A program made the translations under genes and the position numbers. A stretch of DNA of 64,000 bases, from positions 2,432,501 through 2,496,500 of the forward strand of contig NZ_VFNX01000001.1 of the NCBI RefSeq assembly GCF_006715785.1, read 5' to 3'. This document shows positions 1 to 64,000 of the stretch, piece by piece. The DNA comes from Streptomyces puniciscabiei (GTDB taxonomy: Bacteria > Actinomycetota > Actinomycetes > Streptomycetales > Streptomycetaceae). Positions within the stretch are counted from its first letter, which is position 1; every line of letters starts with the position of its first letter. Below the pieces are notes generated by a model. It did not search any database, was not told where the DNA came from, and saw only the letters and a list, made by a program, of their open reading frames with translations.

Positions 1-764
1 CTCTTCGGCGTCAGCGTGAACTTCAGCGGCATGCCCGTCTTCGCGTCGACGGCGATGCTGACGGCACCCACCGTGGTGCCGGACTGCCTGGGCTTGATCA
101 GCAGCTTGTAGGCGTCCCGGCCGGCGACCCGCTCGGTGCCGTCGACGGTGACGGACGTGGTGTCGTCCACCGACTTCAGCGCCTGGTCCGCGAAGTCCTT
201 CGGCGTGGCCGGCGGCTCGGCCTTGTGCTCCCTGCCGGAGTCGGCCGAGGTGCCGTGGTAGGCCTCGTTGGTCTTGCTGTTGTAGCCCCACACGTTCTTG
301 CCGTTGTGGATGAGGCTGTACTCGGAGCCGCTCTGCAGCAGCGACAGTTTCTGCTTCTCGGGGCCGTCGGCGGCGACGCGCAGCGTGTGCGTGCCGGAGA
401 CCAGCGAGGTGAGCTGGGACTGCGGGTCGGCGGAGGAGCCGCCGTCGGAGCCCTTGACGGCGCCGGAGGCCAGGCTGCTCTCCAGGCCGCCGAGGTCGGG
501 CAGGCCGAGGTCGGTGTCGATCCGCACGGTGCCGGACAGCTGCTGCACGTCCGACTTGGCGATCTTCTCGATGAGCTGCTGCGCGGTGATCCTGGGCAGG
601 TCGGGGTCCCCGGACGCGGCGAGCGCCGGGACCAGACCGATCGTGGCCGCCGCGACCCCCACCACGGCGACCGGGACCGCGTAGCGGGCGGCCCTGCGGC
701 GCCCGGGGTGCCGCTCCTCGTCCCGCCCGGCGTCCACTGCGTCGTCGGATTCGTACGGTGCCAT
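1..764 (-). CDS. LolA-like / DUF2092 lipoprotein-carrier-fold protein (3' end outside window)
   Basis: The frame starts with ATG at 764, behind a GGAGGT ribosome site about 7 bases upstream, and runs off the left edge, so the C-terminus is missing (about 254 residues seen). The N-terminus is charged (acidic, then an Arg-rich stretch) and is followed by one hydrophobic segment at about residues 25-45 (AVPVAVVGVAAATIGLVPAL). That fits a membrane-anchored or exported protein. The rest reads as the LolA/LppX-like half-barrel seen in actinobacterial outer-membrane-lipoprotein-carrier homologues: a repeated pattern of short beta strands, with the segments GTHTLRVAADGPEKQKLSL and YKLLIKPRQSGTTVGAVSIAVDAKTGMP. 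Actinobacteria lack Lol sorting, so a role in binding lipid or lipoprotein at the envelope is inference. A polyprenyl synthase gene lies upstream on the same strand, separated by a hairpin cluster. Confidence 0.8.
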   Translation of the reverse strand, partial: MAPYESDDAVDAGRDEERHPGRRRAARYAVPVAVVGVAAATIGLVPALAASGDPDLPRITAQQLIEKIAKSDVQQLSGTVRIDTDLGLPDLGGLESSLASGAVKGSDGGSSADPQSQLTSLVSGTHTLRVAADGPEKQKLSLLQSGSEYSLIHNGKNVWGYNSKTNEAYHGTSADSGREHKAEPPATPKDFADQALKSVDDTTSVTVDGTERVAGRDAYKLLIKPRQSGTTVGAVSIAVDAKTGMPLKFTLTPK

Positions 765-901
765 GTGTGCCTTACCTCCGTCGTCGGCGGCGGCTGTTCT
801 CACGCTGGTCCACCAGAGCCGCCATTCTCACCCGGATCGGTGAGGAGTGGTGATTTCCGTGGTTTCCATCTCACCAAATCAGCCATGAGGAAGCGTCAGA
901 C

Positions 902-999
902 CACGGAGCCAACTCCGTGTACGCCTGCGGTATGACACGTAGGGGGCGGAGCTCCGCCGACCCGTAGGGGTCTCACCGGAACGGAGGGCGCCCTACGGG
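902..999. repeat. Three inverted repeats upstream of the LolA-like gene
   Basis: This is part of the 355-base gap 765-1119. It holds a perfect 7-4-7 inverted repeat at 902-919 (CACGGAG, spacer CCAA, CTCCGTG), a 14-base palindrome at 945-958, and arms CCCGTAGGG (961-969) and CCCTACGGG (991-999) around a 21-base loop. No open frame with a ribosome site is visible. Together with the 42-base palindrome that follows, the gap carries four hairpins in about 165 bases. They could act as leader or operator elements for the LolA-like gene, which is transcribed leftward from this gap. Confidence 0.6.
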
Positions 1000-1022
1000 G
1001 TCGGGGGGAGTGCGGACGTACG

Positions 1023-1064
1023 GGTCGTATGGCCTGGCACGCGCGCGTGCCAGGCCATACGACC
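1023..1064 (-). terminator. Perfect 42-bp palindrome, probable terminator of the polyprenyl synthase gene
   Basis: The sequence is a perfect palindrome without loop (centre at 1043/1044, around GCGCGCGC), lying 56 bases past the stop of the polyprenyl synthase gene. A stem of about 20 base pairs with no T tract is the common form of Streptomyces terminator. Because it is fully symmetric it would form in either transcript, and it could also be a cruciform or protein site. Confidence 0.65.
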
Positions 1065-1119
1065 GCAGGCCCGTAGCGGCGGACGGCCGGAGGCGTACGG
1101 CGTGTCGGGTGACCGGGGG

Positions 1120-2130
1120 TCAGCCGGCGCGGTGGACCACCGCGTCGCACAGTTCCATCAGCGCGGCCTTGGCGTCGCACTCGCGCAGCGGCACCAGCGC
1201 GGCCCGCGCCTCCTCCGCGTACCGCACGGTGTCCCGGCGGGCCTGCTCCAGCGCGGGGTGGGCGCGCAGCGCGGCCAGCGCCTCGGCGTGCCGGGCGTCG
1301 TCGCTGAGATCGGAGTCGAGCAGCTCGCACAGCGCGATGTCCTCGGCCAGGCCCAGGCGGGCGGCGCGCTCGCGCAGCCGGAGCACGGGCAGCGTCGGGA
1401 TGCCCTCGCGCAGGTCGGTGCCCGGGGTCTTGCCGGACTCGTGCGAGTCGGAGGCGATGTCCAGGACGTCGTCGGCGAGCTGGAAGGCGACGCCGAGCCG
1501 CTCGCCGTACTGGGTGAGCACGTCCACGACCGTCTCGTCGGCACCGGACATCATCGCGCCGAACCGGCACGACACCGCCACCAGTGAGCCCGTCTTGCCG
1601 CCGAGCACGTCCAGGTAGTGCTCGACCGGGTCGCGGCCGTCGGAGGGGCCGGCGGTCTCCAGGATCTGGCCGGTGACCAGCCGCTCGAACGCCAGGGCCT
1701 GCACCCGGACCGCCTCGGGGCCGAGGTCGGCGAGGATCTGGGAGGCACGGGCGAAGAGGAAGTCACCGGTGAGCACCGCGACGGAGTTGCCCCAGCGGGT
1801 GTTGGCGCTGTCCACGCCGCGGCGCACGGCCGCCTCGTCCATGACGTCGTCGTGGTACAGCGTGGCGAGGTGGGTCAGCTCCACGACCACGGCCGAAGGC
1901 ACGATGCCCGGCGCGTAGGGGTCGCCGAACTGGGCCGCGAGCATCACGAGCAGCGGCCGGAACCGCTTCCCGCCGGCTCGCACGAGGTGCTGCGCGGCCT
2001 CCGTGATGAACGGGACCTCGCTCTTGGTGGCCTCGAGCAAGCCTTCCTCGACAGCCGCCAATCCGGCCTGGACATCGGCTTCCAGAGCCTGGTCCCGCAC
2101 GCTCAGCCCGAACGGCCCGACGACGGTCAC
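1120..2130 (-). CDS. Long-chain all-trans polyprenyl diphosphate synthase
   Basis: The 336-residue product condenses isopentenyl diphosphate units onto an allylic primer. It shows the full class I prenyltransferase set: GGKRFRP at 53-59, the first aspartate-rich motif DDVMD at 94-98, KTGS near 179, and the second motif DDVLD at 220-224 within FQLADDVLD. Residues just before the first motif are small or leucine (THLATLYH), typical of synthases making C35-C50 chains rather than farnesyl or geranylgeranyl diphosphate. In Streptomyces this housekeeping enzyme supplies the menaquinone side chain. That fits the many menaquinone genes in this window, although the chain length cannot be read from sequence alone. 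The GTG start at 2130 has an AGGAGACC ribosome site. The gene is monocistronic, with a palindromic terminator downstream. Confidence 0.9.
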   Translation of the reverse strand: MTVVGPFGLSVRDQALEADVQAGLAAVEEGLLEATKSEVPFITEAAQHLVRAGGKRFRPLLVMLAAQFGDPYAPGIVPSAVVVELTHLATLYHDDVMDEAAVRRGVDSANTRWGNSVAVLTGDFLFARASQILADLGPEAVRVQALAFERLVTGQILETAGPSDGRDPVEHYLDVLGGKTGSLVAVSCRFGAMMSGADETVVDVLTQYGERLGVAFQLADDVLDIASDSHESGKTPGTDLREGIPTLPVLRLRERAARLGLAEDIALCELLDSDLSDDARHAEALAALRAHPALEQARRDTVRYAEEARAALVPLRECDAKAALMELCDAVVHRAG

Positions 2131-2684
2131 GAGGGGTCTCCTGTCTGCTGGTGTCTGCTGGCGATTACACGGTTTGTCGATAGGTCGCTGCCATCACTCA
2201 AGTCAGCGTATCCGGTCCCTGTTCGATCACCGATAGCGCCCACCGGTCCAGCCCGGGCGGTATCGGATCACGACCGGTATGTTTTTGATCAAGTGATAAG
2301 AGCGGACATTTAGTGACTTAACAGGAATCCGCACCCTGTGTCGCGAACCGAGGGGCGGGCGGAGTAACGCCTGTCACCCGATCCGCCCAAATCCCTCATG
2401 TCCGATTTAAAATACTTTGTTATTTCGTGAGTTGGGTCACGCACGGTCGAGCGCAACCCCTGCCACCAGGAACCCGCCAGACTACCTTCACCCCTTGCCC
2501 CGAGGGCGAGTTGAGGATTGGCTGCCGCAAAGGATCAAGTGTCTCAAACGGCACAGATCATGGTCAAACTGGGCGTTGTGTGATTCCAGTACTTGTTCCC
2601 GACATGTGCTCTCGCATACGTTCCGGGCCGTCGGGCGGACGCCGAATCCTGCCGCCGCCCGCGTGAACCCATCGACGAACTCAT
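2131..2684. other. Divergent intergenic region
   Basis: The region separates the leftward polyprenyl synthase from the rightward riboswitch leader. It is more AT-rich than its surroundings (notably 2270-2330 and 2400-2425, TTTAAAATACTTTGTTATT), as expected for promoters on both sides. A 10-base direct repeat (TGTCTGCTGG twice) sits at 2142-2161. Open frames here have no credible ribosome site or codon bias. Confidence 0.5.
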
Positions 2685-2840
2685 TCGTACGGCAGGAGCG
2701 GGGGACCCAGGTAAGTCCGCCGGACCGGTCGGCACACGCCGCACCGGAACGGCTAGGGGTGAAGCCATGTCCTCTCACGAAGGGCGCGGCCGGGCACCTC
2801 CCCGCCCGAACCCGACAGCTCACCTCGCAGGCGCCGGAGA
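2685..2840 (+). ncRNA. c-di-AMP riboswitch (ydaO-yuaA class)
   Basis: The leader carries the conserved blocks of the ydaO class in order: GGGGGACCCAGGTAAGTCCG from 2701, GGGGTGAAGCC at 2756-2766, and CCGCCCGAACCCGACAGCTC then ACCTCGCAGGCG at 2802-2833. It ends just before the ribosome site of a secreted lytic transglycosylase. This riboswitch class binds c-di-AMP and in Streptomyces is known to sit ahead of cell-wall hydrolase genes such as rpfA, where ligand lowers expression. An ATG at 2767 and an upstream frame from 2593 lie inside the aptamer and are not used as starts here. Confidence 0.93.
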
Positions 2841-2850
2841 GGACTTCCCC

Positions 2851-3345
2851 ATGCCTGCTGCCCCTCAGCACCGCCGCCCCCGCGCCAACCGTCTCGCCCG
2901 CGTCCTCGCCGTCGCAGGCACCGGCGCCGCCGTCCTCGCCCTGCCGCTCATCGGTGCCACCAGCGCCTCCGCGGCTACCGGCACGACCACCACCAAGACG
3001 GCCTCCACCACCCTCGCGGGCTACCCGAACAACCTCGACGGCTGGATCCGCGAGTCCCTCGCGATCATGGCCCAGAAGGGCATTCCGGGCACCTACGACG
3101 GCATCCACCGCAACGTCATACGGGAGTCCGCCGGCAACCCGAAGGCCATCAACCTCTGGGACTCCAACGCCGCCAAGGGCATCCCGTCCAAGGGCCTGCT
3201 CCAGGTGATCGACCCGACCTTCAACGCGTACCACGTGGCCGGCACCTCCTTCGACCCCTACGACCCGGTCGCCAACATCACCGCGGCCTGCAACTACGCC
3301 GCCGCGCGCTACGGGTCGATCGACAACGTGTCCAGCGCGTACTGA
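2851..3345 (+). CDS. Secreted SLT-type lytic transglycosylase
   Basis: A 164-residue product with an Arg-rich n-region, a hydrophobic core at about 17-36 and an Ala-x-Ala cleavage region near 40-42, so it is exported. The mature part is a lysozyme-like SLT fold: the catalytic Glu92 sits in VIRESAGNP, followed by SKGLLQVIDPTF and the C-terminal NITAACNYAAARYG helix typical of the family. It would cleave peptidoglycan glycan strands with 1,6-anhydro product. The ATG at 2851 has GGAGAGGA 7-8 bases upstream. Control by the c-di-AMP riboswitch immediately before it links wall hydrolysis to the second messenger, as with the resuscitation-promoting factors. Confidence 0.9.
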   Translation: MPAAPQHRRPRANRLARVLAVAGTGAAVLALPLIGATSASAATGTTTTKTASTTLAGYPNNLDGWIRESLAIMAQKGIPGTYDGIHRNVIRESAGNPKAINLWDSNAAKGIPSKGLLQVIDPTFNAYHVAGTSFDPYDPVANITAACNYAAARYGSIDNVSSAY

Positions 3346-3369
3346 CGGTCCCGCCGACCGGCACGGCAT

Positions 3370-3420
3370 CGGCCGCCCGGAGTGTGCCCCGACCTGACGG
3401 AGGGGCGCGCCGGGCGGCCG
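3370..3420. terminator. Bidirectional terminator between convergent genes
   Basis: Eleven-base arms CGGCCGCCCGG (3370-3380) and CCGGGCGGCCG (3410-3420) pair perfectly. A second inner stem (GTGCCCC with GGGGCGC) lies inside the loop. The hairpin is between the transglycosylase and the leftward HAD gene and could serve both. Confidence 0.7.
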
Positions 3421-3459
3421 TCGCCGTCCGCGGCGGGCGGTCGCCTACTGATGTGCCGG

Positions 3460-4272
3460 TCAGTCGGTCGGGAACAGTCTTTCGAGGACGGCGGCGATGC
3501 CGTCGTCCTCGTTCGACAGGGTGACCTCGTCGGCCACCGCCTTCAGTTCGGGATGCGCGTTGGCCATGGCGACCCCGTGTCCGGCCCACTCGAACATCGG
3601 GATGTCGTTGGGCATGTCGCCGAACGCCAGGGCCGCCTCCGCCGCGATCCCGAGCCGCTCGGCGGCCAGCGCGAGGCCGGCCGCCTTGGTCACCCCCGAC
3701 GGCTGGAGCTCCACGGTCCCCGGCCCCGACATGGTGACGGTCGCGAGCGAGCCCACCACCGCGCGCGCGATGGCCGCCAACTCGTCGTCGGGCAGGGCGG
3801 CATGGCGCAGCAGCACCTTGCTGATCGGCGCGCACCACAGGTCGTCGCGCCGGTCGACCCGGACCGCGGGCAGGGTCGGGTGCGGCATCCGGTACCCGGG
3901 CTCGATCAGCGTGAGCCCGTCGACCCCGTCCTGGTCGACGGCCGCGTACACCTGCCCCACCTCGGCCTCGATCTTGCCGAGCGCCGTCTCGGCCAGTTCC
4001 CGGTCCAGCCGGACCGACCACAGCAGACGGCCCGTTCCGGCGTCGTAGACCTGTGCGCCCTGCCCGCACACCGCGAGCCCCGTGCAGCCGAGGTGCGCGA
4101 GGAGCTGCCGTACCCGCGGGGCCGGGCGGCCCGTCACCACCAGGTGCCGGGCACCGGCCCGCGCCACCCGCGCGAGCGCGGCGAGCGACCGGTCGGAGAC
4201 ACTGTCGTCGCCGCGCAGCAGTGTTCCGTCCAGGTCGGTGGCGATCAGTGCATATGCGGGTGAGGCTGCCAT
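3460..4272 (-). CDS. Cof-type HAD-IIB phosphatase
   Basis: The 270-residue product is a haloacid-dehalogenase superfamily hydrolase of the Cof/YidA kind. Motif I is DLDGTL (13-18) with nucleophile and acid/base aspartates, motif II is the VTGRP segment near 46, and motif IV is FGDMPNDIPMFEWAG near the end. The C2-type cap lies between motifs II and IV. Such enzymes dephosphorylate small phosphorylated metabolites (sugar phosphates, flavin or pyridoxal phosphates), and the substrate cannot be predicted. ATG at 4272. The gene stands alone, convergent with the transglycosylase. Confidence 0.9.
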   Translation of the reverse strand: MAASPAYALIATDLDGTLLRGDDSVSDRSLAALARVARAGARHLVVTGRPAPRVRQLLAHLGCTGLAVCGQGAQVYDAGTGRLLWSVRLDRELAETALGKIEAEVGQVYAAVDQDGVDGLTLIEPGYRMPHPTLPAVRVDRRDDLWCAPISKVLLRHAALPDDELAAIARAVVGSLATVTMSGPGTVELQPSGVTKAAGLALAAERLGIAAEAALAFGDMPNDIPMFEWAGHGVAMANAHPELKAVADEVTLSNEDDGIAAVLERLFPTD

Positions 4273-4408
4273 GATCAGAGAATACGGATACCGGGCCCCG
4301 CCGACTCACCTTGTCGCCCTGCGCACTTACGTGCTGGTCCACCCCAAGTGGTGCCTCTTGTCCCCGGGTTGATGAGCGTGCACGGGCGCGATCAGGCGGC
4401 CGGCGGCC

Positions 4409-5611
4409 TCAGCCGTGGGCCGACGCCAGGTGTTTCGCCAGGCGCGGTGAGGCGAACTCCGTGCCGCAGACGAAACGCATCACCGGGCCGTACGACGACG
4501 CCGCCGGCAGACCGGTGAAGTACAGGCCGGGAACGGACGAGACGAAGCCGGGGCCGAGCTTCGGCGTGCCGCGGCTCACCGCGAGCCGGGTGCGCAGTTC
4601 GTGGCCGAGGAAGTCCATCGCCGCGACGTCGACGCGGTAGCCGGTGGCGGCGATGACGTGGTCGGCGGTGAGCCGCTCGGTGTGCCCGCCGTGGGTGCGG
4701 ACGGTGAGGACGGGGCTGCCGCCCGCTGCCTCGGCGCTCATCACCCGCTCCACGTCCTGCACCTGCACCGCGCTCTCGAAGCGCTCGCGCAGCCACCACG
4801 CGCCGAGCGGCCCGAGGACCCGGCGGACCAGGAAGTGGCGGGTGGCCTCGGGCAGGTAGCGGTAGGGGTGCGGGTAGTAGCTGAACGCCCACAGCGACCA
4901 CGCGCGGCCGAACGGGGACTCGGGGCGCAGCTTCGGCTGGTCCCAGGGCGGGGCGCCGAAGGCCACCCGGCCGCGGCCGCGCGCGACCACACGCACGCGT
5001 GCCCCCGCCTCGGCGGCGAGCGCCGCGGTCTCCAGCGCGGACTGGCCGGCGCCGACCACGATGAGGTCCTTGCCGGCGAAACGGCTCAGGTCGTGGTGCT
5101 GGGAGCTGTGCGAGACCGGGCCGGTGGGCGCCGGTCCGTCGGCCGCGGCTTCCGCGAGCTCCGCCGGCAGATGCGCGAGGCCCGACAGCCCGGTGGCCAC
5201 GACGACCGCGCGCGCGGTGAACATCTCCCCCGAGTCCAGCTTCAGTTCGAAGCCGCCGCTCTTGTCGCGGTCCACCGAGACGACCCGGACCCCCTCCAGG
5301 TCGGGGACGAGCTTCTGCTGGAACCACTCGCCGTAGGCGATGAAGGTCTCCACCGGGATGATGTCCTCGTCGGTCACCAGGCGGCGGATGCCGGCCGCGT
5401 CGCAGTAGTCGGCGAGGGTGTGGCCGGGCTGCGGGCAGTCGAGGTTCGAGGCGGCGGGTGTCGACTTCAGGAGCATGCCCTCGGGCATGTGGTCGCGCCA
5501 GCTGACCATGGGGTCACCGAAGACGCGGACGGGGATGCCGCGCGCCCGCAGATGGGCGGCGGTGGACAGGCCGAACGGCCCGGCCCCGATGACTGCAACC
5601 GGTCGAGTCAC
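4409..5611 (-). CDS. FMO-like FAD/NAD(P)-dependent oxidoreductase
   Basis: The product has about 400 residues with two dinucleotide-binding sites: the N-terminal GAGPFG fingerprint at 9-14 for FAD, and VVGAGQSALETAA in the middle for NAD(P)H. A VSHSSQHHDL segment precedes the second site, as in flavin-containing monooxygenases and lysine or ornithine N-hydroxylases. The C-terminal VPGLYFTGLPAA segment is the usual FAD-closing strand. GTG at 5611 is chosen because GGGAGGG lies about 6 bases upstream; an upstream GTG at 5641 has no properly spaced ribosome site. It follows the ATP-grasp gene by 45 bases and is probably co-transcribed. That suggests a small biosynthetic or tailoring pair, but the substrate is unknown. 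Confidence 0.85.
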   Translation of the reverse strand: MTRPVAVIGAGPFGLSTAAHLRARGIPVRVFGDPMVSWRDHMPEGMLLKSTPAASNLDCPQPGHTLADYCDAAGIRRLVTDEDIIPVETFIAYGEWFQQKLVPDLEGVRVVSVDRDKSGGFELKLDSGEMFTARAVVVATGLSGLAHLPAELAEAAADGPAPTGPVSHSSQHHDLSRFAGKDLIVVGAGQSALETAALAAEAGARVRVVARGRGRVAFGAPPWDQPKLRPESPFGRAWSLWAFSYYPHPYRYLPEATRHFLVRRVLGPLGAWWLRERFESAVQVQDVERVMSAEAAGGSPVLTVRTHGGHTERLTADHVIAATGYRVDVAAMDFLGHELRTRLAVSRGTPKLGPGFVSSVPGLYFTGLPAASSYGPVMRFVCGTEFASPRLAKHLASAHG

Positions 5612-5656
5612 GAAGTCCCTCCCCAGGACATGGTGCGCCACTCTCCGTGGCCTTGC

Positions 5657-6919
5657 CTACTTCGTGGAGGTGCTGCCGCGGCGGTTGGTCCGCCACAGCT
5701 GGTAGAGGTGCTTCGCGCCCGGGCGCACGAAGCGGGCGAGCATCGTGAGGAACGGCAACGGGTCGTCACCCGCGAGCCAGGCCAGCTCGGTCCCGCTCGC
5801 CTTCGCCGGCGCGTGCGGCGTCGTATAGCCGCTGCGGCGGTAGGCGAGGAGAGCGGGCAGGTCGATGTTCTCCACGATGTAGCGCCGGCCGGCCCGCTGT
5901 TCCCCCTCCGGGACGGGGCGGCCGGTCAGGTTCAGATGCATCGCGCGTACGACGTCCACGCCCGACTCGTTCTCGAACAGCCGGAACTGGGCGCCCATGC
6001 GCGGGTTGAAGTCGAGGAGCTTGTACCGTCCGTCGCGCCGGTCGAAGCGCAGGTCGAGGTCGATGATGCCGCTGTAGCCGATCTGTTTGATGAAACGCGC
6101 GGCGAGGTCGGTGAGTTCCGGGTTGTCGACGACGTACGCGTTCGCCGTCATGCCGGCGTGCGGCGGCCAGGAGCGGACCTTGACGCCGGTGAACATCGCG
6201 AGGGGACTTGCGTCCTGGTCGAAGCAGGCGTGCACGATCCAGTCCTCGGCCTCCTCGCGCGGCAGGTACTCCTGGAGGATCACCCCCGGCCGCGTGCCCC
6301 AGTCGCGGGCCAGGGCGAGCAGGCCCTGGCGGGTGGCGATCCGCGTGGTGCCGCCCACGGCGGGCCGGGTGCGCCGGACGAACGCCTCCCGGTTCTTGGC
6401 CACCACTGGGAAGCGCGCCGTGTCGGCGAAGGCGACGACGTCCTCGTACGACTCCGGGAACGCCGACGCGGGGCTCGCGATGCCGTGCTCCACGCACAGT
6501 TCGTGCAGGCCCTGCTTGCTGGCGAGCCGGCGCGGCAGCGCGGGGTCGACACGCGGGAACAGAAAGGAACCGGCCAGCTCTTCCTGGTGCTCGGCGATCA
6601 GTACGGCGGCCTCCTCGTCCGTGGGGACGAGAACGGCGGGGCGGCCGATGCGGCGGCCGACGCGCAGCAGGCCCTCGACCAGATGGCCGGGTTCCTCCGC
6701 ACCGGTCGTCGGCCACACGAAGGCCTTCTTCAGGTAGCGCGAGGAGGCCGCGGGCGTGTAGGCGTCCTCGGTGATGGCGTACATGGGCACGCCGAGCCGG
6801 CCCAGGCTGCGGATCGCGCCGACGCCGCCGTGGTGCAGCGGATAGTCGCCGAACTTGACGATCAGTCCCGGTACGTCCCGGTCCGCCTCGAACGGCACAC
6901 CGACGGTGTCTCCGGCCAC
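5657..6919 (-). CDS. ATP-grasp family ligase
   Basis: A product of about 420 residues with the carboxylate-amine ligase ATP-grasp layout: an N-terminal Rossmann-like part (GGVGAIRSLGRLGVPMYAI), a central nucleotide-binding part (FPVVAKNREAF near residue 150; VILQEYLPREEAEDWIVHACF), and a C-terminal metal/ATP site with DLDLRFDRRDGRYKLLDFNP, where Asp and Asn coordinate magnesium. Such enzymes join a carboxylate to an amine through an acyl phosphate. Two in-frame GTG codons (6919 and 6931) both follow G-rich ribosome-like sequence; 6919 is used here. The gene is first in a two-gene unit with the FMO-like oxidoreductase and is divergent from fahA. The substrate is not predictable. Confidence 0.82.
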   Translation of the reverse strand: MAGDTVGVPFEADRDVPGLIVKFGDYPLHHGGVGAIRSLGRLGVPMYAITEDAYTPAASSRYLKKAFVWPTTGAEEPGHLVEGLLRVGRRIGRPAVLVPTDEEAAVLIAEHQEELAGSFLFPRVDPALPRRLASKQGLHELCVEHGIASPASAFPESYEDVVAFADTARFPVVAKNREAFVRRTRPAVGGTTRIATRQGLLALARDWGTRPGVILQEYLPREEAEDWIVHACFDQDASPLAMFTGVKVRSWPPHAGMTANAYVVDNPELTDLAARFIKQIGYSGIIDLDLRFDRRDGRYKLLDFNPRMGAQFRLFENESGVDVVRAMHLNLTGRPVPEGEQRAGRRYIVENIDLPALLAYRRSGYTTPHAPAKASGTELAWLAGDDPLPFLTMLARFVRPGAKHLYQLWRTNRRGSTSTK

Positions 6920-7055
6920 GGGTCCCCCCACGTGTCCCCCCAATGGAACGGACCCACCCCGTCCGTGTCCCCAAAGGACGCTAAGCCGGAATTGCCGCCT
7001 CCGACAAGGCCTATTCGGACATTGCGAACTCTTTAGACAGGGTGCGAGCAACCTT

Positions 7056-7070
7056 TCGAAGCCTCTTCGA
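7056..7070. promoter_or_regulatory. Inverted repeat between divergent ATP-grasp and fahA genes
   Basis: TCGAAG-CCT-CTTCGA is a perfect 6-3-6 inverted repeat, flanked on both sides by CCTTTCG. It lies in the AT-richer 283-base divergent region and is a plausible operator. No regulator gene is adjacent. Confidence 0.35.
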
Positions 7071-7202
7071 CACGACCTTTCGGACACCGTGACGGGTGCC
7101 GCAGAAGGCTCTGCCCAAGACACGCATCACGGCCGTAACGTGTGGCGCGACCACATGGAACGAGCGCCATGCACGGCCCGGCTGAGAGTGAGGCAGCACC
7201 CC

Positions 7203-8420
7203 ATGCCCCCCTTCGACGTCCCCGAGGGCGACCCCTTCGGCCCACACAACCTTCCCTATGGCGTGTTCTCGCCCTCCGGCAGCACGGAGCGGAGGGTCGG
7301 CGTCCGGCTCGGAGACCAGGTCCTCGACGCTGGTGCCGCGGCCGCCGCCCTCGGCTCGCCGCACCACGCGCTGCTCGCGCGGCCCACCCTCAACACGCTG
7401 CTGGCCGCCGGCCGCCCGGCCTGGACGGAGGTACGGCGCGCCGTCACGGCCTGGGTCACGGACCCCGCGCACCGCGAGGCCGTCGAGCCGTTGTTCCACC
7501 CCCTGTCCGAGGTGACCCTGCACCTGCCCTTCGAGGTGGCGGACTACGTCGACTTCTACGCCTCGGAGAACCACGCCCGCAACGTCGGCCGGATCTTCCG
7601 CCCGGACGCCGAGGACTCCCTCACCCCCAACTGGAAGCACCTGCCGATCGGTTACCACGGCCGCTCCGGCACGGTCGTCGTCTCCGGCACGGACGTCGTA
7701 CGGCCGTCCGGGCAGCGCAAGGGCCCGGCCGATCCGGCACCCGTCTTCGGCCCGTCGATCCGGCTGGACATCGAGGCCGAGGTCGGCTTCGTCGTGGGCG
7801 TGCCGTCCGCGCTGGGCCGGCCGGTCACGCTCGGCGACTTCCGCGAGCACGTCTTCGGGCTGTGCCTGCTGAACGACTGGTCCGCACGGGACATCCAGGC
7901 CTGGGAGTACGTTCCCCTCGGCCCCTTCCTCGGCAAGTCCTTCGCGACCTCGGTGTCGGCATGGATCACTCCGCTGGAAGCGCTGGACCACGCGCGCGTG
8001 GCGCCTCCGGAGCGCACGCACCCGCTGCTGCCCTACCTGGACGACTCGGCTCCGGGCATCGAGCCCGGCGGCTACGACCTGCGGATCTCCATCGCCGTCA
8101 ACGGCCAAGTGGTCTCCGAGCCGCCTTTTTCGACCATGTACTGGACCGCCGCCCAGCAACTCGCCCACATGACGGTGAACGGCGCCTCGCTGCGCACCGG
8201 CGACCTGTACGGCTCGGGCACGGTGAGCGGCCCCGAGGAGCGTCAGCGCGGCTCGCTGCTGGAGCTGACCTGGAACGGCCGCGACCCCCTGGAACTCCCG
8301 GAGGGCAAGCGGGCCTTCCTGGAGGACGGTGACGTGGTGACCCTGTCGGCCTGGGCCCCCGGCGCGGACGGACGCCGGGTCGGACTCGGGGAGGTCAGCG
8401 GACGGGTCGTGGCGGGGTGA
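7203..8420 (+). CDS. fahA: Fumarylacetoacetase (tyrosine degradation)
   Basis: The 405-residue product matches the length and layout of two-domain fumarylacetoacetases. It has an N-terminal SH3-like domain (NLPYGVFSP) and the catalytic FAH domain with DFYASENHARNVGRIFRP, the metal-ligand segment DIEAEVGFVVG (E-x-E) and LNDWSARDIQAWEYVPLGPFLGKSF. It hydrolyses 4-fumarylacetoacetate to fumarate and acetoacetate, the last step of homogentisate catabolism. ATG at 7203 follows GTGAGG. The other homogentisate genes are not in this window, so fahA acts as a stand-alone gene here, as is common in Streptomyces. A hairpin terminator follows. Confidence 0.95.
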   Translation: MPPFDVPEGDPFGPHNLPYGVFSPSGSTERRVGVRLGDQVLDAGAAAAALGSPHHALLARPTLNTLLAAGRPAWTEVRRAVTAWVTDPAHREAVEPLFHPLSEVTLHLPFEVADYVDFYASENHARNVGRIFRPDAEDSLTPNWKHLPIGYHGRSGTVVVSGTDVVRPSGQRKGPADPAPVFGPSIRLDIEAEVGFVVGVPSALGRPVTLGDFREHVFGLCLLNDWSARDIQAWEYVPLGPFLGKSFATSVSAWITPLEALDHARVAPPERTHPLLPYLDDSAPGIEPGGYDLRISIAVNGQVVSEPPFSTMYWTAAQQLAHMTVNGASLRTGDLYGSGTVSGPEERQRGSLLELTWNGRDPLELPEGKRAFLEDGDVVTLSAWAPGADGRRVGLGEVSGRVVAG

Positions 8421-8472
8421 AGGGCCACCCTGTGGCAAGAGGTTGACTCAAGGCCGCCGGGACGGACGCCTT

Positions 8473-8503
8473 GTACTCACCGTTTGATGCGGGCGGTGAG
8501 TAC
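8473..8503 (+). terminator. Hairpin terminator after fahA
   Basis: Ten-base arms GTACTCACCG (8473-8482) and CGGTGAGTAC (8494-8503) pair perfectly around an 11-base loop, 52 bases past the fahA stop. There is no T tract, as usual for Streptomyces. Confidence 0.65.
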
Positions 8504-8679
8504 GAGTCGTGCGTTCACGGCGGACCGATCTCGGCGCGACCGCCCCGTCGACCGCCTCCTGGGCCCGGCCCCGGCCCCGGTCGACCGCTGCGCCCGCTGA
8601 ACCCGTGTCGCCCGCCCGGCGCGAGCAGAGGGTGCAGAACGGCCGTACGGCCCTACCGGACGGACCGAGGGGCGAGCCG

Positions 8680-9000
8680 ATGAGCTGCGCTGCCGTCCGG
8701 GGCGACAGGCCGGCCGAGGGCGAACGACTGCCGACGGTACGGCAGCCGGCCGCGGACCTCGGCCTGGCGGCCGGCACCCTGGCCCACGCCTACCGCGAAC
8801 TGGAAGCAGCCGCCCTGATCCGCGCACGGCTCGGTGCGGGGACTCGGGTGGCCCGCCGCCCCCTCGCACCCGCCGCCGCGAGACAACCGACCTCACCGAT
8901 GGCACCAGGGACTTCGTGGCCCGGGCAGGGACCCTGGGGTTCGGAGAGGACGACGTACTGGAGGCAGTGCGGCAGGCCTTTCGGGAGCGGGAGTCCTGAG
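8680..9000 (+). pseudogene. Frameshifted GntR/YtrA-type regulator
   Basis: From ATG 8680 (GAGGGGCGAGCC upstream) the frame reads a clear winged-helix end: GERLPTVRQ, ADLGLAAGTLAHAYRELEAA and IRARLGAGTRVARR. The typical YtrA-subfamily C-terminus (DFVARAGTLGFGEDDVLEAV, then RQAFRERES and stop at 9000) follows, but in the +1-shifted frame. The shift lies near 8855-8890, in a C-rich run. Several normally conserved positions have also drifted (QPA for QLA, LAH for VAR), and the N-terminal dimer helix is hard to find, so true decay is more likely than a sequencing error. Because of the shift, the N-terminal frame reads straight into the M56 peptidase gene. Confidence 0.7.
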
Positions 9001-9204
9001 GCCTGCCGCACCGGAAGCCGGGCAAGCCGGACCCGAGGGAGAGCGGGTGGCCTCAACCACGCGACCGATCACCGCCGAGACCTGCCTCTCGCCGCCCCGC
9101 ACCGTCATACTGGGCGGACACGCAACACGCGATGCACCCTCGGCGCATCGCCCCGCACCACCCGACACCCGCACAACTCTCCGACCAGGAACCGGAGCCC
9201 CGGC

Positions 9205-10143
9205 ATGACCGTCTGCCTGCTCCTGCTGAGCGTCGTCGCCCTGACGGCCGCCCTGCCGGCGCCGCGCGCCCTGACCCGTGCCGCCTGGCCCGAGCGGGAA
9301 CCCGTCGTCGCACTGTGGGTGTGGCAGTGCCTGGTCGCCACCGTCCTGCTGTGCTGCCTGGCCGCACTCGTCCTGGGCGCGGCAGCCGTTTTCCACACCG
9401 TCCGCGACCACGTCTTCGCCCCCGCTCCGCCCTCCGTCACCGCCGCCTACGACCTCTCCTCCGCGCCGGTGTGGGCCTCCGCCCTCACCGTGCTGCTGGC
9501 CTGCGGGGCCGCCTGGACGACGGCGATGCTGGCCCGGGAACTCGTCGAGGCCCGCCGCAGCCGCGGCCAGGCCCGCGCACAGCTGCGCGAGCGCGCCCCC
9601 GACCTGCCGGCCGGGCTGCCGGCGGCACGCGGCCCGATGCTGGTGCTGGAGGACGAGTACCCGGACGCCTGGTGGATGCCCGGACATCCGCCGCAACTGG
9701 TCGTCACCACCGGCGCCCTCCACCGGCTCACCGACCATCAGCTGGACGCCGTCCTCACCCACGAGCGCGGGCACGCGCGTGCCCACCACGACTGGCTGCT
9801 GCACCTGTCCACCGCGCTCGCGACCGGCTTCCCGCGCGTGCCGCTCTTCGCCCACTTCTGCGACCAGACGCACCGCCTGGTCGAACTGGCCGCCGACGAC
9901 ACGGCGTCCCGGCGCTGCGGCCACCTCACCACGGCCCTCGCGCTGATCGAGCTGAACCAGCACCGGGGCGTCCTGTCCTGCGCCTCCAGCCGCCGCCTCC
10001 TCGGCGAACGCGTGGACCGACTGCTGGAACCCCCGCCGCGGCTGCTGCGCCGGCACCGGGCCCTGACGACGACGGTGGCCGCCCTGGTGCCGCTGCTGCC
10101 GCTGCTGATCACGTTCGCGCCGGGGCTGACGGCACTGTCCTGA
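9205..10143 (+). CDS. M56 (BlaR1-like) membrane metallopeptidase
   Basis: The 312-residue product has hydrophobic segments at the N-terminus (about 1-20), about 35-57, about 85-105, and a last one at about 288-310. The zinc motif HERGH (His186, Glu187, His190) is followed about 45 residues later by VELAADDTA, which supplies the third ligand. That is the M56 layout of BlaR1/MecR1-type proteins without a penicillin-sensor domain. In actinobacteria such peptidases usually pair with a BlaI/CopY repressor; here the preceding regulator is a broken GntR gene instead. ATG at 9205 has GGAG about 8 bases upstream. The target of cleavage is unknown. Confidence 0.88.
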   Translation: MTVCLLLLSVVALTAALPAPRALTRAAWPEREPVVALWVWQCLVATVLLCCLAALVLGAAAVFHTVRDHVFAPAPPSVTAAYDLSSAPVWASALTVLLACGAAWTTAMLARELVEARRSRGQARAQLRERAPDLPAGLPAARGPMLVLEDEYPDAWWMPGHPPQLVVTTGALHRLTDHQLDAVLTHERGHARAHHDWLLHLSTALATGFPRVPLFAHFCDQTHRLVELAADDTASRRCGHLTTALALIELNQHRGVLSCASSRRLLGERVDRLLEPPPRLLRRHRALTTTVAALVPLLPLLITFAPGLTALS

Positions 10144-10276
10144 CCGGCTCACCGAGTGGCAGATCTTCCCGACCGGCGAGGAAAACCCACAGGTGAGCGG
10201 CGTATCCGACGCCTCCTCACCTGGCGCAACACTTCAGCAACACGACTTTCCCTACCGCATCGGTATGGTTCCAGCC

Positions 10277-11065
10277 ATGCCAGCCACCGACCGCCCCCGC
10301 GACCACGCCGGTCAGGGCGCCGCGGCCACCGTCGCCGCCCACCGCACGCGTCGTCGGCTGCGTGCGGACCGGGCCCGGCAGCTCGCTGACCTGCTGCGCC
10401 ACCAGATCCTCACCGGCGTCTTCCAGAACGGCCCCCTCCCTCACGAGTCCACCCTCGCCACCGACTACCGCGCCTCCCGCAACACCGTTCGCCAGGCCCT
10501 GGACCTCCTCAGGGCCGAGGGCCTGGTGGAACGGCTGCCCGGGGTCGGCACCGTGGTCGTCGCCCGGAAATACCCGCATGGGCTCGACCGTCTGATGGGC
10601 CTCGCGGAAACCCTCCGCGAACACGGCCACGTCACCAACGAGGTCCGCACCATGGGCCCCGCCCCCGCACCCGCCCCGGTCGCCGATCGCCTCCACGTCC
10701 CCGCCGGCGCCGACGTCCTCTACATCGAACGCCTGCGCCGCCTGAACGGCCTCCCCCTCTCCCTCGACCTCACCTACATCCCGCTCGACATCGGCACCGC
10801 CCTGCTCGGCGCCGACCTTGAGAACACCGACGTCTTCCGCCTCCTGGAAGCCATCACCGGCCGCCCACTCGGCCATGCCGAGATCACCCTGGAGGCGGTG
10901 ACCGCGGACGCCCACTCCGCCGCAGTACTCCAGGCCCCGCGCGGCGCCGCCGTACTGATGCTGGAACGCCTCACCCACCTCGCCGACGGCCGCCCCGTCG
11001 ACCTGGAGTTCATCCGCTTCCGCGGCGACCGGATCACCATGAGCGGCCTGCTCCACCGGTCGTAG
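10277..11065 (+). CDS. GntR family (HutC subfamily) regulator with UTRA domain
   Basis: The product has about 262 residues. The winged helix spans about 35-105 (ADLLRHQILTGVF, TLATDYRASRNTVRQALDLL, EGLVERLPGVGTVVV). It is followed by a UTRA ligand-binding domain (DVLYIERLRRLNGLPLSLDLTYI to LMLERLTHLADGRPVDLEFIRFRGDR). It is 47 bases upstream of, and in line with, the ferredoxin/ABC/flavoprotein genes and is their likely regulator. Start choice is uncertain. ATG 10277 is 7 bases behind a TATGGT hexamer, compatible with a leaderless transcript. ATG 10265 and GTG 10193 (GAGGA 10 bases upstream) are in frame. Known HutC members sense small organic acids, sugars or phosphonates. Confidence 0.85.
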   Translation: MPATDRPRDHAGQGAAATVAAHRTRRRLRADRARQLADLLRHQILTGVFQNGPLPHESTLATDYRASRNTVRQALDLLRAEGLVERLPGVGTVVVARKYPHGLDRLMGLAETLREHGHVTNEVRTMGPAPAPAPVADRLHVPAGADVLYIERLRRLNGLPLSLDLTYIPLDIGTALLGADLENTDVFRLLEAITGRPLGHAEITLEAVTADAHSAAVLQAPRGAAVLMLERLTHLADGRPVDLEFIRFRGDRITMSGLLHRS

Positions 11066-11112
11066 ACACCCCGCCGCACCCGCCCCTGCCTGCACGTTTC
11101 CTGGAGACAGCC

Positions 11113-11340
11113 ATGCCCTTGGCGCCCCAGCGGGCCGACGTGCCCGTGACCATCGACGAGTCGAAGTGCATCGACGGCTGCACCCTCTGCGTGGACATGT
11201 GCCCGCTGGACTCCCTCGCCATCGACGAGACGAACGGCAAGGCGTACATGCACGTCGACGAGTGCTGGTACTGCGGCCCCTGCGCAGCCCGCTGCCCCAC
11301 CGGGGCCGTCACGGTCAACATGCCCTACCTGCTCCGGTGA
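11113..11340 (+). CDS. AprB-like ferredoxin with two [4Fe-4S] clusters
   Basis: A 75-residue protein with two cluster motifs, CIDGCTLCVDMCP (residues 19-31) and CWYCGPCAARCP (near 55-66). The arrangement resembles the N-terminal ferredoxin part of dissimilatory APS reductase beta subunit (AprB), including the KAYMHVDECW spacer, but the long AprB C-terminal tail is absent. It would pass electrons to or from the AprA/FrdA-like flavoprotein encoded at the end of the same operon. ATG at 11113 has GGAGAC 6 bases upstream. Only 14 bases separate it from the binding-protein gene. Confidence 0.9.
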   Translation: MPLAPQRADVPVTIDESKCIDGCTLCVDMCPLDSLAIDETNGKAYMHVDECWYCGPCAARCPTGAVTVNMPYLLR

Positions 11341-11354
11341 GAGGCACCACCACC

Positions 11355-12698
11355 ATGAAACGAACAGCAGTTGCCGCATCCGCCGCCGCGCTCCTCCTCC
11401 CCCTGTCGGCCTGCGGCGGCAGCGCCGAGGCAGGCAGCGGCTCCACGGTCACCGTGACCGTCGGCTACCAGTCCAAGACCATCAACACCGTCACCGCCGG
11501 CACCCTGCTGCGCTCCCTCGGCGCCTTCGAGAAGGACCTCAACTCCCTGCACGACGGGCACACCTACAAGGTCGACTGGCAGGACTACGCCACCGGCGCC
11601 CCGATCACCGCCCAGATGACCGCGGGCAAGATCGACATTGGTTCGATGGGCGACTTCCCGCTGCTGCTCAACGCCGCCCGCGGCAAACAGCTCGGCCGCC
11701 CCACCCACCTGGTCTCGGTCACCGGCTACAACCTGCGCGGCGGCCTCAACACCGTCGTGACCACACCCGGCTCGAAGCTCACGTCCTTGCAGGACCTGAA
11801 GGGCAAGAAGGTCTCTACAAGCATCGGCTCCGCCGCCGACGGCACCCTCGTACGGGCCCTGCAGCGCGCCGGCATCGACCCGGACAACGGCATCTCCAAA
11901 CTCAACCAGCAGCCTGCGGTGGGTGCTTCGGCGCTGTCCTCCGGCGGCGTGGACGCCCTGTCGCAGTTCGTCGCCTGGCCGGGCCTGCTCGCCTACCAGG
12001 ACAAGGCGAAGGCGCTGTACGACGGCGCCCAGCTGAACCTGCCCACCTTCCACGGTGTCACCGCACGCGAGGACTTCGCCAAGCGGCATCCGGCAGTGCT
12101 GAAGGCGTTCCTCAAGGCCCAGGCAGAGGCGACGGACTACCTCAACGCCCACCCCGTCGCCGCCGCCGAGAAGGTCGCGAAGGCCACCGGCCTGCCCGCC
12201 GAGGTCGTCTACCTCTACAACGGCGCCCACGGCATCGCCACCTTCGACCCGGCCGTCAAACCACAGCTCGTCTCCGCACTGAGGCAGGACGTGTCCGTGC
12301 TGAAGGCCGCCAAGCTGACCGGCGACATCGACGTGGGCTCCTTCGTCGACGACCAGTACGTCAAGAAGGCCCTCGGCGCCTCCTACGCCCGGCGCCTCGC
12401 CGACGGGCCCGCACCCGCCGCGAACGAGGTATGGCCCAAGGGCAGCGATAAGACGGTCTCCTTCAAGTCCGCGAAGGAACTGCTGGCGTACGTGGCCGGG
12501 CACCAGGGCGGCATCCGCGCCGCCTACGTGCCTGACGCGACCACCGGCACCCTCTGGTTCGCCGACAAGGCAGTCTGGGTGGCCGACAGCGACCAGCTGC
12601 TGCCCTTCGTCACCCCGGCGACCGCGCAGGCCTACATCACCGCCCACGGCGGCGCCCGCACGGTGTCGTACCGCGAGGCTCTGGAGCGCGCCTCATGA
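11355..12698 (+). CDS. ABC importer lipoprotein (NMT1/SsuA-type) with C-terminal NosL-like domain
   Basis: The 447-residue product starts with a lipoprotein signal ending in LPLSAC, so Cys20 is the lipidated residue. Residues about 30-345 are a nitrate/sulfonate/taurine-type periplasmic-binding fold: VTVGYQSKTINTVTAG, AGKIDIGSMGDFPLLLNAA, DLKGKKVSTSIGSAADG, REDFAKRHPAVLKAFLKAQA. The last 90 residues (about 358-447; VSFKSAKELLAYV, IRAAYVPDATTGTLWFADKA, TAQAYITAHGG) look like the NosL/copper-chaperone fold fused to its end. The cysteine that NosL uses for copper is missing, so the domain may have another ligand or a structural role. Its stop overlaps the permease start (ATGA). Confidence 0.85.
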   Translation: MKRTAVAASAAALLLPLSACGGSAEAGSGSTVTVTVGYQSKTINTVTAGTLLRSLGAFEKDLNSLHDGHTYKVDWQDYATGAPITAQMTAGKIDIGSMGDFPLLLNAARGKQLGRPTHLVSVTGYNLRGGLNTVVTTPGSKLTSLQDLKGKKVSTSIGSAADGTLVRALQRAGIDPDNGISKLNQQPAVGASALSSGGVDALSQFVAWPGLLAYQDKAKALYDGAQLNLPTFHGVTAREDFAKRHPAVLKAFLKAQAEATDYLNAHPVAAAEKVAKATGLPAEVVYLYNGAHGIATFDPAVKPQLVSALRQDVSVLKAAKLTGDIDVGSFVDDQYVKKALGASYARRLADGPAPAANEVWPKGSDKTVSFKSAKELLAYVAGHQGGIRAAYVPDATTGTLWFADKAVWVADSDQLLPFVTPATAQAYITAHGGARTVSYREALERAS

Positions 12699-13609
12699 CC
12701 CGGCGCCCCCTGGCCCGGTATGCGCTGCGGACGGCCTCCCTCGCCGCCTTCCTCGGGCTTTGGCAGTTGCTGACCAGCCTGAACGTCGACCTGTGGCTGC
12801 GCTTCTCGCAGTTCCCGACGGTCACCGACGTGGCCCGTGCCTTCGCCGACCGGCTCTCCGGAAGCGACTACTGGACGGACCTCACCGACAGCCTCACCCG
12901 GATCCTCACCGGCTTCGCGCTGGCGGCCGTCCTGGGCGTGGCGACCGGCGTGCTCGTGGCCCGGTCGCGCCTCGCCGAGGATCTGCTCGGCCCGGTCCTG
13001 GAGGTCATCCGCCCGATCCCGGCGATCGCCCTCGTCCCGGTCGCGATCCTGCTCTTCCCGTCCAATGAGCAGGGCATCGTCTTCATCACCTGCACCGCCG
13101 CCTTCTTCCCCGTGCTGGTCTCCACCCGGCACGCGGTCCGCGCGCTGACTCCCGTCTGGGAAGAGGCGGTACGCACCATGGGCGGCGGCCGGCTGCGGAT
13201 CCTCGGCTCGGTGGTGCTGCCGGGCGCGCTGCCCGGCATCTTCGGCGGGCTGTCGGTCGGCATCGGCGTGTCGTGGATCTGCGTGATCTCCGCCGAGATG
13301 ATCTCCGGCCAGTACGGGGTCGGCTACCGCACCTGGCAGGACTACACGGTGGTGAACTACCCCGGCGTCTTCGTCGGCATGGTCACCATCGGCGTCCTCG
13401 GTTGGGTCACCTCCACGGCCGTGGAACTGCTCGGCCGGCGCCTGACCCGCTGGCTGCCCCGGACCTCGTACGTCCCCGGCGGCCGCACCCGCGTGCCCCG
13501 GCCTGTCACCGTCCCCGCTGGTGCCGACCGCGATTCCGAGCACCAGGCCCAGCCCGAGCAACACAGCCAGAAGGACGCCGAGGAGGCCCGCGATGAGCAC
13601 CTCGTCTGA
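12695..13609 (+). CDS. ABC transporter permease (SsuC/TauC type)
   Basis: A 304-residue inner-membrane protein with about six hydrophobic segments (for example ILTGFALAAVLGVATGVLVA, PIPAIALVPVAILLF, YPGVFVGMVTIGVLGW). The cytoplasmic EAA loop reads EEAVRTMGGGRLRILGSVVLPGALPGI, with the invariant glycine, and docks on the ATPase. It belongs to the BPD-transport-1 family of nitrate, sulfonate and taurine importers. The last 40 residues are hydrophilic. Start ATG overlaps the stop of the binding-protein gene by four bases, and its 3' end overlaps the ATPase gene by 17 bases. Both overlaps suggest translational coupling. Confidence 0.9.
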   Translation: MTRRPLARYALRTASLAAFLGLWQLLTSLNVDLWLRFSQFPTVTDVARAFADRLSGSDYWTDLTDSLTRILTGFALAAVLGVATGVLVARSRLAEDLLGPVLEVIRPIPAIALVPVAILLFPSNEQGIVFITCTAAFFPVLVSTRHAVRALTPVWEEAVRTMGGGRLRILGSVVLPGALPGIFGGLSVGIGVSWICVISAEMISGQYGVGYRTWQDYTVVNYPGVFVGMVTIGVLGWVTSTAVELLGRRLTRWLPRTSYVPGGRTRVPRPVTVPAGADRDSEHQAQPEQHSQKDAEEARDEHLV

Positions 13610-14381
13610 GATCGTCACCGCTCCTGTCGCGCCCGCGTCGGAGGCCGGACGCGGCACCCGGCTCACCTTCCGTTCCGCCGTGCTCGGCAGGCCGGACGCG
13701 CCGGTGCTGTACGACGTCGACCTGGAGGTCTCCCCCGGCGAGATCCTCACCGTCGTCGGCCCCTCCGGCTGCGGCAAGTCCACATTGCTGCGCACCCTCG
13801 CCGGCCTGCTGCCTCCCCTGGGCGGCGCCGCCGAGGTGGACGGCGTCCCGCTGACCGGACCGTCGGCCGACCGCGCGCTGGTCTTCCAGGAGGACGCGCT
13901 GCTGCCCTGGCGCACCTTGCGCGGGAACGTCGCACTGCCGCTCGCCATCAGCGGCGTACCGCGTTCCGAACGCCGTTCCCTGGCCGAGTCGTGGCTCGCC
14001 CGCGTCGGACTCAGTGCACAGGCGGGGCAGTTGCCGCACCGGGTGTCCGGCGGGCAGCGCCAACGCGCCCAGTTGGCCCGGGCGCTGGCCGACAGCCCGC
14101 GCGCCGTCCTGATGGACGAGCCCTTCGGCGCCCTCGACGCACAGACCCGTTCCGGCATGCAGGACCTGCTGGTGGAGGTGTTGCGCGGCACGGGCGCGAC
14201 CATCGTCTTCGTCACGCACGACGTGGACGAGGCCCTCTTCCTCGGAGACCGCGTCGCCCTGCTCGGCTCCGGCCGGGTGGCCGCCGTACGGGACGTGCCC
14301 GGGCCACGTGACCGCGGGGCCGTGGACGACCCCGCCCGCGTGGCCCTGCGGCGCGACATCCTCACCTCGCTCGGCTCCTGA
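13593..14381 (+). CDS. ABC transporter ATP-binding protein (SsuB/TauB type)
   Basis: A 262-residue ATPase with Walker A GPSGCGKST at 56-64, a Q-loop in VFQEDALLPWR, the signature SGGQ at 152-155, Walker B AVLMDEPFGALD and the switch histidine in VTHDVDEAL. The closest type by these motifs is the nitrate/sulfonate/taurine import ATPase. It powers uptake through the preceding permease. ATG 13593 has GAGGAGG 6 bases upstream, inside the permease coding end; an upstream in-frame ATG at 13521 lacks a ribosome site. Eleven bases separate it from the flavoprotein gene. Confidence 0.93.
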   Translation: MSTSSEIVTAPVAPASEAGRGTRLTFRSAVLGRPDAPVLYDVDLEVSPGEILTVVGPSGCGKSTLLRTLAGLLPPLGGAAEVDGVPLTGPSADRALVFQEDALLPWRTLRGNVALPLAISGVPRSERRSLAESWLARVGLSAQAGQLPHRVSGGQRQRAQLARALADSPRAVLMDEPFGALDAQTRSGMQDLLVEVLRGTGATIVFVTHDVDEALFLGDRVALLGSGRVAAVRDVPGPRDRGAVDDPARVALRRDILTSLGS

Positions 14382-14392
14382 AAGGCACCCCG

Positions 14393-17158
14393 GTGACCAC
14401 CCCCGCCACCACTTCCCCGGAGATTCCCGCCGTCGCCGACGCCGAGGAGCTGACCTGCGACGTCCTCGTCATCGGCGGCGGCACCGCCGGCACCATGGCC
14501 GCGCTGACCACCGCCGAGCGCGGCGCGAACGTCCTGCTGCTGGAGAAAGCCCACGTCCGTCACTCCGGCGCGCTCGCCATGGGCATGGACGGCGTCAACA
14601 ACGCGGTCATCCCCGGCCGCGCCGAACCCGACGACTACGTCGCCGAGATCACCCGCGCCAACGACGGCATCGTCGACCAGTCCACCGTCCGCCAGACCGC
14701 CACCCGCGGTTTCGCCATGGTGCAGCGGCTGGAGTCGTACGGCGTCAAGTTCGAGAAGGACGAGCACGGTGAGTACGCGGTGCGCCAGGTGCATCGCTCC
14801 GGCTCGTACGTACTGCCCATGCCAGAGGGCAAGGACGTCAAAAAGGTCCTGTACCGGCAGCTCCGGCGGCGCGAGATGCGGGAGCGCATCAGGATCGAGA
14901 ACCGGGTGATGCCGGTCCGGGTCCTGACCGCCGAGGGGCGGGCCGTGGGCGCCGCCGGATTCAACACCCGTACCGGCGCCTTCGTCACCGTCCGCGCCGG
15001 CGCCGTCATCCTCGCCACCGGCGCCTGCGGCCGGCTCGGCCTGCCCGCCTCCGGCTACCTGTACGGCACCTACGAGAACCCCACCAACGCCGGGGACGGG
15101 TACGCCATGGCCTACCACGCCGGCGCCGAGCTGACCGGCATCGAGTGCTTCCAGATCAACCCTCTGATCAAGGACTACAACGGCCCGGCCTGTGCCTACG
15201 TCGCCAATCCCTTCGGCGGCTACCAGGTCAACCGGCACGGTGAGCGGTTCGTCGACTCCGACTACTGGTCGGGGCAGATGATGGCCGAGTTCGCCGCCGA
15301 GGTCGCCAGCGACCGCGGCCCGGTCTACCTCAAGCTCAGCCACCTCCCGGAGGAGTCGGTCTCCGCACTGGAGTCGATCCTGCACTCCACCGAACGGCCC
15401 ACCCGGGGCACCTTCCACGCCGGCCGCGGGCACGACTACCGCACCCACGACGTCGAGATGCACATCTCCGAGATCGGCCTGTGCGGCGGCCACTCCGCCT
15501 CCGGCGTCCGCGTCGACGACCACGCCCGCACGACCGTCCCCCGCCTGTACGCCGCCGGCGACCTCGCCTGCGTCCCGCACAACTACATGATCGGCGCGTT
15601 CGTCTTCGGCGACCTCGCGGGCGCGGACGCCGCCCAGTACACCGCGTACGAGGGGGAACTTCCCGCGGACCAGGTGCGTGAGGCGCACGAGCTGATCTAC
15701 CGCCCGCTGCGCAACCCCGACGGCCCGCCGCAGACCCAGGTCGAGTACAAGCTGCGCCGTTTCGTGAACGACTACGTGGCACCACCGAAGTCCGGCGCCC
15801 GGCTCTCCCTCGCCCTGGAGGCCTTCGAGCGGATGCAGGCCGACATCGCCGCCATGGGCGCCCGCACGCCGCACGAGCTGATGCGCTGCGCCGAGGTCAC
15901 CTTCATCCGGGACTGCGCCGAGATGGCCGCCCGCGCTTCCCTCGCCCGCACCGAGTCCCGTTGGGGCCTCTACCACGACCGTCTCGACCACCCCGGCCGC
16001 GACGACGTCTCCTGGTTCCACCATCTCGATCTGCACAAGTCCCCCTCTGGTGCGATGGAGTTCACGGCCCGCCCCGTGGCTCCGTACCTGGTCCCGGTCG
16101 AGGAGTTCGCGCCGGTCGGCGGTCCCTCCCGGAAGCTGGGCGAGGTCCGACCGGAGCACGTGGCCACGGCGGGGCCGCGCGAGGTGGCGCCGGTCGCGGC
16201 CGAACGGACGTCCGCGCCCGCCACCGCCTCCGCCGACCGGGCCGACGCGCCGGGCAGTGCTTCGCCCCGGCTCCTGGAACTGGTGGAGCTGGCCGAGGCG
16301 GAACCCGAACTCGCCGTCGTCGAGCCCTACTTGGCCGACGCGGACCCCGCCGTGCGCCGTACGGCCGTCTCGGTCCTGACCGAGACCGTGCCACCCGGCA
16401 CCGGGCAGGCCCTGGCCGGTACCCTGTCCGATCCCGATGCCGGGGTACGCGCCGCCGCCGCTGCCTCGCTCCGCGAACTCGTCGAGACCCTGCCGCCCGA
16501 ACCCGCCCTGGGCACCGCCCTCGCCGGCGCCCTCGCCGCGGCCGACCCCGTGGTCCGCGCCGCTGCCCTCGATGTGCTGCGCGCCCTGCGGCTCGGCCAG
16601 GCCGGGGTGTTCGCGGCGGCGCTGGACGACCCCGACATCGCCGTGCGCACCGAGGCCGTACGAGCGCTCGTCTCCGTCGACGCGGTCCGGCCGCTCGCGG
16701 GCGCCGCGGACGATCCCGCACGGGAGGTCCGGGTCGCCGTGGCCAAGGCCCTGGCCGCCGTCGGCTCGGCGTCCCTGACCGCGGCCGACCGGGAGCTGCT
16801 GACCGCCGCCCTGGACCGGCTCACCGAGGACAGCGATCCCCTGGTGCGAGGGGCCGCGTTCGCCGCGCTGGCCGGCACCGGCTGCCAAGGCCCGCTCGCC
16901 GACCGAGCCGTCGCCGCGCTGTCCCACCCGGCCTGGCAGGTCCGCTCCGGCGCCGCCACGGCGCTGTCGGCCGCGCCCTCCGAGATCGCCGTCGCCGCCC
17001 TGGCCAAGGCGCTGGCCGACACCAACGCCGATGTGCGCAAGGCGGCGGTGCTGTCCCTGACCCGGCACCGGGCCACCGAGGAGGCACGCACAGCCCTCGC
17101 CACGGCCACGGCCGACACGGACGCGGACGTCAGGGCCTACGCGGCTCGGGGGCTGTGA
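14393..17158 (+). CDS. AprA/FrdA-like flavoprotein fused to C-terminal HEAT repeats
   Basis: This is a 921-residue two-part protein. Residues about 20-600 are an FAD-dependent succinate dehydrogenase/fumarate reductase/APS reductase-alpha-type flavoprotein: GGGTAG at 28-33, the HSGALAMGMDGVNNA loop, AGAVILATGACGR, and NAGDGYAMAYHAGAELTGIE. An FAD-closing RLYAAGDLACV is preceded by HISEIGLCGGHSASG. After a Pro/Ala-rich linker (about 590-622), residues about 624-921 are HEAT/PBS-lyase-type helical repeats, seen as repeated DPAVRRTAVSVL, DAGVRAAAAASL and NADVRKAAVLSL units. It is the last gene of the operon and probably works with the ferredoxin. GTG start at 14393. The repeats may dock partners or the membrane; the substrate is unknown. 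Confidence 0.88.
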   Translation: MTTPATTSPEIPAVADAEELTCDVLVIGGGTAGTMAALTTAERGANVLLLEKAHVRHSGALAMGMDGVNNAVIPGRAEPDDYVAEITRANDGIVDQSTVRQTATRGFAMVQRLESYGVKFEKDEHGEYAVRQVHRSGSYVLPMPEGKDVKKVLYRQLRRREMRERIRIENRVMPVRVLTAEGRAVGAAGFNTRTGAFVTVRAGAVILATGACGRLGLPASGYLYGTYENPTNAGDGYAMAYHAGAELTGIECFQINPLIKDYNGPACAYVANPFGGYQVNRHGERFVDSDYWSGQMMAEFAAEVASDRGPVYLKLSHLPEESVSALESILHSTERPTRGTFHAGRGHDYRTHDVEMHISEIGLCGGHSASGVRVDDHARTTVPRLYAAGDLACVPHNYMIGAFVFGDLAGADAAQYTAYEGELPADQVREAHELIYRPLRNPDGPPQTQVEYKLRRFVNDYVAPPKSGARLSLALEAFERMQADIAAMGARTPHELMRCAEVTFIRDCAEMAARASLARTESRWGLYHDRLDHPGRDDVSWFHHLDLHKSPSGAMEFTARPVAPYLVPVEEFAPVGGPSRKLGEVRPEHVATAGPREVAPVAAERTSAPATASADRADAPGSASPRLLELVELAEAEPELAVVEPYLADADPAVRRTAVSVLTETVPPGTGQALAGTLSDPDAGVRAAAAASLRELVETLPPEPALGTALAGALAAADPVVRAAALDVLRALRLGQAGVFAAALDDPDIAVRTEAVRALVSVDAVRPLAGAADDPAREVRVAVAKALAAVGSASLTAADRELLTAALDRLTEDSDPLVRGAAFAALAGTGCQGPLADRAVAALSHPAWQVRSGAATALSAAPSEIAVAALAKALADTNADVRKAAVLSLTRHRATEEARTALATATADTDADVRAYAARGL

Positions 17159-17198
17159 TCGCGACGCTCCCGCGCATCACCCCGAACCAGCCCGCCCG

Positions 17199-19172
<1,974 letters not shown>

Positions 19173-19288
19173 CGTCCTTGTCCCCCGTCGGTCCCCCGTG
19201 TGTCGTCTCTCGACCGCTGCCTCCACGATAGGGGTCCGGACCGACAGCCTCGGAGTTATCCACAGGCGCCGGCCAGTGACCCCGGAAA

Positions 19289-19337
19289 CATGCCGCTGCC
19301 CGGCCCCTGCGCAACGAGGGGGCCGGGCAGCGGCATG
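19289..19337 (-). terminator. Terminator of the nuoA-N operon
   Basis: Nineteen-base arms (CATGCCGCTGCCCGGCCCC at 19289-19307 and its exact complement at 19319-19337) flank an 11-base loop, 14 bases past the nuoN stop. This is the strongest perfect stem-loop seen at an operon end in the window. It also insulates the recQ promoter. Confidence 0.85.
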
Positions 19338-19350
19338 GCCGAACGGAGCG

Positions 19351-21000
19351 TCAGCGCACGAACACTCCCGCCTGGCTCGCCAGGTCCAGGAAGTACTGCG
19401 GAGCGACACCGAGTACCAGCGTCACCGCGACGCCGACGGCGATCGCCGACATGGTCAGCGGGGAGGGGACGGCCACGGTCGGGCCCTCCGGCTTCGGTTC
19501 GCTGAAGAACATCAGCACGATCACGCGGATGTAGAAGAACGCGGCGATCGCCGAGGAGATCACACCGACGACGACCAGCGGCGCGGCGCCGCCGTCCGCC
19601 GCCGCCTTGAACACGGCGAACTTCCCGGCGAAGCCGGAGGTCAGCGGGATGCCGGCGAAGGCCAGCAGGAACACCGCGAAGACCGCCGCCACCAGCGGGG
19701 AGCGGCGGCCGAGCCCCGCCCACTTGGACAGGTGGGTCGCCTCGCCGCCCGCGTCGCGCACCAGCGTGACCACCGCGAAGGCGCCGATCGTCACGAACGA
19801 GTAGCCGGCCAGGTAGAAGAGCACGGACGAGACGCCGTCCTTCGACGTGGCGATGACACCCGCGAGGATGAATCCGGCGTGCGCGATGGACGAGTACGCC
19901 AGCAGCCGCTTGATGTCGGTCTGCGTGATCGCGATGATCGCGCCGCCGAGCATGGTGATGATCGCCACCGCCCACATGACCGGCCGCCAGTCCCAGCGCA
20001 TCCCGGGCAGGACGACGTACAGCAGCCGCAGCAGCGCGCCGAACGCGGCCACCTTCGTCGCCGCCGCCATGAAGCCGGTCACCGGGGTAGGCGCGCCCTG
20101 GTAGACGTCCGGCGTCCACATGTGGAACGGCACCGCACCCACCTTGAACAGCAGGCCCATCACGATCAGGGCGCTGCCGAGCAGCAGCAACGCGTCGTTG
20201 CCCATGGTGTTGGCCAGCGCCGGGTCGACGTTGCTGACCGTGCCGTCGACGACCTGTGCGATGCGCGCGTACGACACCGAGCCCGCGTAGCCGTACAGCA
20301 GGGCGATGCCGAACAGGGTGAACGCCGAGGCGAACGCGCCGAGCAGGAAGTACTTGACTGCGGCTTCCTGCGACATCAGCCGCTTGCGGCGGGCCAGCGC
20401 GCACAGCAGGTACAGCGGCAGGGAGAAGACCTCCAGGGCCACGAACAGCGTCAGCAGGTCGTTGGCCGAGGGGAACACCAGCATGCCGGCGATCGCGAAG
20501 AGCAGCAGCGGGAAGGCCTCAGTCGTGGTGAAGCCGGCCTTCACCGCCGCCTTCTCGCTGTCACTGCCGGGTACGGAGGCGGCCTGCGCGGCGAAGGAGT
20601 CGACGCGGTTGCCGTGCGCGGCCGGGTCGAGGCGCCTCTCGGCGAAGGTGAACAGACCGACGAGTCCGGCCAGCAGGATCGTGCCCTGCAGGAACAGGGA
20701 GGGGCCGTCGACCGCGATCGCCCCCATGGCCGCGATGTGCGCCTTGGTGGTGCCGTAGCCGTCGGCGGCCAGCGCGACCACCGCGGCGAACGCGGCGCAG
20801 AGGGCTACGACGGACACGAAGACCTGGGCGTAGTAGCGGGACTTCCGCGGGACGAACGCCTCGATCAGCACGCCGACCAGTGCGGCACCGACGACGATCA
20901 GCGTCGGCGACAATTGTCCGTATTCGATCTTCGGTGCCGGGATCTTCGCGATCGGGTCGGCCGCGGTTGTCCACAGGCTGTGGACGACTGTTGTGCTCAC
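19351..21000 (-). CDS. nuoN: NADH-quinone oxidoreductase subunit N
   Basis: A 549-residue antiporter-like membrane subunit of complex I with about 14 hydrophobic segments. Family hallmarks include LFVALEVFSLPLYLLCAL, KYFLLGAFASAFTLFGIALLYG, FKVGAVPFHMWTPDVYQGAPTPV (with the proton-channel Lys) and LLAYSSIAHAGFIL. It forms one of the proton-pumping channels of the membrane arm. It is the last gene of the 14-gene operon. Its ATG lies inside the nuoM stop region (four-base overlap). The insertion between the first helices (residues 100-145) is longer than in E. coli NuoN, as usual in actinobacteria. Confidence 0.97.
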   Translation of the reverse strand: MSTTVVHSLWTTAADPIAKIPAPKIEYGQLSPTLIVVGAALVGVLIEAFVPRKSRYYAQVFVSVVALCAAFAAVVALAADGYGTTKAHIAAMGAIAVDGPSLFLQGTILLAGLVGLFTFAERRLDPAAHGNRVDSFAAQAASVPGSDSEKAAVKAGFTTTEAFPLLLFAIAGMLVFPSANDLLTLFVALEVFSLPLYLLCALARRKRLMSQEAAVKYFLLGAFASAFTLFGIALLYGYAGSVSYARIAQVVDGTVSNVDPALANTMGNDALLLLGSALIVMGLLFKVGAVPFHMWTPDVYQGAPTPVTGFMAAATKVAAFGALLRLLYVVLPGMRWDWRPVMWAVAIITMLGGAIIAITQTDIKRLLAYSSIAHAGFILAGVIATSKDGVSSVLFYLAGYSFVTIGAFAVVTLVRDAGGEATHLSKWAGLGRRSPLVAAVFAVFLLAFAGIPLTSGFAGKFAVFKAAADGGAAPLVVVGVISSAIAAFFYIRVIVLMFFSEPKPEGPTVAVPSPLTMSAIAVGVAVTLVLGVAPQYFLDLASQAGVFVR

Positions 21001-22568
21001 TTGGCCGCCTCCACCGAGGGCTTGGGGTCGGTCTTGTGGACGTCGGACATGGTCTGCTTGACCGCCGGGTTGACGATGTCCGTGACGGGCTTCGGATAGA
21101 CGCCCAGGAAGATCAGCAGCACGATCAGCGGGGCGACGACCACGAGCTCACGCGCGCGCAGGTCGGGCATCGCGGAGACCTCGGGCTTCACCGGGCCCGT
21201 CATCGTCCGCTGGTACAGGACCAGGGTGTAGAGCGCGGCGAGGACGATGCCGAAGGTGGCGATGATGCCGATCGCCGGGTAGCGCGTGAACGTGCCGACC
21301 AGGACCAGGAACTCGCTCACGAACGGCGCGAGGCCGGGCAAGGAGAGGGTGGCGAGGCCGCCGATCAGGAAGGTGCCCGCGAGCACCGGGGCGACTTTCT
21401 GCACGCCTCCGTAGTCGGCGATGAGCCGCGAGCCGCGCCGCGAGATCAGGAAGCCGGCGACCAGCATCAGCGCGGCCGTGGAGATGCCGTGGTTGACCAT
21501 GTAGAGCGTCGCGCCGGACTGGCCCTGGCTGGTCATCGCGAAGATGCCCATGATGATGAAGCCGAAGTGCGAGATCGACGCGTAGGCGACCAGGCGCTTG
21601 ATGTCCCGCTGGCCGACGGCGAGCAGTGCGCCGTAGACGATGCTGATCAGGGCCAGGACGAGGATGACGGGCGTCGCCCACTTGCTGGCCTGGGGGAACA
21701 GCTGGAGGCAGAAGCGGAGCATCGCGAAGGTGCCCACCTTGTCGACGACCGCGGTGATGAGGACGGCGACCGGTGCGGTGGACTCCTGCATCGCGTTGGG
21801 CAGCCAGGTGTGCAGCGGCCACAGCGGGGCCTTCACCGCGAAGGCGAAGAAGAAGCCCAGGAACAGCCAGCGTTCCGTGCTCGTCGCCATGTGCAGCGAG
21901 CCGTTCGCGCGGGCCTGGGCGATCTCCTGCAGGCTGAAGTTTCCGGCCACCACGTAGAGGCCGATCACCGCGGCCAGCATGATCAGACCGCCGACCAGGT
22001 TGTAGAGCAGGAACTTCACCGCCGCGTACGACCGCTGCGTCGACGCCGCCTTCTCGCCCTGCGCGTGGGCGCGGTCGCCGAAGCCGCCGATGAGGAAGTA
22101 CATCGGGATGAGCATGGCTTCGAAGAAGATGTAGAAGACGAAGACGTCGGTGGACTCGAAGGAGATGAGCACCATCGCCTCGACGGCGAGGATCAGTGCG
22201 AAGAAGCCCTGGGTGGGCCGCCAGCGCCGGCTGCCCGTCTCCAGTGGGTCCGCGTCGTGCCAGCCCGCGAGGATGATGAACGGGATCAGTACGGCGGTCA
22301 GCGCGATCAGCGCCACCGCGATGCCGTCGACGCCCAGCTCGTATCTCACGCCGAAGTTCTTGATCCAGGCGTGGGACTCGGTGAGCTGGTAGCGGGCGCC
22401 GTTCGGGTCGAAACGGACCAGGACGGTGATCGCCAGGGTGAGTGTGGCGAGCGAGACGAGCAGCGCCAGCCACTTGGCGGCGGTGCGCCGCGCGGCCGGT
22501 ACGGCGGCCGTCGCGACGGCCCCTACGGCCGGGAGCACCGCTGTCGCTGTCAGCAGAGGAAAGGACAT
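20997..22568 (-). CDS. nuoM: NADH-quinone oxidoreductase subunit M
   Basis: A 523-residue antiporter-like subunit of complex I. Diagnostic segments are YELGVDGIAVALIALTAVLI, ESTDVFVFYIFFEAMLIPMY (with the conserved Glu of helix 5), KAPLWPLHTWLPNAMQEST (channel Lys and His) and KRLVAYASISHFGFIIMGI. It provides a proton path in the membrane arm between NuoL and NuoN. The ATG is five bases after the nuoL stop; the 3' end overlaps nuoN by four bases. Confidence 0.97.
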   Translation of the reverse strand: MSFPLLTATAVLPAVGAVATAAVPAARRTAAKWLALLVSLATLTLAITVLVRFDPNGARYQLTESHAWIKNFGVRYELGVDGIAVALIALTAVLIPFIILAGWHDADPLETGSRRWRPTQGFFALILAVEAMVLISFESTDVFVFYIFFEAMLIPMYFLIGGFGDRAHAQGEKAASTQRSYAAVKFLLYNLVGGLIMLAAVIGLYVVAGNFSLQEIAQARANGSLHMATSTERWLFLGFFFAFAVKAPLWPLHTWLPNAMQESTAPVAVLITAVVDKVGTFAMLRFCLQLFPQASKWATPVILVLALISIVYGALLAVGQRDIKRLVAYASISHFGFIIMGIFAMTSQGQSGATLYMVNHGISTAALMLVAGFLISRRGSRLIADYGGVQKVAPVLAGTFLIGGLATLSLPGLAPFVSEFLVLVGTFTRYPAIGIIATFGIVLAALYTLVLYQRTMTGPVKPEVSAMPDLRARELVVVAPLIVLLIFLGVYPKPVTDIVNPAVKQTMSDVHKTDPKPSVEAAK

Positions 22569-22573
22569 CGGTA

Positions 22574-24520
22574 TCAGACCGCCCTCATCAGCAGGGTCGC
22601 GGCGACCAGGAGTGCCGCACCGCCGAACATCGAGACCGCGTAGGAGCGGGCGAAGCCGTTCTGGATCCGGCGGAGCCGTCCGGACAGGCCGCCGAAGCCG
22701 GCCGCCGTGCCGTTGACGACGCCGTCGACCAGGGTGTGGTCGACGTAGACCAGGGAGCGCGTCAGGTGCTCGCCGCCGCGCACCAGGACCACATGGTTGA
22801 AGTCGTCCTGGAGCAGGTCGCGGCGGGCCGCGCGGGTGAGCAGGGAGCCGCGCGGGGCGACGGCGGGGACGGGTTTACGGCCGTACTGGGCCCAGGCGAT
22901 GCCCACGCCGACGACCAGGCAGACCAGGGTGGCGCCGGTGACCGTCCAGGTACTGACCGGGGAGTGGCCCTCGCTGTGCCCGGTGACCGGCTCGAGCCAG
23001 TGCAGGAAGCGGTCGCCGAGGTTGAAGAAGAAGCCGCCGGCCACCGATCCCACGGCCAGCACGATCATGGGGACCGTCATGACCTTGGGCGACTCGTGCG
23101 GGTGCGGCACGGCGTGCTCGCCGCGCGTCTCGGCGGCCGGCTCCACGCTCGGTTCGGCCGGGGACGGGGTCGGGGCGTTGCGCCAGCGTTCTTCTCCGAA
23201 GAACGTCATCAGCATCACGCGGGTCATGTAGAACGCGGTGATGGCCGCGCCCAGCAGGGCCGCGCCGCCGAGGATCCAGCCCTCGGTGCCGCCCTTGGCG
23301 AAGGCCGCCTCGATGATCTTGTCCTTGGAGTAGAAGCCGGACAGGAACGGGAAGCCGATGATCGCCAGGTAGCCGAGCCCGAAGGTGATGAACGTGATCG
23401 GCATGTACTTCCGCAGGCCTCCGTAGCGGCGCATGTCGACCTCGTCGTTCATGCCGTGCATGACCGAGCCCGCGCCGAGGAACAGCCCGGCCTTGAAGAA
23501 GCCGTGCGTCACCAGGTGCATGATCGCGAAGACGTAGCCGATGGGGCCGAGGCCCGCGGCGAGCACCATGTAGCCGATCTGCGACATGGTCGAGCCGGCC
23601 AGTGCCTTCTTGATGTCGTCCTTCGCGCAACCGACGATCGCACCGAACAGGAGCGTGACGGCGCCAACGACGGTGACGGCCAGCTGGGCGTCGGGAGCCG
23701 CGTTGAAGATGGCTCCGGAGCGGACGATCAGATAGACGCCCGCGGTCACCATCGTCGCGGCGTGGATCAGGGCCGAGACCGGGGTCGGGCCCTCCATGGC
23801 GTCGCCGAGCCAGGACTGCAGCGGCACCTGGGCGGACTTGCCGCAGGCTGCGAGGAGCAGCATCAGGCCGATCGCGGTGAGCTTGCCCTCGGAGGAGTCG
23901 CCGGTGTGGCTGAGGACCGGGCCGAAGGCGAAGGTGCCGAAGGTGGTGAACATCAGCATGATCGCGATCGACAGGCCCATGTCGCCGACGCGGTTCACCA
24001 GGAAGGCCTTCTTCGCCGCCGTCGCGGCGCTGGGCTTGTGCTGCCAGAAGCCGATCAGGAGGTACGAGGCGAGGCCGACGCCTTCCCAGCCGACGTACAG
24101 CAGCAGGTAGTTGTCGGCGAGGACGAGCAGCAGCATCGCCGCGAGGAACAGGTTCAGGTAGCCGAAGAAGCGGCGGCGCCGCTCGTCGTGCTCCATGTAC
24201 CCGACCGAGTACAGGTGGATCAGCGAGCCGACGCCCGTGATGAGCAGGACGAACGTCATCGACAGCTGGTCCAGGCGGAAGGTGACGTCCGCCTGGAAGC
24301 CGGCCACCGGGACCCAGCTGAACAGGTGCTGCATCAAGGTCCGGTGATCGGCCGCCTTGCCGAGCAGATCGGCGAAGAGGACGAGGCCGATGGCGAAGGA
24401 GACGAACGAGAGCAGCGTGCCGATCCAGTGGCCGACGGCGTCGAGCCGGCGGCCGCCGACCAGAAGGACGGCCGCTCCGAGCAGGGGCGCCGCGATGAGC
24501 AGCGCGATCAGGTTCTCCAC
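22574..24520 (-). CDS. nuoL: NADH-quinone oxidoreductase subunit L
   Basis: A 648-residue distal antiporter-like subunit. It shows [38 protein letters not shown] (conserved Glu), [38 protein letters not shown] and [20 protein letters not shown]. The C-terminal part carries the lateral helix region and a last transmembrane helix near 620-645. A hydrophilic insertion rich in Pro, Glu and His (around residues 445-475) is typical of streptomycete NuoL. Start ATG 24520 is 15 bases downstream of nuoK. Confidence 0.97.
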
Positions 24521-24535
24521 GATTCTTCCGACCCC

Positions 24536-24835
24536 TTACAGCTTCATCAGGCTGGCGTCGTCGACCGAGGCCGAGTGGCGGGTACGGAACAGCGACACGA
24601 TGATCGCGAGGCCCACCACGACCTCCGCGGCGGCGACGACCATCGTGAAGAAGGCGATGATCTGGCCGTCGAGGTTGCCGTGCATCCGGGAGAAGGTGAC
24701 GAACGCGAGGTTGCAGGCGTTCAGCATCAGCTCGATGCACATGAAGACCACGATGGCGTTGCGCCGGATCAGTACGCCGGTCGCACCGATCGTGAACAAC
24801 AGGGCCGCGAGGTAGAGGTAGCTGACCGGGTTCAT
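24536..24835 (-). CDS. nuoK: NADH-quinone oxidoreductase subunit K
   Basis: A 99-residue three-helix membrane subunit. The key acidic residue of helix 2 sits in [18 protein letters not shown], and a second conserved Glu lies in [18 protein letters not shown]. Both belong to the central hydrophilic axis that couples quinone reduction to proton pumping. Length is normal for the family. ATGA overlap with nuoJ. Confidence 0.97.
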
Positions 24836-25674
24836 TTCGACGCCTCCTCGGGCCGCTTGAACGTCGCCGGTTCGATCGCCTTGCGCTCCAGGCGCTCCTC
24901 CGCGTGCTGCTCCAGCGCCCGCAGGTCGTTGAGCGCCTCCGCCGACACGTCACGGATCTGGCCGCGCTCGCGCAGCGTCTTGCTGACGGTCAGCTCGGAG
25001 GGGGTGCCGTCGGGGAGGAGGCCCGCGATGTCGACGGCGTTGTGCCGGGCGTAGACACCGGGGGCGGGCAGCGGCGGCACGTGCGTGCCCTCGCGGACGC
25101 GCTGTTCGGACAGCTCGCGCTGGGTCTTGGCACGCTCGGTGCGCTCGCGGTGGGTGAGCACCATGGCGCCGACGGCGGCCGTGATCAGCAGGGCGCCGGT
25201 GATTTCGAAGGCGAAGACGTACTTGGTGAAGATGAGGGACGCGAGGCCCTCCACATTGCCGTTCGCGTTCGCCTGGCCGATGCCGGCGAACTCCTTCAGG
25301 GAGGCGTTCCCGATGCCGGCGAAGAGCAGGACGCCGAAGCCGACCCCGCACAGAAGGGCCAGCCAGCGCTGACCCTTGATGGTCTCCCTGAGCGAGTCCG
25401 CGGCCGTGACGCCGACGAGCATCACCACGAACAGGAACAGCATCATGATCGCGCCGGTGTAGACGACGATCTGCACGATGCCCAGGAAGTAGGCGCCGTT
25501 GGCGAGGTAGAACACCGCCAGGACGATCATGGTCCCGGCGAGGGAGAGCGCGCTGTGCACGGCCTTCTTCATGAAGACGGTGCCCAGGGCGCCGATCACC
25601 GCGACGGTGCCGAGGACCCAGAACTGGAAGGCCTCACCGGTGGAGGTGGTGTAGGCGGCGAGTTGTGCGGTCAT
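24832..25674 (-). CDS. nuoJ: NADH-quinone oxidoreductase subunit J
   Basis: A 280-residue product. The first 165 residues carry the five NuoJ helices, including the family signature [25 protein letters not shown] with the pi-bulge glycine. The last 110 residues ([12 protein letters not shown] onward) form a charged cytoplasmic tail absent from E. coli NuoJ but usual in Streptomyces. ATG 25674 overlaps the nuoI stop by four bases (ATGA); the longer open frame upstream belongs to another reading of nuoI. Confidence 0.96.
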
Positions 25675-26312
25675 CGGCCGATCACCTTCTCCGAGGCCGG
25701 CTCCTCCTCGCCGAAGGTGGACGCGGCCTCCTGCGGGACCTCGCCCTTGGACAGGGCGACCTGGCGGACCGTGCCGGGGGCGGCCTGTGTCACCAGGCCC
25801 CGGTAGTAGTCCTGTTCGTCGGTCCCCGGGAAGATCGCGTGCGGCGTGTCGACCATGCCCTCTTCGAGGCCGGCGAGGAGTTGTTCCTTGGTGTAGATGA
25901 GGTTGGCGCGGCTGGAGTCGGCCAGTTCGAACTCGTTGGTCATCGTCAGCGCGCGCGTGGGGCACGCCTCGATGCACAGGCCGCACAGGATGCAGCGGGC
26001 GTAGTTGATCTGGTAGACGCGGCCGTAGCGCTCGCCCGGCGAGTAGCGCTCCTCGTCGGTGTTGTCGGCGCCCTCCACATAAATGGCGTCGGCGGGGCAG
26101 GCCCAGGCGCACAGCTCACAGCCGACGCACTTCTCCAGGCCGTCCGGATGGCGGTTGAGCTGGTGCCGTCCGTGGAACCGCGGAGCCGTGGTCTTCTTCT
26201 GCTCCGGGTACTGCTCGGTCAGCCGCTTCTTGAACATGGCCTTGAAGGTCACGCCGAAGCCGGCCACGGGGTTCAGGAAACCGGGCTTGGTCTCCTTGGG
26301 CTCCTCAGCCAT
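25671..26312 (-). CDS. nuoI: NADH-quinone oxidoreductase subunit I (two [4Fe-4S])
   Basis: A 213-residue ferredoxin-type subunit with [12 protein letters not shown] and [12 protein letters not shown] motifs binding clusters N6a and N6b, on the electron path to N2 and quinone. The start ATG 26312 is supported by a strong AAGGAGG ribosome site 6 bases upstream, in the 3' end of nuoH. It therefore overlaps nuoH by 8 bases, and the upstream in-frame start at 26372 is rejected. The C-terminal 60 residues are a hydrophilic extension beyond the E. coli protein. Confidence 0.96.
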
Positions 26313-27669
26313 CGGACGCCTCCTTTCCATCCGAAGATCCATCACTGACAGTGTCCGACCCACCACTGACAATCAGCTCTCGCTCGCGGCGAGGGCGGCG
26401 CCTGGGCACCGGCGGCAGCTCCTGCCCGGGCAGCGGCGGTACGGGGAATCCGCCCGCCATCGCGTCGAATCCGGCCTCCTCGGCGGCGGGCTGCTCGGGA
26501 GTCCCGGCCTTCTCCCGGAACATGTCGGCGACGAAGGAGATCAGCAGCAGGGCGAGAACTCCGCCGCCCACGTACAGGGCGATGTCGGCGAAGTCGTAGT
26601 GCTCATTGCGTAGGGCCCGCACGGTCGCCACCAGCATCAGCCAGGTCACGGAGACCGGGATGAGGACCTTCCAGCCGAGCTTCATCAGCTGGTCGTAGCG
26701 GACGCGGGGGAGCGTGCCACGCAGCCAGATGAAGAAGAACAGCAGCAGCTGGACCTTGATCACGAACCAGAGCAGCGGCCACCAGCCGTGGTTGGCGCCC
26801 TGCCAGAAGGAGCTGATCGGCCAGGGGGCCCGCCAGCCGCCGAGGAACAGCGTGGTCGACACAGCCGAGACCGTCACCATGTTCACGTACTCCGCGAGCA
26901 TGAACATCGCGAACTTGATGGAGGAGTACTCGGTGTTGAAGCCGCCGACCAGGTCGCCCTCGGACTCCGGCATGTCGAAGGGGGCGCGGTTGGTCTCGCC
27001 GACCATCGTGACGATGTAGAGGATGAACGAGACCGGCAGCAGCAGGATGTACCAGCGGTCGTGCTGCTGGGCCACGATCGTGGATGTCGACATCGACCCC
27101 GAGTACAGGAACACGGAGGCGAACGCGGCGCCCATGGCGATCTCGTAGGAGATCATCTGCGCGCAGGAACGCAGGCCGCCGAGCAGCGGGTAGGTGGATC
27201 CGGAACTCCAACCCGCCAGGACGATGCCGTAGATGCCGACGGAGGCGACCGCGAGGATGTAGAGCATCGCGATCGGCAGGTCGGTCAGCTGCATCGTGGT
27301 GCGGTGGCCGAAGATCGAGATCTCGTTGTCGGCCGGCCCGAAGGGGATCACCGCGATCGCCATGAAGGCCGGGATGGCCGCGACGATCGGGGCCAGGACG
27401 TAGACCACCTTGTCGGCGCGTTTGACGATGATGTCTTCCTTGAGCATCAGCTTCACGCCGTCGGCGAGCGACTGGAGCATGCCCCAGGGGCCGTGCCGGT
27501 TCGGGCCGATGCGCAGCTGCATCCAGGCGACGACCTTGCGCTCCCAGACGATGGAGAACAGTACGGTCACCATCAGGAAGGCGAAGCAGAAGACGGCCTT
27601 GATGACGACCAGCCACCAGGGGTCGCGGCCGAACATCGAGAGGTCTTCAGCGGCGAGGTACGGGCTCAT
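26305..27669 (-). CDS. nuoH: NADH-quinone oxidoreductase subunit H
   Basis: A 454-residue membrane subunit that forms part of the quinone chamber. Visible hallmarks are [18 protein letters not shown], the loop [22 protein letters not shown] (conserved Glu residues near the quinone site) and [19 protein letters not shown]. About eight transmembrane segments are present. A C-terminal extension of roughly 60 polar residues, rich in Pro, Arg and Ser, goes beyond the usual end. ATGA overlap with nuoG. Confidence 0.97.
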
Positions 27670-30170
27670 GCCTCCACCTCCTTGGGGGCCTGTTCGGCGG
27701 GTGCCGCCGGGCCGATGCGGACGAGGGAGCCGGGCTGTGCGCCGGCGTCGGAGGCGACGCCGGCGCCGACGGAGTTCAGCGGGAGCCAGACCACCCGGTC
27801 GGGCATCTCGGTGATCCGCAGCGGCAGTTCGACGGTGCCGGAGGGGCCGGTGACGGCGAGGACTTCGCCGTCCTTGACGCCTGCCTCGGCGGCGGTCGCG
27901 GCGGACACGCGCGCGTGTGCGGCATGCCGGGTGCCGGCGAGCGCCTCGTCGCCCGCCTGGAGGACGCCCTGGTCGAGCAGCAGCCGGTGCCCGGCGAGTA
28001 CGGCCTCCCCGGCGGCCGGGCGGGGCAGCGCACCCGCGTACTCCTGGGGAGCGGAGGCGCGCGGGCCGTCCCAGGGGCCGAGCCGGTCGATCTCCGCGCG
28101 CGTGCTGCGCAGATCCGGCAGGCCCAGGTGGACGTCCATGGCATCGGCGAGCATCTGCAGCACGCGCGCGTCGGTCGGTGCCAGGCGGCGGGTCATCTGG
28201 TCGGGCTTGAGGGCGGCCTCGAAGAACCGCACCCTGCCTTCCCAGTTGAGGAAGGTGCCCGCCTTCTCGGCGACCGCGGCGACCGGCAGGACGACGTCGG
28301 CGTGCTCGGTGACCTCGCTGGGCCGCAGTTCCAGCGACACCAGGAAGCCGACGCTGTCGAGTGCTTCACGCGCGCGTGCCGGGTCGGGCAGGTCGGCGAC
28401 CTCCACCCCGGCGATCACGAGTGCCGACAGCTCGCCGGTGGCGGCCGCCTCGACGATGTGGTGGGTGTCGCGGCCGTAGCGCAGCGGGAGTTCGGCGAGC
28501 CCCCAGGCGGCGGCGACCTCCTCCCGCGCACGCGGGTCGGTCGCGGGACGGCCGCCCGGCAGCAGCGAGGGCAGCGCGCCCACTTCGACGGCGCCGCGCT
28601 CACCGGCCCGGCGCGGGATCCACACCAGCTGCGCGCCGGTCGCGGCGGCGGCGCGTACGGCGGAGGTGAGCCCGCCCGTGACCGTGGCAAGCCGCTCGCC
28701 GACGACGATGACCGCGCCCTCGGTGCGCAGGGCCTCCGCGGCCCGTGCGCCGGGCTCCTCCAGGCCGACGCCGCTGGCGAGGGCGTCCAGCCACTCGGTC
28801 TCGGTGCCGGGCGCGGCCGGCAGCAGGGTGCCGCCCGCCTTCTCAAGGCCCCGGGTCGCGTGCGTGGCCAGCGCGAACACCTTCTGCTTGTGCTTGCGCC
28901 AGGCCTTGCGCAGCCGCAGGAAGACGCCGGGCGCCTCCTCCTCCGACTCGAAGCCGACCAGCAGGACGGCGGGCGCCTTCTCCAGGGAGGTGTAGGTGAC
29001 GCCCGTGCCGTCGAGGTCGCGGCCGCGACCCGCCACCCGGGCGGCCAGGAAGTCGGCCTCCTCGCCGCTGTGCACGCGCGCGCGGAAGTCGATGTCGTTC
29101 GTGTCGAGCGCCACGCGCGCGAACTTGCTGTACGCGTAGGCGTCCTCGACGGTCAGCCGGCCGCCGATGAGGACGCCGGCCCGGGAGCGGGCGGCGGTCA
29201 GTCCCCGCGCGGCCGCCTCCAGGGCTTCCGGCCAGGAGGCGGGTTCCAGCACGCCGTCGGCGTTACGGACGAGCGGGGTGTCGAGGCGGTCCTTGAGCTG
29301 TGCGTACCGGAACGCGAAGCGTCCCTTGTCGCAGATCCACTCCTCGTTGACCTCGGGGTCGTTGGCGGCGAGCCGCCGCATGACCTTGCCGCGCCGGTGG
29401 TCGGTGCGAGTGGCGCAGCCCCCGGAGCAGTGCTCGCACACCGACGGCGAGGAGACGAGGTCGAAGGGGCGGGAGCGGAAGCGGTAGGCCGCCGAGGTGA
29501 GCGCGCCGACCGGGCAGATCTGGATGGTGTTGCCCGAGAAGTACGACTCGAACGGGTCGCCCTCGCCGGTGCCGACCTGCTGGAGCGCGCCCCTCTCGAT
29601 CAGCTCGATCATCGGGTCGCCCGCGATCTGGTTGGAGAACCGGGTGCAGCGGGCGCACAGCACGCACCGCTCGCGGTCGAGCAGCACCTGCGTGGAGATC
29701 GGTACGGGCTTCTCGTAGGTCCGCTTCTTGCCGTCGAAGCGGGACTCGGCGCTGCCGTGCGACATCGCCTGGTTCTGCAGCGGGCACTCGCCGCCCTTGT
29801 CGCAGACCGGGCAGTCCAGCGGGTGGTTGATGAGCAGCAGCTCCATCACACCGTGCTGGGCCTTCTCGGCGACCGGCGAGGTCAGCTGGGTCTTCACCAC
29901 CATGCCGTCGGTGCAGGTGATGGTGCAGGACGCCATCGGCTTGCGCTGGCCCTCGACCTCGACGATGCACTGACGGCATGCACCGGCGGGGTCCAGGAGG
30001 GGGTGGTCGCAGAACCGGGGGATCTCGATGCCGAGCTGCTCGGCGGCGCGGATGACGAGGGTGCCCTTGGGCACGCTGATCTCGATGCCGTCGATCGTCA
30101 GCGTGACGAGGTCTTCCGGCGGGACCGCCGCCTCTCCCCCACCGGCGGGAGCACTGGTGGTCACGGTCAT
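27666..30170 (-). CDS. nuoG: NADH-quinone oxidoreductase subunit G (Fe-S, molybdopterin-oxidoreductase fold)
   Basis: An 834-residue peripheral-arm subunit. In order: a [2Fe-2S] domain ([19 protein letters not shown], then ASC), the His/Cys site [17 protein letters not shown] for N5, [10 protein letters not shown] with a later CPVGA for N4, and CEHCSGGC plus a Cys in EWICDKGRF. These last residues supply the extra cluster N7 found only in some bacteria. A long molybdopterin-oxidoreductase-like domain without cofactor follows. It carries electrons from NuoF/E toward NuoI. ATG at 30170 overlaps nuoF by four bases. Confidence 0.96.
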
Positions 30171-31516
30171 GCGTTCACCTCCGGGCGGTCCGCCCAGGCC
30201 GTCGACTTGGCCGGGTCGAAGGGGCAGCCCCGGCCCGTGATGTGCTGCTCGTACTCCTCACGGAAGTACTTCAGCGAGGAGAAGATCGGGGACGCGGCGC
30301 CGTCGCCGAGGGCGCAGAAGGACTTGCCGTTGATGTTGTCGGCGATGTCGTTCAGCTTGTCGAGGTCGGACATGACGCCCTTGCCGGCCTCGATGTCCCG
30401 CAGCAACTGCACCAGCCAGTACGTCCCTTCCCGGCAGGGTGTGCACTTGCCGCAGGACTCGTGGGCGTAGAACTCGGTCCAGCGGGTCACCGCCCGCACC
30501 ACGCAGGTCGTCTCGTCGAAGCACTGCAGGGCCTTGGTGCCGAGCATCGAGCCGGCGGCGCCGACGCCCTCGTAGTCCAGGGGAACGTCGAGGTGTTCGT
30601 CGGTGAACATCGGCGTCGAGGAGCCGCCCGGCGTCCAGAACTTCAGCCGGTGGCCGGGTCGCATGCCGCCGCTCATGTCGAGGAGCTGGCGGAGGGTGAT
30701 GCCGAGCGGGGCCTCGTACTGGCCGGGGCTGGCGACGTGGCCGCTGAGCGAGTAGAGCGTGAAGCCCGGGGACTTCTCGCTGCCCATCGACCTGAACCAG
30801 TCTTTGCCGTTTTTCAGGATCGCGGGAACCGACGCGATCGACTCGACGTTGTTCACAACAGTCGGACAGGCGTAGAGGCCTTCCACCGCAGGGAAGGGGG
30901 GACGGAGCCGCGGTTGACCACGGCGGCCTTCGAGCGAGTCCAGCAGTGCGGTCTCCTCACCGCAGATGTACGCGCCGGCGCCCGCGTGCACGGTGAGCTG
31001 AAGGTCGAGCCCGCTGCCCAGGATGTTCTCGCCGAGGTAGCCCGCCGCGTAGGCCTCGCGCACGGCCTCGTGCAACCGCCGCAGAACAGGGACGACTTCA
31101 CCACGCAGATAGATGAAGGCATGCGACGACCTGATGGCATAACACGCGATCACGATGCCCTCGATGAGGCTGTGCGGGTTCGCGAAGAGGAGCGGGATGT
31201 CCTTGCAGGTCCCGGGCTCCGATTCGTCGGCGTTGACAACTAGATAGTGCGGTTTTCCATCACCCTGCGGAATGAACTGCCACTTCATTCCGGTCGGGAA
31301 CCCCGCGCCGCCGCGGCCGCGCAGCCCGGACTCCTTGACGTAGGCGATCACGTCGTCCGGGGACATGGCGAGCGCCTTGCGGAGCCCCTCGTACCCCTCG
31401 TGCCTCCGGTAGACGTCCATGGTCCAGGACTGGTCCTCGTCCCAGAAGGCCGACAGCACGGGTGCGAGCAGCTTCTCGGGGCTCGTGTCCTTGACCTCGG
31501 GTACCACGGTCATCAC
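30167..31516 (-). CDS. nuoF: NADH-quinone oxidoreductase subunit F (NADH/FMN site)
   Basis: A 449-residue subunit that binds NADH, FMN and cluster N3. The NADH-site glycine loop is [16 protein letters not shown] (near 65-80). The FMN region is [17 protein letters not shown]. The cluster ligands are in [16 protein letters not shown] with a downstream Cys in SFCALGDGA. This is the electron entry point of complex I. Translationally coupled on both sides by four-base overlaps with nuoE and nuoG. Confidence 0.97.
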
Positions 31517-32379
31517 TCCCCCTCCTCGGCGGTAGGCCCTGCCGGGTGGGCCGGGTCGGAGGCCGATGTCTCCTGCGGCGCGTCATGGGAACTGAGGTGT
31601 TCGGCCGGCGACGGTTCGTGCACCCTGTCCCTCGGTTCCTCATGCGGACCTCCGCGTGGATGGACCACGCGCGCGGGTGCGGCCTCTCCCCTTGCCAGGC
31701 GAAGGCCCACCAGCGACGCGGGTCCCGCACTGCCGCCCTCCTCGACGGCCCCGGGCCGCTCGTCGGGGAAGCCGGCCAGGATCCGCGCGGTCTCCTTGAA
31801 GGTGCACAGCCGCGCCCCGCGCGTGGGCTGTACGGGCCGTCCGGCGCGCAGGTCGTCGACCAGGCGCTTGGCGCTGCCCGGCGTCTGGTTGTCGAAGAAC
31901 TCCCAGTTGACCATCACGACCGGCGCGAAGTCGCAGGCCGCGTTGCACTCGATGTGCTCCAGCGTGACCTTGCCGTCGTCGGTGGTCTCGCCGTTGCCGA
32001 CGCCCAGGTGCTCCTGGAGGGTCTCGAAGATCGCGTCGCCGCCCATCACCGCGCACAGCGTGTTGGTGCACACGCCCACCTGGTAGTCGCCGGAGGGCTT
32101 GCGCCGGTACATGGTGTAGAAGGTGGCGACGGCGGTGACCTCGGCCGTGGTCAGGTTCAGCATGTCCGCGCAGAACTGCATTCCGGTGCGCGTGACATGG
32201 CCCTCCTCCGACTGCACGAGGTGGAGCAGCGGGAGCAGGGCGGACCGGGAGTCCGGGTAGCGCGCGATGACCTCGCGCGCGTCCGCCTCCAGCCGGGCCC
32301 GGACGTCGTCCGGGTAGGCGGGTGCGGGCAGTTCGGGCATGCCCAGGCTGACGCCCCGCTCCGAAGAAGAGGTGGTCAC
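31513..32379 (-). CDS. nuoE: NADH-quinone oxidoreductase subunit E ([2Fe-2S])
   Basis: A 288-residue thioredoxin-like [2Fe-2S] subunit. Ligands are CTNTLC (C-x4-C) and CNAACD (C-x3-C). The core ends near residue 195; the remaining 90 residues ([11 protein letters not shown] onward) are a low-complexity tail rich in Pro, Glu and His, not present in the shorter E. coli NuoE. The GTG start at 32379 overlaps the nuoD stop (GTGA). It pairs with NuoF at the tip of the peripheral arm and carries off-path cluster N1a. Confidence 0.95.
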
Positions 32380-33701
32380 CGGTCGACGCCTCCCATCACG
32401 GGGTCGATGGACGCGACGGCGACGATCACGTCGGCGACCTGGCCGCCCTCGCACATCGCCGCCATGGCCTGCAGGTTGGTGAAGGACGGGTCGCGGAAGT
32501 GGACCCGGTAGGGGCGGGTGCCGCCGTCGGAGACGGCGTGCACGCCGAGCTCGCCCTTGGGGGACTCGACAGCCGCGTAGGCCTGTCCCGGCGGGACGCG
32601 GAAGCCCTCGGTGACGAGCTTGAAGTGGTGGATCAGGGCCTCCATGGAGGTGCCCATGATCTTCTTGATGTGGTCGAGGGAGTTGCCGAGTCCGTCCGGG
32701 CCCAGGGCGAGCTGGGCGGGCCAGGCGATCTTCTTGTCGGCGACCATGACCGGGCCGGGCTGGAGCCGGTCCAGGCACTGCTCGATGATCCCGAGCGACT
32801 GGCGCATCTCCTCCAGGCGGACCAGGAAGCGGCCGTAGGCGTCGCAGGTGTCGGCGGTCGGGATCTCGAAGTCGTACGTCTCGTAGTCGCAGTACGGCTG
32901 TGCCTTGCGCAGGTCGTGCGGCAGGCCGGTGGAGCGCAGGATCGGGCCCGTGGCGCCGAGGGCCATGCAGCCGGCCAGGTCGAGGTAGCCGATGTCCTGC
33001 ATGCGGGCCTTGAAGATGGGGTTCCCGGTGGCGAGCTTGTCGTACTCCGGGAGGTTCTTCTTCATCTTCTTCACGAACTCGCGGATCTGGTCCACCGCGC
33101 CGGGCGGCAGGTCCTGGGCGAGTCCGCCGGGGCGGATGTACGCGTGGTTCATCCGCAGGCCCGTGATGAGCTCGTAGAGGTCGAGAATCATTTCACGATC
33201 GCGGAATCCGTAGATCATGATCGTGGTGGCGCCGAGCTCCATGCCGCCGGTGGCGATGCACACCAGGTGGGAGGACAGCCGGTTCAGCTCCATCAGGAGC
33301 ACCCGGATGATCTTGGCGCGCTCGGTGATGTCGTCCTCGATGCCGAGGAGTTTCTCGACGGCGAGACAGTAGGCGGTCTCGTTGAAGAAGGACGTCAGGT
33401 AGTCCATGCGCGTGACGAAGGTGGTGCCCTGCGTCCACGTGCGGTACTCGAGGTTCTTCTCGATGCCGGTGTGCAGATAGCCGATGCCGCAGCGGGCCTC
33501 GGTGACCGTCTCGCCCTCGATCTCCAGGATCAGGCGGAGCACTCCGTGGGTGGAGGGATGCTGGGGACCCATGTTGACGACGATGCGTTCGTCGTCGGCG
33601 CGGGTCGCGGACTGGACGACCTCGTCCCAGTCGCCACCGGTGACCGTGTAGACGGTGCCCTCGGTGGTTTCCCGGGCGGCTGCTGACTGGGTGCTGCTCA
33701 C
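32376..33701 (-). CDS. nuoD: NADH-quinone oxidoreductase subunit D (49-kDa quinone site)
   Basis: A 441-residue subunit related to [NiFe]-hydrogenase large subunits but without the metal cysteines. [16 protein letters not shown] supplies the conserved quinone-binding His. [16 protein letters not shown] and [19 protein letters not shown] are family blocks, and the C-terminus ends with [17 protein letters not shown] as usual. The GTG start at 33701 overlaps the nuoC stop. NuoC and NuoD are separate genes here, unlike the fused E. coli nuoCD. Confidence 0.97.
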
Positions 33702-34464
33702 GAGTACGACCTCCGCTGGTCCGGAGCCGGGATCTGGGCGCCCTTGTACTCGACGGGGATGCCGCCGAGGGGGTAGTCCTTGCGCTGCGGGTGGCCCTGC
33801 CAGTCGTCCGGCATCATGATCCGCGTCAGGGCCGGGTGACCGTCGAAGACGATTCCGAAGAAGTCGTAGGTCTCGCGCTCGTGCCAGTCGTTCGTCGGAT
33901 AGACGGAGACGAGGGACGGGATGCGCGGGTCGGCGTCCGGGGCGCTGACTTCCAGGCGGATCAGCCGGTTGTGGGTGATCGAGCGCAGGTGGTACACGGC
34001 GTGCAGCTCGCGGCCCTTGTCGTGCGGGTAGTGGACGCCGCTGACACCGGTGCACAGTTCGAAGCGCAGGGCGGGGTCGTCGCGCAGGGTGCGGGCGACG
34101 CGGAGCAGGTGCTCGCGTTCGATGTGGAAGGTGAGCTCGCCGCGGTCGACGACCGTCTTCTCGATGGCGTTGCCAGGGAGGAGTCCCTGTTCCTCCAGGG
34201 CGCCCTCCAGCTCGTCGGCGACCTCGTCGAACCAGCCGCCGTAGGGGCGGCTCGCCGGTCCCGGGAGCCGGACCGAGCGGACCAGGCCGCCGTAGCCGGA
34301 GGTGTCGCCGCCGTTGTTGGCGCCGAACATGCCGCGCTGGACGCGGATCTCCTCGCCGCCCTGGCCTCGCTGGCCGGGGAGGTTGGAGGCGGAGAGGTCC
34401 TTCTCGGGGTTCACCCCGTTCGCGGACCCGTTCACGCCGCCCGTGCCGTTGCCGTTCGCGTCGC

Positions 34465-34468
<4 letters not shown>
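33698..34468 (-). CDS. nuoC: NADH-quinone oxidoreductase subunit C (30-kDa)
   Basis: A 256-residue subunit. The first 55 residues are a Gly/Asn-rich leader typical of actinobacterial NuoC. The conserved domain contains [22 protein letters not shown] and the signature [20 protein letters not shown], then [23 protein letters not shown] 34468 overlaps the nuoB stop by four bases. Structural subunit of the peripheral arm, next to NuoD. Confidence 0.96.
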
Positions 34469-35019
<551 letters not shown>

Positions 35020-35032
35020 GTCCTAAGGCCCC

Positions 35033-35392
35033 TCAGTCCCATTCCAGGCCGCCGCGCCGCCACACGTACGCGTACGCGACGAAGACGGTGAGCACGAAGA
35101 GCAGCATCTCCACGAGCCCGAAAATCCCCAGGGCGTCGAAGGTGACGGCCCAGGGATAGAGGAAGACGATCTCGATGTCGAAGACGATGAAGAGCATCGC
35201 CGTCAGGTAGTACTTGATGGGGAAGCGCCCGCCGCCGGCCGGCGTGGGGGTCGGCTCGATACCGCACTCGTAGGCCTCGAGCTTGGCGCGGTTGTACCGC
35301 TTCGGACCGATCAGCGTGGCCATGACCACGGAGAAGATCGCAAAGCCTGCCCCGAGGGCTCCCAGTACGAGGATGGGCGCATACGCGTTCAC
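35033..35392 (-). CDS. nuoA: NADH-quinone oxidoreductase subunit A
   Basis: A 119-residue three-helix membrane subunit and the first gene of the operon. The conserved YECGIEP (residues 41-47, with the quinone-proximal loop Cys) and the helix YYLTAMLFIVFDIEIVFLYPWAV with buried acidic residues are present. A start at 35392 fits the family length. The Rex-type operator lies 117 bases upstream, so transcription of all 14 genes probably begins from this side. Confidence 0.96.
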   Translation of the reverse strand: MNAYAPILVLGALGAGFAIFSVVMATLIGPKRYNRAKLEAYECGIEPTPTPAGGGRFPIKYYLTAMLFIVFDIEIVFLYPWAVTFDALGIFGLVEMLLFVLTVFVAYAYVWRRGGLEWD

Positions 35393-35508
35393 CGCTCCTC
35401 GCTCCTCTCAGTCGGCGCTGACTGCTGGCGGTTGCACTGGTGCACCTGCGCTCACTTCCGCCTCACCGGTCCCACGAACCCCGCCGTCCCGGGCGAAGAT
35501 CGAGAACA

Positions 35509-35524
35509 TGTGAAGCAGGTCACA
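35509..35524. promoter_or_regulatory. Rex-type redox operator upstream of nuoA
   Basis: The 16-base element (minus strand TGTGACCTGCTTCACA) has the TGTGA-N6-TCACA form of the Rex operator; the Streptomyces consensus is TGTGAACGCGTTCACA. It is 117 bases before the nuoA start. Rex is the NADH/NAD+-sensing repressor known to control respiratory genes including nuo in S. coelicolor. A match by eye only. Confidence 0.75.
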
Positions 35525-36144
35525 AGCCCAGTTGCCACGCATCTTATGCCCGCCGCTCTGTGATCTGCGACACGGGGTATTGCACGAGCTTTGTGATCTC
35601 CACCACCTGACGAAGGATCATGAAGTCGGATGATGAGTGATCTTCATACGCGAAGCGTTCAGTTGATCACGAGAAGTGACATTCTCGCTTGTCATCGCAG
35701 GCCGGAGGGTGCGTCTCAATATCAAGAGAGTTCCGCTGCATGCAAATTGGCGCTGGACGCGGGAGCCTGCTAGAGGGCGCATTCACACATCAGAGGGAGG
35801 TGCGGGGCGGGATGTGGACGTGCATGTGGACGCGTGCACACATTCACGAGCTCCGTGCACACGGGACGCCGCGATTCCGGTGACCGTTCCGTGACCTCCG
35901 CCACACCGATGAGAGGCCTCTGAGAACCGGGCTTGGCCAACGACCCCAACCGGTGGTAGGCGGGGGGCAATTCGGACGTAATGATCAAAGACCGTGATCA
36001 AGCCCTTGATCACCGACGTCCGCAATGTCCGTTACGGCGTCAATAAAGAGCGACACGCCCGGGATTCCAGGTCTCGATTGAGCAACTGTGGCGCAGCACA
36101 CGTTTCTTGAAGATATGAAGGAGCCCCTGGTACCGCTTGTTCCC
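35525..36144. other. Divergent intergenic region, nuoA / NlpC-P60
   Basis: With 35393-35508 this is a 750-base gap. It is AT-richer than the coding DNA. It holds a small inverted repeat CGAGAA-6-TTCTCG at 35670-35687 and three TGATCA palindromes at 35982, 35995 and 36007, evenly 12-13 bases apart. No riboswitch blocks like those at 2700 are visible. Short frames here lack coding bias. Confidence 0.5.
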
Positions 36145-36954
36145 ATGTCCCACACCGCTCACATACGCAGCCACCGGAAGCCCCGCCGCAGCGCGTCGAC
36201 CCTCGCGATGCGGGCCGGAGTTGCCGGTGGCGTCCTCAGCACCCTGGCAGTCGCCGGGGCGTCCGGCTCGGCGAACGCGGCCGAGCCGGTGACGCAGACC
36301 CTCGAGCTGCCCACCCTGACGACCGACCTGGCCGCTCAGGCAGCCAAGTCCGCGGACGCCACCCAGCAGGCCGCCGCGAACTACCAGCTGCAGGCCGAGC
36401 GCGACGCGGCCGCCGCAAAGGCCGCGAAGCAGGCCAAGGCGGACCTCGCCGAGGCCAAGCAGAAGGCCGCCGAGGCCAAGAAGAAGGCCGAGGAGGCCGC
36501 CCGCAGGGCCGCCGCCGCGCGTGCCTCGCGCAACGCCGAGCGGACGACGCTCGCCGCCACGGACACCGGCAGCACCTCCACGAGCAGCTCCACCGCCACC
36601 GGTTCCGCCGCCGCCGTCGTCGCCTTCGTCAAGGCGCAGATCGGCAAGGCGTACGTCTCCGGCGCCACCGGCCCCTCGGCCTACGACTGCTCCGGCCTGG
36701 TGCAGACGGCCTTCAAGCAGGTGGGCATCAGCCTGCCGCGCGTCTCGCAGGACCAGTCGACCCAGGGCACCCAGGTCTCGCTGAGCAACCTGCAGCCGGG
36801 CGACATCCTGTACTGGGGCAGCGCGGGCAGCGCCTACCACGTCGCGGTGTACGTGGGCGACGGCATGTTCGTCGGCGCGCAGAACCCCTCCAGCGGCGTC
36901 GGGGAGCACCCGCTGTCGTACGACCCGCCGACCGGCGCCGTGCGGGTGCTCTGA
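36145..36954 (+). CDS. Secreted NlpC/P60 endopeptidase with coiled-coil linker
   Basis: A 269-residue product. A twin-basic n-region (RKPRRS) and a hydrophobic core (about 20-44) ending in ANAAEP give a signal peptide cut near residue 46. Residues about 65-135 are an Ala/Lys/Glu/Gln helix, a likely coiled coil as in RipA-like proteins. The C-terminal NlpC/P60 domain has the catalytic Cys182 in YDCSGLV, His232 in AYHVAVYVGDG, and a third polar position near GEHP (255). It cleaves stem peptides in the wall. ATG 36145 is preferred because it opens the signal peptide, though the GAAGGAG at 36117 is rather far; starts at 36115 or 36088 are alternatives. Confidence 0.88.
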   Translation: MSHTAHIRSHRKPRRSASTLAMRAGVAGGVLSTLAVAGASGSANAAEPVTQTLELPTLTTDLAAQAAKSADATQQAAANYQLQAERDAAAAKAAKQAKADLAEAKQKAAEAKKKAEEAARRAAAARASRNAERTTLAATDTGSTSTSSSTATGSAAAVVAFVKAQIGKAYVSGATGPSAYDCSGLVQTAFKQVGISLPRVSQDQSTQGTQVSLSNLQPGDILYWGSAGSAYHVAVYVGDGMFVGAQNPSSGVGEHPLSYDPPTGAVRVL

Positions 36955-36980
36955 GCGCACCACGCACCTCTCACGCGCGT

Positions 36981-37011
36981 AGGGCCGCAGCCGCTCGGGG
37001 GCAGCGGCCCT
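36981..37011 (+). terminator. Hairpin after the NlpC/P60 gene
   Basis: AGGGCCGC (36981-36988) pairs with GCGGCCCT (37004-37011), 27 bases past the stop, followed by a T-containing stretch. It separates the peptidase from the deformylase gene. Confidence 0.55.
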
Positions 37012-37105
37012 TGCGTCGTTCCCGGGGCGCCACCAGGCCCCTTCCTGACAAGCTCTGACCGGGCCGCCGGCCGGCGGTCCGTCCATGAGCGAAGGAGACT
37101 GCGTC

Positions 37106-37735
37106 ATGCCACGCGTGTTCGTACAGGGAAGGCCCGCCGACTACTACCCCCGCCACGCCCCCGAGGCCGGGCGCGGCGCGGTGCGCCGGATCACCGAGGT
37201 CGGCGAGGGGGTCCTGCACAAGCCGTGCCGGGACGTCACGGAGTTCGGGCCCGACCTCGCCGCACTCGTCGACGACATGTTCCTCACCCTGTATGTCGCC
37301 GAAGGGGCGGGACTTGCCGCGAATCAGGTAGGGGTCGATCTGCGGCTGTTCGTGTACGACTGCCCCGATGACGAAGGAGTCCGGCATGTCGGACACATCG
37401 TCAATCCGGTGCTGGAAACGCCCACGAGCGGGCGGCGATTGCTGGACGAGGGCGAGGGCTGTCTGTCGGTGCCGGGTGCCGTGATGGCCGTACCGCGGCC
37501 GGACCGGGCCGTCGTGCGCGGACAGGACAAGGACGGCAACCCCCTGGTCGTCGAGGGCACGGGGTACTTCGCGCGGTGCCTCATCCACGAGACCGACCAC
37601 ACCGACGGGTACCTCTACCTGGACCGGCTCTCCAAGCGGGAGAAAAAGGACGCCCTGCGGCAGATGGCGGACCGGCGGGACGAGGTGTTCGCCCGCCGGG
37701 CCGCCAGGGCGGCGGAACTCCGCCGAGCCCAGTGA
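37106..37735 (+). CDS. def: Peptide deformylase
   Basis: A 209-residue metallo-enzyme that removes the formyl group from nascent proteins. All three family motifs are present: [18 protein letters not shown] (metal Cys) and HETDHTDG (two metal His and catalytic Glu). The N-terminal 25-residue extension before [15 protein letters not shown] and the basic C-terminus are common in the second deformylase of streptomycetes. ATG 37106 has GAAGGAG 8 bases upstream; the upstream ATG at 37085 would contain that ribosome site. Monocistronic and convergent with the reductase gene, with three bases between stops. Confidence 0.96.
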
Positions 37736-37738
37736 GGC

Positions 37739-39031
37739 TTACGCCTTCGGGGCCACCTTGCTCAGGCCGTTGATGATGCGGTCCATCGCGTCTCCGCCCG
37801 TGGGGTCGGTGAGGTTCGCCAGCAGCTTGAGGGTGAACTTCATCAGCAGCGGGTGGGTGAGGCCGCGCTGGGCGGCGATCTGCATGACCTTCGGGTTGCC
37901 GATGAGCTTCACGAAGGCGCGGCCGAGGGTGTAGTAGCCGCCGTAGGTGTCCTTGAGGACGCGCGGGTAGCGCTGCAGGGCGATCTCGCGCTGGGCGGGC
38001 GTGGCACGCGCGTGTGCCTGGACGATGACGTCGGCGGCGATCTGGCCGGACTCCATGGCGTAGGCGATGCCCTCGCCGTTGAAGGGGTTCACCAGGCCGC
38101 CGGCGTCGCCGACGAGCAGCAGGCCGCGCGTGTAGTGGGGCTGGCGGTTGAAGGCCATGGGGAGGGCGGCGCCGCGGATGGGGCCGGTCATGTTCTCGGG
38201 GGTGTAGCCCCAGTCCTCCGGCATGGAGGCGCACCAGGCCTTGAGGATCTCGCGCCAGTCCAGCTCCTTGAAGGAGGCGGAGGTGTTCAGCACGCCGAGG
38301 CCGACGTTCGAGGTGCCGTCGCCCATGCCGAAGATCCAGCCGTAGCCGGGCAGCAGCCGGTCCTGGGGGCCGCGGCGGTCCCACAGTTCCAGCCAGGACT
38401 CCAGGTAGTCGTCCTCGTGGCGGGGGCTCTCGAAGTACGTCCGGACCGCGACGCCCATCGGGCGGTCCTCGCGGCGGTGCAGGCCCATCGCGAGGGACAG
38501 GCGGGTGGAGTTGCCGTCGGCGGCCACGACCAGGGGCGCCTGGAAGGTGACCTCACGCTTCTCCTCGCCGAGCTTGGCGGTGACGCCGGTGATGCGGCCG
38601 GTGCGGTCGTCGATGACGGGGCCGCTCACATTGCAGCGCTCGTACAGCCGCGCCCCCGCCTTCTGGGCGTTGCGGGCGAGCTGCTCGTCGAAGTCGTCGC
38701 GCTTGCGGACCAGTCCGTAGTTCGGGTAAGAGGCGAGTTCCGGCCAGTCCAGCTGGAGTCGGGAGCCGCCGCCGATGATGCGCAGGCCCTTGTTGCGCAG
38801 CCAGCCGGCCTCCTCGGAGATGTCGATGCCCATGGCGACGAGCTGCTTGACCGCGCGCGGGGTGAGGCCGTCGCCGCACACCTTCTCGCGCGGGAACTCG
38901 GTCTTTTCGAGGAGCAGGACGTCGAGACCGGCCTTGGCGAGGTGGTACGCGGTCGTGGAGCCGGCGGGCCCCGCGCCGACGACGATCACGTCGGCGGTGT
39001 TCTCGGAGAGGGGCTCCTTCACGACGGTCAC
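37739..39031 (-). CDS. Geranylgeranyl-reductase-family flavoprotein (MenJ-like)
   Basis: A 430-residue FAD enzyme with the GxGxxG fingerprint VVGAGPAGSTTAYHLAKAG near 16-34, the family block KTEFPREKVCGDGLTPRAV, VVAADGNSTRLS, and the FAD-closing GLLLVGDAGGLVNPFNGEGIAYAMESG. These are the marks of isoprenoid-chain reductases such as geranylgeranyl reductase and mycobacterial MenJ, which saturates one isoprene of menaquinone. Location between nuo and menG favours that role, since Streptomyces menaquinones are partly hydrogenated; this is inference. GTG at 39031 has GGGGAGA 7 bases upstream. Confidence 0.9.
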   Translation of the reverse strand: MTVVKEPLSENTADVIVVGAGPAGSTTAYHLAKAGLDVLLLEKTEFPREKVCGDGLTPRAVKQLVAMGIDISEEAGWLRNKGLRIIGGGSRLQLDWPELASYPNYGLVRKRDDFDEQLARNAQKAGARLYERCNVSGPVIDDRTGRITGVTAKLGEEKREVTFQAPLVVAADGNSTRLSLAMGLHRREDRPMGVAVRTYFESPRHEDDYLESWLELWDRRGPQDRLLPGYGWIFGMGDGTSNVGLGVLNTSASFKELDWREILKAWCASMPEDWGYTPENMTGPIRGAALPMAFNRQPHYTRGLLLVGDAGGLVNPFNGEGIAYAMESGQIAADVIVQAHARATPAQREIALQRYPRVLKDTYGGYYTLGRAFVKLIGNPKVMQIAAQRGLTHPLLMKFTLKLLANLTDPTGGDAMDRIINGLSKVAPKA

Positions 39032-39128
39032 GGCGGGATCTCCCCAAGTTCGAAATCTGCGTGCCGACCGGCACTGGACATGGGCAGTCTATTCAGCAGA
39101 ATTGATCACCCGGCTGAAGGGCTGCCCT

Positions 39129-39635
39129 GTGAACCGACCTCTCCCCGCGGTACGGCTGCGTGTCCCCACCCACGAGGACGCGATCGCCTGGCACCGGGTC
39201 TTCGACGACCCGGAGGTCATGGAGTTCTACGGCGGCAAGCCGGCCGCGCTGTCGGTCTACGAGGAACTCACCGCGCGGCAGCGGCGGCACGACGCCGAGC
39301 TCGGCTTCTGCCTGTGGACCATGCTGGACGAGTCCGGTGAGGTCATCGGTTTCACCGGAGCGCAGCCCTGGCGGCCCGACTGGGGTCCGGTCGGCGAGAT
39401 GGAGATCGGCTGGCGGCTGGGCCGCGCGCACTGGGGCAGGGGGTACGTCACCGCGGCCGCGCGCGAGACGCTGCAGCGGGTGCGCCAGGCCGGGGTCAAG
39501 GAGGTCGTGGCGATGGTCCGGCCGGGCAACGAGCGGTCGATCGCGGTGACCCGGCGGCTCGGCATGCGCCCGGCGGAGACCTATCGGCATCCCGCCCTGG
39601 ACGAGGACGCCCTCTGCTTCCGGCTGACTCTCTGA
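39129..39635 (+). CDS. GNAT acetyltransferase (RimJ/RimL-like)
   Basis: A 168-residue GNAT-fold protein of the Acetyltransf_3 kind: VRLRVPTHEDAIAWHRVFDDPEVMEF at the N-terminus, IGWRLGRAHWGRGYVTAAARE for acetyl-CoA pyrophosphate binding, and NERSIAVTRRLGMRPAETYRHP near the end. The RimJ/RimL subfamily acetylates alpha-amino groups of proteins or small amines. GTG 39129 with GAAGGG 9 bases upstream; the longer open frame to the left runs antisense through the reductase gene and is not used. Confidence 0.88.
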   Translation: MNRPLPAVRLRVPTHEDAIAWHRVFDDPEVMEFYGGKPAALSVYEELTARQRRHDAELGFCLWTMLDESGEVIGFTGAQPWRPDWGPVGEMEIGWRLGRAHWGRGYVTAAARETLQRVRQAGVKEVVAMVRPGNERSIAVTRRLGMRPAETYRHPALDEDALCFRLTL

Positions 39636-39737
39636 TCCTTACTCACGCAGAGTAGTCATCTGTCACAGAAAGACACCGGCTCCTTCCGGCCGGGGCGCAC
39701 GGGAGTTACCCTTCCAGTACCGCTGGGGGTGACATCT

Positions 39738-40073
39738 GTGCGCATAACACCCAAAACACCCGAAGTGCGCGTGCCACGGCTGGTCGGAATGATGGCCGTG
39801 GACGCGCGCGAAACGGCCCGGGCGCAGGGCCTGTTCCTCAATGCGCCGGATCGCCCGGACTTCCACCTCGCGGTCGTCGACTACGTCGTACGCCAGTACC
39901 CGCAGCCCGGCGCGGAGGTGCCCCGGGACTCCATGGTGTACGTGTGGTTCGACTTCGGTGAGGGAGAGGGCGGCGGAGGCGTGCGCGAGCCACGCATCCC
40001 GCGGCCGCCCGCCGGTGGCCTGCAACGCGAACTCGGTGAGCCCGGTGACGCCTTCGAGATGATCAACCGCTGA
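39738..40073 (+). CDS. Small single-PASTA-domain protein
   Basis: A 111-residue cytoplasmic-looking protein. Residues about 8-72 form one PASTA domain: VRVPRLVGMMAVDARETARAQGL, then VDYVVRQYPQPGAEVPRDSMVYVWFDFGEG. The rest is a Gly/Pro/Arg-rich tail ending in GDAFEMINR. PASTA domains usually occur outside the membrane in PknB kinases or penicillin-binding proteins and bind wall fragments. Here there is no signal peptide and no membrane segment, so the role is unknown. GTG 39738 is chosen because GGGGGTGA lies 5 bases upstream; GTG 39729 is in frame. Confidence 0.8.
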   Translation: MRITPKTPEVRVPRLVGMMAVDARETARAQGLFLNAPDRPDFHLAVVDYVVRQYPQPGAEVPRDSMVYVWFDFGEGEGGGGVREPRIPRPPAGGLQRELGEPGDAFEMINR

Positions 40074-40080
40074 GGGCCCG

Positions 40081-40107
40081 ACGCCCGGCGGCGAAGCACC
40101 GGGGCGT
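40081..40107. terminator. Terminator between convergent PASTA and menG genes
   Basis: ACGCCCGG (40081) pairs with CCGGGGCGT (to 40107) with one bulge and is followed by TTT. It sits 8 bases past the PASTA stop and 25 bases before the menG end, so it may serve both. Confidence 0.55.
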
Positions 40108-40131
40108 TTCCGCCGGACCCCGCAAGCGGCC

Positions 40132-40827
40132 TCAGCTCTCCTTGAAGCCCCGGTGCAGCGCGACCACGCCGCCGGTGAGGTTGCGCCAGGCCACCCTCGA
40201 CCAGCCCGCCTTCTGCAGCCGCTCGGCGAGGGCGGGCTGGTCGGGCCAGACGCGGATGGACTCGGCGAGGTAGACGTACGCGTCGGGGTTCGAGGAGACC
40301 GCGCGCGCGACCGGCGGCAGCGCCCGCATCAGGTACTCGGTGTAGACGGTCCGGAAGGGCGCCCAGGTCGGGTGCGAGAACTCGCAGATCACCACCCGTC
40401 CGCCGGGCCGGGTGACCCGGTACATCTCCCGCAGCGCCGCGTCGGTGTCCTGGACGTTGCGCAGCCCGAAGGAGATCGTCACGGCGTCGAAGGTGTCGTC
40501 CTTGAAGGGCAGCCGCGTCGCGTCGCCGGCCGTGAACGGCAGCCAGGTGTGCCTGCGCTTGCCGACCTGGAGCATCCCGAGCGAGAAGTCGCAGGGGACG
40601 ACGTACGCGCCCGTGCGCGCGAAGGGCAGCGAGGAGGTGGCGGTACCGGCGGCCAGGTCGAGGACCTTCTGCGCGGGGCGTGCGTCGACCGCCTTCGCCA
40701 CCTCCCTGCGCCACACCCGGTCCTGGCCGAGCGACAGCACGTCGTTCGTCAGGTCGTACCGTTCCGCCACGTCGTCGAACATCGAGGCGACTTCGTGCGG
40801 CTGCTTGTTCAGGGAAGCGCGGGTCAC
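40132..40827 (-). CDS. menG: Demethylmenaquinone methyltransferase
   Basis: A 231-residue SAM-dependent methyltransferase of the UbiE/MenG family. [22 protein letters not shown] opens the family signature. [10 protein letters not shown] binds [27 protein letters not shown] and [14 protein letters not shown] are the two UbiE blocks, and the end reads [12 protein letters not shown]. It adds the ring methyl in the last step of menaquinone synthesis. GTG 40827 opens [17 protein letters not shown], the usual streptomycete N-terminus; a GTG at 40854 is also in frame. It is downstream of mqnC and the degenerate amidohydrolase, all on the minus strand. Confidence 0.95.
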
Positions 40828-40869
40828 CCGGCCATTGTTGCAGCCCGGGTTCACGCGGCCACGCGCGGC

Positions 40870-41469
40870 TCAGCGACGCCGGTACACCAACCGCCCGCCG
40901 ATCACGGTCGCCACGCAGGTGCCGGCGCCGCGACGGACCAGTTCGGCGCGGTCCGCGACCTCGAACACGGCGAAGCGGGCAGGGCCGCCCGGGACGAGCT
41001 GCGGCAGCAGGATCAGCGGGGTCGGGGACAGCGCCGGCGGCCCTGGAAGGCGGTCGGGCCGCTGCCCCACGGCGAGCCCGGCCCTGCGCACCGCGTCGAC
41101 CACGGCCCGCGACCGCAACTCCCCGGCCACCGCTACGGTGCCGTGCGCCAGCATCCGCTGCACCCCGCGTCGCGCGCTCGCACCGAGGCGTGCGGGATCG
41201 CCGCGGAAGATCTCCCTGGCCCGCGCCCCGCCGATGGGCTCGGTGCCGAGGATGTCGGCCTCGCGCGGGTCGGGGTGGTAGGTGGTCTCCAGCAGCTCCG
41301 GGCCGTACGGGTTCAGCAGCCCCGGGGTGAGGATGCCGGGCCAGCGCCGTACCCTCGCCCGGGGCGCGGCGGCGGCCAGTTCCTCGTACGGGCCGACGGC
41401 GGCGACGGACGCACCGTCGACCAGAACAGCCGCCTCGGGAGACCGCTCGGCGAAGTGAAGTGTCAGCAC
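40870..41469 (-). CDS. Imidazolonepropionase-like domain protein, metal site missing
   Basis: A 199-residue protein that recalls the composite beta-domain of amidohydrolases: LTLHFAERSPEAAVLVDGASVAAVGPYEEL and WPGILTPGLLNPY at the N-terminus, and CVATVIGGRLVYRR at the C-terminus. The normal TIM barrel is cut short. The expected His-x-His after the GLLNPY position is absent, as are the later His and Asp metal ligands, so catalysis as an amidohydrolase is unlikely. It lies 16 bases after mqnC and 42 bases before menG. That suggests a maintained accessory role in the menaquinone unit. Confidence 0.75.
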   Translation of the reverse strand: MLTLHFAERSPEAAVLVDGASVAAVGPYEELAAAAPRARVRRWPGILTPGLLNPYGPELLETTYHPDPREADILGTEPIGGARAREIFRGDPARLGASARRGVQRMLAHGTVAVAGELRSRAVVDAVRRAGLAVGQRPDRLPGPPALSPTPLILLPQLVPGGPARFAVFEVADRAELVRRGAGTCVATVIGGRLVYRRR

Positions 41470-41485
41470 AGGGGGACGGGTTGGA

Positions 41486-42685
41486 CTAGTTGGACGTCAG
41501 CAGCTTCAGTTCCGGGTGGGCCGTGCCGCCCTCGATGGCCGTGGACGAGATGTGGGACATCACCCGCTCGTCGACGGGGTCGTTCGCCGGGTCGTCGTGG
41601 ACGGCCAGGTGCTCGTACGTCGTGGAGCGCTGCGCCGGGACGCGGCCCGCCTTGCGGATGAGGTCGATGATCTCCAGGCGGTTGGAGCGGTGCCTGGCGC
41701 CGGCCGAGGAGACCACGTTCTCCTCCAGCATGATCGAGCCGAGGTCGTCCGCGCCGTAGTGCAGCGACAGCTGGCCGACCTCCTTGCCGGTGGTCAGCCA
41801 CGAGCCCTGGATGTGCTGGACGTTGTCGAGGAAGAGGCGGGCGATGGCGATCATCCGGAGGTACTCGAAGATCGTGGCCTGGGTGCGGCCCTTCAGGTGG
41901 TTGTTCTCGGGCTGGTAGGTGTACGGGATGAAGGCACGGAAGCCGCCCGTGCGGTCCTGTACGTCCCGGATCATCCGCAGGTGCTCGATGCGCTCGGCGT
42001 TCGTCTCGCCCGTGCCCATCAGCATGGTGGAGGTGGACTCCACGCCCAGGCGGTGCGCGGTCTCCATGATCTCCAGCCAGCGCTCGCCGGACTCCTTGAG
42101 GGGCGCGATGGCCTTCCGGGGGCGCTCGGGGAGGAGTTCGGCGCCGGCGCCGGCGAAGGAGTCGAGGCCCGCCTCGTGGATCCGGGTGATGGCCTCCTCG
42201 ACCGACACGCCGGAGATCCGGGCCATGTGCTCGACCTCGGACGCGCCCAGCGAGTGGATCACCAGCTGGGGGAAGGCCTCCTTGATGGCCCGGAAGTGCT
42301 TCTCGTAGTACTCGACGCCGTAGTCCGGGTGGTGGCCGCCCTGGAACATGATCTGGGTGCCGCCCAGCTCGACCGTCTCCGCGCAGCGGCGCAGGATGTC
42401 GTCGAGGTCGCGGGTCCAGCCCTTGTCCTTGTCCTTGGGGGCCGCGTAGAAGGCGCAGAACTTGCACGCCGTGACGCACACGTTCGTGTAGTTGATGTTC
42501 CGTTCGATGATGTACGTCGCGATGTGCTCGATGCCGGCGTACTTGCGGCGGCGTACGGCGTCGGCGGCGGCGCCCAGCGCGTGCAGCGGCGCGTCCCGGT
42601 AGAGGTCGAGCGCCTCCTCGGGCGTGATGCGTCCGCCCGCTGCGGCTCGGTCGAGCACGGACTGGAGGTCGGCCTTCTCGGTCAC
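41486..42685 (-). CDS. mqnC: Cyclic dehypoxanthine futalosine synthase
   Basis: A 399-residue radical-SAM enzyme of the futalosine menaquinone route. The cluster motif CVTACKFC gives Cys70, Cys74 and Cys77, after the YTNVC lead-in common to MqnC/MqnE/CofH. MFQGGHHPDYGVEYYE and SFAGAGAELLPERPRKAIAP are MqnC-specific blocks. It turns dehypoxanthine futalosine into the spiro-cyclic form. GTG 42685 has AAAGGGA upstream. Partner enzymes MqnA and MqnE are elsewhere in this window; MqnB and MqnD are not seen. Confidence 0.96.
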   Translation of the reverse strand: MTEKADLQSVLDRAAAGGRITPEEALDLYRDAPLHALGAAADAVRRRKYAGIEHIATYIIERNINYTNVCVTACKFCAFYAAPKDKDKGWTRDLDDILRRCAETVELGGTQIMFQGGHHPDYGVEYYEKHFRAIKEAFPQLVIHSLGASEVEHMARISGVSVEEAITRIHEAGLDSFAGAGAELLPERPRKAIAPLKESGERWLEIMETAHRLGVESTSTMLMGTGETNAERIEHLRMIRDVQDRTGGFRAFIPYTYQPENNHLKGRTQATIFEYLRMIAIARLFLDNVQHIQGSWLTTGKEVGQLSLHYGADDLGSIMLEENVVSSAGARHRSNRLEIIDLIRKAGRVPAQRSTTYEHLAVHDDPANDPVDERVMSHISSTAIEGGTAHPELKLLTSN

Positions 42686-42765
42686 CGGGCGTCCCTTTCG
42701 TCAGGGTTCGTAAGGGGTCTGGACGGACCGAACCAGCCTACGCCAGCGCTCTCACCGTACCGACG

Positions 42766-43551
42766 TCAGGCCGCGTACGCGCCGATCAGCAGCCCGGCGA
42801 AGGCCCCGGCCAGCAGGAACGGCCCGAACGGGATCGCGGTCTTCCGGCCCGCCCGCCGTACGGCGACGAGCGCACCGCCGTACAGCGCGCCGAGCAGGAA
42901 CCCGGCGAAGGCGCCGAGCAGGACGGTGGACCAGCCGTACCAGCCGAGTACGGCGCCCATGCCGACGGCCAGCTTGACGTCGCCGAAGCCCATGCCGGCG
43001 GGGTTGATGAGGTACAGCGCGTAATAGCCGGCGCCGAGCGCGAGGGCGCCGTACAGCGCGGTGGGCCAGTGACCGGCGTGCTCGGGCAGCAGGGTGGTGA
43101 GACCCAGCAGGCCGAGGGCGGCGGCCGGGAGGGGCAGGGTCAGCGGGTCGGGCAGTCGCCGCACCCGGAAGTCCACGGCCGCCAGCAAGGTGCCGACCGG
43201 CGCGAGCAGCAGCCAGACCGCCAGCTCCGGGCGGGTTCCGGTGGCGGCGGCCAGCGCGGCGCACAGAAGTGCGGTCGCCGCGGAGAGCAGGGGGACGGAG
43301 GGGGCGTACGGCGGCTCGGCCGCACCGGACGGCTCCACCGCCCCGAGCGGTCCGGCGGAACCCGCGCCACACCGCGCGCACCGACCGCAGCGCGCCGGCC
43401 CGAGCCAGCCCCGCAGCGCGTGTCCCCGGGGGCACCGGTCACGCCACTCCTCCCCCGCCGGGACGGCGAAGCGGTAGGCGGCCCTGGGAAGCAGTGCTCC
43501 CGCCGCCGCGCCCCACAGCGCGGCAGCGGCCCACAGCAGTACGTCGCTCAT
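42766..43551 (-). CDS. Prepilin peptidase (A24 family)
   Basis: A 261-residue membrane protein with about seven hydrophobic segments. The aspartyl-protease signatures of type IV prepilin peptidases are present: DFRVRRLPDPLTLPL (first catalytic Asp) and GMGFGDVKLAVGMGA (GxGD, second Asp). A cytoplasmic N-terminal loop has CPRGH and CGRCARC, a remnant of the zinc-binding CxxC pair. It would process Flp/Tad-type pilin or competence-like pseudopilins; no such substrate genes are in the window. ATG at 43551. Not linked by strand spacing to mqnC, whose start is 81 bases downstream. Confidence 0.9.
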   Translation of the reverse strand: MSDVLLWAAAALWGAAAGALLPRAAYRFAVPAGEEWRDRCPRGHALRGWLGPARCGRCARCGAGSAGPLGAVEPSGAAEPPYAPSVPLLSAATALLCAALAAATGTRPELAVWLLLAPVGTLLAAVDFRVRRLPDPLTLPLPAAALGLLGLTTLLPEHAGHWPTALYGALALGAGYYALYLINPAGMGFGDVKLAVGMGAVLGWYGWSTVLLGAFAGFLLGALYGGALVAVRRAGRKTAIPFGPFLLAGAFAGLLIGAYAA

Positions 43552-43641
43552 CCGGCGCGGGTGTGGGAGGCGTCCATACTCCGGATCCTACAGATCGTCA
43601 GGCGTCGGGGCCGGGGAGAAGACAAGGCGGTGAGGTACCGG

Positions 43642-43800
43642 ATGCCCTGGGTCGGCCCGCGGGAGGCGGCCGGAGCCGGACCGGCATCATCGCCGTCGTC
43701 GCCGCCGCGGCGGTCGTCCCCGGACAACGACCGGAACGGCACCCTGGAGAACCAGCCGGACAGCACCGTACGGCTCTACAAGGCGCCGTCGGACTCCTGA
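43642..43800 (+). pseudogene. Possible small membrane-anchored protein, frame uncertain
   Basis: From ATG 43642 a 52-codon frame ends DNDRNGTLENQPDSTVRLYK, then APSDS and stop, a sequence that looks protein-like. The same DNA one frame over reads RTGIIAVVAAAAVV, a good transmembrane helix, just before it. Joining the two needs one shift near 43720. Either the gene is frameshifted, or only the 52-codon frame is real, or neither is. No convincing ribosome site. The rest of 43552-43825 shows nothing else. Confidence 0.3.
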
Positions 43801-43825
43801 TCCCGCGGGGCGTCCACTTCGCCCG

Positions 43826-45652
43826 TCAGCCCACCTTCGACATGCGCGACACCGGATTCCCCTCCGCCGAGCTGTCCGAGGTGAACCTCAGGTCGTCGCC
43901 GACCGGGGTCAACTCGACCTGGTGCGGGGTGGGTACGCAGTGCCCGGGGTTGTCCTTGGCGCCGGTCGAGGTCGCGAGGATCTGGGTCTTCGTCACCTTC
44001 TTCAGGGTGAGGACGTCGGTGCACACGCCGCCGATCTGGTCGGTCTGCCGCAGCCGTCCCAGCTCCTGGCCCACGGCGGCCTGACGGACGGTGAGCCGGA
44101 AGGTGCCCATCGGCAGGCTGCCGCCGAGGCCGGTGGCCTGTCCCTCCCAGGTGCCGAGGTAGCGGGCCGGGACCGTGCCGGCGCCGGTGCCTTGATCGCC
44201 GGCGCCGTTGGAGGCCGAGGGTGGTGTCTGGGAGATGGAGGGGGCGCTGCCTCCCGCGCTGCTGCTCCCGCCGTCCTGGAACCAGGGTCGGAGCAGCGCG
44301 CCCACACCCAGCGTCCCCGCGGCCAGCGCACCGGCGACGGCCAGCACCAGCGTGCAGCTCAGCCGGCGCCCACGGCCGCCCTCGGCCGGCGCGGAGGCCG
44401 CCGCCACGCTGACGGAGAACCGGCCTGGCGGCGCCGCGTCCCGCTGCGCGGGCACGACGGTCGGCGCGCCGGGGGGCGCCCCGTCCACACCGGTCGCCGT
44501 TCCGGAGGAGGGCCCGGGCACACCGGGATTCATCACCGGTGCAGGCCCGAAAACCCCGGCTCCCGTCAACGAGTTCGGCTCGGCAGGGGCAGGGATGGAG
44601 GCAGAGCCTTGAACCGGGGCCACGCCCGAAGCGGGCCACAGGCCCGAAGCCGCCCCCGCACCCGTGCCCGGCACGTGCCCGGAAACCGGCGTCCCCGCCG
44701 AGGACGCCGTCACCGCAGGGCTGTCGAAGGCCACCGGCCCCGAAGGTGCCGTCTCCCCGGTGTCCAGGTTCAGCAGGCGTACGGCGCTGCGGCTGACCTG
44801 TTCGACCAGGGGGCCCGGGAGCCAGCCGCCGGTGATCAGACGGGCGGCGCCGTCGGGGGCGAGGCGGTGGCCCAGGTCGGCGGGGGTGGGGCGGGAGGCC
44901 GGGTCCTTGGCCAGGCAGGACGCGACCAGTTCGCGCAAGTCGCCGTCGAGGGCGCCCAGTTCGGGTTCCTCGTGGACGACCTTGTAGAGCAGCGCGGCCG
45001 AGGAGTCGCCGCGGAAGGGCGGTTCGCCGGTGGCCGCGTGGACGAGGACCGCGCCGAGGGAGAAGACGTCGGCGGCGCCCGTGGCGCCCTTGCCGAGGAT
45101 CTGCTCGGGGGCCATGTAGCCGGGGGAGCCGATCGACACGCCGGTGGAGGTGAGGGAGGCCGTGCCGTCCATGGCCCGCGCGATGCCGAAGTCGATCAGC
45201 AGGGGCCCGTCCAGGGTGAGCAGGACGTTGGAGGGCTTCACGTCCCGGTGCACCAGGCCGAGTTCGTGCACGGCCGTCAGCGCCTCGGCGAGGCCCGCGC
45301 CCAGGGCCCGTACGGTGTGCGGGGGCAGCGGGCCGGTGTCGGTGACGGCCGCGGCGAGGGACGGGCCGGCCGCGTAGGCGGTGGCGACCCAGGGCACCGG
45401 GGCGTCCGGGTCCGCGTCCAGGACGGGCGCGGTCCAGGCGCCGCCGACCCGGCGGGCGGCCGCCACCTCGCGCCGGAAGCGGGCGCGGAACTCCTCGTCC
45501 AGCGCGAAGTGCGGGTGCACGATCTTCACGGCGACGGTACGGCCGCCCGCGCTGCGGCCGAGGTAGACCCGGCCCATGCCACCCGAGCCGAGCCGGCCGA
45601 GCAGCCGGTAGGGCCCGACGGTGGCCGGCTCGTCGACTTCCAGCGGCTGCAT
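43826..45652 (-). CDS. Membrane Ser/Thr protein kinase
   Basis: A 608-residue Hanks-type kinase. The kinase domain (about 15-270) has GSGGMG (22-27), the ATP-site Lys43 in VAVKIV, HRDVKPSNVLL, DFGIARAMDG and GSPGYMAPEQ. A Pro/Ala/Gly-rich linker follows (about 300-420), then one transmembrane helix (LVLAVAGALAAGTLGVGALL, about 435-455). An extracellular domain follows with YLGTWEGQATGLGG and two cysteines (VCTDVL, GHCVPT) that could form a disulfide. It probably senses an outside ligand or wall state. ATG at 45652. Convergent with the small uncertain frame; mqnA is directly upstream. Confidence 0.93.
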   Translation of the reverse strand: MQPLEVDEPATVGPYRLLGRLGSGGMGRVYLGRSAGGRTVAVKIVHPHFALDEEFRARFRREVAAARRVGGAWTAPVLDADPDAPVPWVATAYAAGPSLAAAVTDTGPLPPHTVRALGAGLAEALTAVHELGLVHRDVKPSNVLLTLDGPLLIDFGIARAMDGTASLTSTGVSIGSPGYMAPEQILGKGATGAADVFSLGAVLVHAATGEPPFRGDSSAALLYKVVHEEPELGALDGDLRELVASCLAKDPASRPTPADLGHRLAPDGAARLITGGWLPGPLVEQVSRSAVRLLNLDTGETAPSGPVAFDSPAVTASSAGTPVSGHVPGTGAGAASGLWPASGVAPVQGSASIPAPAEPNSLTGAGVFGPAPVMNPGVPGPSSGTATGVDGAPPGAPTVVPAQRDAAPPGRFSVSVAAASAPAEGGRGRRLSCTLVLAVAGALAAGTLGVGALLRPWFQDGGSSSAGGSAPSISQTPPSASNGAGDQGTGAGTVPARYLGTWEGQATGLGGSLPMGTFRLTVRQAAVGQELGRLRQTDQIGGVCTDVLTLKKVTKTQILATSTGAKDNPGHCVPTPHQVELTPVGDDLRFTSDSSAEGNPVSRMSKVG

Positions 45653-45704
45653 GGCGCATCTCCCCCCTTCGACGCCTCCTGTGCAGCAGCCTAGTGATGC
45701 CCGC

Positions 45705-46562
<858 letters not shown>

Positions 46563-46655
46563 CTAGACCCCGTGCCGTAGGGCGCCGGGACCGCCCCCAC
46601 CGCCAAACGGGCTATCGGGTGTTCAAACCTCCGGGTGACGTGATCTTGACCCCTA

Positions 46656-46683
46656 TTGCTTTCGGCTGCCCGGATGCTAGGCT
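46656..46683 (+). promoter_or_regulatory. Putative vegetative promoter of the cold-shock gene
   Basis: TTGCTT (46656-46661), 16-base spacer, TAGGCT (46678-46683). This would start a leader of about 150 nucleotides. Both boxes resemble the principal-sigma consensus of Streptomyces. Confidence 0.5.
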
Positions 46684-46718
46684 TGCCGCAAGTTGCAGTT
46701 TGGTTTCCCTTGCAGTAC

Positions 46719-46758
46719 AGAGCCTGCGGAGCATGTAACCGCAGGCTCTCGTCGTTTT
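46719..46758 (+). promoter_or_regulatory. Terminator-like hairpin in the cold-shock leader
   Basis: Perfect 11-base arms AGAGCCTGCGG (46719-46729) and CCGCAGGCTCT (46739-46749) enclose a 9-base loop and are followed by CGTCGTTTTC. This has intrinsic-terminator form but lies 90 bases before the ATG of the cold-shock gene, so it could be an attenuator or an RNA thermosensing element. Confidence 0.6.
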
Positions 46759-46839
46759 CAGAAGTATGCAGTTGTGCAGCACCGTTTCACACTTGCAGGT
46801 TCTGGAGCAGGGCAACCCTTTTGAGCCCAAGGAGGGCTT

Positions 46840-47043
46840 ATGGCTACCGGAACCGTTAAGTGGTTCAACGCCGAAAAGGGCTTTGGCTTCATCGCCCAGG
46901 AGGGCGGCGGCCCCGACGTCTTCGTTCACTACTCCGCGATCAACGCCTCCGGCTTCCGCTCCCTCGAGGAGAACCAGCAGGTGAGCTTCGACGTGACGCA
47001 GGGCCCGAAGGGCCCGCAGGCGGAGAACGTCACCCCCGTCTGA
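46840..47043 (+). CDS. Cold-shock domain protein (CspA family)
   Basis: A 67-residue single OB-fold RNA/DNA-binding protein. The RNP1 motif KGFGFIAQ and RNP2 motif VFVHYSAI are present, preceded by [15 protein letters not shown] and followed by [22 protein letters not shown]. It acts as an RNA chaperone; related Streptomyces proteins are abundant in all growth phases. ATG at 46840 has AAGGAGGG 5-6 bases upstream. It has its own promoter, a long structured leader and an intrinsic terminator, so it is a single-gene unit. Confidence 0.96.
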
Positions 47044-47079
47044 TCACTGCCTGACCGCAGAACCTGAGAGCAGTACCCA

Positions 47080-47118
47080 AGGAGCCCCGCGCCGTTCCGG
47101 CGACGGGGCTCCTGCCTT
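47080..47118 (+). terminator. Intrinsic terminator of the cold-shock gene
   Basis: Arms AGGAGCCCCG (47080-47089) and CGGGGCTCCT (47104-47113) with a 14-base loop, followed by GCCTTTT. This is one of the few canonical T-tailed terminators in the window. Confidence 0.85.
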
Positions 47119-47170
47119 TTCCGTCCCGGCCGTCCATGAATTCTGCGCGAATTCTCGGCGGTCCCCCGGG

Positions 47171-47746
47171 TTACGTGTGCTGCATGACGAGGATGAACGT
47201 CGTCCCCGGTTCCAGCGCCTCGTACGAGTGCGCCACGTCCCCGCGGTAGGTCATGTAATCGCCGGGCCCCAGTTCGGCCTCCTGCCCGGCGGGGCCCGCC
47301 TTCATACGGCCCGAGCCGACGATCAGGTGCTCGACCGTGCCGGGGATGTGCGGGTCCGACATCCGGGCAGCCCCCGGCTCGGCGCGCAGGCGGTAGACGT
47401 CCCGCCGGGCCCCGGGAGGGCTCGCGGACAGCAGGGTGGCGACGAAGTTCGCCTGCCCGGAGGCGACCTCCGGACCCTCGCCGGCCCGGATCACATGGAC
47501 CTGCGGCGCGGGCGGCTCGACCAGCGCGCTGAACGGCACCCCCAGGGCGACCGCGAGCGCCCAGAGCGTCTCCACGTTCGGATTGCCGCCCGCCGCCTCC
47601 AGCTGGGAGAGCGTCGACTTCGCGATTCCGGCGCGTTTGGCCAGCTCGGACAGGGACAGCCCGATGCGGGTGCGCTCACGCTTGAGCGCTGCGGCGATCC
47701 ATTCCAGCGGGAGCCGGGCGGGCGTGCGGGGAGGCGGCTCGGACAT
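47171..47746 (-). CDS. XRE-cupin transcriptional regulator
   Basis: A 191-residue regulator. The N-terminal helix-turn-helix (IAAALKRERTRIGLSLSELAKRAGIAKSTLSQLE) is followed by a cupin domain at about 110-190 (VEHLIVGSGRMKAGPAGQEAELGPGDYMTYRGDVAHSYEAL). Such proteins repress or activate neighbouring amino-acid or amine genes on sensing a small ligand. ATG 47746 has GGAGCG about 9 bases upstream; the longer frame to 47836 would overlap the azlC start. It is divergent from azlCD, so it likely controls them. Confidence 0.9.
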   Translation of the reverse strand: MSEPPPRTPARLPLEWIAAALKRERTRIGLSLSELAKRAGIAKSTLSQLEAAGGNPNVETLWALAVALGVPFSALVEPPAPQVHVIRAGEGPEVASGQANFVATLLSASPPGARRDVYRLRAEPGAARMSDPHIPGTVEHLIVGSGRMKAGPAGQEAELGPGDYMTYRGDVAHSYEALEPGTTFILVMQHT

Positions 47747-47777
47747 GGCGTTCGCTCCATCGGTACGATCGTTCGCC

Positions 47778-47807
47778 TTGACGGACAGGCGCTCTGCTGT
47801 CCATTGT
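47778..47807 (+). promoter_or_regulatory. Promoter of azlC, probably leaderless
   Basis: TTGACG (47778-47783), an 18-base spacer and CATTGT (47802-47807). The azlC ATG at 47815 is 7 bases after the -10 box, with no ribosome site between, so transcript and coding start probably coincide. Inverted arms GTTCG/CGAAC at 47820-47835 could be the site of the divergent regulator. Confidence 0.55.
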
Positions 47808-47814
47808 AGAAAAC

Positions 47815-48504
47815 ATGCGTTCGGTACAGCGAACATCCGATGACCTGTCCCTGGCCCGCGACAGCTCGCTCGTCTGGCTCGCCAGCGGCGTCGTCGGCGT
47901 CTCCTTCGGCGCCGTGTCCGTGGCGGGCGGCCTCCCGGTGTGGGTGCCGGTGCTCATGTCCCTGGTGGTGTACGCCGGCTCGGCCCAGTTCAGCGCGGTG
48001 GGCGTACTGCTCGCCGGGGGCGGGCCGATCGCCGCCGCGGCGACGGGGCTGCTGCTCAACACCCGCACGGCCGCGTTCGGTCTGGCGGTGGCGGAGATCA
48101 TCGGCACCGGGCGCGCGGCCCGCTTCCTCGGCGCGCACCTCGTCACCGACGAGACGGTCGCCTTCGCCCTGGCCCAGTCCGATCCGGCACGGCAGCGCAG
48201 GGCGTTCTGGATCTCCGGGCTCGGTCTGTTCGCCGTGTGGAACACCGGGGTGCTCGGCGGCGCACTCGCCGGGGACGCCCTGGGGGACACGGCCCGGTAC
48301 GGCCTCGACGCCGCCTTCCCCGCCGTGCTGGTGGCACTGGTGCTGCCCCAGCTGCGGGGCGATGCGACGGTACGGCGCTGCGCGCTGCTCGGCGCGGTCA
48401 TCGCCCTCGCGGCGACGCCCGCCGTACCCGCCGGGGTGCCGGTGCTGCTCGCGCTGACCGGACTCCTCCTGCACCGCCGACAGCCCGTGGAGGCCGCCGT
48501 ATGA
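47815..48504 (+). CDS. azlC: AzlC family branched-chain amino acid exporter, large subunit
   Basis: A 229-residue membrane protein with about six to seven hydrophobic segments. Family marks are GVSFGAVSVAGGLPVWVPVLMSLVVYAGSAQFSAVGVLLAGG and the NTRTAAFGLAVAEII segment. AzlC with AzlD exports branched-chain amino acids or analogues in Bacillus. ATG 47815 appears leaderless. The stop overlaps the azlD start (ATGA). The divergent XRE-cupin gene is the likely regulator, as in many azlCD loci. Confidence 0.92.
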   Translation: MRSVQRTSDDLSLARDSSLVWLASGVVGVSFGAVSVAGGLPVWVPVLMSLVVYAGSAQFSAVGVLLAGGGPIAAAATGLLLNTRTAAFGLAVAEIIGTGRAARFLGAHLVTDETVAFALAQSDPARQRRAFWISGLGLFAVWNTGVLGGALAGDALGDTARYGLDAAFPAVLVALVLPQLRGDATVRRCALLGAVIALAATPAVPAGVPVLLALTGLLLHRRQPVEAAV

Positions 48505-48815
48505 ACGCCACCGTCGTGATGATCCTCGCGCTGGCCGTGGGCACGTACGCCTTCCGGCTGGTGGGGCCGGTGCTGCACGGGCGGGTCGAGATACCCGCGC
48601 GGGCACAGGAGCTGGCCTCGGCCGGGGCGGTCGTGCTGCTCGTCGCCCTGCTGGCCACCGGCGCGCTGACGGAGTCCGGCGGCTTCGCGGGCTGGGCCCG
48701 CCCCGCCGGGGTCCTGGTCGCGGGCGTCCTGGCCTGGCGCCGGGCGCCGTTCCCGGTCGTGGTCGTGGCCGCGGCGGCGACGACGGCGCTGCTGCGGCTG
48801 GCGGGGGTGGGCTAG
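48501..48815 (+). CDS. azlD: AzlD family exporter, small subunit
   Basis: A 104-residue protein with about three to four hydrophobic segments: VVMILALAVGTYAFRLVGPVL, GAVVLLVALLATGAL and VVVVAAAATTALLRLAGVG. Length and order match AzlD, the small partner of AzlC. ATG overlaps the azlC stop by four bases. Its TAG stop overlaps the stop of the convergent kinase gene. Confidence 0.9.
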   Translation: MNATVVMILALAVGTYAFRLVGPVLHGRVEIPARAQELASAGAVVLLVALLATGALTESGGFAGWARPAGVLVAGVLAWRRAPFPVVVVAAAATTALLRLAGVG

Positions 48816-50467
48816 GCCGCCTTCCGCCAGATGGTCAGGTCTCCCCTGAGGAAGGCGATGTCCGGCATCGCGGTGGACTTGACCTGGATCACGAACAGCC
48901 CGATGTCGCCCTCGGTGTCCTTCATGCAGAACTCGGTGCCGGCCGCAGCCCCGGCCAGCGTCCAACTGTGCTTCGTGGCGCTCCCGAGTATCAGCCGGCA
49001 CTCGTCGAGGGTGGTGCCATGCCTGCCCCACATCTGTACGAACACGGTGCTGTCGCTGGTCAGTTCACACCCGGCCGGCCGGCAGTCGAAGCGGATGTCG
49101 CCCTTGCGGTCGTCCCGTCCGGGCTCCTTGTCCTTGAGGCTGAACGAGGATTTCGCGTCCAGGAGCGTCCCTGCGAAGTCCTCCGGCCGCGGGTCCCTGG
49201 GCGAGGCCGACGAGGACGCGGCATCCCCGGACGCGTCGCCGCCACCGTCACCGCCCCCTTGCGCCGAAGAGTCCGACGAGTCCGATGCGGAGCCCGGCGC
49301 GGACGCCGACGACCGCGCGGCCGGACCGGTGGCGGACGTCCTGGAATCCGCCGCGTCCCGGCGCCCGAGCCGGTCCTCCGCGTCCATGACCGACCACGCC
49401 AGCAACGAAACCAGCAGCGCACCCCCCGCCACCCCGACGGCCGAGATCAGCGCGGTACGCCGCCTGCGGGCCCTCCGCTGCTCGGGCGTCGGCTGCGGCG
49501 GGCGCGGCGGCGCGAGCAGCGGCTGTGTGTACAGCGGCCGCGTGTGCGCCGGGGCGGGACGCGGAACCGGGGCCGGAACCACGACCTGCGGCCCGGTGAT
49601 CTCCCGCCACACGGCCGGCCCACCGCCCGCGTCGGCGTCCGGCCCCAGCCGCTCCCGGCACCACCGCACCACCTCCGCCGCAGTGGCCCGCTCCGCCGGC
49701 TCCGCGGCCAGGCACCGGGCCAGCAGCGGCCGGAGCGGCTCGGGCAGCAGGGACAGGTCGGGCTCGGAGTGCACGATCCGGTAGAGGACGTTGATCCCCG
49801 GGCCGTCCCCGTACAGCGGGCGGCCCAGCGCCGCGAACGCCGCCGTCTGGCCGAGCGCGAAGACGTCGGTCGCCGCGGTGACCTCGTGGCCCGACGCCTG
49901 CTCGGGAGCCATGAACGAGGGCGTGCCGATGACGGCGCCCGTGGCGGTGTACGCGGTGCCGTCGGCGGCCGTCGCGATGCCGAAGTCGATGACCCGTGGC
50001 CCGTCGGCGGCCAGCAGCACGTTCGACGGCTTCAGATCCCGGTGCACGATGCCCTCGGCATGGATGGCCTGCAGCGCCTCCGCCACCCCCGCCATCAGCC
50101 ACAGCACCGCCGGCACCGGCAGCGGCCCACGCCGGGCCACGGCATCCGCCAGCGACGGCCCCGGCACGTACAGCGTGGCCAGCCAGGGCGGCACGCCGTC
50201 CGCGTCCGCGTCGATCAGCTCGGCCGTGTACGCCCCCCGTACCCGCCGGGCCGCCCCGATCTCCCGCGCGAACCGGCGCCGGAAGTCCGGGTCGTCAGCC
50301 AGCTCCGGCCGGACCACCTTGAGCGCCACCGGCCGGCCGCCCTGCGTGTGCGCCAGGTACACCCGGCCCATGCCACCGGCGCCGAGCCGCGCGGCCAGCC
50401 GGTAACCGGCCACCACCGGCGGATCATCCGCCTGCAGTGGCTGAAAGACCTCCGTCGCATGGGTCAT
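48812..50467 (-). CDS. Membrane Ser/Thr protein kinase
   Basis: A 551-residue Hanks-type kinase. The domain at about 20-275 shows GAGGMG (29-34), Lys50 in VALKVV, HRDLKPSNVLL, DFGIATAADG and GTPSFMAPEQ. A Pro-rich segment follows (about 290-335), then a transmembrane helix (ALISAVGVAGGALLVSLLAW), a long Ser/Ala/Asp/Gly linker and an extracellular domain of about 120 residues with paired cysteines (DCRPAGCELTSD; DECRLIL; FCMKDTEGDIGLFVIQV). The fold of that domain is not recognised. ATG 50467. It resembles the kinase at 43.8-45.7 kb in layout but has a different sensor. Confidence 0.93.
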   Translation of the reverse strand: MTHATEVFQPLQADDPPVVAGYRLAARLGAGGMGRVYLAHTQGGRPVALKVVRPELADDPDFRRRFAREIGAARRVRGAYTAELIDADADGVPPWLATLYVPGPSLADAVARRGPLPVPAVLWLMAGVAEALQAIHAEGIVHRDLKPSNVLLAADGPRVIDFGIATAADGTAYTATGAVIGTPSFMAPEQASGHEVTAATDVFALGQTAAFAALGRPLYGDGPGINVLYRIVHSEPDLSLLPEPLRPLLARCLAAEPAERATAAEVVRWCRERLGPDADAGGGPAVWREITGPQVVVPAPVPRPAPAHTRPLYTQPLLAPPRPPQPTPEQRRARRRRTALISAVGVAGGALLVSLLAWSVMDAEDRLGRRDAADSRTSATGPAARSSASAPGSASDSSDSSAQGGGDGGGDASGDAASSSASPRDPRPEDFAGTLLDAKSSFSLKDKEPGRDDRKGDIRFDCRPAGCELTSDSTVFVQMWGRHGTTLDECRLILGSATKHSWTLAGAAAGTEFCMKDTEGDIGLFVIQVKSTAMPDIAFLRGDLTIWRKAA

Positions 50468-50552
50468 CGGCCCACTTCCCCCCGTTCCGCCGAGTCGGCC
50501 AAGGACAGCAGCCTAAAGGGGATGTCAGTGCGGCCCGGTACGGTCCCTCCCC

Positions 50553-51203
50553 ATGACCGACACGGCTGACTTTCTCACCGCCACCCGCACCTTCTACGAC
50601 ACCGTCGCCGAGGACTACGCCGAGCACTTCGGAGACCACCTCGGGGACAAGCCGTTGGAGCGGGCGCTGCTCGGTGCGTTCGCCGAACTGGTCGGCACGG
50701 CCGGGACCGTGGCCGACCTCGGGTGCGGCACCGGCGTCGCCACCGTGTACCTCGCTTCCCTCGGACTCGACGTCTTCGGGCTCGACCTGTCCGAGTCCAT
50801 GCTCACCGTCGCCCGACGCGAGCATCCCGCTCTGCGGTTCGAGCAGGGCTCGATGCTGGAGTTGCCCCTCGCCGACGGTTCGCTCGCCGGGGCCGTGTCC
50901 TGGTACTCCAGCATCCACACACCCGTGGAGGAACTCCCCCGCCTCTTCGCCGAGTTCCACCGAGCCCTCCGGCCCGGCGGCCACCTCCTCCTCGCCTTCC
51001 AGCCGGGCGACGAGCCGCGGCGCCTGGCTCAGCCGTGGGGGCGTCCGGTGACCCTCGACTTCGAGCGCCGCCGCCCCGAGTTCATGGCAGGCCTGCTGGC
51101 CGACGGCGGTTTCACCCTCCGCTCCAGCACCGTCCGCCAACGGGACGCGGCACAGGCCGAGTCAGCGGACCAGGCGTTCCTTCTCGCCCAGAAGGAAGGC
51201 TGA
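50553..51203 (+). CDS. Class I SAM-dependent methyltransferase
   Basis: A 216-residue methyltransferase. FYDTVAEDYAEHF opens, VADLGCGTGVATVYLASLG is motif I for SAM, LDLSESMLTVARREHP is motif II, and LRPGGHLLLAFQPGDE follows. It belongs to the large Methyltransf_11/25 group acting on small molecules; the substrate is unknown. ATG at 50553, divergent from the kinase gene (85 bases). Its last 42 bases overlap the end of the convergent DUF397 gene. Confidence 0.88.
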   Translation: MTDTADFLTATRTFYDTVAEDYAEHFGDHLGDKPLERALLGAFAELVGTAGTVADLGCGTGVATVYLASLGLDVFGLDLSESMLTVARREHPALRFEQGSMLELPLADGSLAGAVSWYSSIHTPVEELPRLFAEFHRALRPGGHLLLAFQPGDEPRRLAQPWGRPVTLDFERRRPEFMAGLLADGGFTLRSSTVRQRDAAQAESADQAFLLAQKEG

Positions 51204-51416
51204 CCAGGCGGCGGGGGTGACGGTGAGGTGGGGGGCGGCGGGTTGCTTCGAGTCGCGGATGTGGATGGCGGTGGGGTGGGTGGCCACCTCCAGGCAGTCG
51301 CCGCCTTCACCGCCGCTGTGCGTGGACTTGCGCCAGATGTAGGCGAGTTCGACGCAATCGCCACCTTCTCCGCTGCTGTAGCTGGACTTGAACCAGGTCA
51401 GGTTCTCGATGCTCAC
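51162..51416 (-). CDS. DUF397 protein with duplicated core motif
   Basis: An 84-residue protein. The DUF397 signature occurs twice: WFKSSYSSGEGGDCVELA (8-25), then WRKSTHSGGEGGDCLEVA (28-45). The normal tail HIRDSKQPAAPHLTVTPAAWSAFL follows. The GTG start at 51416 overlaps the stop of the XRE gene (GTGA), so the two are translated together. In Streptomyces such pairs (WhiJ-like and BldB/AbaA-like families) act in development and antibiotic control, where the small protein is thought to modulate the DNA-binding partner. Confidence 0.92.
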   Translation of the reverse strand: MSIENLTWFKSSYSSGEGGDCVELAYIWRKSTHSGGEGGDCLEVATHPTAIHIRDSKQPAAPHLTVTPAAWSAFLLGEKERLVR

Positions 51417-52267
51417 AGCTCCTCCAGCTTCCGTTTGATCAGAGACCGGGTCTCCATGGGACTGAGTGCCATTGCGCGCATGGTCCCATAGCGGTCGGCG
51501 ATCTTCCGGACCTCATCCCGGTCTGTGATCAACCGAGGGAAGCTCTGCGCCTCTGTGTACGCCACCTGCATCTGCCCCTTGGGCACCAACAGGTTGAACG
51601 CACTGTCCAGGTTGGGGTGATCCTCACAGTGAGTCGGCATCACCTGAATTTCCACGTTCTGCTTGCTGCTGACCTCCAGCAAGCGCCGCAGCTGGCCCGC
51701 GTGGACCTTTGGCCCACCGATCGGGCGATCGAGCACGACCTCTTCAAGGACGTAGCTGACGATCGGCGCGGGCCAGCGCTCGAAGACCTGCTGGCGTGAC
51801 AGCCGGTCGGCCACACGCTTCTCGATGGTCTCCTCGCTGAGGAATGGCCGCCGTTTGGCAAACACCACTCGTGCATGCTCCTCGGTCTGGAGCAGGCCGT
51901 GCATCGCGTGGATGCAGTAGTGATGCAGCTCGACAGCCTCCGCCTCCATGGCCGCGTAACTCCGATACCACTCCGGATGCCGAGTCCGCGCCCTGCTCAT
52001 CGCCTCCTCGACCTGCGGGATGACGGCAGTCAACAGCCCCTCAGTTCCCAGGATTTCGTCCGCCTTCCGCAAGAACTCCGGCCTAGGCGTCCGTACCCCC
52101 CTCTCCATCGCCGAGATCTGGTCGGGGCCGTACCCCACCAGATCCCCGAACTCCCGCTGGCTGAGCTCCGCCCGCTCCCTCAGCAGCTTCAGCTGCTTGC
52201 CGATCACGACGAAGACACCCACCGCCCCGTTGACCTCGGCGGGCGTCTCCGGTCGCCGCTCGTCCAT
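51413..52267 (-). CDS. WhiJ-like XRE regulator (Scr1-type C-terminal domain)
   Basis: A 284-residue regulator. The helix-turn-helix is at about 20-75 (LKLLRERAELSQREFGDLVGYGPDQISAMERG). The rest is the DUF5753/Scr1 domain: AEAVELHHYCIHAMHGLLQTEEHARVVF, RQQVFERWPAPIVSYVLEE and QVMPTHCEDHPNLDSAFNLL. It belongs to the large Streptomyces family around WhiJ. ATG 52267 follows GGAGGTGACG with ideal spacing; the GTG at 52273 is part of that ribosome site. Paired with DUF397 downstream and divergent from a HATPase gene, the usual triad. Confidence 0.92.
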   Translation of the reverse strand: MDERRPETPAEVNGAVGVFVVIGKQLKLLRERAELSQREFGDLVGYGPDQISAMERGVRTPRPEFLRKADEILGTEGLLTAVIPQVEEAMSRARTRHPEWYRSYAAMEAEAVELHHYCIHAMHGLLQTEEHARVVFAKRRPFLSEETIEKRVADRLSRQQVFERWPAPIVSYVLEEVVLDRPIGGPKVHAGQLRRLLEVSSKQNVEIQVMPTHCEDHPNLDSAFNLLVPKGQMQVAYTEAQSFPRLITDRDEVRKIADRYGTMRAMALSPMETRSLIKRKLEEL

Positions 52268-52373
52268 CGTCACCTCCGACTCCCGTACAGCAAACGACCC
52301 GCACCCGTACGACTACGCACAGTCGCCGGCTCCCCCCTGGTCAGCGTAGGGAGAACCCACCACTCTCGGTGAC

Positions 52374-52877
52374 GTGAATCCGCAAATCTCCACCCCCGCA
52401 ACCGAGGCCACCGAACTCGTCCAGCGCCTCAGTGCCACCCCGCTCGGCGCCCGGCTGGCCCGGCGGCTCACCTCCACCCAGCTCGCCGCCTGGGGATACG
52501 CCCATGACGGTGACCCGAACTGCACAGCGCAGCTGATCGTCGCCGAGCTCTCGGCGAATGCGGTCACCCACGGTCGCGTCCCCGGCCGGGACTTCGAGCT
52601 CCGGCTGCGGCTCCTCCCCGAGAGGGACACCTTGCGTATCGAGGTGAGTGACGCCCGGGGAGACAAGGAGCTCCGCTTCCTGGACGGCCGGCCGGAGGAC
52701 GAGAACGGGCGCGGACTGGTCGTCGTACTGGTGCTGTCGAGCCGGTGGGGCGTGACGCAGCGCACCGTCGGCAAGACCGTCTGGGCCGAACTCCCGCTCA
52801 GCCCGCGGCAGCGCCCGCAGCGACTTCGCCCCGGAACTCCGCGACCGTGTGCGCGAAGGCCCGGGCCGGAGGGCTGA
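52374..52877 (+). CDS. Anti-sigma-factor-like HATPase (GHKL) regulator
   Basis: A 167-residue protein with the RsbW/SpoIIAB-type ATPase fold. LIVAELSANAVTHG is the N box, RIEVSDARG is G1 and DENGRGLVVV is G2. Single-domain ATPases of this type next to XRE/DUF397 pairs are a Streptomyces hallmark (abaA and whiJ-like loci). GTG 52374. The last 80 bases, a Pro/Arg-rich tail after ELPLSPRQ, overlap the 3' end of the convergent LysR gene. That tail is probably a read-through extension beyond the folded domain. Confidence 0.88.
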   Translation: MNPQISTPATEATELVQRLSATPLGARLARRLTSTQLAAWGYAHDGDPNCTAQLIVAELSANAVTHGRVPGRDFELRLRLLPERDTLRIEVSDARGDKELRFLDGRPEDENGRGLVVVLVLSSRWGVTQRTVGKTVWAELPLSPRQRPQRLRPGTPRPCARRPGPEG

Positions 52878-53709
52878 GGGCGTCCCAGCGGCGGACGGCC
52901 CAGCCGACGGGCAGGGGGCGCAGTCCGGGCAGGGGGACGAGCCGCAGCGCGCCGGTGCCCGGGACCGGGAGGCTCGGTACGGCGGGGACCACCGCCCGGC
53001 CCACGCCCAGCTCGGTCAGCTGCAGCGCCGTGTCCCAGTCGGCGACGCTCGTGTCGTAGGTGAAGCGGACGCCCAGCTCGGCGCAGGCCGCGTCCAGATG
53101 GACGGCGGAGGTGGAGTTCGGGGGCAGCCGGATGAGCCGTACGCCGGTCAGGTCGGCCGCGTCGAGACGGGACCGCCCGGCGAGGGGGTCGTCCGCGGGG
53201 ACCGCGAGCAGCCACGGCAGTTCCGCGACCGTCCGCTGCTCGATCCCCCGGACCGGGGAGCCGACGGTGATCCAGGCCAGGTCCAGGGTGCCGTCGGCCA
53301 GGGCGTCGAAGGTGCCGCGTCCCGAACTGACCGTGCGGAATTCGAGGTTGACCGCGGGATGGCGGCGACGGAAGGCGACCACCGCCTCGGACATGAAGTG
53401 CCGGACGGTGGTGGCACCGGTGGCGACCCGGACGTGTCCGCTGTGGCCGTCGACCAGGTCGCGCAGTTGCCGTACGGCGAGGTCGAGGCCCGAGATGCCC
53501 TCGGCCGCGGCGGCCTCCAGTATGCGTCCGGCCTGCGTGGGGACCACGCCTCGCGGTTGCCGTTCCAGCAGCGCCACCCCCGTCTCCCGCTCCAGCCGCT
53601 TCACGTGCTGGCTGACGGCGGACTGGGTACAGCCGAGGTCCCGGGCGACGGAACTGAGGCTGCCGGCGCGGCACACGGCCACGAACACGCGGAGGTCGTC
53701 GAGAGTCAC
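52798..53709 (-). CDS. LysR family regulator
   Basis: A 303-residue regulator. The winged helix is at 1-60 (LDDLRVFVAVCRAGSLSSVARDLGCTQSAVSQHVKRLE). The effector domain (about 90-295) has HVRVATGATTVRHFMSEAV, TLDLAWITVG and LTELGVGRAVVPAVPSLPV. GTG 53709 is used because it opens directly with the DNA-binding domain; the open frame to 53766 crosses a candidate operator. No divergent target gene is adjacent on the promoter side, since the next gene (acyl-CoA synthetase) ends there, so only autoregulation can be inferred. Confidence 0.9.
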   Translation of the reverse strand: MTLDDLRVFVAVCRAGSLSSVARDLGCTQSAVSQHVKRLERETGVALLERQPRGVVPTQAGRILEAAAAEGISGLDLAVRQLRDLVDGHSGHVRVATGATTVRHFMSEAVVAFRRRHPAVNLEFRTVSSGRGTFDALADGTLDLAWITVGSPVRGIEQRTVAELPWLLAVPADDPLAGRSRLDAADLTGVRLIRLPPNSTSAVHLDAACAELGVRFTYDTSVADWDTALQLTELGVGRAVVPAVPSLPVPGTGALRLVPLPGLRPLPVGWAVRRWDALSPPARAFAHTVAEFRGEVAAGAAAG

Positions 53710-53713
53710 AACA

Positions 53714-53750
53714 CCCAAGTTAACGCTTGGGGTTGTTGAGGAAACCCAAG
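53714..53750. promoter_or_regulatory. Candidate LysR autoregulatory site
   Basis: CCCAAG (53714-53719), TTAACG, CTTGGG (53726-53731) is a 6-6-6 inverted repeat, and a third CCCAAG follows at 53745-53750. It lies within 42 bases upstream of the LysR start. Confidence 0.45.
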
Positions 53751-53854
53751 GATTGACTGGAATCATGGACGGTACGAGGATCGGTGGCGGGCCACGGCCG
53801 ACCCAGGCGGCAACCCGCTCCGCGCGCGAGGAGCGGGTGCCGACCCCCGGTCGC

Positions 53855-55810
53855 TCAGGGCCCCGTGGCCGGGCCGTACAGGCCCTCCACCTCGCTCGCG
53901 AAGTCGGTCGTGATCTGCTCGCGGCGCAGTTTCATCGACGGGGTCAGATGGCCGGACTCCTCGGTGAAGTCCACGGGCAGGACCGCGAACCGGCGGATGG
54001 ACTCCGGGCGGGAGACCAGCTTGTTCGCCTCGTCGATAGCGCGCTGCAGGACGGCCTCCAACTCCGGGTCGCCGACCAGCAGTTCCGGGGGGACCGGATG
54101 CTTGCCGATCATCTGCCGCCAGTGGGTCAGCCCGTCGACGTCGAGGGTGATCAGCGCGGCCACGTACGGGCGGCCGTCGCCGACCAGCATCACCTGGGAG
54201 ATCAGCGGGTGCTGGCGCAGCCAGTTCTCCAGCGGGGCCGGGGCCACCGACTTGCCGCCCGCCGTGATCAGCAGCTCCTTCTTGCGGCCGGTGATGGTGA
54301 GGTAGCCCTCGTCGTCCAGTTCGCCGATGTCTCCGGTCGGCAGCCAGCCGTCCCGGGTCGCGGGGACGACCCCGCCGGCCTGCGGGTCCCAGTAGCCGCG
54401 CAGGACGTGGTCGCCGGAGACGAGGATCTCGCCGTCGGCGGCGATGCGCACGCGGGTGCCGGGCAGCGGCCAGCCGACCGTGCCCAGGCGGGGTTTGAGG
54501 GGCGGGGTGACGGTGGTGGCGCCGGTGGTCTCGGTCAGGCCGTAGCCCTCGAAGATCTCGATTCCGGCTCCGGCGTAGAAGGCGGCCAGGCGCCGGCCGA
54601 GCGGGGAGCCGCCGCAGATGGCGTACCGGACGCGCCCGCCCATGGCGGCCCGGAGCTTGCGGTAGACCAGCGGGTCGTGGAAGGCGCGGGCGGTCTTCAG
54701 GGAGCGGCTCGGGCCGCCGCCGGTGCCGGTCTGCCGGGCCTCCAGTGCCTCGCCGTAGCGGACGGCTACCGCCGCGGCCCGGTCGAAGGCGGCGACCCGG
54801 CCGCCCGACTCGGCCTTCGCGCGGGCCGAGTTGTAGACCTTCTCCAGCATGTAGGGAATGGTCAGCAGGCAGGTCGGCTTGAAGGCGGCGAGGTCCGGGA
54901 GGAGGTCGTCGGCGGCCAGGCTCGGGGCGTGGCCGAGGCGCACGCGGGCGCGGACGCAGGCGATGGCGACCATGCGCCCGAAGACATGGGACATCGGCAG
55001 GAAGAGGAGGACCGACGGCTCCTCGTCCTGGACTGCCTTGAAGACCGGGTAGAGCAGTTCGATCGCGTTGTCGACCTCGGCGAAGAAGTTGCCGTGCGAG
55101 AGGGCGCAGCCCTTGGGGCGGCCGGTGGTGCCGGAGGTGTAGATGAGGGTGGCGAGGGTGTCGGGGCCCAGCATGCCCCGGCGTACGGCCACTTCGCCGT
55201 CCGGCACCTGCACGCCGGCCTCGGCGAGCCGGGCCACGTGGTCCTTGTCCATCACCCACAGATGGCGCAGGTCGGGCAGGTGGTGGAGTTCGGGGCCGAG
55301 GGCGGCGGCCTGCGCGGCGGTCTCGGTGATCAGGGCGACCGCCCCGGAGTCGTGCAGGATCCACCGGGTCTGGAAGACGGAGGAGGTCGGGTAGATCGGC
55401 ACGGTGACCAGGCCGGCGGCCCAGGCGGCGAAGTCGAGGAGCGTCCACTCGTACGTGGTACGGGCCATGACGGCGATCCGGTCGCCCGGCACCAGGCCCT
55501 CCGCTATCAGCCCCTTGGCCACGGCGAGGACCTGTTCGGCGAAGTGCGCGGCCGTCACGTCCGCCCAGCGGCCGTCCTGCAGCCGGCGGCTGAGCACGAT
55601 CGCGGCGGGGGCCGCGTCCGCGTTGTCGAACGGCAGGTCCGCGAGCGAGCCGTGCTTCACCGGGGGCGCGAACGGCGGTACGGACACCTCCCGCACGGCG
55701 CCGTCCAGACGCTGGACCCAGGGCTCCACGAGGACGGGGCGGCCGTCGTAGTCGGTGGCGGAGACGGGGGTGCCGGAGGAGACGGGGGCGTTCGGGAAGG
55801 GGGCGGACAC
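53855..55810 (-). CDS. Long-chain acyl-CoA synthetase (FadD15-like)
   Basis: A product of about 651 residues of the AMP-forming adenylate family. LIYTSGTTGRPKGCALSHGN is the P-loop (A3). FLPMSHVFGRM, EGYGLTETTGATTVTPP (A5), GWLPTGDIGELDDEGYLTITGRKKELLITAGGK (A7-A8) and GHLTPSMKLRRE (catalytic Lys, A10) follow. It activates fatty acids with ATP and CoA. GTG 55810 with GAGGAG 6 bases upstream is preferred over the GTG at 55885, which lacks a ribosome site. Divergent from the MaoC dehydratase, so the two may share lipid-responsive control. Confidence 0.92.
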   Translation of the reverse strand: MSAPFPNAPVSSGTPVSATDYDGRPVLVEPWVQRLDGAVREVSVPPFAPPVKHGSLADLPFDNADAAPAAIVLSRRLQDGRWADVTAAHFAEQVLAVAKGLIAEGLVPGDRIAVMARTTYEWTLLDFAAWAAGLVTVPIYPTSSVFQTRWILHDSGAVALITETAAQAAALGPELHHLPDLRHLWVMDKDHVARLAEAGVQVPDGEVAVRRGMLGPDTLATLIYTSGTTGRPKGCALSHGNFFAEVDNAIELLYPVFKAVQDEEPSVLLFLPMSHVFGRMVAIACVRARVRLGHAPSLAADDLLPDLAAFKPTCLLTIPYMLEKVYNSARAKAESGGRVAAFDRAAAVAVRYGEALEARQTGTGGGPSRSLKTARAFHDPLVYRKLRAAMGGRVRYAICGGSPLGRRLAAFYAGAGIEIFEGYGLTETTGATTVTPPLKPRLGTVGWPLPGTRVRIAADGEILVSGDHVLRGYWDPQAGGVVPATRDGWLPTGDIGELDDEGYLTITGRKKELLITAGGKSVAPAPLENWLRQHPLISQVMLVGDGRPYVAALITLDVDGLTHWRQMIGKHPVPPELLVGDPELEAVLQRAIDEANKLVSRPESIRRFAVLPVDFTEESGHLTPSMKLRREQITTDFASEVEGLYGPATGP

Positions 55811-56031
55811 GGGCGGCTCCTCTGGCGTTGCAGCGGTGCGCGGCTTGCTGCATGACGTACGTGCCTCACGCGTGGAGGCGTTCACCGGCGGCGGTCCGTG
55901 AGATAGGGGTTACCTCCGGTTAGCGAGGTGATCGTACGGGTCCCTTGTGAGGGGATCGTGCGGGTTCGGGGGTGCTCCGGGGCCGGGGATGTGCAGCCTC
56001 GGGGGTTGTGTGACGGACGCTCACGTTAGAC

Positions 56032-56061
56032 TTACCGGCGGTAACCTTACTTCAGAGTAAG
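56032..56061. promoter_or_regulatory. Two adjacent palindromes before the MaoC gene
   Basis: TTACC-GGC-GGTAA (56032-56044) and CTTACT-TCAG-AGTAAG (56046-56061) lie side by side, 15 bases before the MaoC start and just upstream of its ribosome site. They have the size of TetR-family half-sites. The TetR gene at 57.6 kb is the nearest candidate regulator. Confidence 0.55.
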
Positions 56062-56076
56062 CAATGGGAGCTGGAC

Positions 56077-56895
56077 ATGCCAGGCGAGTTGCTGCATCTC
56101 ACGGGCGGCGTGCTGCGCTCCCCCTTCAAGCGGCCCTCCCCCCACGCGGACTTCCCCCGGGACCGGCTGGTGCTGGCCGGGGTACGGGTCGACCAGGACC
56201 GGCTGGCCGCCTACGAGCGGGTGTGCGGCTTCCCCACCGGCTCGGCCGACGGCGCCCTGCCCGTCACCTATCCGCACGTCCTCGGCTTCCCACTGGCCAT
56301 GCGACTGATGAGCGACCGGGCCTTTCCGCTGCCGCTGCTGGGGCTCGTCCACACCTCGATCGAGATCACCCGGTACACCTCCCTTCCGGCGGCCGGGGAG
56401 TACGAACTCGCCGGCCACGTCGAGGGACTGGCCCCGCACCGGCGCGGCACCGAAGCCACCGTGGTCACCGGGATGCGGGCCGGGGGTGAGGTCGTATGGG
56501 AGTCGCGGAGCACCTATCTCGCGCGCCATCGCACCGACGGGCCCGCCGAACCCCGGGAAGGGCGGCCCGCCCCGCTGCCCGTCGTCGCCGAGTGGCGGCT
56601 CGCCGGGGACGTGGGCCGGCGGTACGGCGCCGTCTCCGGCGACCGCAACCCCATCCATCTGCACCCACTCACCGCCCGCATCCTCGGCTTCCCGCGGGCC
56701 ATCGCGCACGGGATGTGGACGGTGGCGCGGTGCCTGGCCGCGAGCGGCTCCGCGGGCGGCTCCGCCGTGGTGCGGGCGCGGTTTCTGGCGCCGGTGTTGT
56801 TGCCGGGGACGGTGGCTTACGGGGCGGATGGGTCCGGGCGGTTCGAGTTGCGGGGCGATGGGGGGCGACTGCATCTGTGGGGGGAGGTGACCTAG
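56077..56895 (+). CDS. MaoC-like double-hotdog acyl dehydratase/hydratase
   Basis: A 272-residue protein with two hotdog folds. The C-terminal one carries the hydratase-2 motif YGAVSGDRNPIHLHPLTARILGF (Asp and His catalytic) and AIAHGMWTVARC. The N-terminal half (VTYPHVLGFPLAMRLMSDRAFP) is the non-catalytic partner. It likely hydrates or dehydrates acyl-CoA or acyl-ACP. ATG 56077 has GGGAG 6 bases upstream. It stands between a divergent acyl-CoA synthetase and a convergent TetR gene, a lipid-metabolism context. Confidence 0.9.
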   Translation: MPGELLHLTGGVLRSPFKRPSPHADFPRDRLVLAGVRVDQDRLAAYERVCGFPTGSADGALPVTYPHVLGFPLAMRLMSDRAFPLPLLGLVHTSIEITRYTSLPAAGEYELAGHVEGLAPHRRGTEATVVTGMRAGGEVVWESRSTYLARHRTDGPAEPREGRPAPLPVVAEWRLAGDVGRRYGAVSGDRNPIHLHPLTARILGFPRAIAHGMWTVARCLAASGSAGGSAVVRARFLAPVLLPGTVAYGADGSGRFELRGDGGRLHLWGEVT

Positions 56896-56928
56896 GCGCC
56901 ATTGAGGGCTCTCGCCGTGGCCGGGTGC

Positions 56929-56970
56929 GGGTTCGTCGTGGCTTGTCGCGCAGTTCCCCGCGCCCCTAGG
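56929..56970. repeat. Dispersed Streptomyces intergenic repeat
   Basis: GGTTCGTCGTGGCTTGTCGC followed by GCAGTTCCCCGCGCCCCTAG is a sequence I recognise as occurring many times between genes in Streptomyces genomes. Here it lies between the convergent MaoC and TetR genes and covers the TetR stop codon. A degenerate second copy is at 59282-59302. Confidence 0.75.
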
Positions 56971-57616
56971 TATCTGCAGTGGGCGGAGTCCAGGAGTGAC
57001 CGCCCATGAGATTCCCCAAGCCCGACCAGGCGAAGTTCATCAAGGTCGTCGCTGCTTGGCGGGCGGTGATGCCGGGGGTGCTGTTGGCCCACGCGGCCAG
57101 GGATTCGGCCGCGCCCACCAGGGCCTCCGCCAGGCCCGCCACCTCGTGCTCGGGGAGGTCGGGGGCTCGGTGGGCCTCCCGGGCGGCGACGGCCACCAGG
57201 TGGGTCACGAAGGCGACGATCTCCTTGCGCATCGCGGCCACCTCGGTCGCGAAGGGTTCGCCGTGGGTGCGGGCCTGGAGGTGGAGCACGGACCAGGCGT
57301 CGGGGTGCTCGGCGGTGTGGGCGAAGAACGCCTGGAGGCCGTCCCAGAGCCGGCGGTCGGCGGGCAGGTCGGTGCGCACCCCGGCACGGACGGCCTCCGT
57401 CAGGGCGGCGGCCTCGCGGCGGATGCAGGCGGTGAAGAGGTCTTCCTTCGAGTTCAGGTACAGGTAGACCAAGGGCTTGGAGACGCCGGCGAGTTCGGCT
57501 ATCTCGTCCATGGAGGCGGCCATGTAGCCGCGTTGCCCGAAGATGCGTACGGCGGCGTCGAGCATCTGCTGCTCCCGCACCGCACGCGGCATTCGCTTGG
57601 TCTTCGCCCCACCCAT
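56966..57616 (-). CDS. TetR family regulator
   Basis: A 216-residue repressor-type protein. The helix-turn-helix is at about 15-62 (MLDAAVRIFGQRGYMAASMDEIAELAGVSKPLVYLYLNSKEDLF). The C-terminal helical domain has the pattern of actinobacterial lipid-linked TetR proteins (AFFAHTAEHPDAWSVLHLQARTHGEPF). It probably controls the MaoC and acyl-CoA synthetase genes through the palindromes at 56.0 kb; this is inference from location. ATG 57616, 10 bases after the DUF4229 gene, so the two may be co-transcribed. Confidence 0.9.
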   Translation of the reverse strand: MGGAKTKRMPRAVREQQMLDAAVRIFGQRGYMAASMDEIAELAGVSKPLVYLYLNSKEDLFTACIRREAAALTEAVRAGVRTDLPADRRLWDGLQAFFAHTAEHPDAWSVLHLQARTHGEPFATEVAAMRKEIVAFVTHLVAVAAREAHRAPDLPEHEVAGLAEALVGAAESLAAWANSTPGITARQAATTLMNFAWSGLGNLMGGHSWTPPTADT

Positions 57617-57626
57617 GAGGGCAAGA

Positions 57627-57935
57627 CTAGTTGGACGCGGCCGCCCCGCCCTGCGCCCTCGCGGCGTCGTCGACGCCGTCCTCCTGGCTGCGGTTGGCCT
57701 CCAGGTTGGCCTTCATCCGGTCGACCCTGGTGACGATCTGCACCGAGGCCCGGTCCCGCTCCTTGCGCAGCACCACCCAGCTGATCGGCGCCGACAGGAT
57801 CAGGGCGAGCAGCAGTACCCAGAGGCCGTTGGACGCGCCGAAGCCGCGCGGGAAGATGCCGGAGTAGACGGCTCCCCAGACGACCACGAGGCAGCCGGCG
57901 AAGATGCCGAGGCGCATCAGCGTGTAGCGGAGCAT
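57627..57935 (-). CDS. DUF4229 small membrane protein
   Basis: A 102-residue protein with two transmembrane helices (MRLGIFAGCLVVVWGAVYSGI and LWVLLLALILSAPISWVVLR) and a charged tail rich in Arg, Asp and Ala (VDRMKANLEANRSQEDGVDDAAR). The pattern is the actinobacterial DUF4229 family, of unknown function. ATG 57935 opens MLRYTLMRLG, the usual family start; ribosome signals are weak (GGATTGAG). Upstream of the TetR gene on the same strand. Confidence 0.85.
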   Translation of the reverse strand: MLRYTLMRLGIFAGCLVVVWGAVYSGIFPRGFGASNGLWVLLLALILSAPISWVVLRKERDRASVQIVTRVDRMKANLEANRSQEDGVDDAARAQGGAAASN

Positions 57936-58010
57936 CTCAATCCACTCGTCCGATTCCAAAAGGGGTCATCGTCCAGTGAAGCACGAGCGGGGAGGGATCT
58001 TGCACGGGGG

Positions 58011-58535
58011 TCAGCCGAGGGGCAGCAGCATGGTGATGTCGTCGCGGTCGTCCCCCGGGGCGACCCGGATCGCGCCGGGCACCCGGCCGACCTCCTTGTA
58101 GCCGCAGGACGCGTAGAAGTGCTCCAGGCCGTGGCCGCCCCGGCAGCCGAGGCGTATCGCCTCGATGCCGTCGAAGGTGCGGGCCGCGTCGGCGGCGGCC
58201 GCCAGCAGGTCACGGCCGTACCCCTTGCCCTGGTGCCTCGGGTGGACCATCACCGTGTAGAGCCACACCCAGTGCCGCATCAGACGGTGGGCGTTGAAGG
58301 AGATGACGGCGGTGGCGGCCACCTCTCCGGCCTCGTCATGCCCGACGAGCAGCCGGCTGCGCCCCTCGGCCAGCTGCGCGAGCAGCCGGACCAGCTCCGG
58401 GCGTATCTCCCCGCGTGTCACCGGCGGCACGAAGCCGACGGCGCCGCCCGCGTTGCTGACGTCCGTCCACAGGTCGAGGAAGCCGTCCCGGAGCTCGGGC
58501 GTGATGGCGGGGTCCAGGGTGAAGGTAAGTGGCAT
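58011..58535 (-). CDS. GNAT acetyltransferase
   Basis: A 174-residue GNAT-fold protein. LYTVMVHPRHQGKGYGRDLLAAAADAA carries the acetyl-CoA motif (Q/R-x-x-G-x-G), and LGCRGGHGLEHFYASCGYKEVGRVPGA completes the fold. The substrate is unknown. ATG at 58535, 16 bases downstream of the UdgX stop on the same strand, so possibly one transcript. Confidence 0.87.
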   Translation of the reverse strand: MPLTFTLDPAITPELRDGFLDLWTDVSNAGGAVGFVPPVTRGEIRPELVRLLAQLAEGRSRLLVGHDEAGEVAATAVISFNAHRLMRHWVWLYTVMVHPRHQGKGYGRDLLAAAADAARTFDGIEAIRLGCRGGHGLEHFYASCGYKEVGRVPGAIRVAPGDDRDDITMLLPLG

Positions 58536-58551
58536 ACGGCGATGTTAGCCA

Positions 58552-59211
58552 TTACCCCAGGGCTCGCGCAGCCACTTTCAGATCGGCGACGAGCCCTTCG
58601 TACGCGGCCTTCCTGTCCTTGTCGTCCTGCGCCCGCAGCACCGACGACGGATGCACGGTCGGCACCAGCCGCTCGGGGCGGCCGTGGATCTCCCGTTCCA
58701 GTACGGTCCCGCGCACCTCGCCCACCCGGAACGAGGAGCCGAGCAGCGCCTTGCCCGCGGTGGCGCCGAGGACCACGATCAGCTCGGGTTCGACGAGCGC
58801 CAGCTCCGCCGCGAGCCAGGGCCCGCAGGCCGTCATCTCCCTCAGGCTCGGAGCCTTGTGGATGCGGCGCTTGCGGGGCTCGGCCTGGGTGAACTTGAAG
58901 TGCTTGACCGCGTTGGTGACATACGCGTCCGCCGGGTCCAGACCGGCTTCCTCCAGGGCACGGTCGAGGAGCTTGCCGGCGGGGCCCACGAAGGGCTTGC
59001 CCTGCCGGTCCTCCTGATCGCCGGGCTGCTCGCCGACGAGCATCACGCGCGCGTGCGCGTTGCCCGCGCCGAACACCGTCTGGGTGGCGTTCTCGTGCAG
59101 CGGGCAACCACGGCAGTCGGCGGCGGCTTTCCGCAGGGCGGTGAGACTGGCGCCCTCCGGGACGAAGGGCTCCGCCGTGTAGGCGTCCTCGGGGGCTTTC
59201 GTGACAGCCAT
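58552..59211 (-). CDS. udgX: UdgX-type uracil-DNA glycosylase
   Basis: A 219-residue Fe-S uracil-DNA glycosylase. GEQPGDQEDRQGKPFVGPAG (60-79) is motif A and HPSSVLRAQ is motif B. The distinctive KRRIH loop (114-118) is present, whose histidine (here His118) in mycobacterial UdgX attacks and stays covalently bound to uracil-site DNA. Three cysteines are visible as cluster ligands (33, 36, 129); family 4 enzymes use four, so another residue must complete the site. ATG at 59211. Located between an acetyltransferase and mqnE. Confidence 0.92.
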   Translation of the reverse strand: MAVTKAPEDAYTAEPFVPEGASLTALRKAAADCRGCPLHENATQTVFGAGNAHARVMLVGEQPGDQEDRQGKPFVGPAGKLLDRALEEAGLDPADAYVTNAVKHFKFTQAEPRKRRIHKAPSLREMTACGPWLAAELALVEPELIVVLGATAGKALLGSSFRVGEVRGTVLEREIHGRPERLVPTVHPSSVLRAQDDKDRKAAYEGLVADLKVAARALG

Positions 59212-59281
59212 GCCCGCCGGGTACCCGGCGTGGGGCGCGGCGAACGAAGGGGTGGCTTCGGCCGTCGCCCGGCTGCCGCGC

Positions 59282-59302
59282 CGTCGTGGCTCGTCGCGCG
59301 GA
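59282..59302. repeat. Partial copy of the Streptomyces intergenic repeat
   Basis: CGTCGTGGCTCGTCGCGCGG matches the first half of the element at 56929-56970, with two differences. It lies between mqnE and udgX, directly before the mqnE end. Confidence 0.5.
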
Positions 59303-59304
59303 TC

Positions 59305-60468
59305 TCAGACCCGCATCGGCTGCGGGGACTCCCGGCGCGCCGGGTCCGGGCCGTCGTACTCGCGGATGATCTCGTACCGCGTGTTCCGCTCCACCGGGCG
59401 GAAGCCGGCGTCGCGGATCAGCTCCAGCAGGTCCTCGCGGGTCAGCTTGTTCGGCGTGCCGAAGTTGTCGGCGTCGTGGGTGATCTTGTACTCCACGACC
59501 GAGCCGTCCATGTCGTCCGCGCCGTGCTGGAGGGCCAGCTGGGCGGTCTGCACGCCGTGCATCACCCAGAAGACCTTCACGTGCGGGACGTTGTCGAACA
59601 GCAGGCGGGAGACGGCGAAGGTCTTCAGGGCCTCCGCACCGGTCGCCATCTGGGTGCGGGCCTGGAGGGTGTTGCGTACCTTGCCGTCCTTCATGTCCAC
59701 GAAGTCGTGCTGGTAGCGCAGCGGGATGAAGACCTGGAAGCCGTTCGTCTCGTCCTGCAGCTCACGCAGGCGCAGGACGTGGTCCACGCGGTGGCGGGGC
59801 TCCTCGATGTGGCCGTACAGCATGGTGCACGGGGTCTTCAGACCCTTCTCGTGCGCCAGGCGGTGGATCCGGGACCAGTCCTCCCAGTGGGTGCGGTGGT
59901 CCACGATGTGCTGCCGGACCTCCCAGTCGAAGATCTCCGCGCCGCCGCCGGTGAGGGACTCCAGGCCCGCGTCGATCAGCTCGTCCAGGATCTCCGAGGC
60001 GGACAGGCCGCTGATCGTCTCGAAGTGGTGGATCTCCGTCGCCGTGAAGGCCTTCAGCGAGACGTCCGGGAGGGCCTTCTTCAGTTCCCTGAGCGAGCGC
60101 GGGTAGTAGCGCCACGGCAGGTTCGGGTGCAGGCCGTTGACGATGTGGAGCTCGGTGAGGTTCTCCGACTCCATCGCCTTGGCGAGCTTCACGGCCTCCT
60201 CGATGCGCATCGTGTACGCGTCCTTCTCCCCCGGCTTGCGCTGGAAGGAGCAGTAGGCGCAGGAGGCCGTGCACACGTTGGTCATGTTGAGGTGCCGGTT
60301 GACGTTGAAGTGGACCACGTCGCCGTTCTTGCGGGTGCGCACCTCGTGGGCGAGGCCGCCGAGCCAGGCCAGGTCGTCCGACTCGTACAGCGCGATGCCG
60401 TCCTCGCGGGTCAGCCGCTCACCGGAGCGGACCTTCTCCTCCAGCTCGCGCTTGAGCCCGACGTCCAT
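59305..60468 (-). CDS. mqnE: Aminofutalosine synthase
   Basis: A 387-residue radical-SAM enzyme. The cluster motif CTASCAYC gives Cys66, Cys70 and Cys73, after NRHLNMTNVC. ELHIVNGLHPNLPWRYYPRSLRELK, SLTGGGAEIFDWEVRQHI and FIPLRYQHDFVDMKDGKVRNT are MqnE blocks. It joins 3-enolpyruvyl benzoate (from MqnA) to an adenosyl group, giving 6-amino-6-deoxyfutalosine. ATG 60468. The Lrp-type regulator gene precedes it by 41 bases on the same strand. Confidence 0.96.
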   Translation of the reverse strand: MDVGLKRELEEKVRSGERLTREDGIALYESDDLAWLGGLAHEVRTRKNGDVVHFNVNRHLNMTNVCTASCAYCSFQRKPGEKDAYTMRIEEAVKLAKAMESENLTELHIVNGLHPNLPWRYYPRSLRELKKALPDVSLKAFTATEIHHFETISGLSASEILDELIDAGLESLTGGGAEIFDWEVRQHIVDHRTHWEDWSRIHRLAHEKGLKTPCTMLYGHIEEPRHRVDHVLRLRELQDETNGFQVFIPLRYQHDFVDMKDGKVRNTLQARTQMATGAEALKTFAVSRLLFDNVPHVKVFWVMHGVQTAQLALQHGADDMDGSVVEYKITHDADNFGTPNKLTREDLLELIRDAGFRPVERNTRYEIIREYDGPDPARRESPQPMRV

Positions 60469-60509
60469 GCCAACACGCCCTTTCTACGACAGCACCGCCA
60501 ACCGTATCC

Positions 60510-60965
60510 CTAGACCTCCTCGGGCAGCTCCCCGACCCGGTTCTCCCACTTGGTGGAGAGCACGATCGTGGTACGGGTGCGCGAGACGCCCTTGGTGCCG
60601 GACAGCCGGCGGATGATCTTCTCCAGGCCGTCCACGTCCGTCGCCCGGACCTTGAGCATGAAGGAGTCGTCGCCGGCGATGAACCAGCAGTCCTCGATCT
60701 CCGGCAGGTCCCGCAGGCGCTGGGCGACATCCTCGTGGTCGGCGGCGTCGGAGAGCGAGATGCCGATCAGCGCGGTGACGCCGAGGCCGAGGGAGGCCGC
60801 GTTCACCGTGGCGCGGTAGCCGGTGATGACACCGGCCGCCTCGAGACGGTTGATGCGGTCGGTGACGCTGGGGCCCGACAGGCCGACGAGGCGCCCCAGC
60901 TCCGCGTACGAGGCCCGGCCGTTCTCCCTCAGGGCCTGGATGAGCTGCCTGTCCACCGCGTCCAT
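60510..60965 (-). CDS. Lrp/AsnC family regulator
   Basis: A 151-residue regulator. The helix-turn-helix is at 1-50 (LDRQLI-like VDRQLIQALRENGRASYAELGRLVGLSGPSVTDRINRLE). The RAM domain follows (VTALIGISLSDAADHEDVAQRL, DCWFIAGDDSFMLKVRATDVDGLEKII). It binds small ligands such as amino acids and forms octamers in the family. It may control mqnE, which is directly downstream, or be autoregulated. ATG at 60965. Confidence 0.93.
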   Translation of the reverse strand: MDAVDRQLIQALRENGRASYAELGRLVGLSGPSVTDRINRLEAAGVITGYRATVNAASLGLGVTALIGISLSDAADHEDVAQRLRDLPEIEDCWFIAGDDSFMLKVRATDVDGLEKIIRRLSGTKGVSRTRTTIVLSTKWENRVGELPEEV

Positions 60966-61043
60966 GCGATCGAAGCCTTCCGCTGAAGAGGTCTGAAGTT
61001 CCTGAAGTGATGAGACGTGCTGCGATGTGCCCGCGCAGGTGCG

Positions 61044-61715
61044 CTACAGGTTCGTGCCGCTGCCCAGTTCGCCCTTCCAGCGCCGGTACAGGCCGTGCCC
61101 GACGCCCGCCGCGTCCAGCACCCGCCCGGCGACGAAGTCCACCAGGTCCTGGATGTGGGTGGCGCCCGCGTAGAAGGCGGGCGAGGCCGGTACGACGCTC
61201 GCGCCCGCGTCGTCCAGCGCCACGAGGTGCCTCAGGGTCTGGCCGCTGAGCGGGGTCTCGCGCACGGCCACGACCAGGGGGCGGCGCTCCTTGAGGGTGA
61301 CGCTCGCCGCCCGCTGCAACAGGTCCTTGGACAGGCCCAGCGCGACGCCCGCGACACAGGCCGTCGAGGCCGGCACGATCAGCATCCCCCGCACCGGGTA
61401 CGACCCCGAGGACGGACCGGCCGCGAGGTCGCCCGCGCTCCAGTACCGCACCCCGCTGATGTCCACGTCGAAGGTCCCGGGCTTGCCGTCGGCCCCCCGG
61501 GCCAGCCATTCCCGCAGGTCGTCCTGCCAGTGGGCGTCCCGGAACGAGATGCCCGTCTCGTCCAGCAGCGTCAGCCGCGAGGCCCGGCTGACCACCAGGT
61601 CGACCGCCTCCCCCGCACCGAGCAGCGCCCGCAGCACGGCAGCCGCATACGGCGTCCCGGAGGCACCGGACACCCCCACGATCCAAGGCACGCGCTGCGA
61701 TTCTCCTGCGTTCAC
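61044..61715 (-). CDS. ubiX: Flavin prenyltransferase (UbiX-like)
   Basis: A 223-residue flavoprotein. WIVGVSGASGTPYAAAVLRALL is the FMN-binding N-terminus, PASTACVAGVALGLSKDLLQRAASVTLKERRPLVVAVRETPLSG is the family block, and the C-terminal QDLVDFVAGRVLDAAGV follows. UbiX makes prenylated FMN, the cofactor of UbiD decarboxylases. Together with ubiA and ubiD just upstream on the same strand it forms the late futalosine-pathway module. ATG 61715, 113 bases after the ubiA stop; that gap holds no clear element. Confidence 0.94.
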   Translation of the reverse strand: MNAGESQRVPWIVGVSGASGTPYAAAVLRALLGAGEAVDLVVSRASRLTLLDETGISFRDAHWQDDLREWLARGADGKPGTFDVDISGVRYWSAGDLAAGPSSGSYPVRGMLIVPASTACVAGVALGLSKDLLQRAASVTLKERRPLVVAVRETPLSGQTLRHLVALDDAGASVVPASPAFYAGATHIQDLVDFVAGRVLDAAGVGHGLYRRWKGELGSGTNL

Positions 61716-61828
61716 ACCTTGAGCGTACCGGTGGGTCGGGGAGTGCTCAGGCCGGGTGGGGCGCCTCGCGGTGGACGGGCAGGGAGGCCATGGGGATGGT
61801 CAGCTTGCCGAGCCCTTGAGCCGGCTGC

Positions 61829-62731
61829 TCAGACGCTCAGACCCCGAACCAGGAGATCCAGCAGGGCGCACACGAACAGGGCAATGCCGATGAAGCCGTT
61901 GACGCTGAAGAACGCCCTGTTCAGGCGGGACAGGTCATGCGGGCGCACGATCGTGTGCTCGTAGACGAACGCTCCCGCGACGATCAGCAGGCCCAGCCAG
62001 AAGAACGCGCCGGCGTGGGTGGCCAGGGCGTACCAGACGAACAGGGCCGTCGTGACCGTGTGGCAGGCCCGGGCGCCCCAGATCGCCGCCGGGATGCCGA
62101 AGCGGGCCGGTACCGACATCACGCCGATCTCGCGGTCGGTCTCGACGTCCTGGCAGGCGTAGATCAGGTCGAAGCCGCCGATCCAGACGCCGACGGCGAG
62201 GCCGAGGATCACCGCGGTCCAGGACCACTCGCCGGTGATCGCCAGCCAGCCGCCGATCGGGCCCATGGCCTGGGCGAGACCGAGGATGGCCTGCGGGAAG
62301 TTGGTGAACCGCTTGCCGTACGGATACACCACCATCGGGATCACGGCGACGGGGGCCAGCGCCAGGCACAGGGGGTTCAGCAGGGCCGCCGCGCCCAGGA
62401 AGACGACCAGGGCGATCAGGGCGCCCGTCCAGGCGTGCCGGACGGTCATCGCGCCGGTCACCAGCTCGCGGTGCGCCGTACGCGGGTTACGGGCGTCGAT
62501 CTCGCGGTCGATGATCCGGTTGACCGCCATCGCGAAGGTGCGCAGGCCGACCATGCAGACAGTGACCAGCAGCAGCCGGCCCCAGTGGACGTTCCTGTCC
62601 CACTCGTACATCGCCGTGAGCGAGGCGATGTAGGCGAAGGGCAGCGCGAAGATCGAGTGCTCGATCATCACCAGGCGCAGAAAGGCCTTCGTGCGTCCCG
62701 GCTGGGGGATCGCGGCAGAGGCGCTGCTCAC
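61829..62731 (-). CDS. mqnP: UbiA-family prenyltransferase (menaquinone, MqnP-like)
   Basis: A 300-residue membrane prenyltransferase with about eight or nine hydrophobic segments. The two Asp-rich motifs are NRIIDREIDARNPRT (first) and YACQDVETDREIGVMSVPARFG (second). It attaches the polyprenyl chain to the naphthoate ring. The name MqnP is used because the gene sits with ubiD and ubiX homologues and the organism uses the futalosine route; by sequence alone it is UbiA/4-hydroxybenzoate-prenyltransferase-like. GTG 62731 overlaps the ubiD stop (GTGA). Confidence 0.9.
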   Translation of the reverse strand: MSSASAAIPQPGRTKAFLRLVMIEHSIFALPFAYIASLTAMYEWDRNVHWGRLLLVTVCMVGLRTFAMAVNRIIDREIDARNPRTAHRELVTGAMTVRHAWTGALIALVVFLGAAALLNPLCLALAPVAVIPMVVYPYGKRFTNFPQAILGLAQAMGPIGGWLAITGEWSWTAVILGLAVGVWIGGFDLIYACQDVETDREIGVMSVPARFGIPAAIWGARACHTVTTALFVWYALATHAGAFFWLGLLIVAGAFVYEHTIVRPHDLSRLNRAFFSVNGFIGIALFVCALLDLLVRGLSV

Positions 62732-64000
62732 AGGCCGTACTCCTTCCAGCGGCGGTCCACCAGGGCCGCCGTAGCCGGGTCCGACAGGACCATGTCCGGC
62801 CAGCCCCCGTCGCGGGTGTAGCCCTCCTCGGGCCACTTCTTGGTCGCGTCGATGCCCGCCTTGCCGCCCCAGAACTGCTGGTAGGAGGCGTGGTCGAGAT
62901 GGTCGACGGGGCCTTCGACGACCGTGAGGTCCCGGGCGTAGTCGGTGTTGCCGAGCGCCCGCCAGGCGACCTCGTGCAGATCGTGCACGTCGCAGTCGGC
63001 GTCCACGACCACGATCAGCTTGGTCAGGGACATCATGTGTGCCCCCCAGATCGCGTGCATCACCTTCTGCGCGTGCTTGGGGTACTTCTTGTCGATCGAG
63101 ACGATCGCGCAGTTGTGGAAGCCGCCCGCCTCGGGCAGGTGGTAGTCCACGATGTCCGGGACGATGATCTTGAGGAGCGGGAGGAAGAAGCGTTCGGTCG
63201 CGCGGCCGAGCGGTCCGTCCTCCGTCGGGGGGCGGCCCACGACGATCGACTGGAGCAGGGGACGGCGGCGCATCGTCACGCAGTCGATCCTCAGCGCCGG
63301 GAACGGTTCCTGCGGGGTGTAGAAGCCGGTGTGGTCGCCGAAGGGTCCCTCGGGCAGCATCTCGCCCGGCTCCAGCCAGCCCTCCAGGACGACCTCGGCG
63401 TTCGCCGGCACCTGGAGCGGGACGGTCTTGCAGTCGACCATCTCGATCCGCTTGCCCGCGATGAACCCGGCGAACAGGTACTCGTCGATGTCACCGGGGA
63501 GCGGGGCGGTGGAGGCGTAGGTGACGGCCGGGGGGCACCCGAAGGCGATGGCGACGGGCAGCCGCTCGCCCCTTCTCGCGGCCACCTGGTAGTGGTTGCG
63601 GCTGTCCTTGTGGATCTGCCAGTGCATGCCGATGGTGCGCCTGTCGTGGCGCTGGAGGCGGTAGAGCCCGAGGTTGCGGACGCCCGACTCCGGGTCCTTG
63701 GTGTGGGTGAGCCCCAGGTTGAAGAAGGAGCCGCCGTCCTTGGGCCAGGTGAACAGCGCCGGGAGCCGGTCGAGGTCCACCTCGTCGCCGTGCAGGACGA
63801 CCTCCTGTACCGGGGCGCTGTCAGCCTTCACCTTCTTCGGCGGCACATGGGTCATCGCGCCCAGCTTCCCGAAGGCCTCGCGCACGCCGACGAAGCCGTG
63901 CGGCAGTTCGGGCCGCAGCAGGCCGCCGATCTTCTCGGAGATCTCGCCGTACGACTTCAGGCCCAGCGCCTTCAGCAGGCGGCGGTCGGTGCCGAAGACG
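62728..64000 (-). CDS. ubiD: UbiD-family decarboxylase (5' end outside window)
   Basis: About 424 residues are visible; the frame is open to the right edge, so the N-terminus is missing. Family blocks include NLGLYRLQRHDRRTIGMHWQIHKDSRNHY, EVVLEGWLEPGEMLPEGPFGDHTGFY (the E-x-x-x-E catalytic/prFMN region with PEGPFGDHTGFY), SIVVGRPPTEDGPLG and CDVHDLHEVAWRALGN. It uses prenyl-FMN from UbiX. In the futalosine pathway a UbiD homologue removes the 6-carboxylate after prenylation. The ATG at 63885 is internal, not the start. Confidence 0.94.
   Translation of the reverse strand, partial: VFGTDRRLLKALGLKSYGEISEKIGGLLRPELPHGFVGVREAFGKLGAMTHVPPKKVKADSAPVQEVVLHGDEVDLDRLPALFTWPKDGGSFFNLGLTHTKDPESGVRNLGLYRLQRHDRRTIGMHWQIHKDSRNHYQVAARRGERLPVAIAFGCPPAVTYASTAPLPGDIDEYLFAGFIAGKRIEMVDCKTVPLQVPANAEVVLEGWLEPGEMLPEGPFGDHTGFYTPQEPFPALRIDCVTMRRRPLLQSIVVGRPPTEDGPLGRATERFFLPLLKIIVPDIVDYHLPEAGGFHNCAIVSIDKKYPKHAQKVMHAIWGAHMMSLTKLIVVVDADCDVHDLHEVAWRALGNTDYARDLTVVEGPVDHLDHASYQQFWGGKAGIDATKKWPEEGYTRDGGWPDMVLSDPATAALVDRRWKEYGL

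Follow-up and report, generated by a model that had tools for sequence, protein, structure and literature searches.

What does an operon take up and convert that joins genes for an ABC importer to those for a ferredoxin and a flavoprotein of the fumarate reductase superfamily? To our knowledge, few bacterial enzymes that free sulfur from sulfonates have been described. Some 95% of the sulfur in soils is bound in organic form (PMC4267179). Here, we describe such an operon in a 64,000-nucleotide stretch of the Streptomyces puniciscabiei genome (the window) and propose, at roughly even confidence, that it serves organosulfur acquisition: an organosulfonate-like compound would be imported and sulfite released from it by a flavin/Fe-S reaction.

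A conserved six-gene operon

The window's features, with the likely gene starts and ends as taken from the sequence, are:

10221..10246, + strand: conserved element just upstream of gntR, probable operator for the operon's own regulator
10277..11065, + strand: GntR-family regulator with a UTRA ligand domain (ATG start; Pfam PF00392, PF07702)
11113..11340, + strand: AprB-like ferredoxin, 75 aa, two [4Fe-4S] motifs, 8 Cys (PF12838/PF00037)
11355..12698, + strand: SsuA/TauA-like binding lipoprotein (ATG start; NMT1 PF09084; TIGR01728)
12695..13609, + strand: ABC permease (PF00528)
13593..14381, + strand: ABC ATPase (likely start ATG 13593, longest ORF from 13521; PF00005)
14393..17158, + strand: flavoprotein fused to HEAT repeats, 921 aa (GTG start)
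14393..16110, + strand: catalytic part of the 921-aa protein, FAD-binding, of the fumarate reductase superfamily (PF00890, PF02910)
16250..17158, + strand: C-terminal HEAT-repeat superhelix of the 921-aa protein (PF13646/PF02985)

Open reading frames and profile searches confirm the positions and domains that an earlier note on this DNA had given for six tightly packed genes of one direction, with gaps of 47, 14, -4, -17 and 11 bp in gene order. The order regulator, ferredoxin, binding protein, permease, ATPase and flavoprotein-HEAT fusion is kept in 20 of the 21 other actinobacterial loci, which excludes a chance arrangement; the exception, L178, is without a GntR match only, and matches to the ferredoxin and the three importer proteins stand beside the flavoprotein in all 21. 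Judged by this gene order, the six genes are one conserved operon. In the loci read from Pseudomonadota and Cyanobacteriota (L013-L016, L136-L138, L189-L195), HEAT has a gene of its own.

The gene set occurs in these three phyla, and the flavoprotein has at least 573 confirmed relatives, of which the best 80 were kept for analysis. The impression of a lone gene set thus has to be given up: the family is widespread and already named, if uncharacterised. Our literature search found no study of, and no expression or mutant data on, the PRK13800-type family, and the available parts of PMC8557817 and PMC13352529 do not name the gene set. Plasmid records matched numbered 145 and 50 (overlapping), of which 15, chosen for spread, plus Nonomuraea were read for gene context; a further 20 regions were read from 50, 12 and 16 (overlapping) rows over the NF010374 cut-off. 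Within the genus, 52 of 150 genomes hold a match to the flavoprotein, and fah and recQ lie within 1.7 kb of each other in 14 of 21 genomes that lack the cassette. The accessory status proposed for the set between fah/M56 and recQ is upheld in this form; the comparison supports a presence/absence cassette, with gain and loss both compatible. A virus-borne set was also considered, and one scan of viral contigs gave no relative.

A flavoprotein and ferredoxin related to AprBA

The 921-aa protein is a member of NF010374/PRK13800 (1645 bits, cut-off 1196, residues 10-921) and also exceeds the cut-off of NF006131/PRK08275 (864 against 587 bits). These are the names of its own uncharacterised family, and NCBIfam calls both fumarate reductase/succinate dehydrogenase flavoprotein subunit. 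Among solved structures, PAPS reductase and AprA stand closest, both by sequence (MtPAPSR alpha, 2e-54; AprA, 2e-27) and by fold, where 8a8o and 1jnr take ranks 1-3 and 8a8o_A is the best PDB match. In all 116 loci, the flavoprotein is accompanied by a ferredoxin match. Fold and sequence relatives thus agree with the AprBA-like pair that the earlier note had recognised, although the likeness is one of homology, with scores far under the AprA and AprB cut-offs (122 of 641.75 bits against aprA; 37 of 135.65 bits for the ferredoxin against aprB).

The importer and its regulator

Domains and fold place the binding protein clearly in the NMT1/SsuA superfamily, with 144.3 bits against TIGR01728 (SsuA_fam; cut-off 163.5) and 85.6 bits against TIGR01729 (cut-off 304.25), neither cut-off being reached. 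SsuA and TauA rank first in the PDB by sequence, as do TauA 6ssy and SsuA by fold of the model. The nearest curated models of the permease are SaoP, NtrB, SsuC and TauC and the ATPase is TauB/NtrCD/SsuB-like, all under their cut-offs. Profile scores and both PDB rankings therefore back an importer of the SsuABC/TauABC type, as first suggested. It shares with these systems sequence similarity and a row of binding protein, permease and ATPase genes, and differs in that all three proteins fall under the curated cut-offs and in about 90 extra C-terminal residues on the binding protein, which resemble NosL (PF05573, sub-threshold). An importer beside the enzyme is common, not universal: a binding-protein match is present in 87 of 116 loci and missing in 29, in some of them because the contig ends there.

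The regulator, previously called a HutC regulator, is indeed of the HutC/PhnF type, but stays under the cut-offs of both models (HutC, 103.3 of 220 bits). The element upstream of gntR has the within-genus consensus GTGGCGCAAYnnnnCnGCAACACCAC (single letters vary) and recurs in all 10 upstream regions read from the genus. Its core pattern has a single exact match genome-wide, at 10222-10243; four other matches carry two mismatches each, and the control pattern read backwards gives one match. The element is probably bound by the operon's GntR regulator and is hence a putative operator. With one exact copy in the genome and two mismatches in each of the remaining four, a wider regulon was rejected, and the regulator, which would sense a metabolite, probably controls only its own operon. 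A riboswitch or leader RNA was also considered and set aside, the only Rfam matches being two sub-threshold ones, both within genes.

Evidence bearing on a possible sulfur substrate

Genes with a link to sulfur adjoin the set in several relatives. A TauE/SafE sulfite exporter lies next to it in three of four cyanobacterial plasmid loci and in Aquabacterium, the fourth (Nostoc) having sulfonate-binding proteins instead. Sinorhizobium americanum carries TauD and sulfonate and sulfate importer genes near the set on plasmid B, and on plasmid C an AsfA/AsfB-like pair side by side with the HEAT-type flavoprotein in the same gene run. Downstream of the ATPase lie two luciferase-type (SsuD superfamily) oxidoreductases in S. 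fredii, and FdxA and a ferredoxin-NADP reductase in Methylobacterium. Counts on plasmids are circular, since the reference proteins were taken from the case plasmids. The 80 genome contigs, which contributed no reference proteins, hold 13 loci with SsuD/NtaA-type, TauD, TauE or AsfA-type (strict) matches outside the core, that is 17 matches in 1145 kb against none in a small control of 300 kb from six plasmids. Actinobacteria have no such enrichment (any sulfur neighbour in 3 of 21 loci, a strict match in 1 of 21), so the sulfur reading of the window's operon is carried over from other phyla, and its sulfur link would rest on homology, hardly on neighbours. Among all 116 loci, the 94 that lack a strict match likewise weigh against this reading.

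A close parallel is asfRABC, the aryl-desulfonation genes of Pseudomonas putida S-313, where, as here, a flavoprotein of the FrdA/AprA superfamily stands beside a two-cluster ferredoxin, with an ABC importer of the SsuA type; AsfA-type loci of this make-up were read in Azospirillum, Paenibacillus and Shinella. According to the part of PMC4267179 available, disruption of asfA in this strain abolishes use of arylsulfonates and leaves that of alkylsulfonates intact, and the asf regulator, AsfR, is of the LysR type, in contrast to the GntR/UTRA regulator of the window. The window's system further differs in its HEAT repeats and in the DUF971 proteins of its relatives. The flavoprotein was compared with a candidate AsfA from C. 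metallidurans CH34, L020, in place of the P. putida S-313 sequence. We infer that L020 is the CH34 AsfA because it alone, among four matched places, is adjoined in the stretch read by an ORF for a small two-cluster ferredoxin (111 aa). By this comparison, the window's flavoprotein is not an AsfA orthologue: a close homologue sought on the CH34 megaplasmid was not found, and the candidate is a 31-33% relative (31% identity with L020 over 240 residues).

In the proposed model, the importer would take up an organosulfur anion, with a sulfonate as the likeliest case. Given their homology and constant pairing, the FAD protein and the two-cluster ferredoxin would form an AprBA-like alpha/beta enzyme in the cytoplasm, in which electrons pass through the two [4Fe-4S] clusters to FAD, and the flavin may then act on the sulfur-bearing group and free sulfite for assimilation.

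Alternatively, flavoprotein and ferredoxin could be a mere electron-transfer chain, as reductase and ferredoxin, for a separate oxygenase encoded elsewhere, for example SsuD-like, that cleaves the C-S bond, as proposed for AsfA/AsfB. SsuD-superfamily genes adjoin the operon in S. fredii and S. americanum; in four contigs of Burkholderiaceae (L055, L062, L064, L066) they stand directly before gntR on the opposite strand, and elsewhere in the S. puniciscabiei genome lies an SsuD-like gene (465 bits, cut-off 518). However, AprA, PAPS reductase, SdhA and NadB, the relatives whose function is known, are not NAD(P)H-ferredoxin reductases but catalytic subunits, each converting its own substrate; 237 of 575 flavoprotein positions are at least 97% conserved among 117 sequences, as expected for a substrate site; and 94 of 116 loci are without a strict match outside the core. 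We therefore consider a mere electron chain unlikely.

We give a similarly low probability to a substrate without sulfur, such as nitrate, bicarbonate, a pyrimidine, aminoethylphosphonate or a similar anion or heterocycle, with a dehydrogenase or reductase that depends on ferredoxin as the enzyme. Ligands of the NMT1/SsuA superfamily are diverse: further fold matches of the binding protein are Thi5, CmpA and NrtA, the matched TauA was solved with 2-aminoethylphosphonate, and among the binding protein's relatives are also carriers of nitrate, bicarbonate, PQQ and thiamin precursors. Regulators of the GntR/UTRA kind typically respond to a specific ligand and are not known as the usual sulfur-starvation control, and the nearest models here are PhnF and HutC. 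The rarity of sulfur neighbours in Actinobacteria, and GNAT and amidase genes near the set in Nostoc and Methylocystis, point the same way, against which stand the sulfite exporter, TauD, SsuD-superfamily and AsfA-like neighbours in other phyla.

An active site unlike that of known relatives

The window's pair resembles two known enzymes, the Methanothermococcus thermolithotrophicus PAPS reductase (8a8o) and the dissimilatory APS reductase AprBA, in fold, in the lack of a covalent-FAD His, in its two-cluster ferredoxin partner and in the equivalents of Asn74 and His398, which are kept in 117 of 117 sequences, the His398 match resting on the alignment with PAPS reductase. It differs from both in its added importer and HEAT module, in scores short of the aprA and aprB cut-offs, and in the equivalents of Arg265 and Trp234, where all 117 sequences have Leu and Tyr, respectively. 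Presumably, Asn74, Trp234, Arg265 and His398 make up the AprA catalytic set. Cut-offs and residues thus rule out APS reductase and PAPS reductase proper. An APS-reductase-like enzyme with sulfite plus AMP, or (P)APS, as its substrate in sulfite detoxification or sulfate assimilation would suit the closest solved relatives and the sulfite exporters at some loci, but the replaced residues and the missed cut-offs, and an importer for which such an enzyme has no need, make it very improbable. Of the uptake and cytoplasmic flavin/Fe-S step envisaged in the earlier note, the general scheme fits, and neighbours outside Actinobacteria favour sulfur; APS chemistry proper falls away with the catalytic residues.

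The NCBI annotation and the Succ_DH_flav_C domain would make the enzyme a soluble fumarate reductase or a succinate dehydrogenase. This reading is close to negligible in probability, since the SDH/FRD models stay far under cut-off (sdhA_frdA, 140.6 of 567.3 bits), aligned SdhA positions that we take to be the FHPT dicarboxylate site, the covalent-FAD His and the catalytic Arg read INPL, Gly and Gly, and the genome has four other Succ_DH_flav_C genes, probably of the Sdh and NadB types. Cut-offs and residues exclude succinate dehydrogenase itself, and the aligned residues contradict the database name. By its residues, the predicted active site is unlike that of APS reductase or succinate dehydrogenase, which argues for a different substrate. 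Because the model is poor over the substrate domain (residues 210-372), no substrate pocket was derived from it.

The HEAT module

The HEAT part (model residues 625-920) is helical and of high pLDDT, and flavoprotein, ferredoxin and HEAT occur together in 113 of 116 loci. The actinobacterial fusion suggests that the enzyme is what the module acts on. Where HEAT is a separate gene, in Pseudomonadota and Cyanobacteriota, it is often accompanied by DUF971, of which 3 of 4 read have a CxCxxC motif, and in four cyanobacterial loci an Mrp/NBP35 iron-sulfur carrier is present; a DUF971 match is absent from the 21 actinobacterial loci. These neighbours recall HCF101 and the Mrp/NBP35 carriers. As described in the part of PMC7980591 available, HCF101 has the CxCxxC motif and is a fused FSCA-ParA-DUF971 protein, whereas small separate proteins lie beside the flavoprotein here. 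Most likely, the HEAT part, together with DUF971 and Mrp/NBP35 in other phyla, would serve as a scaffold or assembly factor in the loading of iron-sulfur clusters or FAD.

More speculatively, and in our view rather improbably, the family could be a second, HEAT-scaffolded AprBA-type class that, in aerobic bacteria of three phyla, strips sulfite off imported sulfonates through transfer of electrons to flavin and needs no oxygenase. It would bring its own iron-sulfur loading module (HEAT, DUF971, Mrp/NBP35), parts of which would be comparable with the cytosolic iron-sulfur targeting complex of eukaryotes. The enzyme is widespread under a misleading fumarate reductase name, and with the near-constant trio and its actinobacterial fusion, the chemistry of an AprBA-like enzyme and its maturation can be tested directly in common laboratory strains.

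Operon anatomy, distribution and genomic site

Six genes lie on the + strand at 10277-17158 of the window, in a genome of 9.1 Mb in nine contigs whose nearest named database proteins belong to Streptomyces, with spacings of 47, 14, -4, -17 and 11 bp (starts taken from the sequence), which bears out the tightly spaced or overlapping same-direction arrangement described in an earlier note.

Genes of the operon in order, with Pfam/NCBIfam assignments
gntR, +: GntR/UTRA regulator
ferredoxin, +: two [4Fe-4S] motifs
binding lipoprotein, 11355-12698, +: NMT1/SsuA-type
permease, +: BPD_transp_1
ABC ATPase, +
flavoprotein::HEAT, +: FAD_binding_2, Succ_DH_flav_C and HEAT repeats

With 1645 bits against a cut-off of 1196, the flavoprotein::HEAT protein falls within NF010374 (PRK13800), a family listed by NCBI as fumarate reductase/succinate dehydrogenase flavoprotein subunit. 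The operon is accordingly no one-off: it belongs to a family that has a name but is uncharacterised. No published study of this family was found in the literature searched, a body outside which most subscription journals fall. Counting the window's own genome, the family is found above the cut-off in 16/61 genomes of relatives, in 50/150 genomes of the genus (52 when matches at E 1e-100 are counted) and, phylum-wide, in 12/396 genomes and 3/236 genera. The earlier note had proposed a comparison of gene order across genomes; among 21 other actinobacterial loci, one of them from Nonomuraea, 20 have all operon parts in unchanged order, and the remaining locus is without a GntR match only. The importer-plus-enzyme operon is real, conserved and uncharacterised. 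Across these loci, identity to the window is 79-95% for the flavoprotein part, 73-99% for the ferredoxin and 50-86% for the binding protein, making enzyme and ferredoxin the most conserved parts.

The operon is accessory, as the earlier note had surmised from its placement between fah and recQ, and has moved position. The distance between the fah and recQ matches is 8785 bp in the window and 85-1688 bp in 14/21 genomes of the genus that lack the family; in six others the two are distant (on separate contigs in two of these), and in one a recQ match is absent at the threshold. Of nine further operon loci read in the genus, four occupy this fah/recQ site, and in the other five neither gene shows up within the stretch read. 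A long ORF at 8509-10143 of the window encodes an M48/M56-type peptidase. Its reading frame also holds, upstream of the peptidase part, a GntR helix-turn-helix match below threshold, which may be a remnant or a gene of its own.

A 26-bp element is present upstream of gntR in 10/10 same-genus upstream regions read, and GTGGCGCAAY alone in 6/11 other actinobacterial ones. The only exact match to the core pattern in the genome lies upstream of this gntR, and the regulator is, judging from these sequences, likely to be pathway-specific. A conserved CGGTAT at 10261-10266, about 10 bases 5' of the ATG at 10277, could be the -10 element of a leaderless transcript.

Active site of the flavoprotein

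The closest solved relatives by sequence are the alpha subunit of the PAPS reductase of Methanothermococcus thermolithotrophicus (8a8o_A, 2e-54) and AprA (2e-27), and 8a8o and the AprA structure 1jnr are again closest by fold, using a predicted flavoprotein model of moderate mean pLDDT (68.8; residues 210-372 poor). According to the part of the source available, this PAPS reductase forms an alpha2beta2 assembly that carries FAD and two [4Fe-4S] clusters and retains the catalytic residues of APS reductases (PMC10322725).

In an alignment of 117 family sequences, 237/575 positions are at least 97% conserved. Asn74, Trp234, Arg265 and His398 are catalytic residues of AprA; a check of these residues, proposed in the earlier note, gave a divided answer, with equivalents of Asn74 and His398 in 117/117 sequences and of Trp234 and Arg265 in 0/117, their places being taken by Tyr227 and Leu258 throughout (117/117). 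The family shares its fold and the Asn74 and His398 equivalents with AprBA and PAPS reductase but differs from them at Tyr227 and Leu258. The FHPT motif of succinate dehydrogenase is replaced by INPL, and the covalent-flavin His position by Gly. Of the earlier description as AprA/FrdA-like, the AprBA-like fold therefore stands, whereas the residues typical of either enzyme are in part replaced. Together, the structural matches and the residue comparison argue for a probable AprBA-like electron path but a distinct substrate site.

Importer and binding protein

SsuA and TauA are the top matches of the binding protein both by sequence and by fold (predicted model, pLDDT 73.9), in support of the SsuABC/TauABC type named before, but curated sulfonate-binding cut-offs are missed. 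The C-terminal extension of about 90 residues is NosL-like below threshold (21.6 vs 24 bits), as is a Pseudomonas relative (20.9 bits); NosL is a copper chaperone domain. Within the same gene, a stretch at 11972-12026 resembles the Streptomyces RNA Scr2736 below threshold (28.5 vs 43 bits).

Relatives in other phyla

Among the matches listed from a plasmid collection, relatives about 56-62% identical belong to Pseudomonadota and one cyanobacterium, the latter serving as query to find three further cyanobacterial loci; in the pseudomonadotal and cyanobacterial loci read, the HEAT protein has its own gene. The series in beta- and gammaproteobacteria runs GntR, flavoprotein, ferredoxin, often binding protein, permease and ATPase, and ends with HEAT and, in many cases, DUF971. 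The order is DUF971, flavoprotein, ferredoxin, HEAT and then a Crp/Fnr regulator and importer in five alphaproteobacterial loci; in Mesorhizobium an IS element directly follows HEAT, with no importer there, and in Methylocystis, without annotated DUF971, the importer is divergent upstream and GNAT and amidase genes follow HEAT. The cyanobacterial sets consist of flavoprotein, ferredoxin, HEAT and Mrp/NBP35; an importer is close by in 3/4 loci. On the Nostoc edaphicum plasmid (L191:7926-14081), five annotated genes (two HAD, methyltransferase, GNAT, VOC) separate flavoprotein from ferredoxin.

A species-genome scan gave at least 573 confirmed relatives, of which the best 80, all from Pseudomonadota, were retained. 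Pooled over 116 loci, some cut by contig ends, there were matches for ferredoxin in 116, HEAT 113, GntR 101, ATPase 98, permease 92, binding protein 87 and DUF971 75, where those for ATPase, binding protein and GntR may be unrelated copies. From these counts, the core is flavoprotein, ferredoxin and HEAT, and the importer is a common, not constant, companion.

In one locus, that of Methylobacterium radiotolerans (L194:15326-16457), FdxA and ferredoxin-NADP reductase directly follow the ATPase as a possible electron source, which suggests that electrons would come from NADPH in a reductive direction. Mrp/NBP35 follows HEAT in 4/4 cyanobacterial loci, and CxCxxC is found in 3/4 DUF971 sequences read; these features and the HEAT fusion point to a putative dedicated cluster-loading or scaffold module. 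The DUF971 domain of HCF101 likewise has CxCxxC, and its function is called elusive in the accessible part of that paper (PMC7980591).

Sulfur genes and proposed function

Leptolyngbya, two Pseudanabaena and Aquabacterium carry TauE/SafE sulfite exporters beside the set. Also nearby are sulfonate-binding proteins in Nostoc, TauD together with importer genes for sulfonate and sulfate on Sinorhizobium americanum plasmid B, two luciferase-type oxidoreductases in Sinorhizobium fredii, and NtaA/DmoA-type and SsuA genes in Cupriavidus. In the 80 genome contigs, from which no reference proteins for the neighbour search were drawn, strict matches (SsuD/NtaA-, TauD, TauE or AsfA-type, outside the core genes) number 17 in 13 loci over 1145 kb, and 31 in 20 loci once SsuA-, acyl-CoA-dehydrogenase- and YeiH-types are added. 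No such match was found in control stretches totalling 300 kb, taken from six of the plasmids, a small control with about 4.5 strict hits expected at the case rate; one stretch carried cysND and a sulfotransferase, types outside the reference set. Against a sulfur role count the Actinobacteria, with any sulfur match in 3/21 loci and a strict one in 1/21, and the absence of a strict match in 94/116 loci overall.

The operon most likely serves organosulfonate uptake and sulfite release: an organosulfonate would be imported by the SsuA/TauA-like ABC system, and the AprBA-like enzyme, which has an active site of its own, would release sulfite; substrate, electron direction and HEAT role are as we infer them. 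Like the AsfA-type clusters read, the operon combines flavoprotein, ferredoxin, binding-protein and ABC genes and resembles an Asf-type unit, but its enzyme is only distantly related to AsfA by sequence and is not AsfA itself. In Pseudomonas putida S-313, the portion of the report seen describes asfRABC as a reductase/ferredoxin system required for use of arylsulfonate, not alkylsulfonate (PMC4267179).

On S. americanum plasmid C (L188), an AsfA/AsfB-like pair (5558-7171, 7171-7491) lies upstream of, and on one strand with, DUF971, flavoprotein, ferredoxin and HEAT, and an importer and two luciferase-type genes come further along; two distinct AprA-superfamily flavoprotein/ferredoxin pairs thus occur within one gene run (L188:5558-10866). 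The same run is seen in S. fredii NXT3 (L137:6648-8256), with the AsfA-like gene fragmented. On a Paenibacillus plasmid (L134:5977-10947), two flavoprotein/ferredoxin pairs, at least one of them AsfA-like, flank one binding-protein gene.
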